Position numbers and translations under genes: made by a program
Notes under the pieces: generated by a model
The model's database searches: none
Seen by the model: only the letters and a program-made list of their open reading frames with translations
Told to the model about the DNA's origin: nothing
Shown: in pieces, positions 1 to 64,000 of the stretch
Numbering within the stretch: position 1 is the first letter of the stretch
Layout: each line of letters starts with the position of its first letter
NCBI RefSeq assembly: GCF_000159635.1
Contig: NZ_GG667194.1
Coordinates: 24,329-88,328, forward strand
Length of the DNA: 64,000 nt
Direction: 5' to 3'
Origin: Corynebacterium lipophiloflavum DSM 44291
GTDB taxonomy: Bacteria > Actinomycetota > Actinomycetes > Mycobacteriales > Mycobacteriaceae

Positions 1-2050
1 CGAAGCCGCCACGGCCGCCTCGGTCACCGCCGAAGCTGCGCGCCGCGCCGCCCTTGTCGCGCTGGATGTTGATGAGCTGGCCGGAAATCCTGGTGTCCGA
101 CAGGCGATCCAGCACGGACGAGTCGAGATTCTTCGGCAGCTCCACCAGTGTGAAGTCGCCGCCGATGGTGATGCGGCCGAAGTCGCGCGAGTTCAGCCCG
201 CCCTCATTGGCAAGAGCACCGACGATGGCGCCCGGGCGGACGTGCTGGCGCTTGCCGACATCCAACCTGTACGTATCGAAGTTCTCACTGTCATTCTGGC
301 GCCCGCGCCCACCACGGTCACCGCGGTCACCCCTATCGCCGCGGTTAAACCGATCCCGGCGCCCGCCGCGATCACGGTCGCGTCGATCGTCGCGGTCCCA
401 GCCGTCGCGGTCGCGGCGGTCGCGCTTGTCCTTCGGCGGTTCCTTCATCAGGAACTCGCCCGCGGCATTCGCCTGTGCTGCCAGTGCCGCCGCGATGTCA
501 TCCATCGGGATGTTGTTCGTGTTGGAGTACTCGCGCACCATCGCCTTGAACACGTCCTGGTCCTTGGACTCGAGCGAGGCGGTGATGGAGTCCATGAACT
601 TCAACTTGCGGCTCTCGTTGACTTCGTCAACGGTCGGCAGCTCCATCTCCTCAATCGTCGCGTTGGTCACACGCTCGATGGAACGCAGCATGCGGCGCTC
701 GCGGGGCGTGACGAAGAGGATCGCCTCACCGGTGCGGCCCGCGCGGCCCGTGCGGCCGATTCGGTGGACGTAGCTTTCGATGTCGTTCGGGATGTCGTAG
801 TTGAACACGTGGCTGATGCGCTCGACATCGAGGCCGCGGGCGGCGACGTCGGTGGCGACAAGGATGTCGAGGCGGCCGTCGCGAAGCTGATCGACGGTGC
901 GCTCACGCTGCTGCTGGGCGATGTCGCCGTTAATCGCGGCGGCGGAGAACCCGCGGGCACGCAGTTTCTCAGCGAGTTCCTCGGTCTCGTGCTTGGTGCG
1001 CACGAACACGATCATCGCCTCGAACTCGGTCACCTCGAGGATGCGGGTGATCGCGTCGAGCTTGTTACGGTGCGCCGTGAACAAGTAGCGCTGAGTGATG
1101 TTGGTGTTGGTGCGGGTCTCGGACTTCACCGTGACCTCAGCCGGATCGTTGAGGTACTGCTTGGAGATCTTGCGGATGCCATTAGGCATCGTCGCGGAAA
1201 ACAGTGCGACCTGCTTGGTGTTCGGCGTGTCCTCGAGGATGCGCTCGACGTCTTCCTGGAAACCCATGTTGAGCATCTCATCGGCCTCATCGAGGACGAG
1301 GAAGCGCAGGTTGGAGATGTCGAGTGAGCCCTTTTCCAGGTGATCAATGACGCGGCCCGGCGTGCCGACGATGATCTGCGCGCCACGGCGCAGACCGGAG
1401 AGCTGGATGCCGTATGCCTGGCCACCGTAGATCGGCAGAACCTGAATCTTGCCTAAGTGGTCGGCAAACGACTGGAAGGAGTCGGCGACCTGCAGGGCGA
1501 GCTCGCGCGTGGGGGCGAGAACGAGGGCCTGCGGGTGGCGCAGCTGCGGGTCGATCTGGCTAAGGACCGGGAGCGCGAACGCGGCGGTCTTACCGGTGCC
1601 GGTCTGGGCGAGGCCGACGACGTCGCGGCCCTCCATCAGCAGCGGGATGGTCTCGGCCTGGATGGGCGACGGCTGCTCGAAGCCGACCATTTTTACCGCT
1701 GCGATAACGGAATCGGGCAGGTCCAGCTTCTCGAACCCATTCTTGGGCTCCTCGGCTTTAGGCTCATCAGCCTTGGGAGTGTCGTCGGCCTGTGGCTTAT
1801 CCCCCGCCTCAGGCTCAGAGACCTTCTCGGTCTCAGTGGCGTGTGCAGGCGCGTCTTTGGCGTCTGCGTTCTCAGTTACGGTGACTTCGGCCGCGGCCGA
1901 AGCGCCGGTGTCCTCAGAATCTCCCGCATCCCTGGTGTCTGCTGCAGCCTCATTCTCAGATGCTACGACAACCTGCGGGGTGTCCTGATTTTCCGACAGT
2001 TTCATGTCCGGCTCAAAGTCGCTGCCGGTAGCGTTTTCGGAAGTGCTCAT
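1..2050 (-). CDS. deaD: DEAD-box ATP-dependent RNA helicase, CsdA/DeaD type (3' end outside window)
   Basis: ATP-dependent RNA helicase that remodels structured RNA, typically in ribosome assembly and mRNA decay in the cytoplasm. Reading leftward from ATG 2050 the frame stays open to the window edge (about 683 codons). An acidic low-complexity N-terminus of about 110 residues precedes the helicase core. Visible motifs are AQTGTGKT (about residue 148), PTRELA, LDEADEML (about 250), SATMP, and HRIGRTGRAGR. An Arg/Asp/Gly-rich linker (about 537-585) follows, then a DbpA-like RNA-binding domain with the GGLNSRDFG and LDRLSDTRISG stretches, and the beginning of a Gly/Arg-rich tail. It is divergent from the Nudix gene, with a palindrome between them. 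The true C-terminus is not visible. Confidence 0.95.
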   Translation of the reverse strand, partial: MSTSENATGSDFEPDMKLSENQDTPQVVVASENEAAADTRDAGDSEDTGASAAAEVTVTENADAKDAPAHATETEKVSEPEAGDKPQADDTPKADEPKAEEPKNGFEKLDLPDSVIAAVKMVGFEQPSPIQAETIPLLMEGRDVVGLAQTGTGKTAAFALPVLSQIDPQLRHPQALVLAPTRELALQVADSFQSFADHLGKIQVLPIYGGQAYGIQLSGLRRGAQIIVGTPGRVIDHLEKGSLDISNLRFLVLDEADEMLNMGFQEDVERILEDTPNTKQVALFSATMPNGIRKISKQYLNDPAEVTVKSETRTNTNITQRYLFTAHRNKLDAITRILEVTEFEAMIVFVRTKHETEELAEKLRARGFSAAAINGDIAQQQRERTVDQLRDGRLDILVATDVAARGLDVERISHVFNYDIPNDIESYVHRIGRTGRAGRTGEAILFVTPRERRMLRSIERVTNATIEEMELPTVDEVNESRKLKFMDSITASLESKDQDVFKAMVREYSNTNNIPMDDIAAALAAQANAAGEFLMKEPPKDKRDRRDRDGWDRDDRRDRDRGGRRDRFNRGDRGDRGDRGGRGRQNDSENFDTYRLDVGKRQHVRPGAIVGALANEGGLNSRDFGRITIGGDFTLVELPKNLDSSVLDRLSDTRISGQLINIQRDKGGAARSFGGDRGGRGGF

Positions 2051-2096
2051 TGTTTCCCCACCTTACGCGAGACGCGCCGGTATTACTATTCGACGG

Positions 2097-2121
2097 TGGC
2101 GACATGGGAGCCATGTCACCA
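2097..2121. promoter_or_regulatory. Palindrome between divergent deaD and Nudix genes
   Basis: Two 11-nt arms (TGGCGACATGG and CCATGTCACCA, one mismatch) flank a 3-nt centre. The inner 17 nt are perfectly symmetrical. It lies 47 bp upstream of deaD and 37 bp upstream of the Nudix start, so it could be an operator for one or both genes, or an RNA hairpin in a leader. No U-tract follows, so a terminator is unlikely. Confidence 0.4.
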
Positions 2122-2158
2122 GCACCCCTTGCAGCGTGACTGACCTAAGCTATCAACC

Positions 2159-2566
2159 ATGCCGAACCAGATCGACGTCGTCGGAGCCGTATTCATTCGC
2201 CGCGGCAGCGTTTTCGCGGCACGGCGCGGTCCCGACAAGGCAATTCCCGGCGCCTGGGAATTTCCAGGCGGGAAGATCGAGCTCGGTGAGAGCCCGCGGG
2301 ACGCGCTAGTCCGCGAGCTTAGGGAAGAGCTACTTATCGACGCTCGCGTGGATGCGCACCTGACAACAACGGCGCATGCTTACGACTTTGGGGTCGTCAG
2401 TCTCTCCACTTACCTGTGCGAATTAGTATCCGGCGATCCTGTGTTGACTGAGCATTCCGAAGCTCGCTGGGTTGCTGTTGAGGACCTTCCTTCGCTGGAT
2501 TGGGCGCCCGCCGATATTCCCGCTGTTGAATTGCTCGTTGAAAGGGGTCAACGTGGAGAGCTCTAA
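2159..2566 (+). CDS. Nudix hydrolase, MutT-like (8-oxo-dGTP diphosphatase type)
   Basis: Hydrolyses nucleoside diphosphate-X substrates. The closest recognisable type is the MutT/(deoxy)nucleoside triphosphate pyrophosphohydrolase. The protein has 135 residues, usual for MutT. The full Nudix box is present at residues 38-60: GGKIELGESPRDAL followed by REL and REEL, including the metal-binding glutamates. ATG 2159 lies 7 nt after a -10-like TAAGCT (2146-2151) with no clear Shine-Dalgarno, which fits a leaderless transcript. Its last 14 bp overlap the start of the downstream helicase, so the two are almost certainly one transcription unit. The substrate cannot be told from sequence. Confidence 0.9.
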   Translation: MPNQIDVVGAVFIRRGSVFAARRGPDKAIPGAWEFPGGKIELGESPRDALVRELREELLIDARVDAHLTTTAHAYDFGVVSLSTYLCELVSGDPVLTEHSEARWVAVEDLPSLDWAPADIPAVELLVERGQRGEL

Positions 2567-5495
2567 AGCAACGTTGCGGCCTGCCGTCGACCACGGTTTC
2601 ATCCAAGCTAATTCCAGCCAATTTCACGACCGTGGTCCCTCGCTAGTTCTCAACGATTCGGCAATGACGATGGGCGGCGTCCTCCGCACCGAGCTTGAAC
2701 GCGCAGATTCATTCCAATTTTCCGTAGCGTTTGTCACCACCGACGGGATTGGGACAATCACCCAACAGCTAAGCCAATTCAAGGGCAAAGGAACGATTGT
2801 CACGTCCGATTACCAGGACTTCAATGAGCCCGATGCGTTACGCGAACTGTTGAAGTTCGACCACATTGAGGCACGGATTCTTGTCGGCAAGCCGCACCAC
2901 GCGAAAGGGTACATTTTTCACCACAGCGACCACCTCACCGCACTGGTTGGAAGTTCCAACCTGACCAGGAACGCTTTACTCAGCAACAACGAGTGGAACC
3001 TAAAGTTTTCGAGCCACGACGACGGCGACATCGCGATTCAGCTGAGTAGGGCGGTTAAATGGCAGCGTGAAAATTCGGTTGTGTTGACCGAAGACTGGAT
3101 TGATCAGTACGAAAAGCGCCGGAAGCAGCGCACAGTAATTTTCGACGACGTGTCTCAACCCATTTCACTAAGCGATGACGGTGAAGAGATATTGCCCAAT
3201 CTCATGCAGACCGAGGCGCTGGAAAACCTTCAGCGCGTTATCGACGCCGGCGAGCGCCGAGCGATCATCATTTCTGCAACGGGTACTGGAAAAACAATTC
3301 TTTCGGCACTAGCAGTGAGGCAGATTAAGCCACGCCGTGTCCTCTTCGTCGCCCACCGAGAACAAATTCTGAACAAGGCCGCTGAAGAGTTTCAACGAGT
3401 GCTCGCCTGCCCGCCAACTGATATCGGTTTTATCGTCGGGCAACGTAAGGAAGCTAATCAACGCCTGGTCTTTGCAACAATTCAATCCCTAGGCCGCGGC
3501 GACACGCTGAGCGAGATTTCCCCCAAGCAATTTGACCTTGTCATCGTTGACGAGGTCCATCGCTCTGGAGCCGAGTCTTACCAGAAGGTGCTCAACCATT
3601 TCCGCGCGGACTTTACGCTAGGGCTTACTGCGACCCCGGAACGCACCGATGGGTTCAATGTTTTTGAGCTTTTCGACTACAACGTGCCCTACGAGATTCG
3701 ATTGGAGGACGCGCTCGAAAACCACATGCTTGTCCCCTTTGACTACTACGGCGTATCGGACTACGAATCCGCATTTGGGTCGGTGATCTCGGATAACTCG
3801 ACCTTGCAACAGTTGGCAGCCCCTGAGAGGGTGCATCATCTAGCGAAAATCATTCAAGACTACTCCTTTGCGCGAGGTTCCAAGGGGTTGATCTTCTGCA
3901 GCAGCAACGCCGAAGCGGCCGCTTTAAGCAAGGGGCTAAACACAGAATCGGTCCATGGCCGTCCGCTACGTACCATCGCGCTATCCGGCGGGGACTCAAT
4001 CGAAACTCGTGAGAACACCGTGGAGAAGCTGGCTCAAGGCGAAATCGACTACATCCTCACGGTCGACATTTTCAACGAAGGCATCGACATTCCTCCTGTC
4101 AACGTGGTGGTTATGTTGCGCAGCACCCAATCATCGATCGTGTTCACCCAGCAACTTGGCCGCGGCCTGCGCAAATATGCGGGCAAGCGCTCGCTACGTG
4201 TCATCGACGTGATTGGTAACTACGCCACGAATTTTCTCGTTGCGGTCGCGCTTACGGGCGATCGATCCGGCAGCAAGGACGTGATCAAGGAGGGACTGCA
4301 TCGAACACGCACGCACCCTTTAGCCGGTGCCTCGACCGTGAGCTTCGATCGGGTCTCCATGCAGCGAATTGTTGAATCTTTGCAAAAGGCCCGCATTGCT
4401 GACCGGAAGGCGAAGCGGGAAGCAATTTTAAACTTGCAGTACCGGTTGGGGAGGATCCCTTCACTTGTTGACTTCGAAAACCACGAGTCGATGAACCCAT
4501 TCATTCTCGCCGCAACGGACAACAATGCGTCGAACTATTGGTCCCTCCTGAACGCGCTCAAGTTCGTTGGAACGCCACCTTCTTCGCATGAGGCGGCAGT
4601 ACTGTCCATGCTGTCTACTGAGCTGCTGAACGGTAAACGGCCCCACGAATTACTCCTCCTCCGAACCCTGATCGAAAACGGCCCGATCAGTGTCGATAGT
4701 TTCAGAAACTCACTGCAACGGCAGGGGCTAGACGCCTCGGCGAAGCATCTCGAATCGGTAGAGCGGATCTTGAACCTGTCATGGTTTGTAAAGGCCACGG
4801 CTCAAAAATATGGCTCGAAACCAATCGTGGAACGCGTGGGCAATCAGTACCGACTCGGTCGCGAGTTTGCCTCTCTCTACGGGTCCTACGCCGCGGAGCA
4901 CCCGCACCCCGAAATGAGTTTCCGAGCCCACGTCGACGACATCCTCGCGACGGGTCTGCTGATCAATCGCAAGCACTATGGCAGCGGCGACCGCCTCCTC
5001 CCGGGCAAGCTGTATTCGCGCAAAGATGCGTGCCGGCTGCTCAACTGGAAACAGAATGCGGAGAGCACAATCATGGGCTACAAAGTCGATAAGCATTCCG
5101 GTACCTGTCCGATTTTTGTCACCTACCACAAAGATCCGGACGTCGATACGCGCCTGCAGTACGGCGATCATCTCGTAAATCGATCCACCATGCACTGGTT
5201 TTCGCGGCACGGGCGAACTTTGGAAAGCAAGGAACTCCAACCAATTTTGTCCAATTCGGTTGAGTTGCATCTTTTCGTTAAACGCGAAGATGCGGACGGC
5301 CTTGAGTTTCACTATCTAGGCCAAGCCGATTCGACCGATGCGCAAAACACGACGATGAGGGGCAACAACGGTGATTACCTCGACGTGGTGACGACGGACC
5401 TCATACTCCACCACCCAATTCCCCAGGAAATCTTCGACGCCATCACCGCCTCGAAAACCGTCGCATCGGTAGCGGTACCCCACACCACCTCATAA
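2553..5495 (+). CDS. PLD-like nuclease / SF2 helicase / DUF3427 protein
   Basis: A 980-residue protein. The GTG at 2553 is chosen because AAAGGGG sits 6 nt upstream and residues before it look unrelated to any domain. Order of domains: a phospholipase-D-type nuclease half-site (HAK at about 116-118, GSSNLT at about 133-138). Then an SF2 helicase core with Walker A ATGTGKT (242-248), DEVH box (333-336), TATPE (about 359-363) and arginine-finger motif QQLGRGLRK (533-541). Then a C-terminal DUF3427 region. The combination suggests ATP-driven movement on nucleic acid with attached cleavage; the biological role is not established from sequence. Base use is visibly AT-richer than its neighbours (many AAA, AAT, TTT codons), suggesting acquisition by transfer. 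It is translationally coupled to the Nudix gene. Confidence 0.9.
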
Positions 5496-5536
5496 ACTCC
5501 GAAGTGCCCAACCCCCACACGAAAAGGCGGGACACC

Positions 5537-6502
5537 ATGACCGTGACCCAAGGAACAAAAATCGTCCTCATCGGTGCTGGCGCCGTCGGTATCGCCTACG
5601 CCTACGCTCTGCTTAACCAGGGTCTGACAGACCACCTCGCCATCATAGATCTCAACGAGGATATGACGTGGGCGCAGGTGGAGGATCTCTCCCACTCCGT
5701 CCCCTTCTCCGGCCATAACATCCAGGTCACGGTGGGCACCTATGCCGACTGCCGGGATGCCGCAATCGTGGTCAACTGCGCGGGTGTGGCACAGCGCGAG
5801 GGCGAGACTCGCCTCGACCTTGTGGCGCGCAACGTCCAGATCTTCGAGTCCATCAACCGCCAGGTGATGGACAACGGTTTCAACGGCATTTACTTGGTGG
5901 CCACGAACCCGGTGGACATCCTCACCTACGTCACCTGGAAACAGACGGGGCTTCCGTCGAACCAGGTCATCGGCTCCGGCACCGTGCTCGACACCGCGCG
6001 CTGGCGCCACAACCTTGGCAAACGCTTCGGCATTGCTGCCTCGGCTGTGCACGCCTACGTCATCGGCGAGCACGGGGATTCCGAGTTGCCGGTGCTGTCC
6101 TCCGGAACCATTGCGGGAGTACAAATCCCGCGCATCGTGGACAAGGAGGCGGAAAAGAACCCGCATATTCACGAAGACATTGAGGAGATGTTCCGCGCAA
6201 CCCGCGACGCCGCCTACGACATCATCCGCGCTAAGGGCAACACTTCCTACGGCATCGGATCCGCGCTCGCGCGCATCACCCGGGCGATCCTGCGCAACGA
6301 GGATGTGGCCCTGCCCGTATCGGCACTGTTGCAGGGCGAGTACGCCCGCGAGGATGTCTACATTGGCACCCCGACCATCATCAATCGCCAGGGCGTGCGT
6401 AGCGTTGTCGAGCTACGCCTGAACGAGGAAGAATTCGAGCGCTTCGACGCCTCCGCTGCGACGTTGCGTAAGGTGTTGGAATCGATCGGCGTGGCCAACT
6501 AG
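5537..6502 (+). CDS. ldh: L-lactate dehydrogenase
   Basis: Reduces pyruvate to L-lactate with NADH in the cytoplasm, regenerating NAD+ when oxygen is limiting. The 321-residue length is typical. Visible features are the Rossmann motif GAGAVG (13-18), the active-site loop QREGETR (86-92), the VATNPVDI stretch, the catalytic Asp in LDTAR (about 152) and catalytic His179 in GEHGDSE (177-183). ATG 5537 (MTVTQGTK) is preferred over the upstream in-frame ATG at 5504, because the nucleotide-binding strand begins a few residues later and AAAAGGCGGG lies just upstream. Only 41 bp separate it from the helicase stop, so it may be read from the upstream operon as well. The stop codon abuts a pseudogene remnant. 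Confidence 0.96.
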
Positions 6503-6814
6503 GCCGGGATAGTGCTCTAAAGACTGCAGCGCGAGGTTGATCAGGCCGTCACCGCCGCACACAACCAGGGCGTCGAGACGGGACTCCTCCAGCGCAGCCT
6601 CGGCGAGCTCGAGGGAGCGCTCCGCGGTGGCCCCCTGCAGCGACACATCATCGATGCCATGGTGCGAGAAGCGGTCGTGCGCATCTTGTGCGATGCGCAT
6701 GGCGGATCCCTTCCCCGCGGCGGGGTTGGTGATCATCGCAATGCGTTTGATCTCTTTCGTCCCCACCTCAAATAAGCCGGACGGGTTATTGCGATCGTGA
6801 AATGATTCTCCCAC
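6503..6814 (-). pseudogene. Truncated diacylglycerol/lipid kinase (N-terminal remnant)
   Basis: From GTG 6814 the frame encodes the start of a diacylglycerol-kinase catalytic domain: IAMITNPAAGKGSA (nucleotide-binding strand) and later VVCGGDGLINLALQ (the GGDG motif). Similarity stops around SLEHYPG at about 6503. From there the frame runs for 90 nt as antisense of the ldh 3' end to a stop at 6413. An intact lipid kinase of this family has about 300 residues; only about 100 remain, so the substrate-binding half is missing. GTG 6814 is 3 bp from the oxidase-fragment stop, as in an operon. It is probably non-functional. Confidence 0.85.
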
Positions 6815-6816
6815 CG

Positions 6817-7480
6817 TTAGCGCTCCAAGGTCCGCGGGGCGCCCTCGGGACGGTCGAACGTCTTGCCCGGGTTGAGGATGCCAGCCGGGTCGATCTCCCT
6901 TTTGACCGCCTTGAGAATGTCAATGCCGAGCTGGCCCACCTCAGAGTCCATCCACGGCAGGTGGTCGGTGCCCACCGCGTGGTGGTAGGTGACGGTGCCG
7001 CCGTTGTCCGTCATCGCCTGGGTGGCGGCGGACTTGACGGCGCGCCACTTGCGCTCGACTGCCTCCGGATTGTCCCCGCCGCCGGCGACGACGGTGAAGA
7101 ACAGCGAGCAGCCGGTGGCGTAGACATGGCTGACGTGGCACATGATCAGCGCCGGGGAGTCCCCGACGAGCTTGGAGGCGAGGGCTTCGCCGACGGCCTT
7201 CTTCAGGCGCGGCACATTGGACCAGTCGGTCGCGGTCTCCACCGTTTCGCACATTGCGCCGGCGTCCATCAGTGGATCGCGCAGCACCGGCGCCCCGAAG
7301 CGCTCCTTTTCCCACTGCCGGGCCGGGCCTTCGCCGACGGAGGTCGCACCGTGCGTGAGCATGATCGCCCGCGTCTCCTGGTGCGGGCGCGTGGCATGCT
7401 CTTTTGTTCCCTCGAACATGGCGATGGACAGGCAGCCAACCCGACGCCATGCTCGACGAAGAGCATCGCCCTCGTCGGCG
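6817..7480 (-). pseudogene. Truncated FAD-linked oxidase, alkyl-DHAP synthase-like (C-terminal remnant)
   Basis: The frame ending at 6817 encodes the C-terminal half of a GlcD/alkyldihydroxyacetone-phosphate-synthase-type FAD oxidoreductase. Recognisable stretches include MFEGTKEH, LRDPLMDAGAMCETVETAT, HVSHVYATGCSLFFT, HHAVGTDHLPW and the terminal DPAGILNPGKTF. The N-terminal FAD-binding (PP-loop) domain is absent. Upstream the frame continues through GCLSIAMFEG to about 7480 and then meets an in-frame stop at about 7513. With roughly 200 of the usual 450-530 residues left and the flavin domain lost, it cannot be an active enzyme. It points away from the glpD remnant, so both have lost their 5' ends at the same place. 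Confidence 0.85.
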
Positions 7481-7542
7481 CCTCCCTCGAACGCTCGCCG
7501 CGCAGCTCAGACAACATCGCCACCGCAAGCGCAGTAACGACT

Positions 7543-7806
7543 ATGCCGCCCCGCTCGCTGGTCGAACGCTACGGCGCAGAGGCGTACAACGTGCTCGCCG
7601 CCTGCGCCCTCGACAACGCCACGGAGCGCATCGCGGGTCTTGACATCACCAGGGCGGAACTCTCGAACGCGGTCACCCACGAGGGCGCGATAAGCGTGGA
7701 CGACATCCTTGTCCGACGCACCCGCATCGGGCTGGTTGCCACGGACCGCGCAGCTGCAGAACCCGCCGCCCGAGAAGCACTCGCGGCGGCGGGTGTGCAG
7801 GCCTAA
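7543..7806 (+). pseudogene. glpD: Truncated glycerol-3-phosphate dehydrogenase (C-terminal remnant)
   Basis: The 87 residues from 7543 match the C-terminal domain of aerobic GlpD: SLVERYGAEAYNVL, then TRAELSNAVTHEGAISVDD, and ILVRRTRIGLVATDR. In the intact enzyme this domain caps a large FAD-dependent dehydrogenase of more than 500 residues. Nothing of the FAD domain is present upstream. A possible extension of homology (IALVGAS) reaches left to about 7461, overlapping the oxidase remnant on the other strand. The exact join is therefore uncertain. No RBS is evident. This is a relic, not a gene. Confidence 0.85.
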
Positions 7807-7818
7807 GCGGCAGAAGAA

Positions 7819-8127
7819 CTAGTCGAAGAACCCGCCGGTGGCGGTGCGCGGCAGGGTCCAGGAAATCGCGTAATCAACCCCGTCGACCAGGCGGGGACGG
7901 AAGGTGTCGTTCAGCCGATCGTCGGCATCGTTGACGTTGGCCGCCTCCACCTTCACCGGGAAGGTGTCGCCGGTGGCGTCCCCGGCGGCGCTAATCGCCC
8001 CGAAGGTTCCGGCGCGCTGAATAAGCTGCTCAAAGACGAAAGCGGCGGCGGAAGAAGTGTTTACGGTTGCGGCCGCCTCGTCCACGTTGCGGACATCGAC
8101 CTCGACGTTAGTTGTGTAAGTAGTCAT
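7819..8127 (-). CDS. Conserved-looking small hypothetical protein
   Basis: A 102-residue soluble protein starting MTTYTTNVEVDVRN. I do not recognise the family. It has no signal peptide, membrane segment or cysteines, and is mixed alpha/beta-like with a proline- and glycine-ended C-terminus (RTATGGFFD). ATG 8127 is chosen over an upstream in-frame start at 8154 because the upstream residues (MGFCGKNGS) look like untranslated leader. It converges with the glpD remnant and lies 48 bp downstream of the nucleoside hydrolase on the same strand, so it could belong to that operon. Confidence 0.6.
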   Translation of the reverse strand: MTTYTTNVEVDVRNVDEAAATVNTSSAAAFVFEQLIQRAGTFGAISAAGDATGDTFPVKVEAANVNDADDRLNDTFRPRLVDGVDYAISWTLPRTATGGFFD

Positions 8128-8175
8128 ACTGCCATTCTTACCGCAAAAGCCCACACGGCTGGCGGACCGGGATGG

Positions 8176-9159
8176 TTAGTCCTCTGCGCGGGCATGGCGC
8201 GTGGCGTCGAGATCAGCGCTGCCGCCGAAGAACCTCGCGTGCACTCCGCAGGCCCGCACAAACTCGCGATGAGCTGCGTCGACATCGGCGCGTGCGACGA
8301 CGCACGCGTTGGCTCTCCCGCTAACAATCGCGCTCGTTCCACGATGGTCATCGTCGTCGCTGTGAACCGAGATTGTGGTCGAAGGGGCGTCGAAAAGCAC
8401 CGTGCCGAGCGCGACCATGGTGGTGAGCAGGTCGTGGACCTGGGCGACATAGCCCAGGTTTTCCAGCTCGTGGAACTCGAAGTAGAAGCGCAGGATCTCG
8501 CCGAGGTCGCGCGCTATCGGGGCCGGGCCGAGCGCGTCGATCGCGGTGGCGAGCGTCTCCGGAGTGAGCACCATGCGCTCCGTTACGCCCAGCGAACACA
8601 GGGTGATGGGGACCGCGGTGAGCGCGAACACCTCGCTGGCGGCGTGAGGATCCACCCAGAAGTTCCACTCGGCGGTGTCGGTGGTGTTGCCTGGGTAGTC
8701 AATCGCCCCGCCCATCACGGTGATGTGCTTGAGCTGGGCGAAATGCGAGGGGTGCAGGCGCCGGAAAGCGGCGAGGTTGGTCAAGGGGCCTGTGACCACC
8801 AGGTGCAAATCGTCCGTGCCGCGCTCGATGGCGTCGCACCACAACATGTCCCAGTCGTTTTCGACGTGGCGCGCGGGCGCGGACACGTAGCCCAGGCCGG
8901 TCTCACCGTGGGTCTCCGGTGTGGTGGTCAGCGGCAGAACCAGCGGGTTGGCCATGCCGGCCGCGAGCGAGATCGTGCGCAAGCCGCACTGGGCGAGCAC
9001 CCACGCGGCGTTGACCGCGCATTGGGTGGCCTCGACGTTGCCGGACGTGGTGGTCACAGCCTCCAGCTCCACACTGCCCTCGTGGTGCAAGGCCGCCAGG
9101 TAGATCAGCGCGAGAGTGTCGTCGATGCCGGGGTCGCAATCTAACACGACGCGCTTCAT
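8176..9159 (-). CDS. Inosine/uridine-preferring nucleoside hydrolase
   Basis: Cleaves the N-glycosidic bond of ribonucleosides to give base and ribose, for salvage. The 327-residue length is typical. The diagnostic N-terminal calcium-site motif DCDPGIDD is at residues 7-14. The core strands ITVMGGA and WNFWVDPHAA follow, as does a later VAQVHDLL that supplies the conserved His-Asp of the active site. ATG 9159 is preceded by AAAGGAGC, and shares an ATGA overlap with the MFS gene, so a longer reading from 9447 is an artefact. Coupling to a transporter suggests uptake followed by hydrolysis of nucleosides. Which nucleoside is preferred cannot be told. Confidence 0.92.
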   Translation of the reverse strand: MKRVVLDCDPGIDDTLALIYLAALHHEGSVELEAVTTTSGNVEATQCAVNAAWVLAQCGLRTISLAAGMANPLVLPLTTTPETHGETGLGYVSAPARHVENDWDMLWCDAIERGTDDLHLVVTGPLTNLAAFRRLHPSHFAQLKHITVMGGAIDYPGNTTDTAEWNFWVDPHAASEVFALTAVPITLCSLGVTERMVLTPETLATAIDALGPAPIARDLGEILRFYFEFHELENLGYVAQVHDLLTTMVALGTVLFDAPSTTISVHSDDDDHRGTSAIVSGRANACVVARADVDAAHREFVRACGVHARFFGGSADLDATRHARAED

Positions 9160-10352
9160 GCCAGCTCCTTTCGGGTCTCTTGTCCACGCAGCAGCCACAC
9201 AATCAGCGACGCCAGCGTCAGCGCCCCGCACGAGGCGAAGGCGACGCCAAAACCATAGACCTCCGCGAGCATGCCGACGACAATAGGGGCGCAAATCTGG
9301 CCCGCATCCATCGTCATCTGGAACGTGGAAAGCGCCTTGCCACCGGAGCGCTCGTTGCCGATCAGGTCCGCCAGCGTGGCCTGCTGCGCCGGGTTCATTA
9401 ACCCGCCGCCCACTCCCGCGAGGACCGACAGGAGCAGCAGCGACCACACGTGCGTGGCCAGGCCGAGAGAGCCGGTGAACACAGTCGTGGCGGCGAGGCC
9501 CGCGATGATGAGGGGTTTGCGGCCGACGGCGTCGGCAAGCCTGCCCGAGAACTGCAGGGTGACCGCGGTGCCCAGGGCAAAGGCCGTGAGCGCCAGACCC
9601 GCCGCGGCCGAACCGTTGGCGAACACGCTGGCCGCGAACAGGGGAAGCACCGACACCCGGGCACCGAAGTTCGCCCAGCCGTTGGCAAAACCAGAGGTAA
9701 GCAGGCTTTGGTACGTGGGCAGACTAATGGCTTCGCTCAACCGCATCGGCGGTAGTTTCGGCGGCAGGACGACGCGCCCCCTGGGTGTCGAAGTGAGGAT
9801 CCACACCATGATGGCGGCCGCGCCCACGCCGATGCCGTAAACGGCGAAGGGAATGCGGAAACCTAACGACGCCAAAAGCGCCCCGATAACTGGGCCAATG
9901 ATGTTGCCCAACAGAAACGCCGAGGCATAAACGGCACTGGCCCGGCCGCGGATCATCGGTGGCGCGACGCGCACGATCAGCGCCTGCGCGGAGAGGGTAA
10001 ACATGGTCGACCCGAACCCGGCGATAAACCGCAGCGCGAAAACGTGCCAGTACGCCTGTGCGAAAGCGACGAGGAACGTCGCGACGGCGACGATCAGTAG
10101 TCCGGTGATGTAGACGGGTCGCGACCCCACCTTGTCCACCAAGATGCCCGCGCCCGGTGCGCCGATGAGCCGAGCGGCGGCGAAAACCGACACCACCGCG
10201 CCCGCGGCTACCATCGAAACACCGAAACTGGCCGTGAACTGCGGCAGGATCGGGGCGATGAAGCCGTAGCCAAGGGCAATGATGAACGCCGCTGCGGTGA
10301 GAACCCAGATTGTGCGCGGGATCTTCGGCACGGGTGTGAGATGTTCAGACAT
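9156..10352 (-). CDS. Major facilitator superfamily transporter
   Basis: A 398-residue integral membrane protein with about twelve predicted helices. The loop motif DKVGSRPV sits between helices 2 and 3 and its repeat ADAVGRKP in the second half, the signature of MFS drug/metabolite antiporters. The ATG at 10352 has a short cytoplasmic leader (MSEHLTPVPK) before the first helix. Its stop overlaps the nucleoside hydrolase start by 4 bp, so the two are co-translated. This suggests a nucleoside or nucleobase analogue as cargo, but the family is broad and export of a toxic compound is equally possible. Confidence 0.88.
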   Translation of the reverse strand: MSEHLTPVPKIPRTIWVLTAAAFIIALGYGFIAPILPQFTASFGVSMVAAGAVVSVFAAARLIGAPGAGILVDKVGSRPVYITGLLIVAVATFLVAFAQAYWHVFALRFIAGFGSTMFTLSAQALIVRVAPPMIRGRASAVYASAFLLGNIIGPVIGALLASLGFRIPFAVYGIGVGAAAIMVWILTSTPRGRVVLPPKLPPMRLSEAISLPTYQSLLTSGFANGWANFGARVSVLPLFAASVFANGSAAAGLALTAFALGTAVTLQFSGRLADAVGRKPLIIAGLAATTVFTGSLGLATHVWSLLLLSVLAGVGGGLMNPAQQATLADLIGNERSGGKALSTFQMTMDAGQICAPIVVGMLAEVYGFGVAFASCGALTLASLIVWLLRGQETRKELA

Positions 10353-10465
10353 ATCGGTGTCAGGCTAGCCCGTTTCCGTCTCCGGTGTAATTCATGGAGG
10401 TCGGGCTAGTGGGCGTCGACGGATTCATTGCGGTGAGACCGAGGCCATCGCGCAAGGATCTCGGG

Positions 10466-10494
10466 CGCTGAGGTATAGCTGCTAGACCTCAGCG
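10466..10494. repeat. 29-bp palindromic element, copy 1
   Basis: Perfect 9-bp arms CGCTGAGGT and ACCTCAGCG surround an 11-nt centre (ATAGCTGCTAG). A second copy with the same centre except one base lies at 63838-63866. The centre is conserved as well as the arms, which is more than a simple hairpin would require. It is in the 221-bp space between the MFS gene and a hypothetical gene. Otherwise that space holds only a LexA-like box at 10514. Confidence 0.6.
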
Positions 10495-10513
10495 AACCGG
10501 CCCCGGCAAGGAT

Positions 10514-10529
10514 TCGACCACATGTTCTA
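10514..10529 (+). promoter_or_regulatory. LexA-like (SOS) box candidate
   Basis: The 16 bp TCGACCACATGTTCTA differ from the corynebacterial LexA consensus (TCGAA-M-A-NN-TGTTCGA, M being A or C) at two positions. They end 44 bp before the ATG at 10574 and overlap a -10-like TAATAG. Two mismatches make this only a candidate. Confidence 0.35.
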
Positions 10530-10573
10530 ATAGCACGAAAGCCGTGTCGCACCGTTGTTCTAACTTCAGTGCC

Positions 10574-11059
10574 ATGACACAGCACATTGATTACATCGCA
10601 TCCACCCCGTCCCAAATTGCATCAGACATCTCGTCGCGCCACCCGCTCGCCATCGACGACCTGCACAGCATCATCCACCATCCGCGCTCGCTCGCCCGGC
10701 CGACGGCGGCGTGGCGCCCGCCGGTGAAAAACCTCCCCGCCCACCGCGGCGGCCCGCTTCTTGCAGCGGCGGTCACACGTCGCCGCGTTGGGCCACGTGC
10801 ACGTGCCCGGATACAAGGGTGGGGCGAGCCACACGTGCCCGCCTACCTCATCGAGGTCCGCTTCACTGACACCTCAGGCGCGATTGTTGATCCCCACCTG
10901 GCAGAGGCGTGGATCCGCTCACTAGTCACCGAGGACTACGCAGCCGCGGTGCACGAGATCGCCTCGCCCAAGGCGGTCACTTACGTCTGGCTTGTCGACG
11001 CCCACTTCACGCCCGTGTCCTCACCCCCGTCGATGTTCGACGGGATGACGGCCGCGTAG
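10574..11059 (+). CDS. Hypothetical protein, 161 residues
   Basis: Begins MTQHIDYIASTPSQIASDIS at ATG 10574. I do not recognise the family. The first half is basic and proline/arginine-rich. The second half (from about VPAYLIEVRF) looks like a folded alpha/beta domain with SLVTEDYAAAVHEIA and TYVWLVDAHF. There is no signal peptide or transmembrane helix. The alternative ATG at 10544 would put the coding region closer to a LexA-like box and has no RBS. It converges with the acidic protein gene, with 8 bp between stops. The Arg-rich middle section could mean a frame disturbance, so the reading there is less certain. Confidence 0.5.
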   Translation: MTQHIDYIASTPSQIASDISSRHPLAIDDLHSIIHHPRSLARPTAAWRPPVKNLPAHRGGPLLAAAVTRRRVGPRARARIQGWGEPHVPAYLIEVRFTDTSGAIVDPHLAEAWIRSLVTEDYAAAVHEIASPKAVTYVWLVDAHFTPVSSPPSMFDGMTAA

Positions 11060-11067
11060 GACGCCCC

Positions 11068-12075
11068 CTATACCTCGTCGGTGACCGGAACCTGCGTGTT
11101 CGGGTCAATGTCGGTGTTATGGACGCGGCGCGCCGAGGCCGCGTCCGACGCATCGGGCGCCACTGCGGCAGTGGCGTTCGGGATGCGCGTGTCATCCGCA
11201 TCTACCGCGTCATCTTCATCTTCGTCAATATCATCGTCGAAGTCTTCATCGTCGTCATCGTCGTCGAACTCGTCCAAGTCATCGGAGCCAGCAACGTCGT
11301 CGGCACCGTCGTCGGCACCGTCGATTTCCTCGTCGAGCCCATCGCGGCCGAAGATGTCGTAGACCTCCGGCTCGTCAAACCCGTCCTCCACGGGCAGTAA
11401 ATGCGACTCCCACTCCTCCGCCTGGTCGGCTGCGAGGGAGAGGACGTCAAAGAGGCGATCGAAATCGGTGAACTTGCCCAGTGCGAGAACCTCCGACTCG
11501 GAAACGGCCTCCGCGTGGATGGTTTCAAACAAGCGCGAGCGATCCTCGTCCGTCAGCTCCGCATCCCCATCCGACTCCCACAGCTCACCGATGGCGTCGT
11601 CCATCAAATCGTCGTAGTTATCCGACAGGGCCACGAACGTCACGGTGGCGCACGGCTCCCCGTCGACAACCTCAACGAGGACCTGCAGTTCAGCGCTGTC
11701 CCCGACCTCCGCGCGCATGAGCTGGGTATTCACCGGGTCCGGGAAGAACTCCAGATCACTGATGCGCTCATCGGTGGCCTCGTGAAGGTCTCGCAGCACG
11801 GTCACTACCTGGTCCGTCGCCACGTGTTCCGCAACCGTTGCCACCGCGTCCTCGACTGAGAACACGACCGAGACCAAAACGGCCTCGAACTCGTCGTCGT
11901 CCTCGTCGACGTCGGCCGCAGCAATGTAGACGTTCGCCGCAGGCAGGTGCGGGTCGATCTCCACGAACTGGATCTCCACTTCGGCAGTAATGGGCACGAA
12001 CATGGTCTCATCGTGCACGCGGGATTCAATGCCGTCACGGTCAAGGGCGGCGGCGATATCCTCGAAAAAGCTCAC
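11068..12075 (-). CDS. Hypothetical protein with aspartate-rich tail
   Basis: A 335-residue cytoplasmic protein of unknown function. GTG 12075 (SFFEDIAAALDRDG) is chosen because GGAAGG lies about 12 nt upstream; the longer reading from 12159 adds no plausible sequence. The N-terminal 150 residues resemble a YbjN/sensory-type alpha-beta fold (FVPITAEVEIQFVEIDP), though this is only an impression. The next part is helical and acidic. From about residue 250 an extreme Asp/Glu run follows (including FDDDDDDEDFDDDIDEDEDD), ending in a short disordered tail. There are no membrane segments or cysteines. Confidence 0.75.
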   Translation of the reverse strand: MSFFEDIAAALDRDGIESRVHDETMFVPITAEVEIQFVEIDPHLPAANVYIAAADVDEDDDEFEAVLVSVVFSVEDAVATVAEHVATDQVVTVLRDLHEATDERISDLEFFPDPVNTQLMRAEVGDSAELQVLVEVVDGEPCATVTFVALSDNYDDLMDDAIGELWESDGDAELTDEDRSRLFETIHAEAVSESEVLALGKFTDFDRLFDVLSLAADQAEEWESHLLPVEDGFDEPEVYDIFGRDGLDEEIDGADDGADDVAGSDDLDEFDDDDDDEDFDDDIDEDEDDAVDADDTRIPNATAAVAPDASDAASARRVHNTDIDPNTQVPVTDEV

Positions 12076-12167
12076 GGCGAACCATTCCTTCCAAGTGGGT
12101 GGCTGAAGAGTGTCCTCATGACGGCCCCAGCCTAGCCCCGAATAGCCGGGCGCGCGCACCTCGCGCT

Positions 12168-13742
12168 CTACTCGTCGTCAGTGTCCGGCAAGTCGAACCC
12201 GAAGAACTCTGCCAGCGACTCCATCAGCTCCCCGCGGTTGTTGCCCCACTCGCGCATATCGAAGTCCTCCCAGGCCAGGCGCTTCGAGCTCTTCGGGTCG
12301 TATTCCACGAATCTCTCGGCACCGAAGACCGCGGTCGCACGCCCGGGGATATCGTCGTGCCGAAATCCATACTCCGGCCATTCCCCGCCCGGCCGGCCGG
12401 TGTGGAAGAAACTCCCCCAATGCCGTTGCATGGTTCGGCTGACCTCGGCGAACGCCTCGCGGGAGCCGAATCGGTCCAACTTGGACATGCGGGTGGAGTG
12501 CGGGTCCCCGAACACAGCGACCAGGTCCGCCGAGTGCATCGCACCCAGACCCAGCCTGCGCATCGTCGCCGAGGCGTATTCGAAGCGGTACATCCACGTC
12601 GACGCCAGCCGCCGGTGCGCCGTGGCCAGCATCACCGACGGGGCCCAGAACACAGCGTCAGCGATCAGGTCCGCGAACTCCGCGCGCCCGCCCGCGTACC
12701 CGTACGCCTCCATCACGAGGTGCGCGTTGTCCGCATCGAACGCCTCCAATGCCCGGCGCGCGGCGCGCTGGCGCGACTTCATCGTCTGGTACATCGCTTT
12801 GGCGAAACTCGCCTCGTCCGAGTTCGTTCCGATGATCAGCGGAACCGCGGCCTGTTGGCCGTCCTCGAACATGTCGATGGGGTGTGCCGGCAGCGTCGCG
12901 TTGTCGACCGTGGGCATGAACGCCGTGTTGAACTGCACGACCTCCTTGCCGGTGAGCATCATTGAGCGGCCCACGCGCACCAGCTCCGCGGCGTCGACGT
13001 CGCGCAGGTCGGACAGGGTTGTGGTCCGGGGCATGGAGAGGCCGTCGATAAGCCTGCGCACCCACATCGCGGCCTGGACGCGCGAGTGCACGCTTGCCGC
13101 CGGCGGCGACTGCGCGATCGCCCGATGAAACAGCCCGCGCGCCGCCGGGGCACACATCAGGTGCAGCACCGCAGCCCCGCCAGCCGACTCCCCCATCAGC
13201 GTCACCGCGTCCGGGTCGCCGCCGAACGCGGCGATGTTCTCGTGCACCCAGCGAAGCGCCAGCACTTGGTCGTGGATCGCCGGGTTGGCGACGCAATCGC
13301 CTCCCACCGAGCGCATGTCCAAGTACCCGAGAACGCCGAGCCGGAAATTGACCGAGACGTACACCACATCCGTCGCCTGGCTCAAGAAGTGCCCCTGCAG
13401 CACCTTTTCGTGCGACGAACCGGTGATGAACGTACCGCCGTGGAAGTACACCACCACCGGCAAGACGTCGTCGGTATCAGGGCGCACAATGTCGAGAGAG
13501 AGGCAGTCCTCGGAGCCGATCACGCTGTCTTTGAAGCTGAACGTGGTCTGCATCGCAGGCGGCGCGAACACGGACGCGTCGCGCACGCCCTCCCACTCCG
13601 GCGCCGGCCGCGGGGCGCGGAAACGCTGGGCGCCGGCGGTGGAATCGCCGAACGGCACGCCCCGCCACGTTCGCGCCCCCGTCATCGGGTCGACAACGCC
13701 GCGTACCACACCTGATGTGGTGCGTACCTCGGGTTGTGACAC
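12168..13742 (-). CDS. Type-B carboxylesterase (para-nitrobenzyl-esterase-like)
   Basis: Hydrolyses carboxylic esters; physiological substrate unknown. The 524-residue alpha/beta hydrolase carries the oxyanion-hole motif YFHGGTF, the nucleophile elbow GESAGG (serine at about 184), the acid-residue region GTNSDEASF and the catalytic histidine in GAMHSADL. This completes the type-B esterase triad in the expected order. There is no signal peptide, so it is likely cytoplasmic. GTG 13742 is chosen because AAGGAGG lies 5 nt upstream; the in-frame ATG at 13778 lacks an RBS. It stands alone, 92 bp downstream of nothing on its strand and upstream of the acidic protein gene, so a shared transcript is possible. 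Confidence 0.92.
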   Translation of the reverse strand: MSQPEVRTTSGVVRGVVDPMTGARTWRGVPFGDSTAGAQRFRAPRPAPEWEGVRDASVFAPPAMQTTFSFKDSVIGSEDCLSLDIVRPDTDDVLPVVVYFHGGTFITGSSHEKVLQGHFLSQATDVVYVSVNFRLGVLGYLDMRSVGGDCVANPAIHDQVLALRWVHENIAAFGGDPDAVTLMGESAGGAAVLHLMCAPAARGLFHRAIAQSPPAASVHSRVQAAMWVRRLIDGLSMPRTTTLSDLRDVDAAELVRVGRSMMLTGKEVVQFNTAFMPTVDNATLPAHPIDMFEDGQQAAVPLIIGTNSDEASFAKAMYQTMKSRQRAARRALEAFDADNAHLVMEAYGYAGGRAEFADLIADAVFWAPSVMLATAHRRLASTWMYRFEYASATMRRLGLGAMHSADLVAVFGDPHSTRMSKLDRFGSREAFAEVSRTMQRHWGSFFHTGRPGGEWPEYGFRHDDIPGRATAVFGAERFVEYDPKSSKRLAWEDFDMREWGNNRGELMESLAEFFGFDLPDTDDE

Positions 13743-13912
13743 TCGGGCCTCCTTGCCATTCAACCGATACTTCTGCACAGCAATGCTTCCATGCGATTCT
13801 CACAAAAGGGTTACCGTGGGAATGATTGCGCGTATCAGCGCGCTGGACGGTACATGTGCGCCCAATCTTTTAAACTGGGGCGAGTTTAATTGACTTAACC
13901 ACGGAGAACACA

Positions 13913-14857
13913 ATGATTTTCGGGCGCTCGGACTCCCCTCGCAATAACAGCACCGGCTCCGTCGACGACGCCCAGGTGAAGGAAGTCATCACCGACGCTT
14001 TCAACTCCGACTCAAAGACCTTGGAGGATGAGGCCGGCCGCATCGGCAAGAGCTTCATTGCCGCGGTGGACAAGACCGTTCACCTGCAGTCGGGCAGCAT
14101 CAAGGCCCACGTCAACTGGCTGCGCCGCCAAAACCCGGACGCCTCCCCCGCCGAAGTGCAGGCGAAGATGGACCGCCACTTCCGCACCACTGTCTCCGGC
14201 ACCGGCGCGGGCGCCGGACTCGCCGCCGCTGTTCCCGGCATCGGGCTGATCACCGGCGCCGCCGCCATCGCCGGCGAGTCGGTCGTCTTCTTGGACATCG
14301 CCGCGTTCTACACCGTGGACAGCGCCTACTTGCGCGGCATCGACATCGACGACCCGGAGCGCCGCCGCGCCGTCGTATTGGTCACCCTCACCGGCACCCA
14401 GGGCCTCGCCGTGGTCGATTCCGTCCTCGGCAGCGGCGGCAAATTCACCCGCACCAACATGCTCTCGCGCTTTTCCGGGCCGACGCTGGTGGAGGCCAAC
14501 AACATCCTCACCCGCACCGCGTTGCACTCGGTGACGAAACGGCTGCGACGCACCTGGCTGGGCAAGTTCTTGCCGCTGGGCATCGGCGCGGTGGCGGGTA
14601 CTATCGCCAACCGCAAGCTCGCCACCGTCGTCAGCGACAACGTCTCGGCCTCCCTCGGCCCGCTGCCGCCGCGGTTTGCCCAGGAGCTGCCCGCCGAGGC
14701 GTCCGCGGAGGAGCAAGAGATGGTCAAGCGCGCGAAAAACCCGCGCGCCTTCTTGAGCTTCATCGCGGGCGCGGTCGGCGGCCAGAAGTCCGAATCCGAC
14801 AACACGAGCGACACCGGCGATAACAAGCGCACCCGCGCTCGACGCAACCGTGGCTAG
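13913..14857 (+). CDS. Membrane-associated protein, EcsC-like in appearance
   Basis: A 314-residue protein, ATG 13913 with CGGAGAA upstream. The N-terminal 90 residues are helical and soluble. Then come Gly/Ala-rich hydrophobic stretches (GTGAGAGLAAAVPGIGLITG, and VVFLDIAAFYTVDSAYL), a further glycine-rich helix near residue 225 and a charged, disordered C-terminus ending in RTRARRNRG. The glycine-zipper segment after a soluble helical domain resembles EcsC-family proteins, but I hold that loosely. It overlaps the downstream ABC exporter by 8 bp, so the two are translationally coupled and may work together at the membrane. Confidence 0.8.
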   Translation: MIFGRSDSPRNNSTGSVDDAQVKEVITDAFNSDSKTLEDEAGRIGKSFIAAVDKTVHLQSGSIKAHVNWLRRQNPDASPAEVQAKMDRHFRTTVSGTGAGAGLAAAVPGIGLITGAAAIAGESVVFLDIAAFYTVDSAYLRGIDIDDPERRRAVVLVTLTGTQGLAVVDSVLGSGGKFTRTNMLSRFSGPTLVEANNILTRTALHSVTKRLRRTWLGKFLPLGIGAVAGTIANRKLATVVSDNVSASLGPLPPRFAQELPAEASAEEQEMVKRAKNPRAFLSFIAGAVGGQKSESDNTSDTGDNKRTRARRNRG

Positions 14858-17800
14858 GCCGCGCGAGGCGTCGCTGCTGCGCCGCGTCGTCCGCGAAAAC
14901 AAGGCGGCCGCCTACCTCGCCTTCGGCACAGCGTTTTTGGCTGCCTTCGCCCAGGTCGCCCTGCCCGCGCTGACGGGTCGCGCGATCGACGTCGCCACGG
15001 GTGCGGCCCAGGGCTCGATCAGGGAGATCGCGTGGTCGATGGTGGGTCTCGCGCTGCTAACCTACGCCCTTAGCTGGATGCGCCGCTGGTCCTCGGGGCT
15101 TTTGGCGACGAACTCCCAGCACTGGGTGCGCGTCGGCCTGCTGAAAACCCTGCACCGCCTCGACGGGCCGGGACAAGATGACATTGTCACCGGTCAGATC
15201 GTGTCGCGCTCGATCACGGACCTCAACCAGTTCCACATGGTGCTCGGGTCCGCGCCCATGTTCGTGACCCGCGCTCTGCAGCTTCTGGCCACGATCGTTG
15301 TCATGCTGACCATGGACGTGCGCTTGACGCTGCTGTCGTTGGTGCTGATGCCGCTGATCCTGTGGGAGGCCAACCGTTCGCGCACGGCGCTCTACGCCGC
15401 GACCTGGGTCAACCAGCAAACCGCGGCGGATCTGGCCAGCCACGTCGAGCAGACCGTCTCCGGCGTGCGGGTGGTCAAGGCCTTCGGGCGCGAGGACCGC
15501 GAAATCGATCGCCTCGACGAGCTGGGCCGCTACCTGTACGCGGTGAAGATGCGGGCGGCGAAGCTCACGGCGCGCTTCCAGCCGCTGCTCTCCCAGTTGC
15601 CGAAGATTGCCCTGGTGATCACGATCGTCGCCGGCGGCCTGATTGCGGTCAGTGGGGCGATCACGATTGGCGCCTTCGTGGCTTTCAGCGCGTACCTGAC
15701 CTCGATGTCGTCGTTGCTGTCGATGCTGACCAACCAGTACGTGCGCCTGCAGATGGGCTTGAGCTCGGTCGATCGCCTCAACCAGGTTCTGACTCTGCGC
15801 ACCGAGCGCGACGATCCCGCAGCCCCCCAGCCAGCTCCGCCCGGAAGCGTCGGCATCCGCTTCGACGACGTTCACTTCGCCACCGGCGGCCACCAGGTGC
15901 TGGATGGGTTGACGCTGACCGCGGCCCCCGGTGAAACCATCGCGGTCATCGGCCCCGCCGGCGCGGGCAAGTCCATGGCGGTACAGCTCGCCGGCGGGTT
16001 CTACACCCCTGACGCCGGCAGCGTCTCGCTTCTCGACGCCTCCCTGACGCCCACCAACTACGACAGCATGACCCTGGAGGCAATCCGCTCGAAGGTCACC
16101 TGCGTGTTCGACGAGGCTTTCTTGTTCTCCTCGTCGATCCGCGACAACATCGCGATGGGCACCGGGGCCACCGACGCCGAGGTCCGCGAAGCCGCGCGGC
16201 TCGCGCGCGCCGACGAGTTCATCGACAACCTGCCCGAGGTCTACGACACACTCGTTGGCGAGCGTGGCCTGACGCTATCCGGCGGCCAGCGCCAACGCAT
16301 CGCCCTGGCCCGCGCGCTGCTGTCGCGCCCGGCCGTGATGGTGCTCGACGACGCCACCAGCGCCATCGACGCCGACAACGAGGCGGCCATCCTGAACAAC
16401 CTGCGCACGCACCTGCGCGGGGTGACCATGATCGCGGTGGCGCACCGCCAGTCCACCGTCGACCATGCCGACCGGGTCGTCATCATGGATCGCGGCCGCG
16501 TCATCGCCGACGGGCCCCGCGAGGAGATCGTCGCCCTCGACGCCTATCGCGCGCTGATGGACCCCGCGCCAGACGCCCCTGCGCCGAGACGGACGCAACC
16601 GTCTCACGATGAACTGTGGCCGCAGGTCGACCACGGGTACCGCGAGCACTTCAACACCAGCGGCCCCGGTAGCTCCATCGCCGCCAGCGAGGAGCTGCTC
16701 GCGCGTGTCGACGCCCTGCCCCGCGCAACCGAACAGCCCAACCTCGCCGACACCAAGGTCGCGGAGCTGCGCGAACCCACGTCCACCTTCAAGGTCGCGG
16801 ACCTGTTCAAGGCCGTGCGCTGGCTGATCGCGGCGACCGTGATCCTGCTCGTCATCGGCGTGCTGGCGGACCTCGCCCTGCCCACCCTGATCCGCGCGGC
16901 CATCGACCGCGGCATCGCGCCGGGCGACACCGACGCCCTGTGGACTGTCGGCGCGCTGGCTCTCGGCGTGGTCGCCATCGCCTGGGCCGCCGAGGTGCTG
17001 ATGACGGTGCTGAGCTCGCGCTCGGGTGAGCGCCTGCTTTACGGCCTGCGGTTGCGCAGCTACGCGCACCTGCAGCAGCTTGGTTTGAGCTACTTCGAAC
17101 GTCATCTCTCGGGGCGGATCATGACGCGCATGACCACCGACATCGACACACTGTCGTCGTTTTTGCAGACCGGGCTCGCCCAGGCAATCGTTGCGGTGGG
17201 CACGCTGATCGGCGTGACCGTGATGCTGGTGGCCACCGACGGCCGGCTCACACTCATCGCGCTGCTCGCGGTGCCCGTCATCGTTGCCGCCACCGTGGTC
17301 TTTCGCATCCTGTCCAAGCGTTATTACCACGCCGCGCGCGCCCAGGTCTCGCTGGTCAACGGCGAATTCGCCGAGCTCATCGGCGGAATCCGCATCTCCC
17401 AGATGCACCTCGCCGAGACGGGCGCGGAAGCCGACTTCGCCGCAGAATCCGAAACCTACCGCCGCTACCGCATGAGGTCGGTCAACCTGCTGGCCCTGTA
17501 CTTCCCGGGCATGCAGGCGATCTCCCAGGTGATGACGGCCGTGATCGTCGGCTACGGCGCCGGCCGGGTGGAAAGCGGGGAGCTCTCTGTCGGCGTGCTC
17601 GTCGCGTTCACCATGTACCTCGGCCAGCTCTACGGTCCGATCCAGCAGCTCGGGCAGACCTTCGACGCCTGGCAGCAGGCCACGGTGAGCTTCAGCCGCA
17701 TCACCGATCTGCTGGACACGCGCACCACCGTGCCCGACACCGGGACGAGCGCAGGCGCCGCCTCCGCCGCCCGCGGGCCGTTGAGCTTCGACAACGTCAG

Positions 17801-18506
17801 CTTCTCCTACAACCCGCAGGCGCCCGAGCCCACCACGGTGCTTTCCGGTGTCAACCTCACCCTTAAGCCGGGTCGCACCGTTGCGCTCGTCGGACCTACC
17901 GGGGCCGGCAAGTCGACGGTGGTCAAGCTCCTGGCCCGTTTCTATGACCCGACCCGGGGCGTGGTGCGGGCGTCGTCAAGCGATATTGCGAGCTTTCCTC
18001 TGAGCGAATGGCGCCGAGCGCTGGCCCAGGTTCCGCAGGAGTCGTACCTGTTTCCGGGCACCGTCGCCGACAACATCGCCTACGGGGTCAACGACGCCAC
18101 CGAAGCCGAGATCGAGGCCGCGGTCGAGCGCATCGGCGCGCTCGACATCATCGCTTCCATCCCCGGTGGGTTCAACTACCTCGTTGGCGAGCGGGGCCGC
18201 GGCTTGAGTTCCGGGCAGCGCCAGATCATCGCGCTGGCGCGCGCGGAAATGCTCCACCCCGACGTCGTTCTTCTCGACGAAGCCACCGCCACCCTCGACC
18301 CCGCCACCGAACGCGCCGTGCTCGACGCCGCCGAGCACACCACCGTGGGGCGCACGTCGGTCATCGTCGCGCACCGCCTTGCGACGGCGCGCCGAGCGGA
18401 CCGAATACTCGTTGTCAACGAAGGACGTATCATAGAAGACGGTACCCACGATGAACTCCTTAGCACCGGTGGGCACTATGCCCGCATGTGGGCAATCCAC
18501 CGCTAA
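14850..18506 (+). CDS. Double ABC exporter, two TMD-NBD units in one chain
   Basis: A 1218-residue transporter with the order TMD1-NBD1-TMD2-NBD2, i.e. a full exporter in a single polypeptide; bacterial exporters are more often half-size dimers. NBD1 has Walker A GPAGAGKS (about 368), LSGGQ (about 473) and Walker B VMVLDDATSAID (about 496), with Asp where the catalytic Glu is expected. NBD2 has GPTGAGKST (about 1014), a variant signature LSSGQ (about 1119) and normal VVLLDEATATLD (about 1139). The two sites are therefore unequal, as in other asymmetric exporters. GTG 14850 overlaps the upstream gene by 8 bp. It precedes odhA, an order I recall from C. glutamicum. The cargo is unknown; multidrug, lipid or peptide export are all possible. 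Confidence 0.93.
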   Translation: MARPREASLLRRVVRENKAAAYLAFGTAFLAAFAQVALPALTGRAIDVATGAAQGSIREIAWSMVGLALLTYALSWMRRWSSGLLATNSQHWVRVGLLKTLHRLDGPGQDDIVTGQIVSRSITDLNQFHMVLGSAPMFVTRALQLLATIVVMLTMDVRLTLLSLVLMPLILWEANRSRTALYAATWVNQQTAADLASHVEQTVSGVRVVKAFGREDREIDRLDELGRYLYAVKMRAAKLTARFQPLLSQLPKIALVITIVAGGLIAVSGAITIGAFVAFSAYLTSMSSLLSMLTNQYVRLQMGLSSVDRLNQVLTLRTERDDPAAPQPAPPGSVGIRFDDVHFATGGHQVLDGLTLTAAPGETIAVIGPAGAGKSMAVQLAGGFYTPDAGSVSLLDASLTPTNYDSMTLEAIRSKVTCVFDEAFLFSSSIRDNIAMGTGATDAEVREAARLARADEFIDNLPEVYDTLVGERGLTLSGGQRQRIALARALLSRPAVMVLDDATSAIDADNEAAILNNLRTHLRGVTMIAVAHRQSTVDHADRVVIMDRGRVIADGPREEIVALDAYRALMDPAPDAPAPRRTQPSHDELWPQVDHGYREHFNTSGPGSSIAASEELLARVDALPRATEQPNLADTKVAELREPTSTFKVADLFKAVRWLIAATVILLVIGVLADLALPTLIRAAIDRGIAPGDTDALWTVGALALGVVAIAWAAEVLMTVLSSRSGERLLYGLRLRSYAHLQQLGLSYFERHLSGRIMTRMTTDIDTLSSFLQTGLAQAIVAVGTLIGVTVMLVATDGRLTLIALLAVPVIVAATVVFRILSKRYYHAARAQVSLVNGEFAELIGGIRISQMHLAETGAEADFAAESETYRRYRMRSVNLLALYFPGMQAISQVMTAVIVGYGAGRVESGELSVGVLVAFTMYLGQLYGPIQQLGQTFDAWQQATVSFSRITDLLDTRTTVPDTGTSAGAASAARGPLSFDNVSFSYNPQAPEPTTVLSGVNLTLKPGRTVALVGPTGAGKSTVVKLLARFYDPTRGVVRASSSDIASFPLSEWRRALAQVPQESYLFPGTVADNIAYGVNDATEAEIEAAVERIGALDIIASIPGGFNYLVGERGRGLSSGQRQIIALARAEMLHPDVVLLDEATATLDPATERAVLDAAEHTTVGRTSVIVAHRLATARRADRILVVNEGRIIEDGTHDELLSTGGHYARMWAIHR

Positions 18507-18595
18507 AGGGGTGCGAGTTAACCCTCGCCGGGGCTTTTAATTAGAGTCGATAAAAGTTACCGCAATCAAACAATGAAGAGAGGCGAGAACCTGCC

Positions 18596-21500
18596 GTGAG
18601 CAGCGACAGTACTTTCGGGCAAAATGACTGGCTGGTCGACGAAATGTACCAGCAGTATCGGGAGAACCCCAGCTCCGTGGACCCGGAATGGCGGGAACTC
18701 TTCGAGCGTAACGGGGCACCGCAGACCGCCACTGGTGACAAAAACGTCTCCCCCGCGCCGAGTCCCGCGAAGGCCGGCGACGCGAAGGAGTCTCGCGAAA
18801 AGACGGACCCGAAGGTGGCCAGAACCACCGGCGCACCGAGCCAGGACGGCCGCCAAACCAAGGTGGATCAGGCCGCTGCCGAAGCTGCCTCGAAGCGCTC
18901 CAAGGTTCTTCCGAAGCCGAAGCAGTCCCCGCTGCAGAAGATCGCGGACGTTAGCGTCGAGCCGGGCGAGCGCCAGCTCAAGGGCATTTACAAGGCCATT
19001 GCCAAGAACATGGACGAGTCCTTGTCGCTGCCGACGGCAACGTCCGTGAGGGACATGCCGGTCAAGCTCATGTTTGAAAACCGCGCGCTGGTCAACGACC
19101 ACCTCAAGCGCACCCGCGGCGGCAAGATCTCCTTTACCCACATCATCGGCTACGCCATTGTGAAGGCCGCCCAGCTCCACCCGGGCATGAACGTCAACTA
19201 CAAGGTCAAAGACAACAAGCCCTTCGTGGTCCAGCCGGAGCACATCAACTTGGGCCTGGCTATCGACCTGCCGCAGAAAGACGGCAGCCGCGCGCTCGTC
19301 GTCGCCGCCATCAAGGAGTGCGAGAAACTCAGCTTCGATAAGTTCGTCGACGGTTACGAAGACATCGTCAACCGCGCTCGAGACAACAAGCTCACCATGG
19401 ACGACTTCTCGGGTGTGACCATCCAGCTGACCAACCCGGGCGGCATCGGCACCCGCCACTCCATTCCCCGCCTGACCACGGGTATCGGCACCATCGTCGG
19501 TGTCGGCGCGATGGACTACCCGGCAGAGTTCGCCGGCGCTTCCGAGGACCGCCTCGCCGAGCTCGGCGTGGGCAAGCTGGTCACCCTGACCTCCACCTAC
19601 GACCACCGGGTGGTTCAGGGCGCGGAGTCGGGCGAATTCCTGCGCACGATTTCGCAGCTGCTTATCGACGACGCTTTCTGGGACGACATCTTCCACGCGA
19701 TGGGTATCCCCTACTCGCCGCTGCGCTGGGCCCAGGACCTGCCCAACTCGGGCGTCAACAAGGACACCCGCGTCATGCAGCTCATCGAGGCGTACCGCTC
19801 CCGCGGCCACCTCATCGCGGACACCAACCCGCTGCGCTGGGAGCAGCCCGGCCTGCCCAAGCCGGACTCCCGCGACCTGGAGATGGAAACCCACGGCCTG
19901 ACCCTGTGGGACCTAGACCGCACCTTCCACGTCGGCGGCTTCGGCGGCAAGGAGACGATGACGCTGCGTGAGGTGCTTTCGCGCCTGCGCGCCGCCTACA
20001 CCCTGCACGTGGGCGCCGAGTACACCCACATCCTCGACCGCGACGAGCGTGAATGGCTGCGCGACCGCATCGAGGCGGGCATGCCCAAGCCGACCAGCGC
20101 GGAGCAGAAGTACATCTTGCAGAAGCTCAACGCCGCCGAGGCCTTCGAGAACTTTTTGCAGACCAAATACCTGGGCCAGAAGCGCTTCTCGCTCGAGGGC
20201 GCGGAGACGCTGATCCCGCTGATGGACGCTGTGATCGACACCGCCGCGGGCCAGGGCCTCGAAGAGGTTGTCATCGGCATGCCGCACCGCGGCCGCCTCA
20301 ACGTGCTGTTCAACATCGTCGGCAAGCCGGTCTCGACGATCTTCAACGAGTTCGAGGGCAACATGCAGTCGGCGCAGCAGGGCGGCTCGGGCGATGTGAA
20401 GTACCACCTCGGGTTCGAGGGCGAGCACATCCAGATGTTCGGCGACGGCGAGATCAAGGTCTCCCTGGCCGCCAACCCTTCCCACCTCGAGGCCGTCGAC
20501 CCGGTCATGGTGGGCATCGCGCGCGCCAAGGACGACCTTTTGCGCCACAGCCAGGGCCGCACCGACCACCCGATCGTGCCGCTGATGCTTCACGGCGACG
20601 CATCCTTCGCCGGCCTGGGTGTGGTGCAGGAGACGCTGAACCTGTCCAACCTGCCCGGCTACTCCGTCGGCGGCACCGTCCACATTGTGGTCAACAACCA
20701 GATCGGGTTCACCACCACCCCTGATTCGGGCCGCTCCACCTACTATGCCACCGACCTGGCCAAGGGCTTCGACTGCCCGGTCTTCCACGTCAACGGTGAC
20801 GACCCCGAGGCTGCCGCCTGGGTCGCCCAGCTGGCCACGGAGTACCGCCGCGAGTTTGGCAAGGACGTCTTCATCGACCTGATCTGCTACCGCCTGCGCG
20901 GCCACAACGAGGCCGACGACCCGACGGTAACCCAGCCGCTCATGTACGAGCAGATCCAGTCCCACCCGTCGGTGCGCACCCGCTACACCAACGATCTCAT
21001 CGGCCGCGGCGACATCACCGCCGACGAGGCCGAGATCGCCGCCCAGGACTTCCACGACCAGCTTGACTCGGTCTTCTCCGATGTCAAGGCGAATGAGGGC
21101 AAGCCGAGCGAGCAGACCGGCATCACGGAGGCGCAGAGCCTGACCCGCGGGCTGGACACCAACATCACCGAGGAGACTTTCGCGCGGCTCGCCGAGGCTT
21201 ACGCCAACCTGCCGGAGGACTTCACGCCGAACAAGCGGCTGAACTCCGTTTTGAAGAAGCGCGGTGCGTCGCTCACCGAGGGCGACATCGACTGGGGCTG
21301 GGGCGAACTTCTCGCGTTCGGCTCGCTCGCCGAGGAGGGCAAGTTCGTCCGCCTCGCCGGCGAGGATTCCCAGCGCGGCACGTTTACCCAGCGCCACGCG
21401 GTGCTCTACGACCCGGAGACGGGCGAGAGCTTCAACCCGCTGGACCACAACGCGCAGGAGGCGGACAACGGCGGTCGCTTCGGCGTTTACAATTCGGCGC

Positions 21501-22357
21501 TCACTGAGTTTGCCGGCCTTGGCTTCGAATACGGCTACACGGTGGGCAACACCGACGCCGTGGTGGCGTGGGAGGCGCAGTTCGGCGACTTCGCCAACGG
21601 TGGTCAGACCATCATCGACGAGTACATCTCCTCAGGTGAGACCAAGTGGGGTCAGCTCTCGAGCCTGATTTCGCTTCTGCCCCACGGCTACGAGGGCCAG
21701 GGCCCGGATCACTCCTCCGCGCGCATCGAGCGCTTCCTGCAGCTCGTCGCGGAGGGCTCCATGACGATCGCCCAACCGTCGACGCCGGCCAACCACTTCC
21801 ACCTGCTGCGCCGCCAGGCCCTCGGGGACATGAAGCGCCCGCTGATCATCTTCACCCCGAAGTCCATGCTGCGCAACAAGGCGGCCGTGTCCCAGCCGGC
21901 CGACTTCATCGAGGTCAACCGCTTCCAATCCGTCATCGACGACCCCTTCTTCGTTGCCCGCGGCAACAAGAAGGTCGACGGCGCCGACCACTCCAAGGTG
22001 ACCACTATCCTGCTGTGCTCGGGCAAGATCTACTGGGAGCTGGACAAGCGCCGCCAGAAGGACAAGCGCGATGATGTCGCGATCATCCGCATCGAGATGC
22101 TCCACCCGATTCCGTTCAACCGCCTGTCCGACGCGTTTGCCAACTACCCCAACGCGAAGCAGATCCGCTTCGTGCAGGACGAGCCCGCCAATCAGGGCCC
22201 GTGGCCGTTCTATAGCGAGCACCTGCGCAACTTCGTGGACAACATGCCGGAGATGGTGCGCGTGTCGCGCCGCTCCCAGTCCACCACCGCCACCGGCGTG
22301 GCCAAGGTGCACCAGCAGGAGGAGCAGCAGCTTATCGACGAAGCCTTCGCCGACTAA
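18596..22357 (+). CDS. odhA: 2-oxoglutarate dehydrogenase, E2-E1 fusion (OdhA/Kgd)
   Basis: Catalyses the thiamine-diphosphate-dependent decarboxylation step of the 2-oxoglutarate dehydrogenase complex in the TCA cycle. Actinobacterial enzymes of this type fuse a succinyltransferase (E2) catalytic domain in front of the E1 and borrow the lipoyl domain from pyruvate dehydrogenase E2 (AceF). This 1253-residue protein shows exactly that. An E1-like N-terminal peptide (WLVDEMYQQYRENP) is followed by a Lys/Ala-rich linker, an E2 domain with the catalytic DHRVVQGAESG (about 335) and then a full E1 with MPHRGRLNVL and GDASFAGLGVVQE. No lipoyl domain is visible. GTG 18596 has GAGAGGCGAG upstream. In related species OdhI binds and inhibits this protein. 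Confidence 0.97.
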   Translation: MSSDSTFGQNDWLVDEMYQQYRENPSSVDPEWRELFERNGAPQTATGDKNVSPAPSPAKAGDAKESREKTDPKVARTTGAPSQDGRQTKVDQAAAEAASKRSKVLPKPKQSPLQKIADVSVEPGERQLKGIYKAIAKNMDESLSLPTATSVRDMPVKLMFENRALVNDHLKRTRGGKISFTHIIGYAIVKAAQLHPGMNVNYKVKDNKPFVVQPEHINLGLAIDLPQKDGSRALVVAAIKECEKLSFDKFVDGYEDIVNRARDNKLTMDDFSGVTIQLTNPGGIGTRHSIPRLTTGIGTIVGVGAMDYPAEFAGASEDRLAELGVGKLVTLTSTYDHRVVQGAESGEFLRTISQLLIDDAFWDDIFHAMGIPYSPLRWAQDLPNSGVNKDTRVMQLIEAYRSRGHLIADTNPLRWEQPGLPKPDSRDLEMETHGLTLWDLDRTFHVGGFGGKETMTLREVLSRLRAAYTLHVGAEYTHILDRDEREWLRDRIEAGMPKPTSAEQKYILQKLNAAEAFENFLQTKYLGQKRFSLEGAETLIPLMDAVIDTAAGQGLEEVVIGMPHRGRLNVLFNIVGKPVSTIFNEFEGNMQSAQQGGSGDVKYHLGFEGEHIQMFGDGEIKVSLAANPSHLEAVDPVMVGIARAKDDLLRHSQGRTDHPIVPLMLHGDASFAGLGVVQETLNLSNLPGYSVGGTVHIVVNNQIGFTTTPDSGRSTYYATDLAKGFDCPVFHVNGDDPEAAAWVAQLATEYRREFGKDVFIDLICYRLRGHNEADDPTVTQPLMYEQIQSHPSVRTRYTNDLIGRGDITADEAEIAAQDFHDQLDSVFSDVKANEGKPSEQTGITEAQSLTRGLDTNITEETFARLAEAYANLPEDFTPNKRLNSVLKKRGASLTEGDIDWGWGELLAFGSLAEEGKFVRLAGEDSQRGTFTQRHAVLYDPETGESFNPLDHNAQEADNGGRFGVYNSALTEFAGLGFEYGYTVGNTDAVVAWEAQFGDFANGGQTIIDEYISSGETKWGQLSSLISLLPHGYEGQGPDHSSARIERFLQLVAEGSMTIAQPSTPANHFHLLRRQALGDMKRPLIIFTPKSMLRNKAAVSQPADFIEVNRFQSVIDDPFFVARGNKKVDGADHSKVTTILLCSGKIYWELDKRRQKDKRDDVAIIRIEMLHPIPFNRLSDAFANYPNAKQIRFVQDEPANQGPWPFYSEHLRNFVDNMPEMVRVSRRSQSTTATGVAKVHQQEEQQLIDEAFAD

Positions 22358-22381
22358 GCCGGACTACCTCCCGCACGCAAC

Positions 22382-22432
22382 CGGGCCGCGCCCCGCTTCT
22401 CCTGCGCCATGGAGAACGCCGGGCGCGGCCCG
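22382..22432. terminator. Bidirectional terminator between odhA and lipoprotein gene
   Basis: A perfect 12-bp GC-rich inverted repeat (CGGGCCGCGCCC at 22382-22393, GGGCGCGGCCCG at 22421-22432) with a 27-nt loop. It sits between two convergent genes. No long T-run follows on either strand, so efficiency is uncertain. Confidence 0.7.
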
Positions 22433-22442
22433 ATTGTGATTC

Positions 22443-23207
22443 CTACATCGGTGGCTGCTCGATAACGTTGTCGGACTCGCCTGTATCGCCCTCGTCCTCC
22501 GATTGGGTGTCCACGGTGATCTTCGTGCGCTGCAGCATCCACTCGGCCACGACTTTGCGCACCGTTTCACCCCCCTCGACCTCATCGATCATCGTGGTGA
22601 GGTCTTCCGTGGCGAGCACGCGGTTGACAAAGTTCAGGCGGTTGAGCTGGCCACGGTTGAGCTCGGCCTTGTTGAACACGGGGATCACGTTGGTTGGCAG
22701 CGGCCCTTCCCCCGGCTCCTCGCCCTCTGGGGCGCACGCTTGGGCCGGTGAAGGATCGACTGTCATCACGTCGCCCGGGAAGGAGCCCACGGCGTACTCG
22801 TAGACAGTCTCGGAGACAGTGTCGTCGTTGAGGTCGCCCGCGGCGTCATCGTGGGCGATGTCCGCGGCCGCCTCCTCGGCGAGCTGGGGGTTGATCTGGG
22901 ACAGCAACGTCCCGGTGCACGCGATGGCCATGTCCGCCTGGCCGGACCGCACGAGGTCGACGGCGGGATCTGTTGCGGCCTCGTCGACCACTGTCACGGC
23001 GGCGGGGTGCCCGACGGATTCGAGCAGCACCCGGTAAATCTCCCCCAAGATGGCCTGCTCGACCGAGTCCGGGGCGACGGCGATAACGAAGTCGTCGCCG
23101 CGTTGCCCCTCCGCAGACGGCGAGCACGCGGCCATAGCGAAAGCGGCGGCGGTGCCTAAAGCTACCGCCACCGCTGAAGTGGTGTACGTCCGTGCAGAGC
23201 GTGGCAT
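22443..23207 (-). CDS. Lipoprotein, substrate-binding-protein-like
   Basis: A 254-residue exported lipoprotein. It has a signal peptide (MPRSARTYTTSAVAVALG) and lipobox AFAMAAC at about residues 22-28. The mature part begins with an acidic segment, then a periplasmic-binding-like lobe (FVIAVAPDSVEQAILGEIY and DLVRSGQADMAIACTG) reminiscent of OpuAC/OsmF-type glycine-betaine-binding proteins. The C-terminus is acidic and low-complexity. There is no adjacent permease or ATPase, so a transport role would need partners elsewhere. It could also be an envelope protein that has kept the fold for another purpose. Confidence 0.82.
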   Translation of the reverse strand: MPRSARTYTTSAVAVALGTAAAFAMAACSPSAEGQRGDDFVIAVAPDSVEQAILGEIYRVLLESVGHPAAVTVVDEAATDPAVDLVRSGQADMAIACTGTLLSQINPQLAEEAAADIAHDDAAGDLNDDTVSETVYEYAVGSFPGDVMTVDPSPAQACAPEGEEPGEGPLPTNVIPVFNKAELNRGQLNRLNFVNRVLATEDLTTMIDEVEGGETVRKVVAEWMLQRTKITVDTQSEDEGDTGESDNVIEQPPM

Positions 23208-23235
23208 GCGGGTTATCCTACCCGCCGCCGGTGTT

Positions 23236-23760
23236 CTACTGGGCCTCCCCCGTAGGGACGGCGCCGATGTTCATCTCGGCGATCAGGTCGCGCGCCTGGG
23301 GCGCGGAGTTGGGATCGCACAAAATGTCGTAGCGCCCGGCGACAATCGTGGTCATGGAGGAGAAGTCGCGCTTGCCGCCCGTGAGCGCGTAACCGACGGC
23401 GGCGAAGATGACCCCGAAGATCGCGCCGATGAGAATCGACCACAGGAAAATGATCCACCCGGTGCCCGGCAGTGCGAAGAGCGCGAAGATGAGGCCGATG
23501 AAGATGCCCAGCCATGCGCCGGACAGGGCGCCGGCACCGAGAACGCGCGGCCACGTCAAGCGTCCGGTGACGTTTTCGACCTGCATCAGGTCCACGCCGA
23601 CAATCGAGAGGTCCTCGACGCGGAACTTCCGGTCGGACAGGCCGTCGACAGCGCGCTGCGCCTGCTCGTAGGTATCGAAGGAGCCAACCGGCCAACCGGC
23701 GGGGCGCTGGCGGGCAGTAGCAAGGTTGCGGTTCGAAGTAGAAGAATGCGAAGTTGTCAT
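23236..23760 (-). CDS. Membrane protein with GSP17M (general stress 17M-like) N-terminal domain
   Basis: A 174-residue protein. After a short polar leader an N-terminal domain of the general-stress-protein 17M type (GWPVGSFDTYEQAQRAVDGL and VEDLSIVGVDL) is followed by two close transmembrane helices (LGIFIGLIFALFALPGTGWI and IFLWSILIGAIFGVIFAAVG). A short cytosolic tail (DILCDPNSAPQARDLIAEMN) ends the protein. ATG 23760 (MTTSHSST) is preferred over the longer frame from 23844, which would run through the divergent mrp promoter. The family is linked to stress responses but has no known reaction. Confidence 0.85.
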   Translation of the reverse strand: MTTSHSSTSNRNLATARQRPAGWPVGSFDTYEQAQRAVDGLSDRKFRVEDLSIVGVDLMQVENVTGRLTWPRVLGAGALSGAWLGIFIGLIFALFALPGTGWIIFLWSILIGAIFGVIFAAVGYALTGGKRDFSSMTTIVAGRYDILCDPNSAPQARDLIAEMNIGAVPTGEAQ

Positions 23761-23829
23761 AGGAACTACATTACGCCACGGCGCGGCGCGGGCGGGGAGG
23801 GCGTCGATAAGCACGGGCGCTCGACTGCC

Positions 23830-23835
23830 TATACT
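23830..23835 (+). promoter_or_regulatory. -10 hexamer for mrp, leaderless start
   Basis: TATACT ends 9 nt before the ATG of mrp with no Shine-Dalgarno between, the spacing of a leaderless actinobacterial promoter. No clear -35 is seen. Confidence 0.5.
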
Positions 23836-23844
23836 TGCTAGCAA

Positions 23845-24978
23845 ATGTCTACCTCACTTTCCCACGACCAGGTCAGCGAAGCGCTCTCGCGTGTGGACGA
23901 CCCCGAGATCGGTAAACCCATCACCGAGCTCGACATGGTCGAATCCATCGCGATCGACGGCGCGGACGTCTCCGTCGGCATCTACCTGACCATCGCCGCG
24001 TGCCCCATGCGCGACACCATCGCCTCCAACACCCGCGCCGTGCTCGAGGAGCTCGACGGCGTGGGCAGCGTGGACGTTCACATGCACACGATGAGCGACG
24101 AGCAGCGCCGCGCCTTAAGCCTCAAGCTGCGCGGCGAGCAGACCACGCCGACGATCCCCTTCGCCGAGCCGGAATCGCTCACCCGCGTCTTCGCCGTCGC
24201 CTCCGGCAAGGGCGGGGTGGGCAAATCCTCCGTCACGGTCAACCTCGCAACCTCCCTCGCCGCGCAGGGGCTGACCGTGGGAATCCTCGACGCCGACATC
24301 TACGGCCACTCCGTGCCGCGGTTGATGGGCTCGACCGACATGTCGCCCACGGTCGTCGACGAGATGATCATGCCCCCGATTGCCCACAAGGTGCGCCACA
24401 TTTCCGTGGGGCAGTTCGTCGAGGGCAATGCCCCGATCGTGTGGCGCGGGCCGATGCTCACCCGCGCCATCCAACAGTTCCTCAGCGATGTCTACTGGGG
24501 CGATCTTGACGTGTTGTTCATGGACCTGCCGCCGGGCACCGGCGACGTGGCGATCACGGTGGCCCAGCTCGTGCCCAACGCCGAACTGCTCATCGTCACC
24601 ACCCCGCAGGCCGCCGCCGCGGAGGTCGCTGAGCGCGCCGGCACGATCTCCCAGCAGACAGGGCAGAAAATCGCGGGAGTGGTGGAGAATATGTCGGGCA
24701 TGGTGCTTGCCGACGGCAGCGTGCTCAACGTCTTCGGCGAGGGCGGCGGCGAACAGGTCGCCGAGCGCCTCAGCGCGCTGACGGACACCGACAACGTCGC
24801 GCTGCTCGGCTCCGTACCGCTCGACCCGCAGCTGCGACAGCACGGCGACGAGGGCAACCCGGTGGTCATCTCTAACCCGGATTCCCCCGCCGCGCGCGCG
24901 ATCGCTGAGATTGCCGCCAAGCTCAAGACGCGCCGCACCTCGCTCGTGGGCAAGGGGCTGGGCGTCAACCCGCGCTAA
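23845..24978 (+). CDS. mrp: Mrp/ApbC family iron-sulfur cluster carrier ATPase
   Basis: P-loop ATPase that binds and delivers Fe-S clusters to apoproteins in the cytoplasm. The 377 residues carry an N-terminal MIP18/DUF59-like domain (HDQVSEALSRVDDPEIGKP, and AACPMRDTI with Cys53), then the Mrp ATPase with deviant Walker A GKGGVGKSS (121-129) and VLFMDLPPGTGDV. The CxxC pair used by many Mrp proteins to hold the cluster at the dimer interface is missing: after VVENMSGMVL the sequence goes directly to ADGSVLNVFGEGGG. From memory this is also so in mycobacterial Mrp. Convergent with tatB, 11 bp apart. Confidence 0.93.
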   Translation: MSTSLSHDQVSEALSRVDDPEIGKPITELDMVESIAIDGADVSVGIYLTIAACPMRDTIASNTRAVLEELDGVGSVDVHMHTMSDEQRRALSLKLRGEQTTPTIPFAEPESLTRVFAVASGKGGVGKSSVTVNLATSLAAQGLTVGILDADIYGHSVPRLMGSTDMSPTVVDEMIMPPIAHKVRHISVGQFVEGNAPIVWRGPMLTRAIQQFLSDVYWGDLDVLFMDLPPGTGDVAITVAQLVPNAELLIVTTPQAAAAEVAERAGTISQQTGQKIAGVVENMSGMVLADGSVLNVFGEGGGEQVAERLSALTDTDNVALLGSVPLDPQLRQHGDEGNPVVISNPDSPAARAIAEIAAKLKTRRTSLVGKGLGVNPR

Positions 24979-24989
24979 GCAACCGGGCT

Positions 24990-25418
24990 TTAAGTGATGT
25001 CAGCCCAGGAGAAGTCGCCCCCGCGCTTCTCGGTGGCGTCCACCCGGGTCGATCCTGCCGGCTTCGGGCGCGGGCCCGGGTTCGCTGGCTGGGCCGGCAC
25101 CGCGGGAGTGTCATCGAGCTGCTTGCGAGGGTCAAATTCGTCGAAGAAGCGCTCGTCGCCGTCGAAAAGCACCTTCGCCATCGCTCGCCGCGGACCCATC
25201 GCCGCGTACTGGGTCACGGTGTTTAAAGGCTCGCGGAACTCCTCGAACGCGTCGAGCTCCCCGTCGAGTTCCTTTTTCGCGTTGTTGATCGCCTTCTTCG
25301 CCGCGTAAATGGCGGCGCGCACGTCCTCGATCAGCCCGGGCAGCCGCTCAGGGCCGATGATGATTAATCCGATGACGAGAATGAAAAATATCTCGCCCCA
25401 TCCGATGCTGGAGAACAC
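24990..25418 (-). CDS. tatB: Sec-independent protein translocase TatB
   Basis: Part of the twin-arginine translocase, which exports folded proteins; TatB with TatC forms the signal-peptide receptor. The 142 residues start with a single N-terminal transmembrane helix (FFILVIGLIIIGPERLP, with the family's Gly-Pro hinge), followed by an amphipathic helix (LIEDVRAAIYAAKKAINNAK) and a long charged, Pro-rich tail. GTG 25418 is used; GGAGGT lies about 12 nt upstream. Only 3 bp separate it from the anti-sigma gene upstream, so tatB belongs to the sigE/anti-sigma transcription unit. Confidence 0.92.
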   Translation of the reverse strand: MFSSIGWGEIFFILVIGLIIIGPERLPGLIEDVRAAIYAAKKAINNAKKELDGELDAFEEFREPLNTVTQYAAMGPRRAMAKVLFDGDERFFDEFDPRKQLDDTPAVPAQPANPGPRPKPAGSTRVDATEKRGGDFSWADIT

Positions 25419-25421
25419 GGC

Positions 25422-25796
25422 TTACAGCTTACCTCCGCTATCGCGGCCCCACAGCGCGCGGTATGCAACCTCGACGAGCTCCGACACCGGCCGCAGACTG
25501 CGGGGCTGCTCATGCAGGCTGTTCTCGGGCATTTCGGCCAGCTTCTGCACCAGCGATCGGGGTGCCCGCACGGAGTCGTCCGCGTTGCAGCAGCGCAGGT
25601 GCTCAGCCGCGGCGCGCTGGTGGTTGACCTCGGCGCGGCACTCCTCGCACAGAACAACGTGCACCCGCGCTCGGTGGAGCGCGCTTTCGGAAAGCTCTTG
25701 GTCCGCGAAAGCGGCCACGGCCTCGGGGCTGAGGTGTTCCGTCGAGAAAAACCCCTTTTTCTTCCGCGGCGCAGGGCCGGGCGTGTGAATCGCCAT
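25422..25796 (-). CDS. cseE: Zinc-binding anti-sigma factor (CseE-like) for SigE
   Basis: A 124-residue cytosolic anti-sigma factor of the ZAS type. The zinc-binding motif H-x3-C-x2-C is present as HVVLCEEC (about residues 46-53), inside the helical segment that contacts the sigma factor. There is no transmembrane helix, so it is a soluble sensor like C. glutamicum CseE. It lies 107 bp downstream of sigE. Such proteins hold the sigma factor inactive until envelope or redox stress removes them. ATG 25796 has AAGGAGC 7 nt upstream. Confidence 0.88.
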   Translation of the reverse strand: MAIHTPGPAPRKKKGFFSTEHLSPEAVAAFADQELSESALHRARVHVVLCEECRAEVNHQRAAAEHLRCCNADDSVRAPRSLVQKLAEMPENSLHEQPRSLRPVSELVEVAYRALWGRDSGGKL

Positions 25797-25903
25797 GGGG
25801 CTGCTCCTTCGCGCGTCGGTTCATTGAAGTGGCGTGTGTACCTTTTCCCCCATTCAACGCATTTATGCGAGAATTCGCCAGTGGCCACGCCGCTCGCGCC
25901 CGT

Positions 25904-26506
25904 CTAGCGGACGCGGATTAGCTCCTTCGCGGACTCGTCGCTGGCCGCCTGGGTCTCCAGGCTGCGCCGCAGCTGCGATCGCCCGCGGTGGATGCGCGAG
26001 CGCACCGTGCCCATCTTCACGCCAAGTGTGGCTGCGATTTCCTCGTACGTCATGCCGACGACGTCGCACAGCACCACCGCAACGCGAAAGTCGGGGCTGA
26101 GCTCATCGAGCGCAGTCTGCAGCGCCGGGTCAAGGTTGGACACCGAGTACGCCTGCTCGGGCGTCATATCCGTGCCCGGGACGCGCTCGTAGTCCTCCGG
26201 AAGGGCCTCCATGCGGATCTTCGCGCGGTGGCGCACCATGTCCAAAAACAGGTTCGTGGTGATGCGGTGCAGCCAGCCCTCAAACGTGCCCGGCTGGTAG
26301 CTCTTGAGGCTGCGGAAGACGCGCATGAACGTCTCCTGCGTTAAGTCCTCCGCGTCGTGCTGGTTACCGGAGAGGCGAAACGCGAGACGGTAGACGCTGT
26401 TCGCGTGCTCGGCCACCAGCTCCGCCCACGACGGCATCTCTCCCGCACCCGCGTCGAAGGCGGCGGTGCCGGTGAGCGTGTCGGGAGCGTCGTGCAGCGG
26501 ATCCAT
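25904..26506 (-). CDS. sigE: ECF RNA polymerase sigma factor SigE
   Basis: Extracytoplasmic-function sigma factor directing transcription of envelope-stress genes. From ATG 26506 ([13 protein letters not shown]) the protein has 200 residues. Region 2 is recognisable as [20 protein letters not shown] and the following [20 protein letters not shown]; region 4 as [20 protein letters not shown], then [20 protein letters not shown]. The longer frame to 26578 adds a hydrophobic, cysteine-containing segment that does not look like sigma-factor sequence. The next gene downstream is its anti-sigma factor. It is divergent from an O-methyltransferase, matching C. glutamicum order as I recall it. Confidence 0.93.
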
Positions 26507-26635
26507 GGATATATGTTCGCACGCATTGATTCCGAATGCCAGCAAAGCGGCTGCGGAATACCTGAAAGTAGGTAACAAATGGCTAACGGCTCACCAACCC
26601 CACGAGGTCGCACAGGGTTGCATAGGATTGAGACC

Positions 26636-27310
26636 GTGACTGACACAGCGTTTACGACCATGAACACCTACATCGCCTCCCGCCCCGTCGCGGGCGCGGC
26701 CGCTACCGCCGAGCAGATTGCGCAGGGTTTCGACATTGCGCGCACCGAGGCTCAGGAGAACAACCTCGCACTGCCGTCACCCGCCGTCGGCTCGTTGCTG
26801 TCCACGCTGGCCGCAGCGACCACCTCGCCCCACGGCGCGGTCGCGGTAACGCCCGCGGCGGGTGTTGTGGGCTTGTACATCCTGCGCGGACTGCCGCAGA
26901 AGGCGACTGTGACCTGCATCGACCCGGAGGCCGCACACCAGGCGAGTGCCAAGGAGGCATTCCGCGCAAGTGGGTTCGCTGCCTCGCGCGGGAGGTTTCT
27001 CACCGCGCGCCCGCTCGAGGTGATGAGCCGTCTCGCGCCCGCCTCCTACCAGCTGGTCTACGCGGATGTGGAGCCCACCGAACTCAGCGCCGTCATCGAC
27101 GCCGCGTGGCCGCTGCTCGTCACCGGCGGCACGCTCGTTCTCGCCGGCTCGCTTCTCGACGGCACCCTGACCGACGCCACCCGCCGCGACCGCGTGACGG
27201 ACGCCGCCCGCGCCGCCGAGGACGACGTGGACGGGCTCGCGGCGTCGGAGGGAGCCGTCGTCACGCGACTGCCTCTCGACGGCGGCCTGACGCTCGTGAC
27301 GAAGCGCTAG
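26636..27310 (+). CDS. SAM-dependent O-methyltransferase family protein
   Basis: A 224-residue protein resembling the catechol/caffeoyl O-methyltransferase-type family found beside sigE in corynebacteria and mycobacteria. The Rossmann-like core is recognisable in [20 protein letters not shown] and [19 protein letters not shown], with a later [10 protein letters not shown] strand and [15 protein letters not shown]. The SAM-binding glycine motif is weak (TPAAGVVGL), so activity is less certain. GTG 26636 ([16 protein letters not shown]) is preferred over the upstream ATG 26579, which lies within the sigE intergenic region. It converges with glgC with a 4-bp overlap of stops. Confidence 0.75.
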
Positions 27311-28524
27311 ATCACTTCGTTCTTGCCCACGACAACCACTCCGCTGTCGGAGACGGTGAAGCGGCCACGGTCGCGCTCGAGGTCCACACCGATGATCTCG
27401 CCGTCGGAGACGTAGACGTTCTTGTCCAGAATCGCGCGGCGCACCACCGCGCCCTTGCCCACGCGCACCCCCGGCAGCAGCACCGAGCCCTCCACCGTGG
27501 CGCCTTCTTCAACGAGCACGTCGGTGGAAACGACCGAGTTGCGCACCGTCGCGCCCGAGACGATCGAGCCCGACGCCACGATGGACTCCTGCGAGATCCC
27601 GCCGAGGACGAACTTCGCCGGGGGCAGGTTGCCCTCCTCCGTGGAGTGGATCGGCCACGCCTTGTTGTAGAGGTTGAAGATCGGGTGCGAGGAGATCAGG
27701 TCCATGTGCGCCTCGTAGAAGGAGTCGATGGTACCTACGTCGCGCCAGTAGCCCTTGTCACGCTCGGTCGCGCCCGGTACCTCGTTGCCGGAGAAGTCGT
27801 AGACGTTGGCCTGGCCCTTGGACACGAAGTACGGGATGATGTCGCCGCCCATGTCGTGGTCCGAGTCGTCGTTCTGCTCGTCCTCGAGCAGCGCCTTGAT
27901 CAGCGGCTCGGTGGAGAACACGTAGTTGCCCATGGACGCGAAAGTCACCCCCGGGTCGTCCGGGGTGCCCGGCGGGTCCACCGGCTTTTCCAGAAACTCG
28001 GTGATCGTGCCGTCCGCGTCGGCCTGGATGCAGCCGAAGGCGGTCGCCTCGTGGCGCGGCACGCGGATGCCCGCGACGGTGGCGTCCTTGCCCGAGGCGA
28101 TGTGGTTTTCCACCATCTGTGAGGGGTCCATGCGGTAGACGTGATCAGCGCCGAAGACCAGCACGTAGTCCGGCTTGTCGTCGTAAATCAGGTTCAGCGA
28201 CTGCACAATCGCATCCGCCGAGCCGGAGAACCAGCGCTTGCCGCGGCGCTGCTGCGCGGGCACCGACGCGATGTACTGCGGGGTGGGACCGGAGACGTTC
28301 CACGCGGTGGCGACGTGCCGATCCAGCGAGTGCGACTTGTATTGCGTCAGCACCGCGATACGCATGTAACCGGCGTTGACCAAGTTCGACAAGACGAAAT
28401 CGATCAGGCGGTAATTTCCGGCGAAGGGGACGGCGGGCTTGGCGCGGTCGGCTGTCAGGGGGAACAAGCGCTTCCCCTCGCCTCCCGCAAGGACGATGGC
28501 AAGAACTCTGGGCTGTGTCTTCAC
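27307..28524 (-). CDS. glgC: Glucose-1-phosphate adenylyltransferase
   Basis: Makes ADP-glucose from glucose-1-phosphate and ATP, the committed step towards glycogen-type alpha-glucans. The 405-residue length is typical. The N-terminal nucleotidyltransferase motif [20 protein letters not shown] is intact, with [10 protein letters not shown], the [13 protein letters not shown] strand, glucose-1-P site FLEKP, and a C-terminal left-handed beta-helix of hexapeptide type ([19 protein letters not shown]). GTG 28524 has AAGGTGT upstream. It is divergent from glgA across about 100 bp, so both may share regulation. Confidence 0.96.
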
Positions 28525-28627
28525 ACCTTCTTAGCCTATTAAAACCCCAGTCATCCTGCAGCCGATACGGCGTCGGTTCGTTAGAGGTTTCTGCAGGCGG
28601 GAATTTTCGTCACTAAGCTCGGCGGGC

Positions 28628-29788
28628 ATGAGAGTGGGAATGATGACTCGGGAGTACCCGCCGGAGGTTTACGGCGGGGCTGGTGTCCATGTCACCGAAC
28701 TAACGCGGTTCATGCGCGAGATTGACGGCGTGGACGTTGACGTGCACTGCATGGGCGAGCCGCGCGACGGCGACAACGTCTACGTCCATGGCGTTGACCC
28801 GAAGCTAACGGACGCCAACGGCGCGATCAAGACGCTGTCGACGGGGCTGCGCATCGCCGATGCCGCCTCGAACCTGCAGGTCGCCCACTCGCACACCTGG
28901 TACGCGGGCATGGGTGGCCACCTCACCGGCCTGCTCTACGACATCCCCCACGTCGCCACGGCGCACTCGCTGGAACCGGATCGCCCCTGGAAGCGCGAGC
29001 AGCTCGGCGGCGGTTACGACGTCTCCTCATGGTCGGAGAAGAACGCCTTCGAAAACGCCGACGCCGTCATCGCCGTCTCCTCCGGGATGAAGAAATCAAT
29101 CCTTGAGGCCTACCCGCGTATCGACGACTCCAAGGTCCACGTCGTCCTCAACGGCATCGACACTGCCACCTGGTACCCCGGCGATGCCACCATCACCGAG
29201 GAGATCGGGGTGGACACCTCCCGCCCCGTCGTCGCCTTCGTCGGCCGCATTACGCGGCAAAAGGGCGTGCCGCACCTGCTCAAGGCCGCTTCCCGCTTCG
29301 ACACCGACATCCAGTTGATCCTGTGCGCGGGCGCGCCCGACACCCCCGAGATCGCGGCGGAGACCAAGGCGCTGGTCGACGAACTGCAGCAGCAGCGCGA
29401 CGGCATCTTCTGGGTCCAGGACATGCTTCCGGCGGAGAAGATCCGCGAGGTGTACGCCACCGCAGACGTGTTCGTCTGCCCGTCGATCTACGAGCCGTTG
29501 GGAATTGTCAACTTAGAGGCCATGGCCTGCCACACCGCGGTGGTGGCCTCGCGCGTCGGTGGCATCCCCGAGGTCGTGGTCGACGGCGAGACCGGCACCT
29601 TGGTGGACTACAACGAGGCCGATCCGGAGGCCTTCGAGTGTGGCCTCGCCGAAGCCGTCAACGCGATTGCCTCTGACTCGGACACGGCGCAGCGCATGGG
29701 CGCAGCGGGCCTAGAGCGCGCGAGAACCGATTTCACCTGGGACACCATCGCCCGCCAGACCGTCAACATCTACGAGAGCTTGATCTAA
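28628..29788 (+). CDS. glgA: Glycogen synthase / ADP-glucose glucosyltransferase, GT4 type
   Basis: Transfers glucose from ADP-glucose to an acceptor. In actinobacteria this GT4-type GlgA (also called GlgM) makes maltose-1-phosphate or elongates alpha-glucan. The 386-residue protein starts MRVGMMTREYPPEVYGGAGVHV, has the FVGRITRQKG donor-domain motif and the retaining-GT active-site signature SIYEPLGIVNLEAMA (E-x7-E). ATG 28628 lies 8 nt after a -10-like TAAGCT (28614-28619) with no RBS, suggesting a leaderless transcript. The GH32-like gene follows after 11 bp and is probably co-transcribed. Confidence 0.95.
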   Translation: MRVGMMTREYPPEVYGGAGVHVTELTRFMREIDGVDVDVHCMGEPRDGDNVYVHGVDPKLTDANGAIKTLSTGLRIADAASNLQVAHSHTWYAGMGGHLTGLLYDIPHVATAHSLEPDRPWKREQLGGGYDVSSWSEKNAFENADAVIAVSSGMKKSILEAYPRIDDSKVHVVLNGIDTATWYPGDATITEEIGVDTSRPVVAFVGRITRQKGVPHLLKAASRFDTDIQLILCAGAPDTPEIAAETKALVDELQQQRDGIFWVQDMLPAEKIREVYATADVFVCPSIYEPLGIVNLEAMACHTAVVASRVGGIPEVVVDGETGTLVDYNEADPEAFECGLAEAVNAIASDSDTAQRMGAAGLERARTDFTWDTIARQTVNIYESLI

Positions 29789-29799
29789 AAGGGACTTTT

Positions 29800-31194
29800 A
29801 TGAGCGTTTACCGACCTGAACTACACGTCACCGTCGAGCGCGGCATCCTCGATGCCTCCGCGGGCATTCTGCGCGACGGCAAAGACATCTGGCACATGTT
29901 CTTCCAGTACCGCACGGAGCCATCCGCGCCGAGCCGCTGGGGCCACAGCGTCTCGGAGGGCTCCGCCTTCGACTGGGTGGAGTGCAATGACGCCGTCGCG
30001 CCGTTCGGCGGCGAAATAGGAGTGCGCGCAGGCTCCGTCGTCGCGCACAGCGAGGGAACTGACGTGTACTTCACCTCCGTCACCGAGGCCGGAATGTCCA
30101 TCCAGATTTCGCGCGCGGACGACCTGGGTGAGCTCTGTGACAACGTCGACGAGGACTACCAGGTAGACCCGGGCATTCGCCGCCTTGGCAGCGTCTTGAC
30201 CGACGAAGGCGGCTACACCCGCTTCCGCTCCCCCTGCGTGGTGCCCAACTGGGAACACGCCGACGACCGCGACAAGGGCCAGGCCGGCTGGCTGATGCTG
30301 GCGATGACCGGCGAGCCCGAATCCCCCGTGCCCGTGGTGCTCAGCTCGGACAACGGCACCTCCTGGAGAATGATCGGCCCGCTCGAATTCGACGGCGACC
30401 CCGGCTTCGACCCCGCGGCCGAGCGCCTCGTCGCCCCGCGCATCATTCGGCTGCGCGACGAGGTCGACGCGCACATCTACGACGTGCTGATGTTTACCCT
30501 CGAGCGCCGCGGCAAGGACACCACCGGCTACATCGTGGGCACCCTGCAGGGCGCGGTGTTTACCGTGGCCAAGGAAGCGCGCCACATCGACTTCGGCCAT
30601 GACTTCACCCGTCCGCGCAGCACCAACTACACCCCGGGCAGCATCACCCACGACGAGCGGCTGAGCCACGCCTACATCTTCGGGGTGATGACGGACTCCG
30701 GACGCGGCGGCGACCCGACCACCGAGCCAAACTGGGAGGCCGAGGGCTGGGCCACCACCTTGAGCATCCCCCGTCGGCTCACCCTGCAGGGCGGGGCGCT
30801 GTACCAGACCCCGCCACGCGGGATTCCCGACGCTGTGGCCGCAACCGAGCGCGCCCGCCTTTGGACTGGCTTGTGCGAGATCCCGGTCGGCGAAACCGGC
30901 TCGATCAAGGCCGAGATCATCGACGGCGACGGCAACGTCGCAGCCGTGATCACGCACTCCGGCGACGAGATCAGCCTCGACCGCTTCGACGGGGCGCCGG
31001 CGTCGGCGTCGCTCGGCGATGACGACGAAGACAACATTACGATCTTGGTCGACAGCTCCACCATCGAGGTTTTCGCCGGCGGCGGCGCAGTGGCGATGTC
31101 CTCGCGCTTCTGGCCAAGCGGCGGTGCCGCGGACATCCGGATCTCCACCGACGGGTCGGCGCAGGTGCTCAACGAGTGGAACCGCAGCGCCTAG
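29800..31194 (+). CDS. GH32-like protein, catalytic residues apparently replaced
   Basis: A 464-residue protein with the layout of glycoside hydrolase family 32 (invertase/fructosidase). The N-terminal five-blade propeller begins at RPELHVTVERGILDASAG and WHMFFQYR; a C-terminal beta-sandwich contains ILVDSSTIEVFAGGGA. The three GH32 motifs are altered. WMNDPNG reads GILDASAG, keeping only the Asp at 18. The RDP motif reads FRSP (142-145). The acid/base ECP region reads VAPR (211-214), so the expected Glu is Val. Fructosidase activity is therefore doubtful; glycan binding or a different reaction is possible. It is 11 bp downstream of glgA, tying it to alpha-glucan metabolism rather than sucrose. 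AAAGGGACTTTT precedes the ATG. Confidence 0.8.
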   Translation: MSVYRPELHVTVERGILDASAGILRDGKDIWHMFFQYRTEPSAPSRWGHSVSEGSAFDWVECNDAVAPFGGEIGVRAGSVVAHSEGTDVYFTSVTEAGMSIQISRADDLGELCDNVDEDYQVDPGIRRLGSVLTDEGGYTRFRSPCVVPNWEHADDRDKGQAGWLMLAMTGEPESPVPVVLSSDNGTSWRMIGPLEFDGDPGFDPAAERLVAPRIIRLRDEVDAHIYDVLMFTLERRGKDTTGYIVGTLQGAVFTVAKEARHIDFGHDFTRPRSTNYTPGSITHDERLSHAYIFGVMTDSGRGGDPTTEPNWEAEGWATTLSIPRRLTLQGGALYQTPPRGIPDAVAATERARLWTGLCEIPVGETGSIKAEIIDGDGNVAAVITHSGDEISLDRFDGAPASASLGDDDEDNITILVDSSTIEVFAGGGAVAMSSRFWPSGGAADIRISTDGSAQVLNEWNRSA

Positions 31195-32066
31195 CCCTCC
31201 AAGGGCTCTGAGGCCTTGCGCATCCGCACGATGATGCCTCGCGCCGTCACGGCGAGGTGATCAGGCAGCGCGCGCAAACGCTCGTCGAGTGTTGCCGGCT
31301 CAATGTGGCGCGCCGACGGGCTCATGCCCACCTGCGCGGCGATTGATTCGCGGTCGAGGCGCATCGGGAATTCCAGGACCTCCGGTTCGCCAATGAGCTC
31401 GAGGTGGCCCGCGGCCTGTTCCACGAGGCGCTCCAGCTTGCCCTCCTCCACCCCGAGGATGCCCAGCGGCGCGCGCAACTCGTCGAGGTGGCCGTGCCCC
31501 GGAATCATCACGACAACCTCACCCTGCGGGGCCAGCACGCGGGCGAATTCGGCGGGGTTGCGGGGCGCGAAGACGACGGTGATCACATTGATGGAGGCGT
31601 CGAGAAGCGGCAGCCCCTCCCAGACATCGGCGACGACCGCGCCGACGCGCGGGTGCGCCTTAGCCAAGCGTTTCGCCGCAGGTACGGAGATGTCGAGGCC
31701 GACGCCGCGCACACCGGCGATGCTGTCAAGCGTGTGCGCGAGGTAGTAGCCCGTGCCCGCGCCAACTTCGACGACAACAGGCTCGGCGGCCGAGGTGGCC
31801 TCCAGCGCGCGGGACACGCGATCGGTGACGGCCTCCACGAAAGGGGCGAAGTGGCCCTGGGAGAGGAACACCTCCCGGGCCATGACCATCTCCAAGCTGT
31901 CGCCCTCGTGGTTGAGCCCGGCACCGGCGCTCAGCGTGACGTAGCCTTGCTTGGCCACATCGTAAGAATGACCCGACTCGGAAACGAGCCGGGTGAAGTC
32001 GTCGGCGCCGGCAAGGCGGGTGCCGTCGACGGGGTCTGCGAGGACGTCGACAATGTCAGAGAGCAT
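31191..32066 (-). CDS. SAM-dependent methyltransferase, RlmA (23S rRNA guanine-N1) family
   Basis: A 291-residue protein with the layout of RlmA-type rRNA methyltransferases, which modify a guanine in domain II of 23S rRNA. The conserved HSYDVAKQGYVTL segment follows the N-terminal region, then the SAM site VVVEVGAGTGYYLAHTL, and VFAPRNPAEFARVLAPQGEVV. The N-terminal zinc ribbon that gives the family its CxxC...C..H pattern is not intact: the first region reads LADPVDGTRLA with no cysteines, while the His is kept in SGHSYD. Target choice may differ from E. coli RlmA. It overlaps the GH32-like gene end by 4 bp (convergent). Confidence 0.85.
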   Translation of the reverse strand: MLSDIVDVLADPVDGTRLAGADDFTRLVSESGHSYDVAKQGYVTLSAGAGLNHEGDSLEMVMAREVFLSQGHFAPFVEAVTDRVSRALEATSAAEPVVVEVGAGTGYYLAHTLDSIAGVRGVGLDISVPAAKRLAKAHPRVGAVVADVWEGLPLLDASINVITVVFAPRNPAEFARVLAPQGEVVVMIPGHGHLDELRAPLGILGVEEGKLERLVEQAAGHLELIGEPEVLEFPMRLDRESIAAQVGMSPSARHIEPATLDERLRALPDHLAVTARGIIVRMRKASEPLEG

Positions 32067-32092
32067 GGGCCGATCTTACCCCCGTCCGACTG

Positions 32093-32119
32093 AAAAGGCG
32101 TCAGTGCGCTGACTGCGCC
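32093..32119 (-). terminator. Rho-independent terminator after the DUF3117 gene
   Basis: Read on the minus strand, GGCG-CA-GTCAG pairs with CTGACGCC across a CGCA loop and is followed by TTTT. It begins 1 bp inside the DUF3117 stop codon and separates that operon from the methyltransferase downstream. Confidence 0.75.
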
Positions 32120-32289
32120 TACTCCCCCGCCGCCTGGAGCAACAGGGTGCCGAGCTCGGAGGCTTCTTCGGCGTTCAACTCCACCACGAGGCGGCCCCCG
32201 CCGTCAGACGGGATGCGCATGACGATTTTACGGCTTTCCACCACTGCTTCCATGGGGCCGTTGCCGGTGCGGGGTTTCATTGCTGCCAT
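32119..32289 (-). CDS. DUF3117 small protein
   Basis: A 56-residue protein, too short for standard ORF thresholds, starting at ATG 32289 with AAGGAGC upstream. The N-terminus MAAMKPRTGNGPMEAV and the middle IVMRIPSDGGGRLVVEL, ending in EEASELGTLLL, match DUF3117, a small actinobacterial family of unknown function. Its first 62 bp overlap the 3' end of the DivIVA-like gene in another frame on the same strand. It ends at a clear terminator. Confidence 0.92.
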   Translation of the reverse strand: MAAMKPRTGNGPMEAVVESRKIVMRIPSDGGGRLVVELNAEEASELGTLLLQAAGE

Positions 32290-32626
32290 TGGGTTGTGCT
32301 CCTTCTAACGCAGGCGTTTCACCCAATGCTACGTCGTTTTCGACCGCGGCACCGTAAACTTCGCTGTCGGATGTCAGTCGGTGCAGGTCAGCGAGCTGGG
32401 CGAGGAGCGCATCCACCTGGTCCATCTTGTAGCCGCGGTGCACGACCTCAAGCTGCACCGCCCCAATGTCGCCCTGCTCGACCGCGCGGCGGTTGTGCCC
32501 GATCACGTCCGTGGTCTCCGCCAGCGGCGGCAGCGCCTCGCCCCGCCCGAAGAGGTACACGCTGGCCATCACGCCGATTACGCAGACAATGGCGACAACG
32601 AGCATGAGCATGATCCACGACAGCAT
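32228..32626 (-). CDS. Membrane-anchored DivIVA-domain protein
   Basis: A 132-residue protein. One N-terminal transmembrane helix (WIMLMLVVAIVCVIGVMASVY) is followed by a short linker and a DivIVA-like motif (VHRGYKMDQVDALLAQLADL), the R-G-Y-x2-x-Q-V-D signature found at the membrane end of DivIVA/Wag31-family proteins. The remaining tail is polar and disordered. It may take part in polar growth or septum-linked processes, but function is not established. It starts 4 bp after the gpgS stop (co-translated) and its end overlaps the DUF3117 gene by 62 bp. Confidence 0.85.
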   Translation of the reverse strand: MLSWIMLMLVVAIVCVIGVMASVYLFGRGEALPPLAETTDVIGHNRRAVEQGDIGAVQLEVVHRGYKMDQVDALLAQLADLHRLTSDSEVYGAAVENDVALGETPALEGAQPNGSNETPHRQRPHGSSGGKP

Positions 32627-32629
32627 GGG

Positions 32630-33370
32630 TCACATCCTAACGTGCGTCCACGGCGGCCGCTGCCGCACTCCCGTGGGCAGGACACCGGCGCGGTCGAGGA
32701 TGGTTGCGGCCACCACGTCCGCCATGGGGCCGAGCTGGGAAAGCGGACGGTTGCGGTGTTGGCGCGCGCCGAGCTCCACCTGGGCAATCGCCTCGCGGCC
32801 GTAGGTTGCGGCGACGTCGATTAGGAGGCCCGCCTCCACCCCGTAGCCGTCGACGAACGGCAGCTTGAGCGCGGTGTCGCGGCGGACCGCGTACTCGCCG
32901 GCCAGCGGTTGGACGATGTCGGAGAGCTCGGGGAACAACGTACGCAGCAGCGGCTTCGCGCACAGTTCGGTCACCCTCCCGCCACCGCCGGCCACTTCGC
33001 CGAGGTCGCGCCGGTACGATGCCTTGACCAAGTGGACTCCGGCGTCGGCGAAAGGCGCGGCGAGCGCGTCGACCCACGCGGGTGCGACAGTGGTGACGTC
33101 CGCGTCGATGAAAACCACCACGTCCCCGGTGGCGGCGTTGACCCCGCGCCACAGCGCCTCGCCCTTGCCCGGGCGCGGCGGCAGCTGCGGGTGCACATCA
33201 GCCCAGTTCACCACCCGCGCCCCGGCCTCGCTGGCGCGGCGGGCGGTGGCGTCGGTGGAATCGGAGTCGACGACGATGACCTCGTGAGCCTGTGAACTAA
33301 GGCACGACGCAACGACGTGCGCCACGGTGTCTTGCTCGTTGAGCGCGGGAATAACGACGCTGACCTTCAC
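32630..33370 (-). CDS. gpgS: Glucosyl-3-phosphoglycerate synthase
   Basis: Transfers glucose from a nucleotide-glucose to 3-phosphoglycerate, the first step towards methylglucose lipopolysaccharide-type glycans in mycobacteria and relatives. The 246 residues form a single GT-A domain: VSVVIPALNEQDTV (5-17), the PGKGEALW phosphate-binding stretch (67-74), the metal-binding D-A-D at 89-91 and the later VDGYGVEAGLLIDVA. It is shorter than the mycobacterial enzyme (about 320 residues). GTG 33370 shares a GTGA overlap with folP2. The methylglucose pathway is not evident elsewhere in this window. Confidence 0.9.
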   Translation of the reverse strand: MKVSVVIPALNEQDTVAHVVASCLSSQAHEVIVVDSDSTDATARRASEAGARVVNWADVHPQLPPRPGKGEALWRGVNAATGDVVVFIDADVTTVAPAWVDALAAPFADAGVHLVKASYRRDLGEVAGGGGRVTELCAKPLLRTLFPELSDIVQPLAGEYAVRRDTALKLPFVDGYGVEAGLLIDVAATYGREAIAQVELGARQHRNRPLSQLGPMADVVAATILDRAGVLPTGVRQRPPWTHVRM

Positions 33371-34203
33371 GCCAGGCCCCGCACCGTGTTCAGCGGCCGG
33401 GCCGTGCCGTCAATCGCCGCGGTCATGCGGATTACGTCGACGGTGTCGCGCACCTCGTGAACCCGAAAGGCCGCCACTCCCCGCGCCGCGGCCCAGGCGG
33501 TGGCCGCGAGCGTGCCCGCGACGCGCCCTCCGACCGGGCGGTCCACGGTTTCGCCGACGAAGTCCTTGTTCGACAGCGCCATGAGTACCGGCCACCCGGT
33601 GCCGACGAGCTCGTCGACGCGGCGCAGGATCTCCAGGCCGTGAAAGGTGTTCTTACCAAAGTCGTGCGCCGGGTCGATGAAGACCTTCTCCTCCGGCACT
33701 CCGAGGGCGGCCGCCCGCTCGGCCAGGGCAACTGTTTGCGCGATGACGTCGCGGACAACGTCGTCGTAATGCACCCGGTGCGGCCTCGTGCGTGGTGTTG
33801 CCCCGCCCGTATGCGAGCAGACGTAGCCGATGCGCAGGGCCCCGGCGGCCTCAATGAGCTCGGGGTCCCAGCCCGCCCACGTGTCGTTGATCAGGTCGGC
33901 GCCCGCGGCGGCCGCGGCCTCGGCGACGGGGGCGCGCCACGTGTCCACCGAGATGCTCACCTCGCGGTGGCGCTCACGCACCGCGGCGATCAGCGGCACG
34001 ACCCGGTCGATCTCCTCCGCCACCGAGACCTGCTCACCCGGCCCCGCCTTGACCCCGCCGACATCGACGATGGAGGCACCGTCGGCGATGACGGCGTCGG
34101 CACGCTCTAGCGCCCTGTCCATGCCGAAGGTGGCGCCGCGGTCGTAGAAGGAATCCGGGGTGCGGTTAATGATCGCCATCACCCGCGCGAGCTTGTCGGT
34201 CAC
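33367..34203 (-). CDS. folP2: Dihydropteroate synthase homologue FolP2
   Basis: A TIM-barrel of the dihydropteroate synthase family. The 278 residues show the opening MAIINRTPDSFYD, IVDVGGVKAGPG, SVDTW, LINDTWAG and a barrel end with FRVHEVRDTVDV. In mycobacteria the second copy, FolP2, lies next to gpgS and does not replace FolP1, so a role outside folate is likely; the same neighbourhood here supports that assignment. GTG 34203 is 3 bp from the LOG-family stop and its own stop overlaps gpgS. Confidence 0.88.
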   Translation of the reverse strand: MTDKLARVMAIINRTPDSFYDRGATFGMDRALERADAVIADGASIVDVGGVKAGPGEQVSVAEEIDRVVPLIAAVRERHREVSISVDTWRAPVAEAAAAAGADLINDTWAGWDPELIEAAGALRIGYVCSHTGGATPRTRPHRVHYDDVVRDVIAQTVALAERAAALGVPEEKVFIDPAHDFGKNTFHGLEILRRVDELVGTGWPVLMALSNKDFVGETVDRPVGGRVAGTLAATAWAAARGVAAFRVHEVRDTVDVIRMTAAIDGTARPLNTVRGLA

Positions 34204-34206
34204 GTC

Positions 34207-34995
34207 CTACTCGACGCCTTTCAGACGCTGGTCCGTCATCACCTTGTGCGCCTCGACGATGTAGGCCACGGCCTCGTCCACAGAATCGGTGACCAAGAAA
34301 AGCTGGTCATCGCCCTCGGAAATGAGGCCGCGGGCGAGCTGCTGGCCGCGAATCCAATCGACCAGACCGCTCCAGAAATCGACGCCCATGAGCACGATCG
34401 GGAAGTTGGTCACCTTGCCGGTTTGCACCATGCACAGCACCTCGAAGACCTCGTCGAGCGTGCCGTAGCCGCCCGGCAGGGTGATAAACGCCTGCGAGTA
34501 CTTCAAAAACATGGTCTTGCGGGCGAAGAAGTACCGAAAGTTCAAGCCCAGATCGACCCAGTCGTTGAGCCCCTGCTCGAAGGGCAGCTCAATGCCGAGC
34601 CCGACGGACAACCCGCCCGCCTCGTGCGCACCGCGGTTCGGGCCCTCCATCAGCCCCGGCCCGCCGCCGGTGATCACGGCGTAGCCCGCCTCCACCAGCG
34701 CTTGACCCACCTCGCGCGCCTGCTCGTACTCGGCCGTGCCCTCGCCCAGGCGCGCCGAACCGAACACGGTCACGGCCTTCGGCAGTTCAGAAAGGGCGTC
34801 AAAGCCGGCAACGAACTCCGACTGGATGCGCATCACGCGCCACGGGTCGGCGTGCTTCCAGTCGTGGTCACTGCTGCCCTGGGACTCCAGCAAACGCTGG
34901 TCGTGGGTGGACTGCTGCTGCTGGTCGCTGCGCAGCATGATCGGCCCGCGCAGCTTGCGGTCGCGCTCGGGCTTCGGGGTGATGTGGGGCGCCAC
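34207..34995 (-). CDS. LOG-family (lonely guy, TIGR00730-type) phosphoribohydrolase
   Basis: A 262-residue Rossmann-fold protein of the LOG family, whose characterised members hydrolyse nucleoside 5'-monophosphates such as cytokinin ribotides. The diagnostic PGGYGTLDEVFE motif is present, together with TVFGSARLGEGTAEYEQAR, VITGGGPGLMEGPNRGAHEA and RKTMFLKYSQAF. The N-terminus before this carries about 80 extra residues (MVAPHITPKPERDRK type), as in larger actinobacterial members. GTG 34995 is chosen because GAGAGGGAAAC precedes it; the frame extending to 35136 runs into dapE. Confidence 0.88.
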   Translation of the reverse strand: MAPHITPKPERDRKLRGPIMLRSDQQQQSTHDQRLLESQGSSDHDWKHADPWRVMRIQSEFVAGFDALSELPKAVTVFGSARLGEGTAEYEQAREVGQALVEAGYAVITGGGPGLMEGPNRGAHEAGGLSVGLGIELPFEQGLNDWVDLGLNFRYFFARKTMFLKYSQAFITLPGGYGTLDEVFEVLCMVQTGKVTNFPIVLMGVDFWSGLVDWIRGQQLARGLISEGDDQLFLVTDSVDEAVAYIVEAHKVMTDQRLKGVE

Positions 34996-35066
34996 GTTTC
35001 CCTCTCGTTGGTCGGTGAAGTAGGTCTGTATCAAGGTCGCCGCCGCCGGGCCTGGCCGTGGGGGGG

Positions 35067-36155
35067 TTACCGCGGCGTGGCCGCGAGGTAGACCTCGAGC
35101 GTGCGGGCGACAGTGTAAATCTGCTCGGTCGGGCACTGCTCATCCACCTTGTGGGCGAAGCCGGGATCGCCCGGCCCGAAGTTCACGGCCGGAATTCCAA
35201 GGGTAGAGAACCGCGCCACATCCGTCCATCCGAACTTCGCGCGAAAATTCCCGCCGACGGCCTCGACGAGGTCGCGCGCCACGGGGTCATCGAGGCCCGG
35301 CAACGCCGCCGGCGCGATATCGTCCCACACCAGCTCCAAACCCTCCTCCAAACTCAGCGCCTCGACCAGGTGGGCCTTGGCGTCGTCGACGCTGCGATCG
35401 GGCGCGTAGCGGAAGTTGATGGTCAGCTGGGCGAGGTCCGGGATCGTATTCGTCGCCACGAAACCCTCGAGCCCCACCACGTTGAGGCCCTCGCGGTACT
35501 CGCAGCCCGCGATGGTGACGCTGCGCGGCGTGTAACCCGCGACGCGCGAAAGCACGCCCGCCAGCTTGTGCGCCGCGTTGTCGCCGAGCCAACTGCGCGC
35601 CGAGTGGGCGCGGGTGCCGTGCGCCTTCACGAACACGCGGATCGTGCCCTGGCAGCCGGCCTCGATGATGGCTCCGGAGGGCTCACCGAGCAGCGCGAGG
35701 TCGCCAGCGAGCAGGTCGGGGCGGTCGCGCTCCAGGTGGTAGAGACCGTTATGTTCGCTGGAGACCTCCTCGCCCTCGTAGGCAATGAGGGTCAGATCGA
35801 ATGCGCTGGCCTGAGGCGTCGACAAGCGGGCGAATGCTCCCAGGTAGCAGGCCAGGCCCGACTTCATGTCCACAGAGCCGCAGCCGTGAAGCACGCCGTT
35901 GTCAAGGCGGTGCGGCGTGTTGTTGGCCAGGGGAACGGTATCCACGTGGCCGGCGAGCAAGACGCGCTGCGCCAAGCCGTGGTGGGTCCTGGCGACCACG
36001 GTGTTGGCCCTGCGGATCACCTCAACCCCCTCGAGCTGGCGCAGCGCGGCCTCGATCGCGTCAGCGATCTCGCCTTCGTGGTGCGAGGGCGACTCGATAT
36101 CGATCAAAGCCGCGGTCAGGTCAACGGGATCGGCGAAGAGATTGAGTAAAGCCAC
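35067..36155 (-). CDS. dapE: Succinyl-diaminopimelate desuccinylase
   Basis: Hydrolyses N-succinyl-LL-diaminopimelate, the desuccinylation step of the lysine/DAP pathway. The 362 residues carry the M20 metallopeptidase metal sites: LLAGHVDTVP (His70, Asp72), GCGSVDMKSG (Asp96) and AYEGEEVSSEHNG (Glu129/130), followed by the dimerisation lid and the C-terminal PGDPGFAHKVDEQ histidine. GTG 36155 is used. It is divergent from the dapD-like gene across about 30 bp, so dap genes sit on both sides of a shared control region. Confidence 0.95.
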   Translation of the reverse strand: MALLNLFADPVDLTAALIDIESPSHHEGEIADAIEAALRQLEGVEVIRRANTVVARTHHGLAQRVLLAGHVDTVPLANNTPHRLDNGVLHGCGSVDMKSGLACYLGAFARLSTPQASAFDLTLIAYEGEEVSSEHNGLYHLERDRPDLLAGDLALLGEPSGAIIEAGCQGTIRVFVKAHGTRAHSARSWLGDNAAHKLAGVLSRVAGYTPRSVTIAGCEYREGLNVVGLEGFVATNTIPDLAQLTINFRYAPDRSVDDAKAHLVEALSLEEGLELVWDDIAPAALPGLDDPVARDLVEAVGGNFRAKFGWTDVARFSTLGIPAVNFGPGDPGFAHKVDEQCPTEQIYTVARTLEVYLAATPR

Positions 36156-36169
36156 ACGGCAATCCTACG

Positions 36170-36175
36170 TTTATG
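36170..36175 (+). promoter_or_regulatory. -10 hexamer, leaderless start of the dapD-like gene
   Basis: TATGAT ends 9 nt before ATG 36185 and overlaps the alternative in-frame ATG at 36173. There is no Shine-Dalgarno, which fits a leaderless transcript starting at or near 36185. Confidence 0.4.
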
Positions 36176-36184
36176 ATGAGACCC

Positions 36185-37117
36185 ATGCCGCTGGGAGCCG
36201 AAGCGACGGGAATCGCGAACATCGCCATGGACGGGACGACCCTGGACACCTGGTACCCCTCGCCGAAGCTGATCGAGGACGAGCCGCTTGTCGACGCCCT
36301 CGTCACCGGCACCACCCGCGTCGGGGCGCGAGAACTGTCCGACCGCTTCCTCTCGATCGTGGGCATGGACCGCGACCGGCTCGTCGAACTCGTGCCGGTG
36401 CGCACCGTCATCGCCGACCTTTCTGCCCCACCCATCGACGCGCACGACGTCTACCTGCGCCTGCACTTGCTGTCCCACCGGCTGGTCAAGCCGCTGGAGC
36501 TGAACATGACCGACTGCCTGGAGCACCTCGTGCCCGTGGTGTGGACGAACAAGGGTCCGTGTCTCAGCGACAACTTCGAGCACGTGCGCGCCTCTCTGCG
36601 CTCGCGCGGCCAGATCCACGTCTACGGAATCGAGCGCCTCCCGCGGATGGTGGACTACGTCGTGCCGTCCGGGGTGTCCATTGCCGAGGCCGAGCGCGTC
36701 CGCCTCGGTGCCTACCTCGCCCCCGGCACCTCCGTGATGCGCGAGGGTTACGTCTCCTACAACTCGGGCTCGCTCGGTCGCGCGCGGATTGAAGGTAGGC
36801 TGTCCTCCGCGGTCGTCGTGGGTGAAGGCACCGACGTCGGGCTGTCCTCGGCGCTGATCGCCGCGTCAGCGCAGCAGCACAACCGCAGCCCGCTGCGCCT
36901 CGGGCGCGACTGCGTGCTGCGCCCCGCGGCCGGGGTGATCGGCGTCGATTTGGGCGATCGCTGCGAAATCGGCGTCAACGTCATGCTCGAGCCGACGACC
37001 ACGATCCTCGATTCGCGCTCCGGGGCGATGATCTCCGCCGGGGCCATCGCGGGGCAAAGCGACATCAGCATCACCAACGAACCGAACTCCGCCTGCCCGG
37101 TACTCCGGCCCCGGTAG
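36185..37117 (+). CDS. DapD paralogue (tetrahydrodipicolinate N-succinyltransferase family)
   Basis: A 310-residue left-handed beta-helix acyltransferase of the DapD type. It shares with dapD at 40330 the segments [36 protein letters not shown] and [11 protein letters not shown], followed by hexapeptide-repeat sequence (VRLGAYLAPGTSVMREGYVS). In C. glutamicum-like genomes a second DapD copy is known. The C-terminal repeat part differs clearly from dapD, so it may accept another substrate or be a specialised copy. ATG 36185 is preferred; see the -10 site. Divergent from dapE. Confidence 0.85.
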   Translation: MPLGAEATGIANIAMDGTTLDTWYPSPKLIEDEPLVDALVTGTTRVGARELSDRFLSIVGMDRDRLVELVPVRTVIADLSAPPIDAHDVYLRLHLLSHRLVKPLELNMTDCLEHLVPVVWTNKGPCLSDNFEHVRASLRSRGQIHVYGIERLPRMVDYVVPSGVSIAEAERVRLGAYLAPGTSVMREGYVSYNSGSLGRARIEGRLSSAVVVGEGTDVGLSSALIAASAQQHNRSPLRLGRDCVLRPAAGVIGVDLGDRCEIGVNVMLEPTTTILDSRSGAMISAGAIAGQSDISITNEPNSACPVLRPR

Positions 37118-37139
37118 TGGGGTTTCGCGTTTTGTCGGT

Positions 37140-37420
37140 TGACCGTGACATTGCGGTAGGTGGGAAGTCACGGTCAGGCGGTTGTCGGGGCGGCCGACCT
37201 GGCGTTTTTAGGTTCTGCCGGTGGTTCACCGAGACATTTCGGTGGCCGGGATGTCACGGTCAAGCCGATCCCAGCACTGCCGACCTGGGGTTTTACACCG
37301 CGCAGCCGCTTCACCGTGACATTTCACCGGGTTAGATGTCACAGTCAAGCCAACCCAACGAACCCCGACCAGGGCTTTCACACCCCGCAACCCAACGACC
37401 CAGACATCACACCGCAGAAG
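37140..37420. repeat. Tandem array, about 85-bp unit, 3-4 copies with a hairpin in each
   Basis: This covers most of the 379-bp gap between the dapD paralogue and the first permease. Unit arms begin at 37140, 37226, 37311 and 37396, giving steps of 86, 85 and 85 bp. Each of the first three units has a hairpin: TGACCGTGAC / GTCACGGTCA (perfect, 10 bp), then two copies of about 12-bp arms with two mismatches. The spacers also match each other (GCCGACCTGG-GTTTT at 37193 and 37279, a decayed copy near 37365). The fourth unit keeps only a left arm. No ORF or RBS is evident. Confidence 0.85.
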
Positions 37421-37496
37421 ACACCCCAAACCCACACCACGAAAAACCCACCCCCTGCGCTCTCAATTCACCGACGCCCGGTTTATTCTAAAGCGC

Positions 37497-38945
37497 ATGT
37501 CCCACACCATTTCGCCGCCCGAACCGGCGGCCCCGCGCGACCCAGGTGCCTCCACCGGGTTGCGTCGCGGGTTGAAAACCCGTCATCTGACCATGATGGG
37601 CCTCGGTTCGGCGATCGGCGCCGGGTTGTTCTTGGGCACCGGTGTCGGTATTCAAGCCGCTGGACCAGCCGTAGTCATTGCTTATATGATTGCCGGTGCC
37701 ATCACCGTGTGCATCATGCAGATGCTCGCCGAAATGGTCGCGGCGCGACCGTCGTCGGGCACGTTTTCCACCTACGCCGAACAGGCCTTCGGCGCGTGGG
37801 CCGGCTTCGCCGTCGGCTGGCTGTACTGGTTCATGATGATCATGATCATGGCGGTGGAAATCACCGGCGCGTCCCGGATCGTCGCCGGCTGGTTCGGTGT
37901 CTCCCCGTGGATCCCCGCCTTGGTCGCCATCGTGTTCTTCACCGTGATTAACTTCGCGGCGGTGCGCAAGTTCGGCGAGTTCGAGTTCTGGTTCGCCCTG
38001 ATCAAGGTCGCGGTGATTATCGCCTTCCTCGCCCTCGGCGTCGCGCTGTGGCTAGGCCTGTTGCCCGCACGTGATTTCGTGGGCTTCGACAACATCGCCG
38101 AGGTCGGCTTCATGCCCAACGGCTTCGGCGGGGTGGCCACCGCCCTGCTCGCTGTCGCGTTTGCGTTCGGCGGCATCGAGATGGTCACCATCGCCGCGGC
38201 GGAGTCCGAGGACCCGGAGGTCGCCGTCCACTCCGCGATCCGCTCGATTATGTGGCGCATCGGTGTCTTCTACATTGGCTCCGTCGTCCTGATCACCCTG
38301 CTGCTGCCCTACTCCGAGATCGGTGGCGCGGACGTCGCCGCCGAGTCGCCCTTTACCGCCGTGTTGCAGCTGGCGAACATCCCCGGCGCCGTCGGAATCA
38401 TGGAGGCGGTAATCGTCGTCGCGCTGCTCTCGGCCTGCAACACGCAGATCTACGGCTCCTCGCGTTTCCTGCACAACCTTGCACACCGCTGCGACGCCCC
38501 CGTGTTCTTCCAGGCCACAGACTCGCGCGGCGTGCCCATGCGCGCCGTCGTGCTGTCGGTGTTCTTCGGTTTCGTCGCCGTGGCGCTGCAGTATTGGAAC
38601 CCGCCGCGGTTGCTGCCATTTCTGCTCAACGCGGTCGGCGGGTGCCTGATCGTTTTGTGGTTCGCCATCGCGTTTTCCTTCCTGCGCCTCCACCCGCGCC
38701 TGGTGGCATCCGGCGAGATTACGCACGTGCGCATGTGGGCGCCGCGCGTGCTGCCGTGGGCCACCATTGCGCTTGCCGCCGGCATCGTCGCACTGATGCT
38801 CAGTACCGCGCAGGGCCGCTTCCAAATGTTCGCGGTGGTGGTCGTCGTCGGCGTCGTCACCATCGCCGGGCTGGTCTGGACACACACTGACACGTTCAAA
38901 CAGCGCACCGCGCTGCACACCGAGAGGACCCACCTTGAGCACTAA
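37497..38945 (+). CDS. APC-family amino acid permease 1
   Basis: A 482-residue amino acid permease (AroP/GABA-permease-like) with twelve predicted helices. The first helix signature LTMMGLGSAIGAGLFLGTG is the substrate-binding unwound segment of the APC superfamily, and AFAFGGIEMVTIAAAESEDP is the consensus in helix 6. Substrate is unknown; the dapD/dapE setting hints at a lysine/DAP-related amino acid but does not prove it. The ATG is at 37497. It overlaps the next permease by 11 bp, and the two are close paralogues throughout. Confidence 0.92.
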   Translation: MSHTISPPEPAAPRDPGASTGLRRGLKTRHLTMMGLGSAIGAGLFLGTGVGIQAAGPAVVIAYMIAGAITVCIMQMLAEMVAARPSSGTFSTYAEQAFGAWAGFAVGWLYWFMMIMIMAVEITGASRIVAGWFGVSPWIPALVAIVFFTVINFAAVRKFGEFEFWFALIKVAVIIAFLALGVALWLGLLPARDFVGFDNIAEVGFMPNGFGGVATALLAVAFAFGGIEMVTIAAAESEDPEVAVHSAIRSIMWRIGVFYIGSVVLITLLLPYSEIGGADVAAESPFTAVLQLANIPGAVGIMEAVIVVALLSACNTQIYGSSRFLHNLAHRCDAPVFFQATDSRGVPMRAVVLSVFFGFVAVALQYWNPPRLLPFLLNAVGGCLIVLWFAIAFSFLRLHPRLVASGEITHVRMWAPRVLPWATIALAAGIVALMLSTAQGRFQMFAVVVVVGVVTIAGLVWTHTDTFKQRTALHTERTHLEH

Positions 38946-40293
38946 ACACACCCCCGCCTCTACCAGCAACCCCGCGCTGGGCACCGGGTTGAAGCCCCGC
39001 CACCTGACGCTGATGGGCCTGGGCATGGCCGTCGGCGCCGGACTGTTCCTCGGCGTCGGCGCGGGCATCCGCGCGGCCGGCCCCGCCATCCTGGTGGCCT
39101 ACATCGTCGCCGGCGCGATCGTCGTGGCGGTCATGCGCATGCTCGGAGAGATGGCGGCGACGCATCCCTCCCCTGGTTCCTTCGCCACCTACGGCAGGCT
39201 GGCGTTTGGCAACTGGGCCGGTTTCCTGCTCGGCTGGTTGTACTGGTTCCTGCTGATCATGGTCGGCGGCGCGGAGATCACCGGCGCCGCGGCGATCATG
39301 TCGCAGTGGTTCGGCGTGCCGCAGTGGCTCCCCGCCCTGATCACGGTGCTGTTCTTCACCGCGATCAACCTCGCCCAGGTCAAGGGCTTCGGTGAGTTCG
39401 AGTACTGGTTCGCGATGATCAAAATCGTCGTCATCGTCGGCTTCCTGATCATCGGCACGGCACTGTTCCTCGGCCTGTTGCCCGGCACAAACTTCGTCGG
39501 CTTCGACAACATTGCCGAGTCCGGGTTCGCGCCGAATGGCATCGCCGGCATCGCCGCGGGCCTGCTCGCCGTCGCCTTCGCGTTCGGCGGCATCGAGGTG
39601 GTCACCATCGCCGCGGCGGAGTCGAAAGACCCAGCGGCCGCCGTGAAGAAGGCGGTTAGCTCGATCATTTGGCGCATCGGCCTGTTCTACATCGGCTCGG
39701 TCGTCATCATCATCTTGCTGCTGCCGTATTCGCGTATCGACGACGCCCAGTCCGCCGCCGACTCCCCCTTCACCCAGGTCCTCGCCCTGGCGAACATCCC
39801 CGGCGCCGTCGGTTTCATGGAGGCTGTGATCGTGCTGGCGCTGCTCTCCGCATTCAACGCCCAGATCTACGGCACCTCGCGCATGGCATACCAGCAGGCG
39901 CTAGACGGCGACGCTCCCGCATGGCTGCGCCGCACCAACGACCAGGGCGTGCCGATTAACTCGGTGCTGGTCTCAGTGTTCTTCGCCTTCCTCTCCGTCG
40001 GCCTGCAGTGGTGGAACCCGCCGGGGCTGCTCACGTTCCTCATGACCGCGGTCGGCGGCTGCCTCATCGTCATCTGGGTCATGATCTCCCTGAGCTACAT
40101 GCGGCTGCGCGACCGCCTCAGTGGCGACGACATCACCCGCGCGCCCAGCTGGCTCGCACCCGTGACGCTCGTCGCGCTCGTCGGCATCGTCGCACTGATG
40201 CTTTTCGACGCCTCCGCGCGCAACCAGATTCTCGCCGTGCTTGCCCTTTCCGCGGTGCTCGTTGGCATCTCCGCACTCACCCGACGGGCCTGA
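38935..40293 (+). CDS. APC-family amino acid permease 2
   Basis: A 452-residue paralogue of the upstream permease with the same APC signatures (LTLMGLGMAVGAGLFLGVG, AFAFGGIEVVTIAAAESKDP). It starts at TTG 38935, supported by GAGAGGA 7 nt upstream and by the position of the first helix. The first ten codons overlap the end of permease 1 in another frame. A tandem duplication is the simplest origin. It ends 36 bp before dapD. Confidence 0.91.
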   Translation: MSTKHTPASTSNPALGTGLKPRHLTLMGLGMAVGAGLFLGVGAGIRAAGPAILVAYIVAGAIVVAVMRMLGEMAATHPSPGSFATYGRLAFGNWAGFLLGWLYWFLLIMVGGAEITGAAAIMSQWFGVPQWLPALITVLFFTAINLAQVKGFGEFEYWFAMIKIVVIVGFLIIGTALFLGLLPGTNFVGFDNIAESGFAPNGIAGIAAGLLAVAFAFGGIEVVTIAAAESKDPAAAVKKAVSSIIWRIGLFYIGSVVIIILLLPYSRIDDAQSAADSPFTQVLALANIPGAVGFMEAVIVLALLSAFNAQIYGTSRMAYQQALDGDAPAWLRRTNDQGVPINSVLVSVFFAFLSVGLQWWNPPGLLTFLMTAVGGCLIVIWVMISLSYMRLRDRLSGDDITRAPSWLAPVTLVALVGIVALMLFDASARNQILAVLALSAVLVGISALTRRA

Positions 40294-40329
40294 CGGGTTT
40301 GGCACACACCATGATCTAAGGTGTCATGC

Positions 40330-41313
40330 ATGACTAACTCCACCACTGTGTCTGCGCGCGCCCGCGGCATCGCCACCGTCACCCACAACGGAACCGTTCT
40401 TGATGTTTGGTACCCCGCCCCCAAGCTGGGCGAGCCGGTGGAGAACACCGGCACGGTGCGTATCGACGAGCCGGACGCTCGCTTTGCCCACCTCGTCGGC
40501 GCTGACGAGGACCGCGGCGTGGCGCGCGTCCAGGTAGAGACCTCGATCGCCGACATCTCCGAGCCCGCCATCGACGCCTACGACGTCTACCTGCGCCTGC
40601 ACCTGCTGTCCCACCGGCTCGTCGCTCCCCACGGCGCGAACATGGACGGCGTTTTCGGCCTTCTGGCCAACGTCGTGTGGACCAACTACGGCCCCTGCGA
40701 AGGCTCCGACTTCCAGCTCACCCGCTCCCGCCTCGCGGCGAAGGGCCCCGTCGTTGTTCTGTCCGTGGACAAGTTCCCCCGCATGGTCGACTACGTGGTT
40801 CCCTCCGGCGTGCGCATCGGCGACGCCGACCGCGTCCGCCTCGGCGCCCACCTGGCCGAGGGCACGACCGTCATGCACGAGGGCTTCGTCAACTTCAACG
40901 CCGGCACGCTCGGCGCCTCCATGGTCGAGGGCCGCATCTCCGCGGGCGTGACCGTCGGCGACGGCACCGACATCGGCGGCGGCGCCTCCATCATGGGCAC
41001 GCTGTCCGGCGGCGGGAAGGAAACCATCACCCTCGGCCAGCGTTGCCTGCTGGGCGCGAACGCGGGCGTGGGCATCTCGCTTGGCGACGACTGCATCGTC
41101 GAAGCCGGCCTCTACGTCACCGCGGGCACCCTTGTAAAGGTCACCGGCGACGTCGCGTCGGCGTACGGCTACACCGACGGCGCCGAGATCAAGGCGATTG
41201 AGCTTTCCGGCAAGAGCGGCATCCTGTTCCGCCGCAACTCCCTGACCGGCGCCGTCGAGGCGCTGCGGGCGAAGGGTGTCGAGCTCAACACCGAGCTCCA
41301 CGACAACAACTAG
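40330..41313 (+). CDS. dapD: 2,3,4,5-tetrahydropyridine-2,6-dicarboxylate N-succinyltransferase
   Basis: Succinylates tetrahydrodipicolinate with succinyl-CoA, the entry step of the succinylase branch to DAP and lysine. The 327 residues show the family segments [28 protein letters not shown] and [11 protein letters not shown], then a left-handed beta-helix ([20 protein letters not shown], and [20 protein letters not shown]) ending at the CoA-binding tail. ATG 40330 has AAGG 9 nt upstream; GTG 40321 is also in frame. This copy, being closer to the known corynebacterial DapD, is the likely housekeeping enzyme. Confidence 0.94.
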
Positions 41314-41323
41314 AGCCCAGCTC

Positions 41324-41860
41324 TTAGATGCCGGCGATTTTCGGCTTGCGAAACGCCCAGTACTTGTTCACCAGGAAGTTCACCGGCATCGCGATGAGCG
41401 TCGAGATGGCCTGGGCCCAGTAGGACTTGGTGCGCAGGCCGGTGGAATCGTCGAAAATGTGATCCGGCAGCGCGATCGGCGAAGTCGGGTTCATCAACAG
41501 CGTCATAAACGTCAAAGAGACGGCGAACGCGAGCGCGCCGGTGGCCAAAAATGGGAAGAAGCCGGCGAACCAGTTGCGCTTCGGGATGTGCTTGAACGTC
41601 CACGAACGGTTGAGCTGGTAGTTCCAAATGTTGGCCACCACGAACGCGGCCGTGGAGAGCACGTGGTAGTAGCGGATGTTAAAGCGCGTGCCAAAGAGGT
41701 TGAGAAACGCGTCGGCCTCGTGAATGCCGAAACCCAGCTCGAGCGCCTTCTTGAACACGTAGAACGCGACCAGGTTCACGGCGAGGCCGGAGCCGCCGAC
41801 GAGCCCGAACTTCACAAACTCCCTGATGCCCGCGCGCAGGCGTACCGCGGTGCTGGGCAT
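41324..41860 (-). CDS. GtrA-family membrane protein
   Basis: A 178-residue protein with four predicted transmembrane helices (FVKFGLVGGSGLAVNLVAFYVF, and LSTAAFVVANIWNYQLNRSW, among others) and the GtrA-type NYQLNRSWTF motif plus a C-terminal FLVNKYWAFRKP. Members are linked to moving lipid-linked sugars across the membrane or to cell-wall glycans (GtrA, or Rv3789-type proteins in mycobacteria). It starts at ATG 41860, just after the dapC stop at 41861. Confidence 0.88.
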   Translation of the reverse strand: MPSTAVRLRAGIREFVKFGLVGGSGLAVNLVAFYVFKKALELGFGIHEADAFLNLFGTRFNIRYYHVLSTAAFVVANIWNYQLNRSWTFKHIPKRNWFAGFFPFLATGALAFAVSLTFMTLLMNPTSPIALPDHIFDDSTGLRTKSYWAQAISTLIAMPVNFLVNKYWAFRKPKIAGI

Positions 41861-42958
41861 CTAGGACACCAAACGCGACGCGGCAGCGGCGATCCGCTCG
41901 TCTGTGGCGGTCAGGGCGACGCGCACGTGGTTGGCCCCCGCCGGGCCGTAGAAGTCGCCGGGGGCGGCCAGAATACCGCGCTGCGCTAGCCAGTCGAGGC
42001 TGTCGCGCGAGGTCGCGCCTTCGCGCCGCGCCCAGAGGTAGAGCCCGGCCTCGGAGTGGTCGATGCTGAACCCGGCGTTGGTCAGGGTGTCGCTAAGCAC
42101 CTCGCGGCGCTTGGCGTAGATGAGGCGCTGGAGCTGCTCGTGCTCGTCGTCGACAAGCGCGGCTATCATCGCGTGCTGGATGGGGCCGGGCACCATCAGG
42201 CCGGCGTGCTTGCGCGCGAGCAGCAGCTCCTGGATGAGTGCCTCGTCGCCGGCGACAAAGCCCGCGCGGTAGGAGGCCATATTCGACGTCTTCGACAGCG
42301 AGTGGATTGCAAGCAGGTTCGTGTTGTCGCCGTCGGTGACGCGCGGGTCGAGCAGGGAAACCGGCTCGGCGGACCAGGCAAGGCCCAGGTAGCACTCGTC
42401 GGAGGCGATGATCGCTTGCGTGTCGCGGGCAAAGGCCACCCACGCCCGCAGCTCGTCAATGGTGCGCACCTGCCCGGACGGGTTCGACGGGGAGTTGATG
42501 AAGACCAGCTCTGCACCCTCGGCGTCCTCGGGGGCATCGGCGCGCACCACTCGGCAGCCCGCGATGAGCGCCCCGACCTCGTAGGTCGGGTAGGCGACAC
42601 TCGGGATCGCAACCGTTGAGTCGGCCAAACCCAGTGTCGTGGGTAGCCACGCGATGGCTTCTTTGGTGCCCACCACCGGCAGCACCGACTCGGTTCCGAG
42701 CCCGACTGCGTTGTAGCGGCGCGCCAGGGCGTCGACAATCGCCTGGCGCAGCTCCGTGGTCCCCACTGTCTGCGGGTAACCGGGTTCGGCGGCGTTTTCG
42801 GAGAGGGCGAGCTGGATCGACGGGCTCACCGGGTCGACGGGCGTGCCCACGGAGAGGTCCACGATGCCGTCGGGATGCGCGGCGGCGCGTTCCTTGACGT
42901 CGGCGATCGTGTCCCAGGGGAAGTCGGGCAGCTTCGAGCCCAGCGGGGTGCGCGGCAT
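41861..42958 (-). CDS. dapC: Succinyldiaminopimelate transaminase
   Basis: PLP-dependent class-I aminotransferase converting N-succinyl-2-amino-6-ketopimelate to N-succinyl-LL-DAP with glutamate. From ATG 42958 (MPRTPLGSKLPDFPWDTI) it has 365 residues. It shows LSVGTPVDPV, INSPSNPSGQV, SDECYLGLAW, the PLP-lysine motif SLSKTSNMASYR and the C-terminal VRVALTATDE arginine that binds the substrate carboxylate. CAGGAG precedes the start. The order fdxC-dapC is that of mycobacteria and corynebacteria. Confidence 0.94.
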   Translation of the reverse strand: MPRTPLGSKLPDFPWDTIADVKERAAAHPDGIVDLSVGTPVDPVSPSIQLALSENAAEPGYPQTVGTTELRQAIVDALARRYNAVGLGTESVLPVVGTKEAIAWLPTTLGLADSTVAIPSVAYPTYEVGALIAGCRVVRADAPEDAEGAELVFINSPSNPSGQVRTIDELRAWVAFARDTQAIIASDECYLGLAWSAEPVSLLDPRVTDGDNTNLLAIHSLSKTSNMASYRAGFVAGDEALIQELLLARKHAGLMVPGPIQHAMIAALVDDEHEQLQRLIYAKRREVLSDTLTNAGFSIDHSEAGLYLWARREGATSRDSLDWLAQRGILAAPGDFYGPAGANHVRVALTATDERIAAAASRLVS

Positions 42959-42959
42959 A

Positions 42960-43283
42960 CTACTCCTGGTTCTGTGGCGGCAGAGCGGCGACAAACGGGT
43001 GGTCGAAGTCCTGGGGGCCGAGCTTCATTGCGCCCCCCGGGGAGCCGAGGTTGTCGAAGAAGGCGACGTTGACGTCGTAGTAGTCGGCCCACTCCTCCGG
43101 GGTGTCGTCCTCGTAGAAGATGGCTTCCACCGGGCAGGCAGGCTCGCAGGCGCCGCAGTCGACGCACTCGTCCGGGTGGATGTAGAGCATGCGCTTACCT
43201 TCGTAGATGCAGTCGACGGGGCACTCCTCGACGCAGGAGCGGTCCAGCACGTCGACACACGGCTGAGCAATGATGTAAGTCAT
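42960..43283 (-). CDS. fdxC: 7Fe-type ferredoxin
   Basis: Small electron carrier with one [3Fe-4S] and one [4Fe-4S] cluster. The 107 residues have cysteines at about 9, 17, 21 and 25 (QPCVDVLDRSCVEECPVDC) and 40, 43, 46 and 50 (DECVDCGACEPACPVEAI), followed by the longer actinobacterial tail. ATG 43283 is chosen; the in-frame ATG at 43292 is 3 codons upstream. Its stop is 1 bp from the dapC start. Confidence 0.94.
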   Translation of the reverse strand: MTYIIAQPCVDVLDRSCVEECPVDCIYEGKRMLYIHPDECVDCGACEPACPVEAIFYEDDTPEEWADYYDVNVAFFDNLGSPGGAMKLGPQDFDHPFVAALPPQNQE

Positions 43284-43296
43284 GCCCGTCATTATG

Positions 43297-43674
43297 TCAC
43301 CCCCGTTTCAAAACGGGCCACACACCTCCGGCCAGTCCGGCAAACATCAAGACAACAGTGAGAATATTATTGGGCGCCAACATCGTTGCGCCCGCGGGCA
43401 GCACCACGAGCAGCACGAGGAAGACCCCCACCCACACCGCCAGGGGAATAAAAGCAATCGCGCGTATCGACGACCACAGCAGCACCGTCTTCGTCAGCAC
43501 CGCGTTGAAGAAGAACGCAGCGACGATACTCAGCGGAAACGGCAGCCCGAAAACCGTCGCCCCGAGGTAGACCACCTCGAGAAGGACCGACACCGCCGCG
43601 CCAATGCACAGCCAGATGATCCCCCAGACCGCCTCGCCGCGACTGAAGTTGTCGCGGACAACCGGCTCGCTCAT
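43297..43674 (-). CDS. Small integral membrane protein of unknown function
   Basis: A 125-residue protein that is almost entirely membrane: four predicted helices (IIWLCIGAAVSVLLEVVYLG, SIVAAFFFNAVLTKTVLLW, FIPLAVWVGVFLVLLVVLP, ILTVVLMFAGLAGGVWPVL) with short polar loops. I do not recognise the family, but mycobacteria have a similar small membrane protein between mshB and fdxC. It overlaps the mshB stop by 4 bp and so is co-translated with it. Confidence 0.8.
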   Translation of the reverse strand: MSEPVVRDNFSRGEAVWGIIWLCIGAAVSVLLEVVYLGATVFGLPFPLSIVAAFFFNAVLTKTVLLWSSIRAIAFIPLAVWVGVFLVLLVVLPAGATMLAPNNILTVVLMFAGLAGGVWPVLKRG

Positions 43675-44546
43675 TTCGCCAGCCCGCTGAGCAAGCCCGC
43701 CCCGTGCCCAATCGGGGTGTAGGCGCCGAACTGGTAGTGCTCGCGGCGCAGCACGGCCTGGGCGATGAGGTTGGACAGCGCGTACGAAGCAACCGGCCCG
43801 GCCGCCACGGCGGAGTGCGGGTTGGTCGCAGAAGCGAAGCCGTCGCCGATCCAGATCTGGGTGGCGTGCGCCCGCATCGCCTCAACCTTGGCGCTGTAGG
43901 CGAGGTCGTCCAAGTCCACCCAGGTGTCGCAGGAGTCAACCGCGTCCAGCTCGCCCGGCGCCGGCGCTGTCCACCCTTCCGACACCGTCGTGGGCAGGTT
44001 CGCCTCGAGTTCCTCGCGCAGCCGCACGGCCCACAGGATGCGTCCCACACCGCCGACGCGCTCCGCGGCTGCGTGGGTGATCTCGTGGGCGCGGATGTGA
44101 TCCGGGTGGCCGTAACCGCCGTCGGGGCCGTAGGTGAGAACGAGGTGCGGCCGCTCCTCGGTGAAGATGCCGGCGAGATCGGCCACCGCGGCATCGCCAG
44201 AGTTGACGAAGGCCCGTGGGTGCGCGCTCGATGCCGAACCCGCCATGCCGCTGTCGCGGTAGCGGCCCGCGCCGCCGAGGAAGCGCTGGCGCACCCGAAG
44301 AATCTCGCAGGCCCGGGCGAGCTCGCCGATGCGGAAACCACCGAGCTGGTCGGCTCGATCGGCCACGAGGCCGGCGAAAGTGTCGCCGATGACTTCGCCC
44401 TCCTCGCCGAGGGTGCAGGTGACGACAAGGACGTCGGCACCACGCGCGGCGAGGTCAGCGAGAGCGCCTCCCGTGGAAATCGCCTCGTCGTCCGGGTGAG
44501 CGTGCACCGCCACAACCCTGTAGCCTGCCAGGTCACGCTGCGGCAT
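43671..44546 (-). CDS. mshB: GlcNAc-Ins deacetylase of mycothiol biosynthesis
   Basis: Zinc-dependent deacetylase that removes acetate from 1D-myo-inositol 2-acetamido-2-deoxy-glucopyranoside, the second step of mycothiol synthesis. From ATG 44546 (MPQRDLAGYRVVAVHAHPDD) the protein has 291 residues, near the family norm. The zinc motif AHPDDE is at 16-21 (His17, Asp20) and the third ligand lies in YGHPDHIRAHEITH. AAGGAG sits 8 nt upstream of this ATG, while the longer frame to 44573 has none. The neighbours (lpqW, fdxC, dapC) match mycobacteria. Confidence 0.93.
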   Translation of the reverse strand: MPQRDLAGYRVVAVHAHPDDEAISTGGALADLAARGADVLVVTCTLGEEGEVIGDTFAGLVADRADQLGGFRIGELARACEILRVRQRFLGGAGRYRDSGMAGSASSAHPRAFVNSGDAAVADLAGIFTEERPHLVLTYGPDGGYGHPDHIRAHEITHAAAERVGGVGRILWAVRLREELEANLPTTVSEGWTAPAPGELDAVDSCDTWVDLDDLAYSAKVEAMRAHATQIWIGDGFASATNPHSAVAAGPVASYALSNLIAQAVLRREHYQFGAYTPIGHGAGLLSGLAK

Positions 44547-44703
44547 GGGTGAACTCCTTTGTTGTTGCTTCAAGCGTCGACACCAGCGTAATAGTGCCCG
44601 CTCGATCTTTTCGCTGGGGTCGCAGGCCGGATGCCTTGAGCGGGCGCCGACACTGTATCAACACCGCGTTCGGCGAAAAGGCGGCTGTTGCTACCGCAGT
44701 CTC

Positions 44704-46362
44704 TTACTGTTGCTGCTCAGGCTCTGGCGCAGGGGCTGTCATCAGGGTCGAGCTACTCGGGCTGAGGCGCCAGCTTCCCGCGCCGGACAATCCCGACTGC
44801 CGCATCACCATCTCGGAGTCCGGGCCCACGATGCCGCTGCGAATCGCGAGGACCCGCCGCTCGTGCAAAAGAGGCACCCACACGGCCTGGCTGTTGAGGA
44901 CATCATCGACGAGGTTGCGCGCATCCCCCAGCGGGTAGGCGCCCGTGAGGATGTCGCCGGCTAGGTCATCCGTTTCCGGGCTGCACAGCCCTGCGAGGTT
45001 GCCGGAGCGGTAGTCCTGCGGCGGGCAGGCGATGCGGCTGGCGGCGTCGTTGAGGTTCGCGGGGGCCAGTTCCCAGTGGACGAACACGTCGACGGAACCC
45101 GAGGGCAGGCCGGTTGTGACAACGCTCAAGGTGTCGGTGGAAACGACCCTGGCCGCAACCCCGCGTTGAACCAGAAGGTCCGCTAGGGAGCGGGCGGCGG
45201 CGGATGCTTCCGGGTCGGCTGCATCGGCGGCGATACGCAGCGGGCGGTCCTCGGTTACCCGCGCCGGCAGCACGCTCGGCGCTTGATCGCTCGGCGGGCG
45301 GTGATCCGCGACGGCAAGTTCGGACGAGCGCCCAGCGGCCAGGCGCGCCAGCAGGGGGACGTCGACAAGCGAGCGCAGCTCTTTGCGCGCGTCCTCGCTG
45401 GACAGAAGCGGCGAGGTGGTGGACAGGGTCAGGCCGAGGGTGCGTGGGCCGTCGACAAGCCGGGTTTCGGTGCCGGGGATGAGCCCGAAAACCTCGCGGG
45501 TGGTCTCCTGCGGGATTGTGTCCACGAAGCCGAGCTGGCCGGAGCGCAGCTGGTCGGCGATCTGGGTCGTGTCGCGCACGGCGTTGATGGTGAGCACGTC
45601 GACGCGCGCGGGGTTGTCACCCCAGAACCTGTCGTTGCGGTTGAGCGTGATTGTCCCGCGGCCCCGATCAACCGACTGCAGCATGAACCGCCCGCCGGAC
45701 GCGGGCAACCCGTCGTGTGCCGCGGTGGCGAAGTCGGACGCGTCGGCGGCAAGCAGGTGCGAGGGCAAAAGGTAGTTGAACAGCGACTGCCAGTCCTCCA
45801 CGCGCGTAGAAAAGTCCACGTCAACGGTCTTGCCGGCGGGCCCGGACACGCGGACGTTGGAAACCGCGAGGTAGCCGGCCGGGTCGATCGCACCGGCGGT
45901 GGTGGACATGCCTCGCCACAAGTACGTGAAATCGGCGCCGGTCAGCGGCGTGCCGTCGGACCACTGCGCCTCCGGGTTGATGACGTAGCGCACCGTCATC
46001 GCCGCCGGCGAGGTCGGGCGCACCGCCGCGCCGAGCACCACGTCGCGATTGGGCTCGCCGTTGAGGTAGGCGCTGGGCAACGTCAGGTCCGCGATGGACT
46101 GCACGACTGAGGTGTCGTCGGAAAGCAGGTGCGGGTTGAGCCCGCCGCGCAAAGGTTGCGCTCCCACCCGGATTTCGCTGCGCTCCGGGCGCGCTGCCTC
46201 GGCCGCCGACGTAGTCGTCGGGTCGAGCCTGTCCAGCTCTTCCTGCTGCACCAAAGGCGGAGGACCCGGGTCCGCGGCGCAGGCCTGTAGCGCCAGGGTG
46301 AGCAGCGCCGCGCCGGCCACGGCCGTGAAACGAGGCATCGGAACAGACTGCACGCGCGCCAA
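44704..46362 (-). CDS. lpqW: LpqW-like lipoprotein (family 5 solute-binding fold)
   Basis: An exported lipoprotein: signal peptide, lipobox LALQAC at residues 23-28, then a family-5 (oligopeptide/nickel) binding-protein fold of about 520 residues (EIRVGAQPLRGGLNPHLL, WSDGTPLTGADFTYLWRG, and FWGDNPARVDVLTINAVRDT). In mycobacteria and corynebacteria LpqW controls lipoarabinomannan/lipomannan synthesis at the mannosyltransferase step rather than importing peptides. The position between typA and mshB supports that identity. No permease or ATPase is adjacent. The C-terminal tail is polar and Gln-rich. Confidence 0.9.
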   Translation of the reverse strand: MARVQSVPMPRFTAVAGAALLTLALQACAADPGPPPLVQQEELDRLDPTTTSAAEAARPERSEIRVGAQPLRGGLNPHLLSDDTSVVQSIADLTLPSAYLNGEPNRDVVLGAAVRPTSPAAMTVRYVINPEAQWSDGTPLTGADFTYLWRGMSTTAGAIDPAGYLAVSNVRVSGPAGKTVDVDFSTRVEDWQSLFNYLLPSHLLAADASDFATAAHDGLPASGGRFMLQSVDRGRGTITLNRNDRFWGDNPARVDVLTINAVRDTTQIADQLRSGQLGFVDTIPQETTREVFGLIPGTETRLVDGPRTLGLTLSTTSPLLSSEDARKELRSLVDVPLLARLAAGRSSELAVADHRPPSDQAPSVLPARVTEDRPLRIAADAADPEASAAARSLADLLVQRGVAARVVSTDTLSVVTTGLPSGSVDVFVHWELAPANLNDAASRIACPPQDYRSGNLAGLCSPETDDLAGDILTGAYPLGDARNLVDDVLNSQAVWVPLLHERRVLAIRSGIVGPDSEMVMRQSGLSGAGSWRLSPSSSTLMTAPAPEPEQQQ

Positions 46363-46380
46363 TCCCTTCAGCGAGGCGAC

Positions 46381-48297
<1,917 letters not shown>

Positions 48298-48458
48298 TGA
48301 GCCGGTGCTCCTTTAAAAATAGGGGTAAATAACCCCTCAAACCATACTCGCATCGCCTATACAATGCATTCTTACCACTTGACTACGGCCATGATGTGGT
48401 TAATGTGACTAGAGTAAATTTCTCTTTTATTAATTTCCCTCACAAAAGGACTCGCGCT

Positions 48459-49163
48459 GTGCCTGCCCCCGCTTTCGCTTCTCGACGCCGCCACCGCCAC
48501 GCGTCCGCCGCAGCCGCCGCGCTGCTGGCCCTGACCGCCACGTTCGCCGCGCCCGCCGCCCAGGCGTCCGAGATGTCCGCGCTGCCCGACGCCTCGCGCT
48601 ACATCGACGACCTCGGCCGCCCCACCCCGCTCGCGGTGGCGAAGGTCAACGAGTTCGCCAGCCAGCCGTTTGTCCCCGCCGAGGCCGCGGACGCCCTGCA
48701 CGCGGCCGTGTCCTTCTTCGCGGGCACCGGCGAGATCGGCGGACCGCCGCTGCCCTCTGACGCGCCGGCGTTTGCCCAGTTCATCTGGCCGACCGTCTCG
48801 CTCGATTGCATCGGCCCGGGGCTGCACTCCACCGCCTCCGCGATCGCGGTGCCCGGCCCCGCGCAGATCCCGGCCCCCGGTGCTACCGCGGGCCAGGCGA
48901 CGTTTGTGTTCACAGCCCTGGGCACCCCTCCCGCCGCCGCGGACCAAGGGCTGCTCAACGCCTACTGGATCAACCTCGATAGCCTACGCACCGGCGTAAC
49001 ACCCTTGGATAACAATCGGATAAACCCGTTAGGACCGGCCACCCTGTCCGGGACCGCCGATACAGGTTCAGGCCGGGTTCTCGCAGTTGTCGGAGGAAGT
49101 GTCCGCACGTCCACCAACGTCTGCGCTTTCGCCCCGACCGCAACTAGTTTCCATGTGAGGTAG
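48459..49163 (+). CDS. Secreted protein of unknown function
   Basis: A 234-residue exported protein. GTG 48459 has AAAAGGA 8 nt upstream. A Sec signal peptide with an unusually Arg/His-rich N-terminus (FASRRRHRHA) and hydrophobic core AAAALLALTATFAAP ends in a probable AQA-SE cleavage site. The mature part has two cysteines, one in VSLDCIGPGLHST and one near the end in STNVCAFAPT, which could form a disulfide. The family is seen next to typA in related genomes, function unknown. The DUF402 gene follows after 3 bp. Confidence 0.85.
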   Translation: MPAPAFASRRRHRHASAAAAALLALTATFAAPAAQASEMSALPDASRYIDDLGRPTPLAVAKVNEFASQPFVPAEAADALHAAVSFFAGTGEIGGPPLPSDAPAFAQFIWPTVSLDCIGPGLHSTASAIAVPGPAQIPAPGATAGQATFVFTALGTPPAAADQGLLNAYWINLDSLRTGVTPLDNNRINPLGPATLSGTADTGSGRVLAVVGGSVRTSTNVCAFAPTATSFHVR

Positions 49164-49166
49164 ATC

Positions 49167-49703
49167 TTGAGCGCTGACCTCCACCCGGTAAAGCAAGAAA
49201 CCTTCGACACCGCGTCCAAGACGAACACGGACCCGAAGGGGTTTTTGCGCGAGGTGGACACGTTCACGGTCACCGACTTCGGCCTCTACATGGCGCGGGG
49301 TGCCAACCACCCCGAATTCGGCTACCTGGAAAGCTGGCTTCTGCCCGACCTTGGGCTGCGCGCCAACATCTTCCACTTTCGCGAGGGCGCGGAGCGCGAT
49401 CAGGACTTCTACTTCGACGTCGCCCACATCGCCGTCGACGGCGCGGTGTGGCGGACCCGCGACCTGTACGTGGACCTGGTCTCCCTGACCGGAAACCCGA
49501 TTGCCGTGCTCGATATCGACGAGCTCGCCACCGCCACCTCGGCGGGCCTGATCACGGCCGAAGAAGCCGAGAAGGCCATCGAGATCACCCTCAACGCCGT
49601 GGAAGGCATCACGCGCCACGACGACGACGCCATGCAGTGGCTGCGCACCCTTGGCATTGACCTGACGTGGGCCGAGGATGTTGAGCTCGCACCGGCGCTC
49701 TAG
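49167..49703 (+). CDS. DUF402 domain protein (FomD/nucleotide-phosphatase-like)
   Basis: A 178-residue protein with the DUF402 fold (RDQDFYFDVAHIAVDGAVW, then DLYVDLVSLTGNPIAVLDID) seen in FomD and in RNA-binding/nucleotide-phosphate hydrolases; the acidic D-x-D-E stretch (VLDIDELATA) is the likely metal site. TTG 49167 has TGAGG 7 nt upstream, which is also the upstream gene's stop region, so the two genes are coupled. Activity is not established here. Confidence 0.85.
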   Translation: MSADLHPVKQETFDTASKTNTDPKGFLREVDTFTVTDFGLYMARGANHPEFGYLESWLLPDLGLRANIFHFREGAERDQDFYFDVAHIAVDGAVWRTRDLYVDLVSLTGNPIAVLDIDELATATSAGLITAEEAEKAIEITLNAVEGITRHDDDAMQWLRTLGIDLTWAEDVELAPAL

Positions 49704-50170
49704 TCCACCCACACAGTGACGTCGACCGGAGGTTGCTCCAGCACTGCCTCCTGGGCAGCCCACATGTCCCAGTACCGGGCGAAATCCTCGTCGCGTGCCA
49801 GCGCGCGGGCCTTCCTTATCTCGCCGTCGGCTACGACACGCAGCGTGTCCACATCCCCCAGCCTGCGCGCGGCGCTTATCGACGCCCCCGTCACCGCACC
49901 GACACCCTCGACGATGAGGTCCTCGCCCGGGTCGAGCGGCACCCACTCGCCGCGCGTCTGGCGCCACCAGTCCCAGCGCCTGTAGCCCGGCCTGGTTGGG
50001 TGCAGCACGTCGTCGGCGACCATGCGCGCCCCCTCAGCCAGGCCGCCCCAGCCGGGGTAAAAGTCGTCGAGGTGGACGACCTTGATGCCGAGGCGCTCGC
50101 CGATCAGTACGGCGAGGGTGGTCTTCCCCGCGCCAGAAGGGCCGTCGATAAGCAGCGTGTAGCGTGTCAC
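49700..50170 (-). CDS. Small P-loop kinase, uridine kinase-like, in thiamine operon
   Basis: A 156-residue P-loop protein: Walker A GPSGAGKTT followed by the uridine/nucleoside-kinase motif HLDDFYPGW, RWDWWRQ and VEGVGAVTGAS (a phosphate-binding strand). It is short compared with uridine kinases (about 210 residues) and lacks the C-terminal phosphoribosyltransferase partner of some homologues. GTG 50170 overlaps the ecfT stop (GTGA), so it is co-translated with a TPP-riboswitch-controlled importer. A natural guess is phosphorylation of the imported thiamine precursor, but this is inference from position; a housekeeping nucleoside kinase is the alternative. It converges with the DUF402 gene, sharing 4 bp. 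Confidence 0.75.
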   Translation of the reverse strand: MTRYTLLIDGPSGAGKTTLAVLIGERLGIKVVHLDDFYPGWGGLAEGARMVADDVLHPTRPGYRRWDWWRQTRGEWVPLDPGEDLIVEGVGAVTGASISAARRLGDVDTLRVVADGEIRKARALARDEDFARYWDMWAAQEAVLEQPPVDVTVWVD

Positions 50171-50931
50171 GAAATCGACACCGCCCACACGGGGCGAAGG
50201 TGCCCCGTGTACCAGGCGATGGCGAGGCTGAGCAGCGCTGCACCGAGGCAGGCCACCATGACGACGCCGTCGCGTGCGTTAAGCGTCGATACGCGCGCGT
50301 GCGTGCGCGGACCGGAGCCAAAGCCGCGAGCCTCCATCGCCGTGGCGAGCTTGCCTGCGCGGCGCAGTGACATGACGAGCACGCCGAAGGCCAGCGAGAA
50401 CAGGTGGCGGATGCGGCCGGTGTCGGCGACGCCGCGCGCCCGGCGCGACATCCGCATCGCGTCGAGGTCCTCGCGCAGCAGCGTGAGCATGCGCAGCGCG
50501 GCGACTGCGCCGATGACGAAGCGCTCCGGGAGTCTGAGCACCTGCGCCAGGCCGTCACCGAGGTCGGTTGGGTCTACCTCGGCGGACAGCACGACCACGG
50601 GCAGCGCCACCGCCAGCACCCTCACGCCCGCCGCGAGCGCCAAGCTCAGCGACAGCTCCGTGACGTTGATCAACCCCCAGGTGAAATACACCTCTCCCCC
50701 GCTGCGGCCGTACAGCGCCATGGGGATCCCGGCGATCGGCGCGATGAGAAGCAGCGGCCAGGCGCGGCGGAGCAGCCTGGGCCAGGGAACCCCGCAAAAC
50801 GGCGCAGCGGCAACCGTGAGCGCGACCGTCACCGCGGCGGAGACGACGTCGAGGGTGAGCATCAGCGGCGTGGTGAGAAGGGCCAGTGCGAGGATGCGGG
50901 TCACCGGGTTGATGGTTTTGAGCACGTTCAT
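50167..50931 (-). CDS. ykoC: ECF transporter transmembrane component (EcfT/YkoC-like)
   Basis: The shared membrane scaffold (T component) of an energy-coupling-factor importer. The 254 residues contain several helices and the two Ala-Arg-Gly coupling motifs that contact the ATPases (RRARGVADTG and AMEARGFGSG), the family hallmark. It overlaps the ATPase gene by 4 bp and the P-loop kinase by 4 bp. With YkoE- and YkoD-type partners under a TPP riboswitch, it should import a thiamine precursor. Confidence 0.9.
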   Translation of the reverse strand: MNVLKTINPVTRILALALLTTPLMLTLDVVSAAVTVALTVAAAPFCGVPWPRLLRRAWPLLLIAPIAGIPMALYGRSGGEVYFTWGLINVTELSLSLALAAGVRVLAVALPVVVLSAEVDPTDLGDGLAQVLRLPERFVIGAVAALRMLTLLREDLDAMRMSRRARGVADTGRIRHLFSLAFGVLVMSLRRAGKLATAMEARGFGSGPRTHARVSTLNARDGVVMVACLGAALLSLAIAWYTGHLRPVWAVSIS

Positions 50932-52253
50932 TGCGCGACCGCCTCGAGCGCGATCACGTCGTCTCCCAGCGAAGCCATGAACGCCTCATCGTGGGTGATC
51001 GACACTACGGTGATGCCCTCCTCGGTCAGTTCCCGGATAAGCGCGACGAGCTCGGCGAATGTCGTGTCGTCCTGGCCGAAGGTCGGCTCGTCCAAAAACA
51101 CCAGCCGCGGTGCGTTGACCAGCGCCGTCGCCACCGAAAGCCGGCGCTTCTCGCCGCCCGATAGGGTAAACGGGTTGGCGTCGACGAGGTGCTCGAGGCG
51201 CAAGCGCGCAAGCAGCGTATCGACGCGCTGCGCCGGCGCGCCGGTCAGCGCCATTTCACGGCGCACCGTGGGTGTGATGAACTGATGCTCAGGTTCCTGG
51301 AAGACGTAGCCGATCCGCTGCGACAAGTGCGTCGACGACCACGTGTGGGAGGGTTTTGTCAGCCCCCGCGCGATGTCCTCGCTGTAGGCCACTGTCCCCG
51401 CACGCGGTGCCGTCAAACCCGCCAGGGCCAGCGCCAGCGTGGTCTTGCCTGTGCCATTTTCACCCGTAATCACCGTGGAGTAGCCCTGCGCAATCGCTAG
51501 GTCGTGCCGCGGGCCAAACCGGGTGCGCAGCCCGCTGGCGCGCACCGCCGTGGCACATCGCTGAGGGATCGTTTTCGCTGGCGGTAGCTGCGGGGTGGGG
51601 GCGAGCTCGGACGCGTCGATGCGGTGCAGCCCCGCTTCATCAAGACGGTAGTAGGTCTCCACCACGGCACTCCACGGCGCCGGGCGATGCTCCACGACCA
51701 CCAGCGTTGCGCCTGTTTGCGCGCAGACCTTATCGACAGCGCGAATAATCTCGTCGCGGCCCTTCGGGTCCAGGTTCGCGGTCGGCTCATCGAGGATGAT
51801 GATATCCGCGCCCATTGCCAGCACCCCCGCCAGCGCGAGGCGTTGCTTCTGCCCTCCCGAAAGCCGCGCCGTGCTGTGATCGAGCTCCACGTCGAGGCCC
51901 ACCGCATCAAGCGCCCAGCGCACGCGGGGCCAGATTTGCGCGGCGGGCACCGCGATGTTTTCGGCGCCGAAGGCGACGTCGTCACCGACGCGAGACAAAA
52001 TCGTCTGCGAGTCCGGATCCTGCATCACCATGCCCACGGTCCCGTCGACCGTGACCGACCCCATGGACTGGCCGTCATCGCCATCGGAAGCGAGACCGGC
52101 GATCACGGCCAGCAGCGTTGACTTGCCCGAGCCCGAATTGCCGGAGATCAGGATCCGCTCGCCTCGCTCGACCGTCAGGTCCACGCCCGCAAACGCGGGC
52201 TCGGCGCGTGTCGCGTGCTTGTATCCCAGCCCGCGCGCGAGAATCGCGGCCAT
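50928..52253 (-). CDS. ykoD: ECF transporter ATPase, two fused ABC domains (YkoD-like)
   Basis: Drives the ECF importer. The 441 residues hold two ABC ATPases in one chain. NBD1 has GNSGSGKST, LSGGQKQR and IIILDEPTANLD; NBD2 has GENGTGKTT, LSGGEKRR and VFLDEPTFGQD. The start is ATG 52253 (MAAILARGLGYKHA), right after the YkoE stop; the frame extending to 52370 has no RBS and overlaps ykoE. The fused form is the YkoD arrangement seen in HMP/thiamine-linked ECF systems. Confidence 0.9.
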   Translation of the reverse strand: MAAILARGLGYKHATRAEPAFAGVDLTVERGERILISGNSGSGKSTLLAVIAGLASDGDDGQSMGSVTVDGTVGMVMQDPDSQTILSRVGDDVAFGAENIAVPAAQIWPRVRWALDAVGLDVELDHSTARLSGGQKQRLALAGVLAMGADIIILDEPTANLDPKGRDEIIRAVDKVCAQTGATLVVVEHRPAPWSAVVETYYRLDEAGLHRIDASELAPTPQLPPAKTIPQRCATAVRASGLRTRFGPRHDLAIAQGYSTVITGENGTGKTTLALALAGLTAPRAGTVAYSEDIARGLTKPSHTWSSTHLSQRIGYVFQEPEHQFITPTVRREMALTGAPAQRVDTLLARLRLEHLVDANPFTLSGGEKRRLSVATALVNAPRLVFLDEPTFGQDDTTFAELVALIRELTEEGITVVSITHDEAFMASLGDDVIALEAVAQ

Positions 52254-52257
52254 TGCT

Positions 52258-52872
52258 TTACGACGCCGGCTTCGCGAAACGTTCCCGGCCAGGGCCGAAG
52301 CGATCCAGCGCCCCGGTCTGCGCGAGGGCGCGCACCAGCATCCACCCGAGCACCCCGGCAAGCAGGGCACCGGAAATGGCGGTGCACAGGAGGTAGATCA
52401 GGTTGAACGACAGGCTCATCGCGAGGTTGGCGGCGGTAAACAGCTCCAGCAGGAACGCACCAATGCCGGCGCCAACGCCTGCGAAGACGGATGTGGGCAG
52501 AGAAAAGCGTCGGTAAGCGAATGCGGCGAAGACGAGCTCGGCACCGATGCCCTGGGCGAGACCTGAGTAGATGGTTTCAATGCCCCACTGGCTGCCCAGC
52601 ACCGCCGACACGCACGCGGCGAGCACCTCCACAAAAATCGCCGCCCCCGGCTTGCGAATCACCAGCCCGCCAATGATGCCACCGAGGAACCAGACGCCGT
52701 TGAACAACCCGCCGAGGCCCGGGGTGAGCGCGTCCATCGCGGTGAAACCCGCGTAGCCGACGGTGTTCCACACCCAGAAAATGAGACCGCACGCCACGCC
52801 GAGCACGGCCGCGGTAACAATATCGATGACGCGCCACTGAAGGCGCGAGGATGCACGTGAAGTACTGACCAT
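52258..52872 (-). CDS. ykoE: ECF transporter S component, YkoE-like (thiamine precursor binding)
   Basis: Membrane subunit that picks the substrate for the ECF importer. The 204 residues form about five or six helices with the YkoE family pattern (IVTAAVLGVACGLIFWVWNT, FNGVWFLGGIIGGLVIRKPG, WGIETIYSGLAQGIGAELVF). YkoE proteins are linked to hydroxymethylpyrimidine/thiamine uptake. It is the first gene after a TPP riboswitch, which supports that substrate. ATG 52872 lies about 10 nt beyond the riboswitch. Confidence 0.9.
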   Translation of the reverse strand: MVSTSRASSRLQWRVIDIVTAAVLGVACGLIFWVWNTVGYAGFTAMDALTPGLGGLFNGVWFLGGIIGGLVIRKPGAAIFVEVLAACVSAVLGSQWGIETIYSGLAQGIGAELVFAAFAYRRFSLPTSVFAGVGAGIGAFLLELFTAANLAMSLSFNLIYLLCTAISGALLAGVLGWMLVRALAQTGALDRFGPGRERFAKPAS

Positions 52873-52881
52873 GGAAAACTC

Positions 52882-52985
52882 TTCTTCCTTCCGCCGGCAT
52901 TACCCGGATCAGGTTCGACGGTTCGCAGCGGTCATCGCGCCGCCGCGTCTCAGCCCCCTCGCAGTGACGAAGGGAGCACCCGTGT
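52882..52985 (-). promoter_or_regulatory. TPP (THI-box) riboswitch
   Basis: Read on the minus strand, the leader contains the conserved THI-element parts in order: GGGTGCTC, GGGGGCTGAGA, a variable stem, ACCGCTGCGAACC, then CCTGATCCGGGTAATGCC and GGCGGAAGG just before ykoE. The CUGAGA and CCUGAUC-x-GGGUAAU cores are the pyrimidine- and phosphate-sensing parts of the aptamer. When TPP is plentiful it should shut down the operon, by sequestering the nearby ykoE start. Confidence 0.95.
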
Positions 52986-53101
52986 GTATGTGGTTGTGGG
53001 GGTTACTGTACTAGATCTCGCGCGGAGGCAGGAGACTGGGTCGGCGGGGGTGTGGGCGCCGCCCTGGGACCCCCACGGCGCTTGGAGCCCCGGCCGTTTT
53101 C

Positions 53102-53158
53102 GAAGATCTCAGCGTGCCAAACCTGCCATAACCAGGTCAAGAACGCGCTGAGGTCTTC
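53102..53158. terminator. Long imperfect hairpin downstream of the oligopeptide ABC operon
   Basis: 13-nt arms (GAAGATCTCAGCG and CGCTGAGGTCTTC, one mismatch) enclose a smaller hairpin (ACCTG/CAGGT at 53121-53137). It lies just after the ATPase gene stop (minus strand). No U-tract follows on either strand, so a processing or protective structure is as likely as termination. Confidence 0.5.
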
Positions 53159-53164
53159 CGCGCC

Positions 53165-54871
53165 CTACTTCACCTCGATGCCCAGGTTCTCCCCCGTGCC
53201 CAGCTCGATACCGAGACCCGGCACGGAATCGATGAGGTTCTTGGTGTAGTCGCCGACCGGGTGGTCGAAGATCGCGTCTGCGGTGCCCTGCTCGACCACG
53301 GCACCCTGGCGCATGACCACAACATCGTCGGCGGTTTGGCGCACCACCGCCAGGTCGTGGGTGATGAACAGGTAGCTCAACCCCAGCTCGTCCTGCAGGC
53401 CGGTCAGCAGTTGCAGGATCTGGTTTTGGACGAGCACGTCGAGCGCGGAGACCGCCTCGTCGAGCACGATGACCTCGGGCCCGAGCGCGAGCGCACGCGC
53501 AATCGCGATGCGCTGGCGCTGACCGCCCGACAACTCGTTGGGGTAGCGACGCATCGCGGAGCGCGGCATATGAACCATGTCGAGCAGCTCGGCGACGCGC
53601 TCCTCGCGCTGCTTGCGGTTGCCCACCTTGTGCAGCTTGAGCGGCTCCTCAATGCACCGGTAAATGGAGTACATCGGGTCGAGCGAACCGTACGGGTTTT
53701 GAAACACCACCTGCATCTTGCGTCGCATCGCGAAAAGCTCCTTGCCCTTCAGCGACGACACGTCGCGGCCCTCGAACTCCACCGAGCCGCTCGTCGGCTC
53801 GAGCAGGGAGAGCACCATGTTGGCAACAGTGGATTTACCCGAACCAGACTCGCCCACCAGCGCCAGCGTGGAACCGCGGCGCAGATTAAAGGAGACATCA
53901 TCGACGGCGCGCAGCAGCTTCTTGTCCCCGCGCGCGCCACGAACGTCAAACTCCTTGACCAGGTTCTTCACCGCGACGACGACCTCGTTGCTGCTCTTCC
54001 CGCTGGTCAGCGCCTCCGAGGTGCGCAGGCCCTTGGCCTTTGCGGACTGGATGCGTGCCGACGCCAAGGACGGCGCCGCCCTGACCAGCCGTTGCGTGTA
54101 GGCGTGCTGCGGGTTGCGCAGAATCTGCAGGCTCGGGCCCTTTTCCACGATGCGGCCGCGGTGCATCACCACGAGGAAATCGGCGCGCTCCGCCGCAAGG
54201 CCCAGATCGTGCGTGATGAACAACAGTGCCGTGCCCAGCTCCTGGGTGAGACCCTCGAGGTGGTCGAGAATCTTCTTCTGCACGGTCACGTCGAGAGCGG
54301 AAGTCGGTTCGTCGGCGATGAGCAGCTTCGGACGCGCCGCGAGACCGATCGCGATCAGGGCGCGCTGGCGCATGCCGCCGGAGAACTCGTGCGGGTACTG
54401 CTTCGCACGGCGCTCCGCATCCGGCAGGCCAGCTTCCCCCAGCAGCTCGGCGACGCGCTCGTGGCGCTTCGATCCCTCGACGACGTTGTTGGCGCGCAGG
54501 GACTCCTCAACCTGCGTGCCGATGCGCCATACCGGGTTGAGGTTGCTCATCGGGTCCTGCGGCACCAGACCGATCTCGCGGCCGCGCACCTCCTGCCAGC
54601 CCTTTTCGTCGAGGCCGGTGAGCTCCTTGCCGTCGAACGTGATGGAGCCAGCCTTGACCTCGCCGGTTCCCGGCAAAAGGCCCAGGATCGACATCGCCGC
54701 AGTCGACTTGCCGGAGCCCGACTCGCCGACAATCGCCACGGACTGACCCGGGTAGACCGTCAGATCGAAATCGCGGACGGCCTCGACGGTGCCGGTCGAG
54801 GACTCGAAGGCGATCTTGAGATCACTGATGTCCAGCAGCGGTTGCTCTGTCGGTGTCACCGTGGAACTCAT
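53165..54871 (-). CDS. Oligopeptide ABC importer, fused ATPase (DppD-DppF type)
   Basis: ATP-driven energiser of a dipeptide/oligopeptide importer. The 568 residues join two ATPases usually encoded separately (DppD and DppF). NBD1 has GESGSGKST, SGGMRQRALIAIG and LLIADEPTSALD; NBD2 has GESGSGKST, LSGGQRQRIAIARAL and VIVLDEAVSALD. Both have the oligopeptide-family extension. ATG 54871 overlaps the permease stop by 4 bp. It is the last gene of the operon. Confidence 0.94.
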   Translation of the reverse strand: MSSTVTPTEQPLLDISDLKIAFESSTGTVEAVRDFDLTVYPGQSVAIVGESGSGKSTAAMSILGLLPGTGEVKAGSITFDGKELTGLDEKGWQEVRGREIGLVPQDPMSNLNPVWRIGTQVEESLRANNVVEGSKRHERVAELLGEAGLPDAERRAKQYPHEFSGGMRQRALIAIGLAARPKLLIADEPTSALDVTVQKKILDHLEGLTQELGTALLFITHDLGLAAERADFLVVMHRGRIVEKGPSLQILRNPQHAYTQRLVRAAPSLASARIQSAKAKGLRTSEALTSGKSSNEVVVAVKNLVKEFDVRGARGDKKLLRAVDDVSFNLRRGSTLALVGESGSGKSTVANMVLSLLEPTSGSVEFEGRDVSSLKGKELFAMRRKMQVVFQNPYGSLDPMYSIYRCIEEPLKLHKVGNRKQREERVAELLDMVHMPRSAMRRYPNELSGGQRQRIAIARALALGPEVIVLDEAVSALDVLVQNQILQLLTGLQDELGLSYLFITHDLAVVRQTADDVVVMRQGAVVEQGTADAIFDHPVGDYTKNLIDSVPGLGIELGTGENLGIEVK

Positions 54872-55833
54872 CGGGTCCTCGCCTTCGGGTCAAGGGCGTC
54901 GCGCACGGCGTCACCCATCATGATGAAGCTCAGCACTGTCAGCGCCAGAGCAATAGCCGGGTAGAACAGCACCATGGGCTGGGTGCGTAGCGACGCCTGC
55001 GCCGCCGAAATGTCACCGCCCCACGACACCACGGTCGTGGGCAAGCCAATGCCCAGAAACGACAGCGTGGCTTCCGCGACGATGAACGTGCCCAGCGCCA
55101 CCGTGGCATAAACGATGATCGGCGCGGCCGCGTTCGGCATGATGTGCGACGAGATGATCCTCGCGTCCGAGGCTCCCAGGGCACGCGCGGCGGTGACGAA
55201 CTCGTCGTTCTTGATGCCCATCACCGCCCCGCGGGTGATGCGGGCAATCTGCGTCCAGCCGAACATGGCGAGCGCAAAGACAACCATCCAGATGGAGCGA
55301 CGGTTCTGGAACATCGACATCACGACGATCGCGGCGAGCACGAGCGGAACCGCGAAGAAGATGTCGGTGATGCGCGAAAGGATCGTGTCCCAGATGCCGC
55401 CGTAGAAACCGGCGATCGCGCCCACCAGCGAACCGACGAGCGTGACAATCAGGGTGGTGAGCACGCCCACCGTCACCGACGCGCGGGCTCCGTAGATGGT
55501 GCGGGAGTAGATGTCGCAACCCTGGCGGTCGAAACCGAACGGGTGGCCCGACTCGGGCCCGCCCAGCGAGCGCGACAGCATGCACTCGCGCGGGTCGACG
55601 CTGGTGAACAGGCTCGGGACAAGTGCCATGGCCAGCGCCACAAGAATCAAGAGGGCGGATACCCAAAACAGCGGGCGGCGGCGCAGGTAGCGCCAGGCTT
55701 CACCCCACTGGCTCGACGGGGCGGAGTCGTCGCGCACCGCATCGACGGCACCGAGCCCGGTCTCATCGGTGTCCGCGATGAAGTATTCCTGCCCGCGGCG
55801 CAGGCGGGCGTCGGCAAGCTTTGGCTTATGCAT
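54868..55833 (-). CDS. Oligopeptide ABC importer permease (DppC-like)
   Basis: A 321-residue inner-membrane permease. A long N-terminal cytosolic region (RRGQEYFIADTDETGLGAV) precedes a helix and the binding-protein-dependent transport domain with the EAA-type loop (RALGASDARIISSHIMPN). This is the DppC/OppC subfamily. It overlaps the DppB-like gene by 8 bp and the ATPase gene by 4 bp. Confidence 0.93.
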   Translation of the reverse strand: MHKPKLADARLRRGQEYFIADTDETGLGAVDAVRDDSAPSSQWGEAWRYLRRRPLFWVSALLILVALAMALVPSLFTSVDPRECMLSRSLGGPESGHPFGFDRQGCDIYSRTIYGARASVTVGVLTTLIVTLVGSLVGAIAGFYGGIWDTILSRITDIFFAVPLVLAAIVVMSMFQNRRSIWMVVFALAMFGWTQIARITRGAVMGIKNDEFVTAARALGASDARIISSHIMPNAAAPIIVYATVALGTFIVAEATLSFLGIGLPTTVVSWGGDISAAQASLRTQPMVLFYPAIALALTVLSFIMMGDAVRDALDPKARTR

Positions 55834-56752
55834 AGCGGATCCTTGGGTCTAAAACGGCGTAGAGGAGATCGACAATGAGGTTGGCAATGATGTAGACGAT
55901 CACCAGCACCGTGGTAAACGACACCACGGTCGCGGGCTCACCCTTGATAATCGCCTGGTAGATGGTTCCACCCACGCCGTTGATCCCGAAGATGCCCTCC
56001 GTGACAATCGCGCCACCCATCAGCGCGCCGAGGTCGGCACCCAGGAAGGTGACCACCGGAATGAGAGAGTTGCGCAACACGTGGCGGTTCATCACCTGGC
56101 CGTTGCTCAAGCCTTTGGCCCGGGCGGTGCGCACATAATCCGCGCGCAGGTTTTCGCTGACTGACTGGCGCGTCAGCCTGATCACGTAGGCAAACGACAA
56201 GGCACCAAGCACCACCGCCGGCATCAACAGCGCGGTAAACGATTCGTTGCGGCCCACCGTTACCGGCAGCAGCTGCCACTGCACGCCCACGACGTACTGC
56301 AGGACGAAGCCGATCACGAAGGACGGGACAGCGATGACGAACAGCGACACGAGCAGGATCGTCGAGTCGAAAATTCCGCCGCGGCGCACACCCGCGATCA
56401 CGCCGAAGAGGATGCCGAAAACAGCCTCGAACACGAGCGCCATCAGGGCGAGCTTGATGGTGACGGGAAAGGCGTTGGCCATCACCGAGGACACAGGCTG
56501 GCCCGAGAAGGTCGTGCCGAAGTCGCCGGTGAAAATGCCCTTGATGTAGAGCAGGTACTGCACAATGAACGGTTGGTCGAGGTTATACTCGGCCTCAATG
56601 CGTGCGCGCGCCGCCTCGGTCAGGCCGCGGTCGCCGCCGAGGGCCTGAACTGGATCGCCGGGCATCAAAAACACCAGCGCGTACAGCAGCAGCGTCGCGC
56701 CGAAGAAAACCGGGATCATCTGGAGAAGGCGTCGCCCAATGTATCGCAGCAT
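55826..56752 (-). CDS. Oligopeptide ABC importer permease (DppB-like)
   Basis: A 308-residue permease with the DppB/OppB start (MLRYIGRRLLQMIPVFFGAT) and LMPGDPVQALGG, and the EAA loop (RTARAKGLSNGQVMNRHVLR). ATG 56752 has AGGAGGG 9 nt upstream. It follows the binding-protein gene after 121 bp that hold a hairpin. Confidence 0.94.
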   Translation of the reverse strand: MLRYIGRRLLQMIPVFFGATLLLYALVFLMPGDPVQALGGDRGLTEAARARIEAEYNLDQPFIVQYLLYIKGIFTGDFGTTFSGQPVSSVMANAFPVTIKLALMALVFEAVFGILFGVIAGVRRGGIFDSTILLVSLFVIAVPSFVIGFVLQYVVGVQWQLLPVTVGRNESFTALLMPAVVLGALSFAYVIRLTRQSVSENLRADYVRTARAKGLSNGQVMNRHVLRNSLIPVVTFLGADLGALMGGAIVTEGIFGINGVGGTIYQAIIKGEPATVVSFTTVLVIVYIIANLIVDLLYAVLDPRIRYA

Positions 56753-56821
56753 CTCTCGCGGACCCTCCTATTCTTCTGGTTTAAATTTGCGGGTGAATGA
56801 ATACTATAGAGAAGCGAAATG

Positions 56822-56858
56822 CCACCACCCCGTAAGCTGAGCGCAAACGGGGTGGTGG
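56822..56858 (-). terminator. Intra-operon hairpin between binding-protein and permease genes
   Basis: Perfect 12-bp arms CCACCACCCCGT and ACGGGGTGGTGG with a 13-nt loop, followed on the minus strand by a short T-containing stretch (GGCATTTCGCTTCTC). It is placed to lower expression of the permease/ATPase genes relative to the binding protein, a common arrangement in such operons. Confidence 0.65.
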
Positions 56859-56873
56859 GCAAACACTGGGGTG

Positions 56874-58472
56874 TTACTGCTTGGTGATCTCGTGGTAGAC
56901 CGGCTGGGACTTCCACGAGAAGGTCACGTTGTCGACGTTCTCGGAAGAACCACCGGTGACGTTGGAGTACCACAGCGGAACCGCCGGGAGATCTGCAAGG
57001 AGAATCTCCTGCGCCTGGTTGTAGATCGGGGTTGCGGCCTCGATGTCCGCCGAGTTCGCGGCCTCATCGAGCAGCTTGTCAAACTCCGGGTTGGAGTAGT
57101 CACCGTCGTTGGAGCCAGCGCCGGTGCCGTACAGCGGGCCGAGGAAGTTACCCAGCGACGGGTAGTCCGCCTGCCAACCGGTACGGAACGCGCCTGAGAT
57201 CGTGCGGTTGGTCACGTCGTCACGCAGGGACTTGAAGTCCGGGTAGGCGTTGCCCACCGCGTCGATGCCGAGCGTGTTGCGGATCGAGTTGGCCACGGCA
57301 TCGACCCAGGCCTGGTGGCCGCCGTCAGCGTTGTAAGAGATGGTGAACTGACCGGCAAACGGCGAGATGGCATCGGCCTCGGCCCACAGGCGCTTCGCTT
57401 CCTCTGGGTCGTAGGTGAGCACCTCGGAGCCATCCAGGCTGTCGGAGTGGCCCGGGATCACCGGGGAGGTGAAGTCGGTCGCCGGGGTGCGCGTTCCCTG
57501 GAAAATAGTGTCGGTGATCTCCTCACGGTTGATCGCGCGGGACAGCGCGGCGCGACGCAGCTCGCCCTCTTCACCCGAGAAGTGCTCGAGATCCTCTGGA
57601 ATGGTGAAGGATTGGAACACGGCGGCAGGCTGGTTCACAGCACGCTCACCGAGCTCGTCCTGGAAGGTGGAGAAGGCGGAGTCCGGAACGGCGTCGAGCA
57701 CATCCAGGTTGCCGGCGAGCAGGTCGGCGTAGGCCGCGTCCTGCTGAGCGTAAAACACAAAGTTCACACCGTCGTTCTGCGCGGCGCGATCACCGGTGTA
57801 CTCCTCGTTCGGGACGATCGTGGCGTCTTGGTTGTGGTTCCACTCGGCCAGCTTGTAGGGGCCGTTGGAAATCGGGTTTTCACCGTAGGCGTCGATATCA
57901 TCGTACGCGCTCGGATGCATCGGGTAGTAGGCGGAGTAGCCCAGTCGGGAGACGAAGTCGGCTTCCGGCTGGTTCAGCTCGATGGTGAACGTCTTGTCGT
58001 CGACGACCTCGAGGCCCTCCATCTCGGCCTTGCCCTCTTCGTAGCCCAGGATTGGCTCGAAGAAGTAAGCGCTCAGAAGGGCGTTCTCGACGGTGTAGTT
58101 CCACGCCTTAACAAAATCTTCGGCGGTGACCGGGGAGCCGTCGGACCACTTGATGTCGTCCTTGAGCGTTACGCGGTAGGTCTTGTCCCCCTCGAGATCG
58201 ATGGATTCGGCGAGCTCGTTATGCGCGTTGCCCTCCCCGTCGTAGTACACGAGTCCGGAGAAGATGTTTTCCACGATGCGGCCGCCGCCGGTCTCGTTGG
58301 TGTTGCCCGGAATCAGCGGGTTCTGTGGCTCGCTGCCGTTAGCGAGGACGTAGTTGTCACCGCCGCCACCCTGAGCGTTGTTTGAGCCGGAGCCCGATTC
58401 TGAACCGCAGGCAGCGAGGCCCAGCGCAAGTGCACTGGCTGCTGCCACGGAGGTTACTTTCTTAAATCGCAA
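56874..58472 (-). CDS. Oligopeptide-binding lipoprotein of the ABC importer
   Basis: Captures peptides outside the cell for the DppBCDF-type importer. The 532-residue family-5 binding protein has a lipoprotein signal (FKKVTSVAAASALALGLAAC, Cys at about 22), then a Ser/Gly/Asn-rich linker and the binding domain (YVLANGSEPQNPLIPGNTNE, IKWSDGSPVTAEDFVKAWNY, and later ISYNADGGHQAWVDAVANSI). TTG 58472 is supported by AAAGGAG 7 nt upstream. First gene of the importer operon; a long AT-rich leader lies upstream. Confidence 0.94.
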   Translation of the reverse strand: MRFKKVTSVAAASALALGLAACGSESGSGSNNAQGGGGDNYVLANGSEPQNPLIPGNTNETGGGRIVENIFSGLVYYDGEGNAHNELAESIDLEGDKTYRVTLKDDIKWSDGSPVTAEDFVKAWNYTVENALLSAYFFEPILGYEEGKAEMEGLEVVDDKTFTIELNQPEADFVSRLGYSAYYPMHPSAYDDIDAYGENPISNGPYKLAEWNHNQDATIVPNEEYTGDRAAQNDGVNFVFYAQQDAAYADLLAGNLDVLDAVPDSAFSTFQDELGERAVNQPAAVFQSFTIPEDLEHFSGEEGELRRAALSRAINREEITDTIFQGTRTPATDFTSPVIPGHSDSLDGSEVLTYDPEEAKRLWAEADAISPFAGQFTISYNADGGHQAWVDAVANSIRNTLGIDAVGNAYPDFKSLRDDVTNRTISGAFRTGWQADYPSLGNFLGPLYGTGAGSNDGDYSNPEFDKLLDEAANSADIEAATPIYNQAQEILLADLPAVPLWYSNVTGGSSENVDNVTFSWKSQPVYHEITKQ

Positions 58473-58680
58473 AGCGAATCTCCTTTATCTTCGACCGACT
58501 GCACAACGCTTCGCTCCACCGAGTTCTCCAGGTGCACCAAGTACTCCAGATCACCCGCAAGCGAATTGCGAATATTTCATCACAAAAATTGGATTTTCAA
58601 TACAAAGTTAGATTTTCTCTGCGAAGTTTCTGCATTTTCGCTGGTTACAGGCGGCGCGCTCCACGAAGTTTACCCCCCGT

Positions 58681-59013
58681 TCACCCCCGCTTCCCCTCCC
58701 CCGTGCGCACCCACGTCACTACAAGCCCATCAGTTTCTTCAAAGCGCTCGAGGTGCTTGCCGACAATCTCCTCAGCCTGGTCGATATTCTCAGACGGCGC
58801 CTCCATGGCGAGCACCAGCACGTTGTCCCCGCACAACATGTCGCAGGTGCCCACCGGGACACCGTCGCGCGGTGGGAAAATGAGCTGGCCGCGGCCGGTA
58901 TCCGGGTCGAAGGCAGTCTCGATTTTCCGGCCGAGGTGGCTGGCCAGTTGTTTCGCGTAGCGTGCGGGCCTTTCCGTGGCGACACGCGCCGTGGTTGTCA
59001 CTAGATCAGACAT
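58681..59013 (-). CDS. DUF2218 family protein
   Basis: A 110-residue soluble protein. The stretches ATERPARYAKQLASHLGRKI, GRGQLIFPPRDGVPVGTCDM and the C-terminal VVGKHLERFEE match DUF2218, a small family of unknown function often near iron/siderophore or stress genes. There is one cysteine pair (CDMLC). ATG 59013 is preferred over 59019 because of AAGGTG 7 nt upstream. It is divergent from the DUF808 gene. Confidence 0.82.
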   Translation of the reverse strand: MSDLVTTTARVATERPARYAKQLASHLGRKIETAFDPDTGRGQLIFPPRDGVPVGTCDMLCGDNVLVLAMEAPSENIDQAEEIVGKHLERFEETDGLVVTWVRTGEGKRG

Positions 59014-59101
59014 GACCACACCTTACCCACCGCACGGCGCTATGCGGTGCACTAAGATTTCCATGTCTAACGCTCTCACCCTTACCTGAAAGGGGCACAC
59101 C

Positions 59102-60031
59102 ATGGCCGGTGGCCTACTCGCGCTGCTTGACGACGTCGCACTGATCGCCCGCACCGCCGCCTCATCCGCCGACGATGTCGCCGCAATGACCGCCAAGACC
59201 TCCGCCAAGGCCGCCGGAGTGGTGATCGACGACGCCGCAGTGACCCCGCAGTACGTGCGCGACGTCACCCCGGCGCGCGAGCTGCCGATGATCTGGCGCA
59301 TTGCAAAGGGCTCCTTCCGCAACAAGCTGCTCTTTATCCTCCCGATCGCACTGCTGCTCAACGCCATCGCCCCGTGGGCGCTGGTGCCGATCCTCATGAT
59401 CGGCGGCGCCTACCTCTGCTTCGAGGGCGCGGAGAAGATCCTGCACAAGTTCTTCTCCTCACACGACACCCACGAGAACGCCCAGGGCACCGAGAAGGAC
59501 GAAAAGGACGAAGACGCCCTGGTCTCGGGTGCAATCCGCACGGACCTGATCCTCTCGGCCGAGATCATGATTATCGCCCTCGACGAGGTCAAGGACGAGC
59601 CGATCTGGATGGAGGCGGCGGTCCTCGCCTCAGTGGGCATCTTTATTACCCTCGCGGTCTACGGCGCGGTGGCCCTGCTGGTCAAGATCGACGACATCGG
59701 CCTCGGCATGATCCGCCGCGGCAATGCTGTGGGCTTCGGCCGCGCGCTGGTTAAGGCCATGCCGTACGTGCTCAGCGCGATCGGCATAATCGGCACGATC
59801 GCCATGCTGTGGGTCGGCGGCCACCTCATTATCCGCGGTCTCGACGAGGTGTTCGGCCTGCACTGGCTGCACGACATCATCGTCTCCGGCCAGGAAGCCG
59901 TCGGTGGCGGCGTCGCAGGCTGGTTCGTTGACACAGGCGTCTCCCTCATCGTCGGACTGATCACGGGTCTTCTCGTCGTCGGCGTCGTCACGCTGGTGAA
60001 GAAGATGCTGCCTGCCAAGCCGAGCCGATGA
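59102..60031 (+). CDS. DUF808 (YedI-like) inner-membrane protein
   Basis: A 309-residue protein. The N-terminal segment MAGGLLALLDDVALIARTAA and KAAGVVIDDAAVTPQYV are typical of DUF808 proteins. After RNKLLFILPIALLLNAIAPW come further helices (LVPILMIGGAYLCFEGAEKI, LIVGLITGLLVVGVVTLVKK). The family is a membrane protein of unknown function. AAAGGGGC precedes ATG 59102. It overlaps the UvrA-like gene by 4 bp and so is co-translated with it, an uncommon pairing. Confidence 0.88.
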   Translation: MAGGLLALLDDVALIARTAASSADDVAAMTAKTSAKAAGVVIDDAAVTPQYVRDVTPARELPMIWRIAKGSFRNKLLFILPIALLLNAIAPWALVPILMIGGAYLCFEGAEKILHKFFSSHDTHENAQGTEKDEKDEDALVSGAIRTDLILSAEIMIIALDEVKDEPIWMEAAVLASVGIFITLAVYGAVALLVKIDDIGLGMIRRGNAVGFGRALVKAMPYVLSAIGIIGTIAMLWVGGHLIIRGLDEVFGLHWLHDIIVSGQEAVGGGVAGWFVDTGVSLIVGLITGLLVVGVVTLVKKMLPAKPSR

Positions 60032-62376
60032 GTGACACGCGCGCGGCGGACTACTACGAGTTCATCCGCGTCGTCGGGGCGTACGAGAATAACCTCAAAA
60101 ACGTCTCCCTCGACATTCCGAAACGGCGCCTGACCGTGTTCGCGGGCGTATCCGGCTCCGGCAAGTCCTCGCTGGTCTTCGACACCATCGCCGCCGAATC
60201 GCGCCGGCTGATCAACGAGACCTACTCCACATTTATCCAAGGCTTCATGCCGTCGATGGCGCGCCCCGACGTCGACCGCCTCGAGGGTCTGACCACGGCG
60301 ATCATCGTAGATCAAAACCAGCTCGGTACGAACGCGCGCTCCACCGTCGGAACCGCGACCGACGCGACCGCCATGCTGCGCGTGCTGTTCTCCCGCATCG
60401 CGCAACCCAACGCGGGCGGCCCCGGCGCCTACTCCTTCAACGTCCCCTCCGTCAGCGCCGGGGGCGTGCTTACCGACGCCCGCGGCAACAAAAAGGTCCT
60501 CAAAGATTACAAGCGCACCGGCGGAATGTGCCCCGACTGCGAAGGCACGGGGCGTGCTTCGGTCCTGGACGTTGACGAGGTCGTCGACAAGCAGAAATCG
60601 CTCGATGAGGGCGCGGTGACGGTGCCCGGGTACAAGCCCGGGTCGTGGCAGCTGCGTCACTACTCGGACTCCGGCTTCTTCCCCACCGACCGGCCCGTCG
60701 GCGAGTTCACCGACGAGCAGCTGCACACTTTGTTGTACGCCGAGCCGCGCAAGGTGGACTTCCTGGGCATCAACACCACCTACGAGGGGTTGATACCGAA
60801 GCTGAGCAAGTCCCTGCTGACCAAGGAAATGGAGGGAATGCAAAAGGCGATGCGCGAGTTCGTCGAGCGCGCCGTCACCACCGCGCCGTGCCCCGCCTGC
60901 GGTGGCACGCGTCTTGCCGACCACGCACTTGAGTCGCGCATCCGCGGCAAGAACATCGCCGAGCTGTGCGCGATGGAAGTCGCCGACCTCGCCGCATGGT
61001 TCGCTCAGCTTGACGACGCCTCCGCGGCTCCGCTTACCTTCGCGATACGCGAAACGCTGGCCCACTTCGTCACCATCGGGCTCGGCTACATCACCCTCGA
61101 CCGCCCGACGCCGACGCTGTCCGGCGGCGAGGCGCAGCGCATAAAAATGATCCGCCACCTCGGCTCCGCGCTAACGGATGTGACCTACGTCTTCGACGAG
61201 CCCACCGCCGGGCTGCACCCCGACGACATCGAGCGGATGAACACCTTGCTTCTGCAGCTGCGCGACAAGGGCAACACAGTGCTCGTGGTTGATCACAAGC
61301 CGCAAACTATCGAGATCGCCGACCACGTCGTCGAGCTGGGCCCCGGGGCGGGTGCCGCGGGTGGAGAGGTGGTGTTTGAGGGGGGCGTCGATACGCTCAA
61401 GCGCTCTGACACCATCACCGGTCGCCACCTGCACAAGCGCTACCGGCTCAAGCCGGACGCGGAGTGCCGGGCGGGCGACGGCACACTCGAGATCCGCGGC
61501 GCGAGCGAGAACAACCTGGTGGGTGTGGACACCAACATCCCGCGCGGGGCGCTGACCGTGATCACCGGCGTGGCGGGCTCCGGGAAGTCTTCGCTCGTGC
61601 GCGCGATCCCGCTTGATGATTCCGCCGTGTGGGTGGACCAGGCTTCGATTAGCGGCTCGCGCCGATCGAATCCCGCGACCTACACCGGCGCGCTGGACCC
61701 GATCCGCAAGGCGTTTGCCAAGCACAACGGGGTGAAACCCGCCCTATTTTCGCCGAATTCCGAAGGCGCCTGCTCCAACTGCAAGGGGGCCGGCGTCGTC
61801 TACGTCGACCTGGGCATGATGCAGGGCGTCGACATCACGTGCGACGTGTGCGAGGGCAAGCGCTTCGACGACGCCGTGCTCGTGCACACCTTCGGCGGGC
61901 TCAACATCGCCGAGGTGCTGGACATGCCCGCCGTGCGTGCCGCGGAGTTCTTCACCGAGAACAAGGTCCCGGCAGCCGCGCGCATCGCCGGCCACCTCGT
62001 CGACGTGGGCCTGGGCTACCTCACGCTCGGCCAGCCGCTGACCACCCTGTCCGGCGGCGAGCGCCAGCGCCTGAAACTCGCGAGCCATCTGTCGGACAAG
62101 GCGACGATGTTCGTTCTCGACGAGCCGACCACAGGGCTGCACGTCGCCGACTCGGCCGCGCTGGTTGACCTCTTCGACCGGCTTGTCGACGCCGGCGCGA
62201 CCGTCATCGTCATCGAGCACAACCCCGCCGTGATTGCGCGCGCCGACTACATCATTGACCTCGGCCCGGGCGCGGGCTCCGCTGGCGGCCGCATCGTCGC
62301 CCACGGCACCCCGAGCGCTGTCGCCGCGAACCCCGACTCGCTTACCGGGGTGTACCTGCGAAGGTTCTCAAGCTAG
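60028..62376 (+). CDS. UvrA-like ABC ATPase (short paralogue)
   Basis: A 782-residue double ABC ATPase of the UvrA type: Walker A GVSGSGKSS (about 40), zinc cysteines CPDCEGTGR (about 168) and CPACGGTR, LSGGE (about 363), second Walker A GVAGSGKSS (about 513), zinc module CSNCKGAG...CDVC (about 581-604), second LSGGE and VLDEPTTGLH. At 782 residues it is clearly shorter than UvrA (about 950), most likely lacking the UvrB-binding insert. Such paralogues are linked to drug resistance (DrrC/UvrA2-like) or specialised repair, not to core excision repair. It is translationally coupled to the DUF808 gene. Confidence 0.9.
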   Translation: MSDTRAADYYEFIRVVGAYENNLKNVSLDIPKRRLTVFAGVSGSGKSSLVFDTIAAESRRLINETYSTFIQGFMPSMARPDVDRLEGLTTAIIVDQNQLGTNARSTVGTATDATAMLRVLFSRIAQPNAGGPGAYSFNVPSVSAGGVLTDARGNKKVLKDYKRTGGMCPDCEGTGRASVLDVDEVVDKQKSLDEGAVTVPGYKPGSWQLRHYSDSGFFPTDRPVGEFTDEQLHTLLYAEPRKVDFLGINTTYEGLIPKLSKSLLTKEMEGMQKAMREFVERAVTTAPCPACGGTRLADHALESRIRGKNIAELCAMEVADLAAWFAQLDDASAAPLTFAIRETLAHFVTIGLGYITLDRPTPTLSGGEAQRIKMIRHLGSALTDVTYVFDEPTAGLHPDDIERMNTLLLQLRDKGNTVLVVDHKPQTIEIADHVVELGPGAGAAGGEVVFEGGVDTLKRSDTITGRHLHKRYRLKPDAECRAGDGTLEIRGASENNLVGVDTNIPRGALTVITGVAGSGKSSLVRAIPLDDSAVWVDQASISGSRRSNPATYTGALDPIRKAFAKHNGVKPALFSPNSEGACSNCKGAGVVYVDLGMMQGVDITCDVCEGKRFDDAVLVHTFGGLNIAEVLDMPAVRAAEFFTENKVPAAARIAGHLVDVGLGYLTLGQPLTTLSGGERQRLKLASHLSDKATMFVLDEPTTGLHVADSAALVDLFDRLVDAGATVIVIEHNPAVIARADYIIDLGPGAGSAGGRIVAHGTPSAVAANPDSLTGVYLRRFSS

Positions 62377-62446
62377 CCAAATCCGAGGCCGAATAAGGGG
62401 TATCGTCGAAGGTGTAAACGTACTCGGTATGTAAGGAGAGATTAGT

Positions 62447-62863
62447 ATGTCTCACGGCACTGGAGATCACGGCCCGAAGCCCTACGCAGTAGACATTGAG
62501 AAGGCCACGGTGGACAACGACGCCTTCCGTGACACCCTCTGGACCGGCGAGCACCTGCAGCTCACCGTTATGACCATTCCTGCGGGTGGCGAGATCGGCG
62601 CCGAGATCCACGACGACCACGATCAGTTTCTCCGTCTCGAAGCTGGCTCCCTGCGCGCCATGATCGGCACCAGCGAGGCCGAGCTTGAGCTCGATGAAGT
62701 TGTCCACGACGACTTCGCCATCTTCGTGCCGGCCGGCAAGTGGCACAACTTCGTCAACGAGGGCGACGAGCCCGCGAAGCTGTACTCTATTTACGCGGCT
62801 CCGGAGCACAAGCCGGGCACCTTCCATGCCACCAAGGCGGACGCGGACGCGGCTGAGCACTAA
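62447..62863 (+). CDS. Cupin-domain protein
   Basis: A 138-residue single-domain cupin. Motif 1 is visible as PAGGEIGAEIHDDHDQFLRL (histidines at about 54 and 57) and motif 2 as FVPAGKWHNFVN (His at about 94), a likely metal-binding beta-barrel. The His-rich N-terminus (MSHGTGDHG) may also hold metal. Strong RBS AAGGAGAG before ATG 62447. Substrate not predictable. Confidence 0.9.
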   Translation: MSHGTGDHGPKPYAVDIEKATVDNDAFRDTLWTGEHLQLTVMTIPAGGEIGAEIHDDHDQFLRLEAGSLRAMIGTSEAELELDEVVHDDFAIFVPAGKWHNFVNEGDEPAKLYSIYAAPEHKPGTFHATKADADAAEH

Positions 62864-62867
62864 TTAC

Positions 62868-63818
62868 GTGAGCGGCCCGACTGTCTACCCCCTCGCGCCG
62901 TCGGCGTGGGGGGCCGCAGACGAAATTGACGTCGACCATCTCGTCCAGGCGTTGCTGTTTAGCGACATTGCGAGAACGGTCGGCACGACCTACCTCGAGG
63001 TTCAGCTTGAGCCGGACCCGATGACCCGCGGCTGGCGAGTGCGCGCGGGCGAGCACGTGATCGGTGCTATCGCTGCGGCTGTGCGCAGCCGCTTCCCCGC
63101 CATCGAACGCATCCACGCGTCTGGCTTCGTGCCGAGAACCATCGCAGGAGCCCGCTTTGACTCTGAGCGAGGCCGGTGCGATGTGCAGGTGTACCTGCCC
63201 CCGCCAGAGGTGTCCGTTCCGCGAAACAACTCCCCCGCGGGTGCCGTCGTGCTCGATCCCGGTGACATGGTCGTCGTCAACACAGCGACTGGCGAGTTCA
63301 GCGCCGCCGAGCTGGCTGCGCGCTCCCCCGGCCAATGGCTGGTTGGTCTGTCGATTGTCGGCGACGCCGTCGTGATCACCCTCGACGGGCGCGTACTGGG
63401 CACCGTCTCTGATGCCGACAACGCCGCATTAGCGTCGCTTATCGACGCCCCCACCTCCTACGCCCGCGCCCACATCATCGACGCGATGGTTGGCCTCGAC
63501 GTTTCCGAACCGGCCACGGAGCCGGCCCCCGTACCAGCGTTAACTGTGCCGGCGCCGGAACCCGAGCGCGACTGGAACTTGGTCACGTTCCCCGACGGAA
63601 CGTGGTCGGTGGTTGTGGAACGTGACGCTGCGATCGACCCGGAAGATATCGCTGCGCCGGCTCGTCGATCTCGCCCCGTGGCGGGTCCGGCTTCGATTGA
63701 CTTCACGCCTACGACGAGCTTTCGGGCGTCGTCGGCCGCCTACCTCACGGAGGTGGAGAAGATGCGCATCCGCCGCGAGCAGCAAGACGCTTCCAAGGGT
63801 GGGCGGCACCGTCGGTAG
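62868..63818 (+). CDS. Hypothetical protein, 316 residues
   Basis: Starts at GTG 62868, 4 bp after the cupin stop, so it is probably co-transcribed. The family is not recognised. The first 220 residues look like a folded alpha/beta protein (DHLVQALLFSDIARTVGTTY, then GDAVVITLDGRVLGTVSD); then a Pro/Glu/Ala-rich linker (EPATEPAPVPALTVPAPEPE) leads to a short second domain ending in a basic tail (KGGRHRR). No signal peptide. Could be an intracellular DNA- or nucleotide-interacting protein, but this is a guess. Confidence 0.7.
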   Translation: MSGPTVYPLAPSAWGAADEIDVDHLVQALLFSDIARTVGTTYLEVQLEPDPMTRGWRVRAGEHVIGAIAAAVRSRFPAIERIHASGFVPRTIAGARFDSERGRCDVQVYLPPPEVSVPRNNSPAGAVVLDPGDMVVVNTATGEFSAAELAARSPGQWLVGLSIVGDAVVITLDGRVLGTVSDADNAALASLIDAPTSYARAHIIDAMVGLDVSEPATEPAPVPALTVPAPEPERDWNLVTFPDGTWSVVVERDAAIDPEDIAAPARRSRPVAGPASIDFTPTTSFRASSAAYLTEVEKMRIRREQQDASKGGRHRR

Positions 63819-63820
63819 TT

Positions 63821-63873
63821 CGGGTTTTGTTCGGGCGCGCTGAGGTATAGGTGCTAGACCTCAAGAAAACCCG
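63821..63873. repeat. 29-bp palindromic element, copy 2, within a longer hairpin
   Basis: CGCTGAGGT plus ATAGGTGCTAG plus ACCTCA (63838-63865) matches the element at 10466-10494 with one change in the centre. Outside it, CGGGTTTT (63821-63828) and AAAACCCG (63866-63873) form another pair of arms, so this copy can also act as the terminator of the preceding gene. Confidence 0.6.
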
Positions 63874-63964
63874 CACCACCAACAAGCTCCCCAGCGCACC
63901 CCCCAGACCGGTATAGTCCCCAGCGTTCCCGAACCGAATTACCGAAGCGAGTCCCCGAAGTCCC

Positions 63965-64000
63965 ATGCGCATCACCTCCCGCACCCTAGCCCTCGTCACC
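63965..64000 (+). CDS. Possible start of a further gene (cut by window edge)
   Basis: ATG 63965 opens MRITSRTLALVT, which has a basic residue-then-hydrophobic pattern typical of a signal peptide, and runs to the window end. No strong RBS (CGAAG about 10 nt upstream). Too short to judge. Confidence 0.3.
   Translation, partial: MRITSRTLALVT

Follow-up and report, generated by a model that had tools for sequence, protein, structure and literature searches.

SauUSI is an ATP-dependent type IV restriction enzyme that cuts DNA containing 5-methyl- or 5-hydroxymethylcytosine, and in S. aureus it is described as one of the main obstacles to the transfer of genes (PMC7913695). So far it has been characterised as a single protein. 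For McrBC, killing of the host upon methylation of its genome has been published (PMC2614495). Among the small Nudix hydrolases, E. coli NudG/Orf135 acts on 5-methyl-dCTP, mycobacterial MutT2 is active on the same nucleotide and has been solved with 5mdCTP, and B. fragilis Q5LBB1 (PDB 3GWY) has a kcat/Km of 4.8e6 for 5-Me-dCTP and 4.4e6 for 5-MeOH-dCTP. The mutator phenotype of NudG has been tied to 2-OH-dATP (PMC5158307). Here we compare these systems to a locus in a window of 64,000 nucleotides, the whole stretch of DNA that was analysed, from Corynebacterium lipophiloflavum DSM 44291 (contig NZ_GG667194.1).

The locus is formed by two overlapping genes on the plus strand. A Nudix hydrolase gene (2159..2566, ATG start, 135 aa), encoding a candidate 5-methyl-/5-hydroxymethyl-dCTP pyrophosphohydrolase, shares 14 bp with the gene of a 980-residue protein (2553..5495, GTG start), which is predicted to be a SauUSI-type ATP-dependent, modification-dependent restriction endonuclease; the sequence directly 5' of the GTG at 2553 is GAAAGGGG. 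A preliminary description of this DNA had named two coupled genes, AT-richer than their flanks and situated between deaD and ldh, and this picture holds. Both open frames are present, DeaD lies to the left (minus strand) and lactate dehydrogenase to the right, and the GC content is 54.5% in the large gene and 59.6% in the Nudix gene vs. 65.9% in the window from 5504 on. A codon check gave a GC3 of 65% and 61% in the two genes, compared to 81-86% in three sampled genes. The refuting condition named in that description, a universal core locus of normal GC, does not apply, because the nuclease occurs in 51 of 201 Corynebacterium genomes and the GC content is low.

The large protein is homologous to SauUSI over its full length, and both its sequence and its predicted fold identify it as a SauUSI-type modification-dependent restriction enzyme. 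The SauUSI chain 7clg_A matches residues 12-964 with E=5.3e-198 and 663 bits, and the PADLOC model mREase_IV scores 669 bits. A Foldseek search with the predicted nuclease model also returned 7clg as the best match (E=1.6e-65); the placement of domains in this model was left unused because its pTM is 0.58 and its r.m.s.d. to 7clg over the chain is 9.6 Å. With SauUSI it has in common the domain order PLD, SF2 motor, coupler and DUF3427/SRA. The PLD nuclease domain (approximately residues 38-156, 2664..3020), also seen in the alignment to SauUSI, contains HAK and GSSNLT and reaches 28.2 bits with PLDc_2 against a Pfam cut-off of 27. The helicase-like SF2 motor in the middle of the protein (approximately residues 215-540, 3195..4172) carries GTGKT and DEVH and matches ResIII and Helicase_C with 133 and 52 bits, while the coupler and the SRA-like target recognition region (residues 686-965, 4608..5447) match DUF3427 with 263 bits over 280 of 280 model positions. 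Pfam and motifs therefore agree with the PLD, SF2 and DUF3427 parts that had been named before. That these parts, in this order, make up the architecture of SauUSI had been overlooked.

The HxK motif, Walker A and the 5-methylcytosine-pocket residues are likewise common to both proteins. His-116 and Lys-118 of the HxK motif, as well as Lys-247, Asp-333 and Glu-334, do not vary in either of two homologue alignments, one with 16 and one with 25 rows; in the HxKx4E motif of SauUSI, E126 is replaced by His in the window protein. The pocket of SauUSI is formed by Tyr-831, Phe-841, Ile-842, Asp-858 and Trp-868 (PMC7913695), and alignment to 7clg proposes Tyr-843, Phe-855, Val-856, Asp-872 and Trp-882 as their equivalents in the C-terminal DUF3427/SRA domain. 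Phe-855 and Trp-882 are found in 25/25 rows of the larger alignment, Tyr-843 in 23/25 and Asp-872 in 20/25; in the smaller one Asp-872 is present in 16/16 and Trp-882 in 10/16 rows. Met-841 is not conserved. The window nuclease differs from the S. aureus enzyme in that it is approximately 36% identical, belongs to another host, and has a predicted target and activity. Of the two functions considered earlier, defence is thus favoured by sequence and predicted fold, and repair is not: a RadD model scores 104 bits, far below its cut-off of 720. The type IV nuclease half of the cassette is already known, and its Nudix partner is the interesting half.

The small protein matches the Nudix family in Pfam with 70.9 bits, and the catalytic G, E, R, E, E and E columns of the Nudix box are present. 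The description of this box as full was slightly overstated, because all positions of GX5EX7REUXEEXGU are there except the last Gly, which is replaced by Leu. The nearest solved chains are 5x1x (the S. aureus Nudix), 3r03, 5zrc, 3gwy and 2rrk; a search with the predicted model (pLDDT 96) in Foldseek gave BdRppH first, and also MutT2 with 5mdCTP, 3gwy and Orf135. With B. fragilis 3GWY (72.7 bits over 126 residues) the window Nudix has in common the fold, an EH, an LDWA-AD-P segment, and the Asp and His of the base site. In MutT, Asn-119 belongs to the base recognition site. The window protein has Asp-119 at this place (the codons of Ala-118 and Asp-119 of its PAD motif lie at 2510..2515 on the plus strand), as do NudG/Orf135 and MutT2, and His-99 where MutT has Gly; both match the Asp and His of NudG, and we take these positions to mark pyrimidine substrates. 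Among 198 Nudix rows, repeated genomes included, Asp-119 and His-99 occur in 55/55 and 55/55 SauUSI-linked rows of the genus and phylum samples, 71/74 and 72/74 of a species collection, 9/9 and 9/9 linked to C5-methyltransferases, 19/20 and 20/20 linked to type B, a sister PLD-SF2-DUF3427 subfamily, and 7/7 and 7/7 on plasmids. Consequently the Nudix enzyme probably destroys 5-methyl-dCTP, as far as sequence can tell. The earlier guess that it cleans nucleotides came nearest, with the correction that the object is likely to be 5-methyl-/5-hydroxymethyl-dCTP and not damaged nucleotides for the helicase.

The two genes are regularly found together. A Nudix gene lies within 3 kb of 49 of the 51 SauUSI-type nucleases in the 201 Corynebacterium genomes, and beside 6/6 further ones in a phylum sample. 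Of the 80 SauUSI homologues in the species collection, which come from Actinomycetota, Bacillota and one archaeal assembly, 73 have it as a neighbour. These loci are the best 80 of 578 relatives from an alignment-based scan, and the proportion therefore holds for closer homologues; six of them carry a nuclease sequence identical to that of sample loci. A scan of genome contigs with a single protein as query found no relative. In 62 of the 73 arrangements the Nudix gene is upstream on the same strand, with a median gap of 8 bp, in 2 it is downstream on the same strand, and in 9 downstream and convergent. In the remaining 7/80 it is absent from the available stretch, one of which is at a contig end. 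Nuclease and Nudix distances correlate (r=0.50, 0/999), which could reflect shared descent. Of 13 plasmid records, H9 was left out, and for H2, H3, H5 and H6 the assessment used gene coordinates.

SauUSI itself has an adjoining Nudix gene, with the ATG of SauUSI located 1 bp past the Nudix stop in S. aureus. In the portions of the SauUSI texts that were searched, nudix or mutT occur 0 times, and a literature search covering part of the SauUSI literature yielded no paper in which a Nudix partner is tied to SauUSI or to any other type IV enzyme. PMC7159879 was considered and set aside, as it uses both words in unrelated places. Since SauUSI needs no other protein for restriction, either in E. 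coli or in vitro (PMC3874153), the Nudix enzyme is not required for cutting. The window Nudix matches PDC-S07, a PADLOC candidate label with no stated function, at 165 bits; this model is not specific, giving 147 bits for E. coli NudG and 131 bits for MutT. In S. suis, PDC-S07 is co-localised with RM type IV in 23/23 occurrences (PMC12813430). This pair of labels is the one published co-location found.

What could such a partner be for? With a probability of roughly 0.55, judged from the sequences, we propose a two-gene type IV cassette in which a SauUSI-like nuclease is joined by a Nudix enzyme that guards the pool against 5-methyl-dCTP and keeps the host DNA unmarked. We infer its working as follows. 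The SRA-like C-terminal domain, by homology to SauUSI, would flip out 5-methyl- or 5-hydroxymethylcytosine in incoming DNA; base flipping would set the motor running on ATP, and the DNA between sites would be shredded by PLD domains acting in pairs. The Nudix enzyme would convert 5-methyl-dCTP, and probably 5-hydroxymethyl-dCTP too, to the monophosphate. Shredded foreign DNA or phage enzymes are the putative source of 5-methyl-dCTP, and its removal would keep modified cytosine out of the host chromosome, which the nuclease would otherwise cut. The tie of the NudG mutator phenotype to 2-OH-dATP and the rank of BdRppH as first Foldseek match of the Nudix speak against this reading.

The same substrate evidence, that is, the NudG/3GWY/MutT2-type relatives with Asp-119 and His-99, would also fit an offensive arm in which the Nudix enzyme destroys the 5-hydroxymethyl-/5-methyl-dCTP pool of a phage, so that modified phage is cut and unmodified phage fails otherwise. 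That the Nudix gene pairs with restriction enzymes, both chromosomal and plasmid-borne, agrees with this idea. Against it, a phage with less modification would be expected to escape a nuclease that depends on modification, and we regard it as unlikely.

An improbable explanation is general housecleaning, in which a MutT-like Nudix enzyme removes oxidised nucleotides during shredding or repair with no tie to 5-methylcytosine. The Nudix fold with its many MutT-like matches, the broad reach of the PDC-S07 model over MutT and NudG, and six solitary copies of lower score in the genus are compatible with it. Nevertheless, the window protein stays below the MutT equivalog (TIGR00586; 81.7 bits vs. 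97.9), its Asp-119 and His-99 are unlike MutT, and a Nudix gene pairs with a 5-methylcytosine-dependent nuclease at 73 of the best 80 of 578 loci. It likewise stays below the NudG equivalog (PRK10546; 94.9 bits vs. 156).

Copies away from SauUSI bear on whether the Nudix gene is a passenger, a resident of defence hotspots that merely has restriction systems inserting next to it and shares no function with them. At the hut hotspot it is found beside SauUSI, type B, NaeI restriction-modification or Z1/DUF4420 systems, and NaeI systems occur there without it as well. In a weakly resolved Nudix tree (FastTree, 124 columns, 177 rows; rows <100 residues, duplicates and loci L103-L110 left out), copies linked to C5 restriction-modification stand among the nuclease-linked ones, with 6 label changes. 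On the other hand, the 73/80 pairings (best 80 of 578) come from two phyla of bacteria plus one assembly of an archaeon, pairs occur in 35 flank contexts, and the paired genes overlap or nearly touch in three arrangements. A passenger is therefore distinctly improbable.

A C5-methyltransferase lies within 5 kb of 9/21 genus Nudix copies away from SauUSI, and 9/101 C5-methyltransferase places, in lists that omit eight C5-methyltransferase rows, have a Nudix gene within 5 kb. C5-methyltransferases are present in 9/17 Nudix-only genomes and 60/99 with neither Nudix nor nuclease (Fisher p=0.60); because there is no enrichment at the genome level, the link concerns location alone. The idea that the Nudix gene accompanies C5 restriction-modification generally was dropped: the NaeI loci of genomes G142 and G036 are without it, and none of the 78 Nudix matches in the phylum sample, compared by eye, is near a C5-methyltransferase among the matches listed. 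Therefore we claim a partial link, within the genus only and at loci that share an insertion hotspot. In favour of the proposed cassette, C5-methyltransferases are scarce in genomes with a PLD-SF2-DUF3427 nuclease (13/85 vs. 69/116 without; Fisher p=1.8e-10, a guide only, as the genomes are related), and the genome of the window has none at E<=1e-10.

Type B, whose distinction from type A was set by alignment reach, is accompanied by a Nudix gene in 34/34 corynebacteria. Outside the genus, a comparison by eye found it within 3 kb in 0/30 nuclease-bearing genomes of the phylum sample, and this counts against the pool-guard reading; two type B members of the genus and two from outside were checked with Pfam and PADLOC. 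It is highly improbable that the Nudix enzyme acts on RNA 5' ends or on a messenger switching the nuclease: the RNA pyrophosphohydrolase BdRppH is its first Foldseek match and a signal role had been suggested in the preliminary description, but RNA pyrophosphohydrolase models (PRK00714) reach 22-32 bits against cut-offs of 116-259, nothing was seen pointing to a signal nucleotide, and SauUSI works partner-free, switched by methylated target and ATP (PMC3874153, PMC7913695).

Could the guarding of the nucleotide pool extend further? We hold tentatively, at a little under even odds, that methylcytosine-dependent systems, SauUSI above all, carry a Nudix pool antidote against self-destruction that is shared by unrelated 5-methylcytosine systems. 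AspBHI is a member of the 5-methylcytosine-dependent MspJI family, and one Nudix copy lies near an AspBHI-like enzyme (PADLOC methyl-directed restriction enzyme, 340 bits). Another adjoins an HNH protein (mREase_IV, 78 bits). Among eight outside loci, neighbours were identified at three. At L219 the Nudix gene is near a Pfam McrC homologue, for which PADLOC gives no call, next to a REase_II/PDC-S02-like AAA protein, so that "McrBC" is a tentative name here; at L220 it lies by a Schlafen-type helicase and at L221 by housekeeping genes. The neighbour at Sphingomonas L131, considered as a methyl-directed enzyme, is type II HNH according to PADLOC.

If true, the pool guard would account for the host's tolerance of an enzyme that cuts 5-methylcytosine DNA, and would give a function to part of the unexplained PDC-S07. 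It also raises the question of whether type IV restriction is toxic without pool cleaning, and the cassette bears on the transformation of corynebacteria with methylated plasmid DNA. In comparison to NudG, the window Nudix differs in its surroundings, as there is no restriction gene in the 7 kb around nudG of E. coli K-12. The guard would be a self/non-self device at the level of the pool, acting on nucleotides and not on DNA, and thereby the counterpart of the methyltransferase in ordinary restriction-modification systems. A further parallel is Vsr, the small accessory gene of some C5-methyltransferases, which copes with an unwanted consequence of 5-methylcytosine, as the Nudix enzyme would. 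The targets of Vsr are T:G mismatches in DNA, whereas the Nudix enzyme would act on the nucleotide pool.

The Nudix enzyme (135 residues, 2159-2566) and the large protein (980 residues, 2553-5495), whose GTG start lies behind GAAAGGGG, are encoded by two coupled genes. The preliminary description had reported a 14-bp overlap between them, which we confirm from the end of the Nudix gene and the GTG start of the large gene, and had placed the pair between deaD and ldh, in agreement with DeaD (minus strand) at the left and lactate dehydrogenase at the right. It also described the region as AT-richer, and indeed the large and Nudix genes have GC contents of 54.5% and 59.6%, respectively, compared to 65.9% between position 5504 and the end of the window.

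According to Pfam, the large protein contains PLDc_2, ResIII, Helicase_C and DUF3427 domains. Its top solved chain is 7clg, the structure of SauUSI (663 bits, residues 12-964), the PADLOC model for methyl-directed type IV restriction enzymes (mREase_IV) scores 669 bits, and the AlphaFold model (mean pLDDT 80, pTM 0.58) has 7clg as its top Foldseek match (E=1.6e-65). The 5-methylcytosine pocket proposed for SauUSI comprises Y831, F841, I842, D858 and W868 (PMC7913695), and alignment to 7clg places Y843, F855, V856, D872 and W882 at these positions. F855 and W882 are invariant in an alignment of 25 sequences, with Y843 kept in 23/25 and D872 in 20/25, while an alignment of 16 sequences shows Y843, F855 and D872 throughout and W882 in 10/16. 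M829 of SauUSI has been proposed as a DNA-inserting residue (PMC7913695); its counterpart, M841, is not conserved among the aligned homologues. Because the domains, the 7clg match, the mREase_IV score and the pocket residues agree, the large protein is a member of the SauUSI family by the features that can be tested on its sequence.

At a nuclease match threshold of E≤1e-60, 85 of 201 genomes, assigned to Corynebacterium because named loci give equal scores, are carriers. The nuclease is of SauUSI type in 51 and belongs to a sister subfamily with a divergent DUF3427 (type B) in 34. A Nudix gene lies within 3 kb of 49/51 SauUSI-type and 34/34 type B nucleases; the two exceptions are in genomes G166 and G096, the latter with a fragmented nuclease gene. 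Anywhere in the genome, Nudix is present in 85/85 carriers versus 17/116 non-carriers. Beyond the genus, Nudix adjoins 6/6 SauUSI-type nucleases of the Actinomycetota sample, and in the other nuclease-bearing genomes of that sample a by-eye comparison at E≤1e-25 found it within 3 kb in 0/30. Among the sampled genomes, pairing of type B with Nudix was seen only in corynebacteria. Six aligned type B nucleases (loci L083, L085, L095, L097, L099 and L102) keep the D and W of the pocket and have V in place of Tyr.

The pairing extends to the best 80 of 578 confirmed SauUSI homologue places in a species collection, which come from Actinomycetota, Bacillota and one Methanobrevibacter assembly (six share their nuclease sequence with loci of the genus or phylum sample). 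A Nudix gene adjoins 73 of these 80. On the strand of the nuclease, it lies upstream in 62 and downstream in 2; in a further 9 it is downstream and convergent, and 7 have none. The gap in the 62 upstream pairs, measured from script-estimated starts, has a median of 8 bp and falls between -30 and +50 in 56 pairs; the genes overlap in 20. By their flanks, the 73 pairs sort into 35 contexts, of which 24 were seen once. Nudix and nuclease distances are correlated (Mantel r=0.50, 0/999), which could also be obtained from shared descent. The start codon of S. aureus SauUSI follows the Nudix stop at a distance of 1 bp, and this Nudix protein is identical across the aligned part to PDB 5x1x, filed as a mismatch-repair MutT. 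A survey of S. suis reported PDC-S07, the PADLOC candidate model that matches the window Nudix, co-localised with type IV restriction in 23/23 occurrences (PMC12813430). The S. aureus record NZ_CP077890.1, labelled as a plasmid but perhaps a chromosomal piece, has its SauUSI gene (L138:5356-8211) unannotated and split over two reading frames.

A 5-methylcytosine-cutting enzyme predicts scarcity of C5-cytosine methyltransferases in its carriers. In agreement with this, they are found in 13/85 carriers (10/51 SauUSI-type and 3/34 type B genomes) versus 69/116 non-carriers (Fisher p=1.8e-10, a guide only given the kinship among genomes), and none was detected in the window's genome at E≤1e-10.

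The 201 genomes contain 104 Nudix hits, and 21 of them have no nuclease match within 3 kb. Nine of these (7 genomes) have a C5-methyltransferase within 5 kb, belonging to NaeI restriction-modification in four genomes, to NgoMIV plus a CglI-like system in one, to an Eco29kI-like enzyme in one (30.4 bits, below the cut-off of 30.8) and to another partner in G161. Two are at contig ends, two are next to nuclease remnants and six are solitary and lower-scoring; in G108 the neighbours of Nudix are Z1 and DUF4420 genes, and a methyltransferase lies at a distance of 9.6 kb, and in G014 Nudix adjoins another helicase. Genome G141 (L124:4344-12295) holds two near-identical Nudix copies, an NgoMIV restriction-modification system and, together with a second C5-methyltransferase, a CglI-like NgoFVII/Z1 system. 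In genome G543, the genes close to Nudix encode a protein that Pfam matches to McrC and, after it, an AAA_5 protein; PADLOC made no McrBC call for these. On plasmids, 13 records contain Nudix at E≤1e-18, of which twelve were assessed. A SauUSI-like gene adjoins Nudix in 5, and a nuclease gene adjoins or is fused to it in 7/7 further records opened: four HNH, one HNH-Nudix fusion (Paenibacillus polymyxa plasmid NZ_CP010270.1, L133:3921-5384), one GmrSD_N plus AspBHI_N-Mrr_cat, and one MrcB_N-HNH plus a further predicted endonuclease. A PADLOC scan of four of the non-SauUSI nucleases called the AspBHI-like enzyme methyl-directed (340 bits), the L134 HNH mREase_IV (78 bits), the MrcB_N protein a weak mREase_IV match (27 bits) and the L131 HNH a common HNH/type II enzyme (80 bits). 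Three loci have a helicase gene of Schlafen group 3 (DUF2075) near Nudix: L132 and L136, where the records name DUF2075, and L220, where Pfam does.

Several C5 restriction-modification loci occupy one hotspot, next to a Gate-arginase-IclR-hutH block. Nudix is constant there and its partner varies between SauUSI, type B, NaeI and Z1/DUF4420 (corynebacterial loci L063, L096, L097, L111, L115, L117, L120, L125, L229 and L232). Two NaeI loci at this hotspot (G142, G036) are without Nudix, and Nudix is within 5 kb of 9/101 C5-methyltransferase places in the Corynebacterium sample. In a FastTree phylogeny of Nudix, C5-linked copies are nested among nuclease-linked ones; this takes 6 label changes, and branches with a local support of 95 or more make at least 5 of them necessary. 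Because of this exchange, the Nudix-less NaeI loci, the sparse linkage and the nested tree, the C5 link may in part reflect Nudix genes that stayed behind where systems are exchanged. Nudix-only genomes are not enriched in C5-methyltransferases (9/17 vs. 60/99 of those with neither Nudix nor nuclease, p=0.60). By eye, no C5-methyltransferase was found near the 78 Nudix hits of the phylum sample among the matches listed, and this absence and the PADLOC calls on Nudix neighbours pull the explanation in opposite directions, leaving its likelihood unchanged. Many of the 78 may be NudG- or MutT-like, because PDC-S07 matches both E. coli enzymes (NudG 147 bits, L228:2491-2898; MutT 131 bits, L227:545-934). 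Since PDC-S07 matches these enzymes and 99% of Enterobacter genomes are reported to carry it (PMC12851794), surveys of defence systems probably include core housecleaning genes in their counts.

After 5x1x, the closest solved relatives of the Nudix enzyme are 3r03, MutT2, 3GWY and NudG. The 3GWY protein is reported to hydrolyse 5-Me-dCTP at 4.8e6 and 5-MeOH-dCTP at 4.4e6 per M per s (PMC5158307), and PMC5389931 lists NudG among enzymes as a pyrophosphatase of 5-methyl-dCTP, although the NudG mutator phenotype has been attributed to 2-OH-dATP (PMC5158307); this activity is weak in E. coli MutT (PMC3744803). The position of MutT N119 is D, and position 99 is H (G in MutT), in the window Nudix and nearly all relatives at these loci, both as in NudG. 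Because it reaches neither the NudG nor the MutT equivalog cut-off, the window Nudix is, judged from its sequence, a subfamily separate from both. Its probable substrates are 5-methyl- and 5-hydroxymethyl-dCTP.

The mechanism that we propose builds on the observed pairing, homology and residue pattern. The nuclease would shred DNA carrying 5-methylcytosine, the fragments would be degraded to 5-methyl-dCMP, and kinases of the host or of the phage (phage kinases of this kind are cited in PMC10742078) would convert some of it to 5-methyl-dCTP. Polymerase would then insert this nucleotide into the chromosome at nuclease target sites, which the Nudix enzyme would prevent. The main rival is an offensive role, in which Nudix targets the nucleotide pools of the phage. 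An RNA substrate is also possible, the first Foldseek hit of the Nudix model being BdRppH. The self-damage that pool cleaning would avert is documented for McrBC, a different 5-methylcytosine nuclease, which can kill its host once the genome is methylated (PMC2614495). Neither a function of the Nudix partner nor pool cleaning as a component of modification-dependent restriction was met in a literature search limited to one library. The nuclease family itself is already known, and the window protein is a new addition to the SauUSI family.
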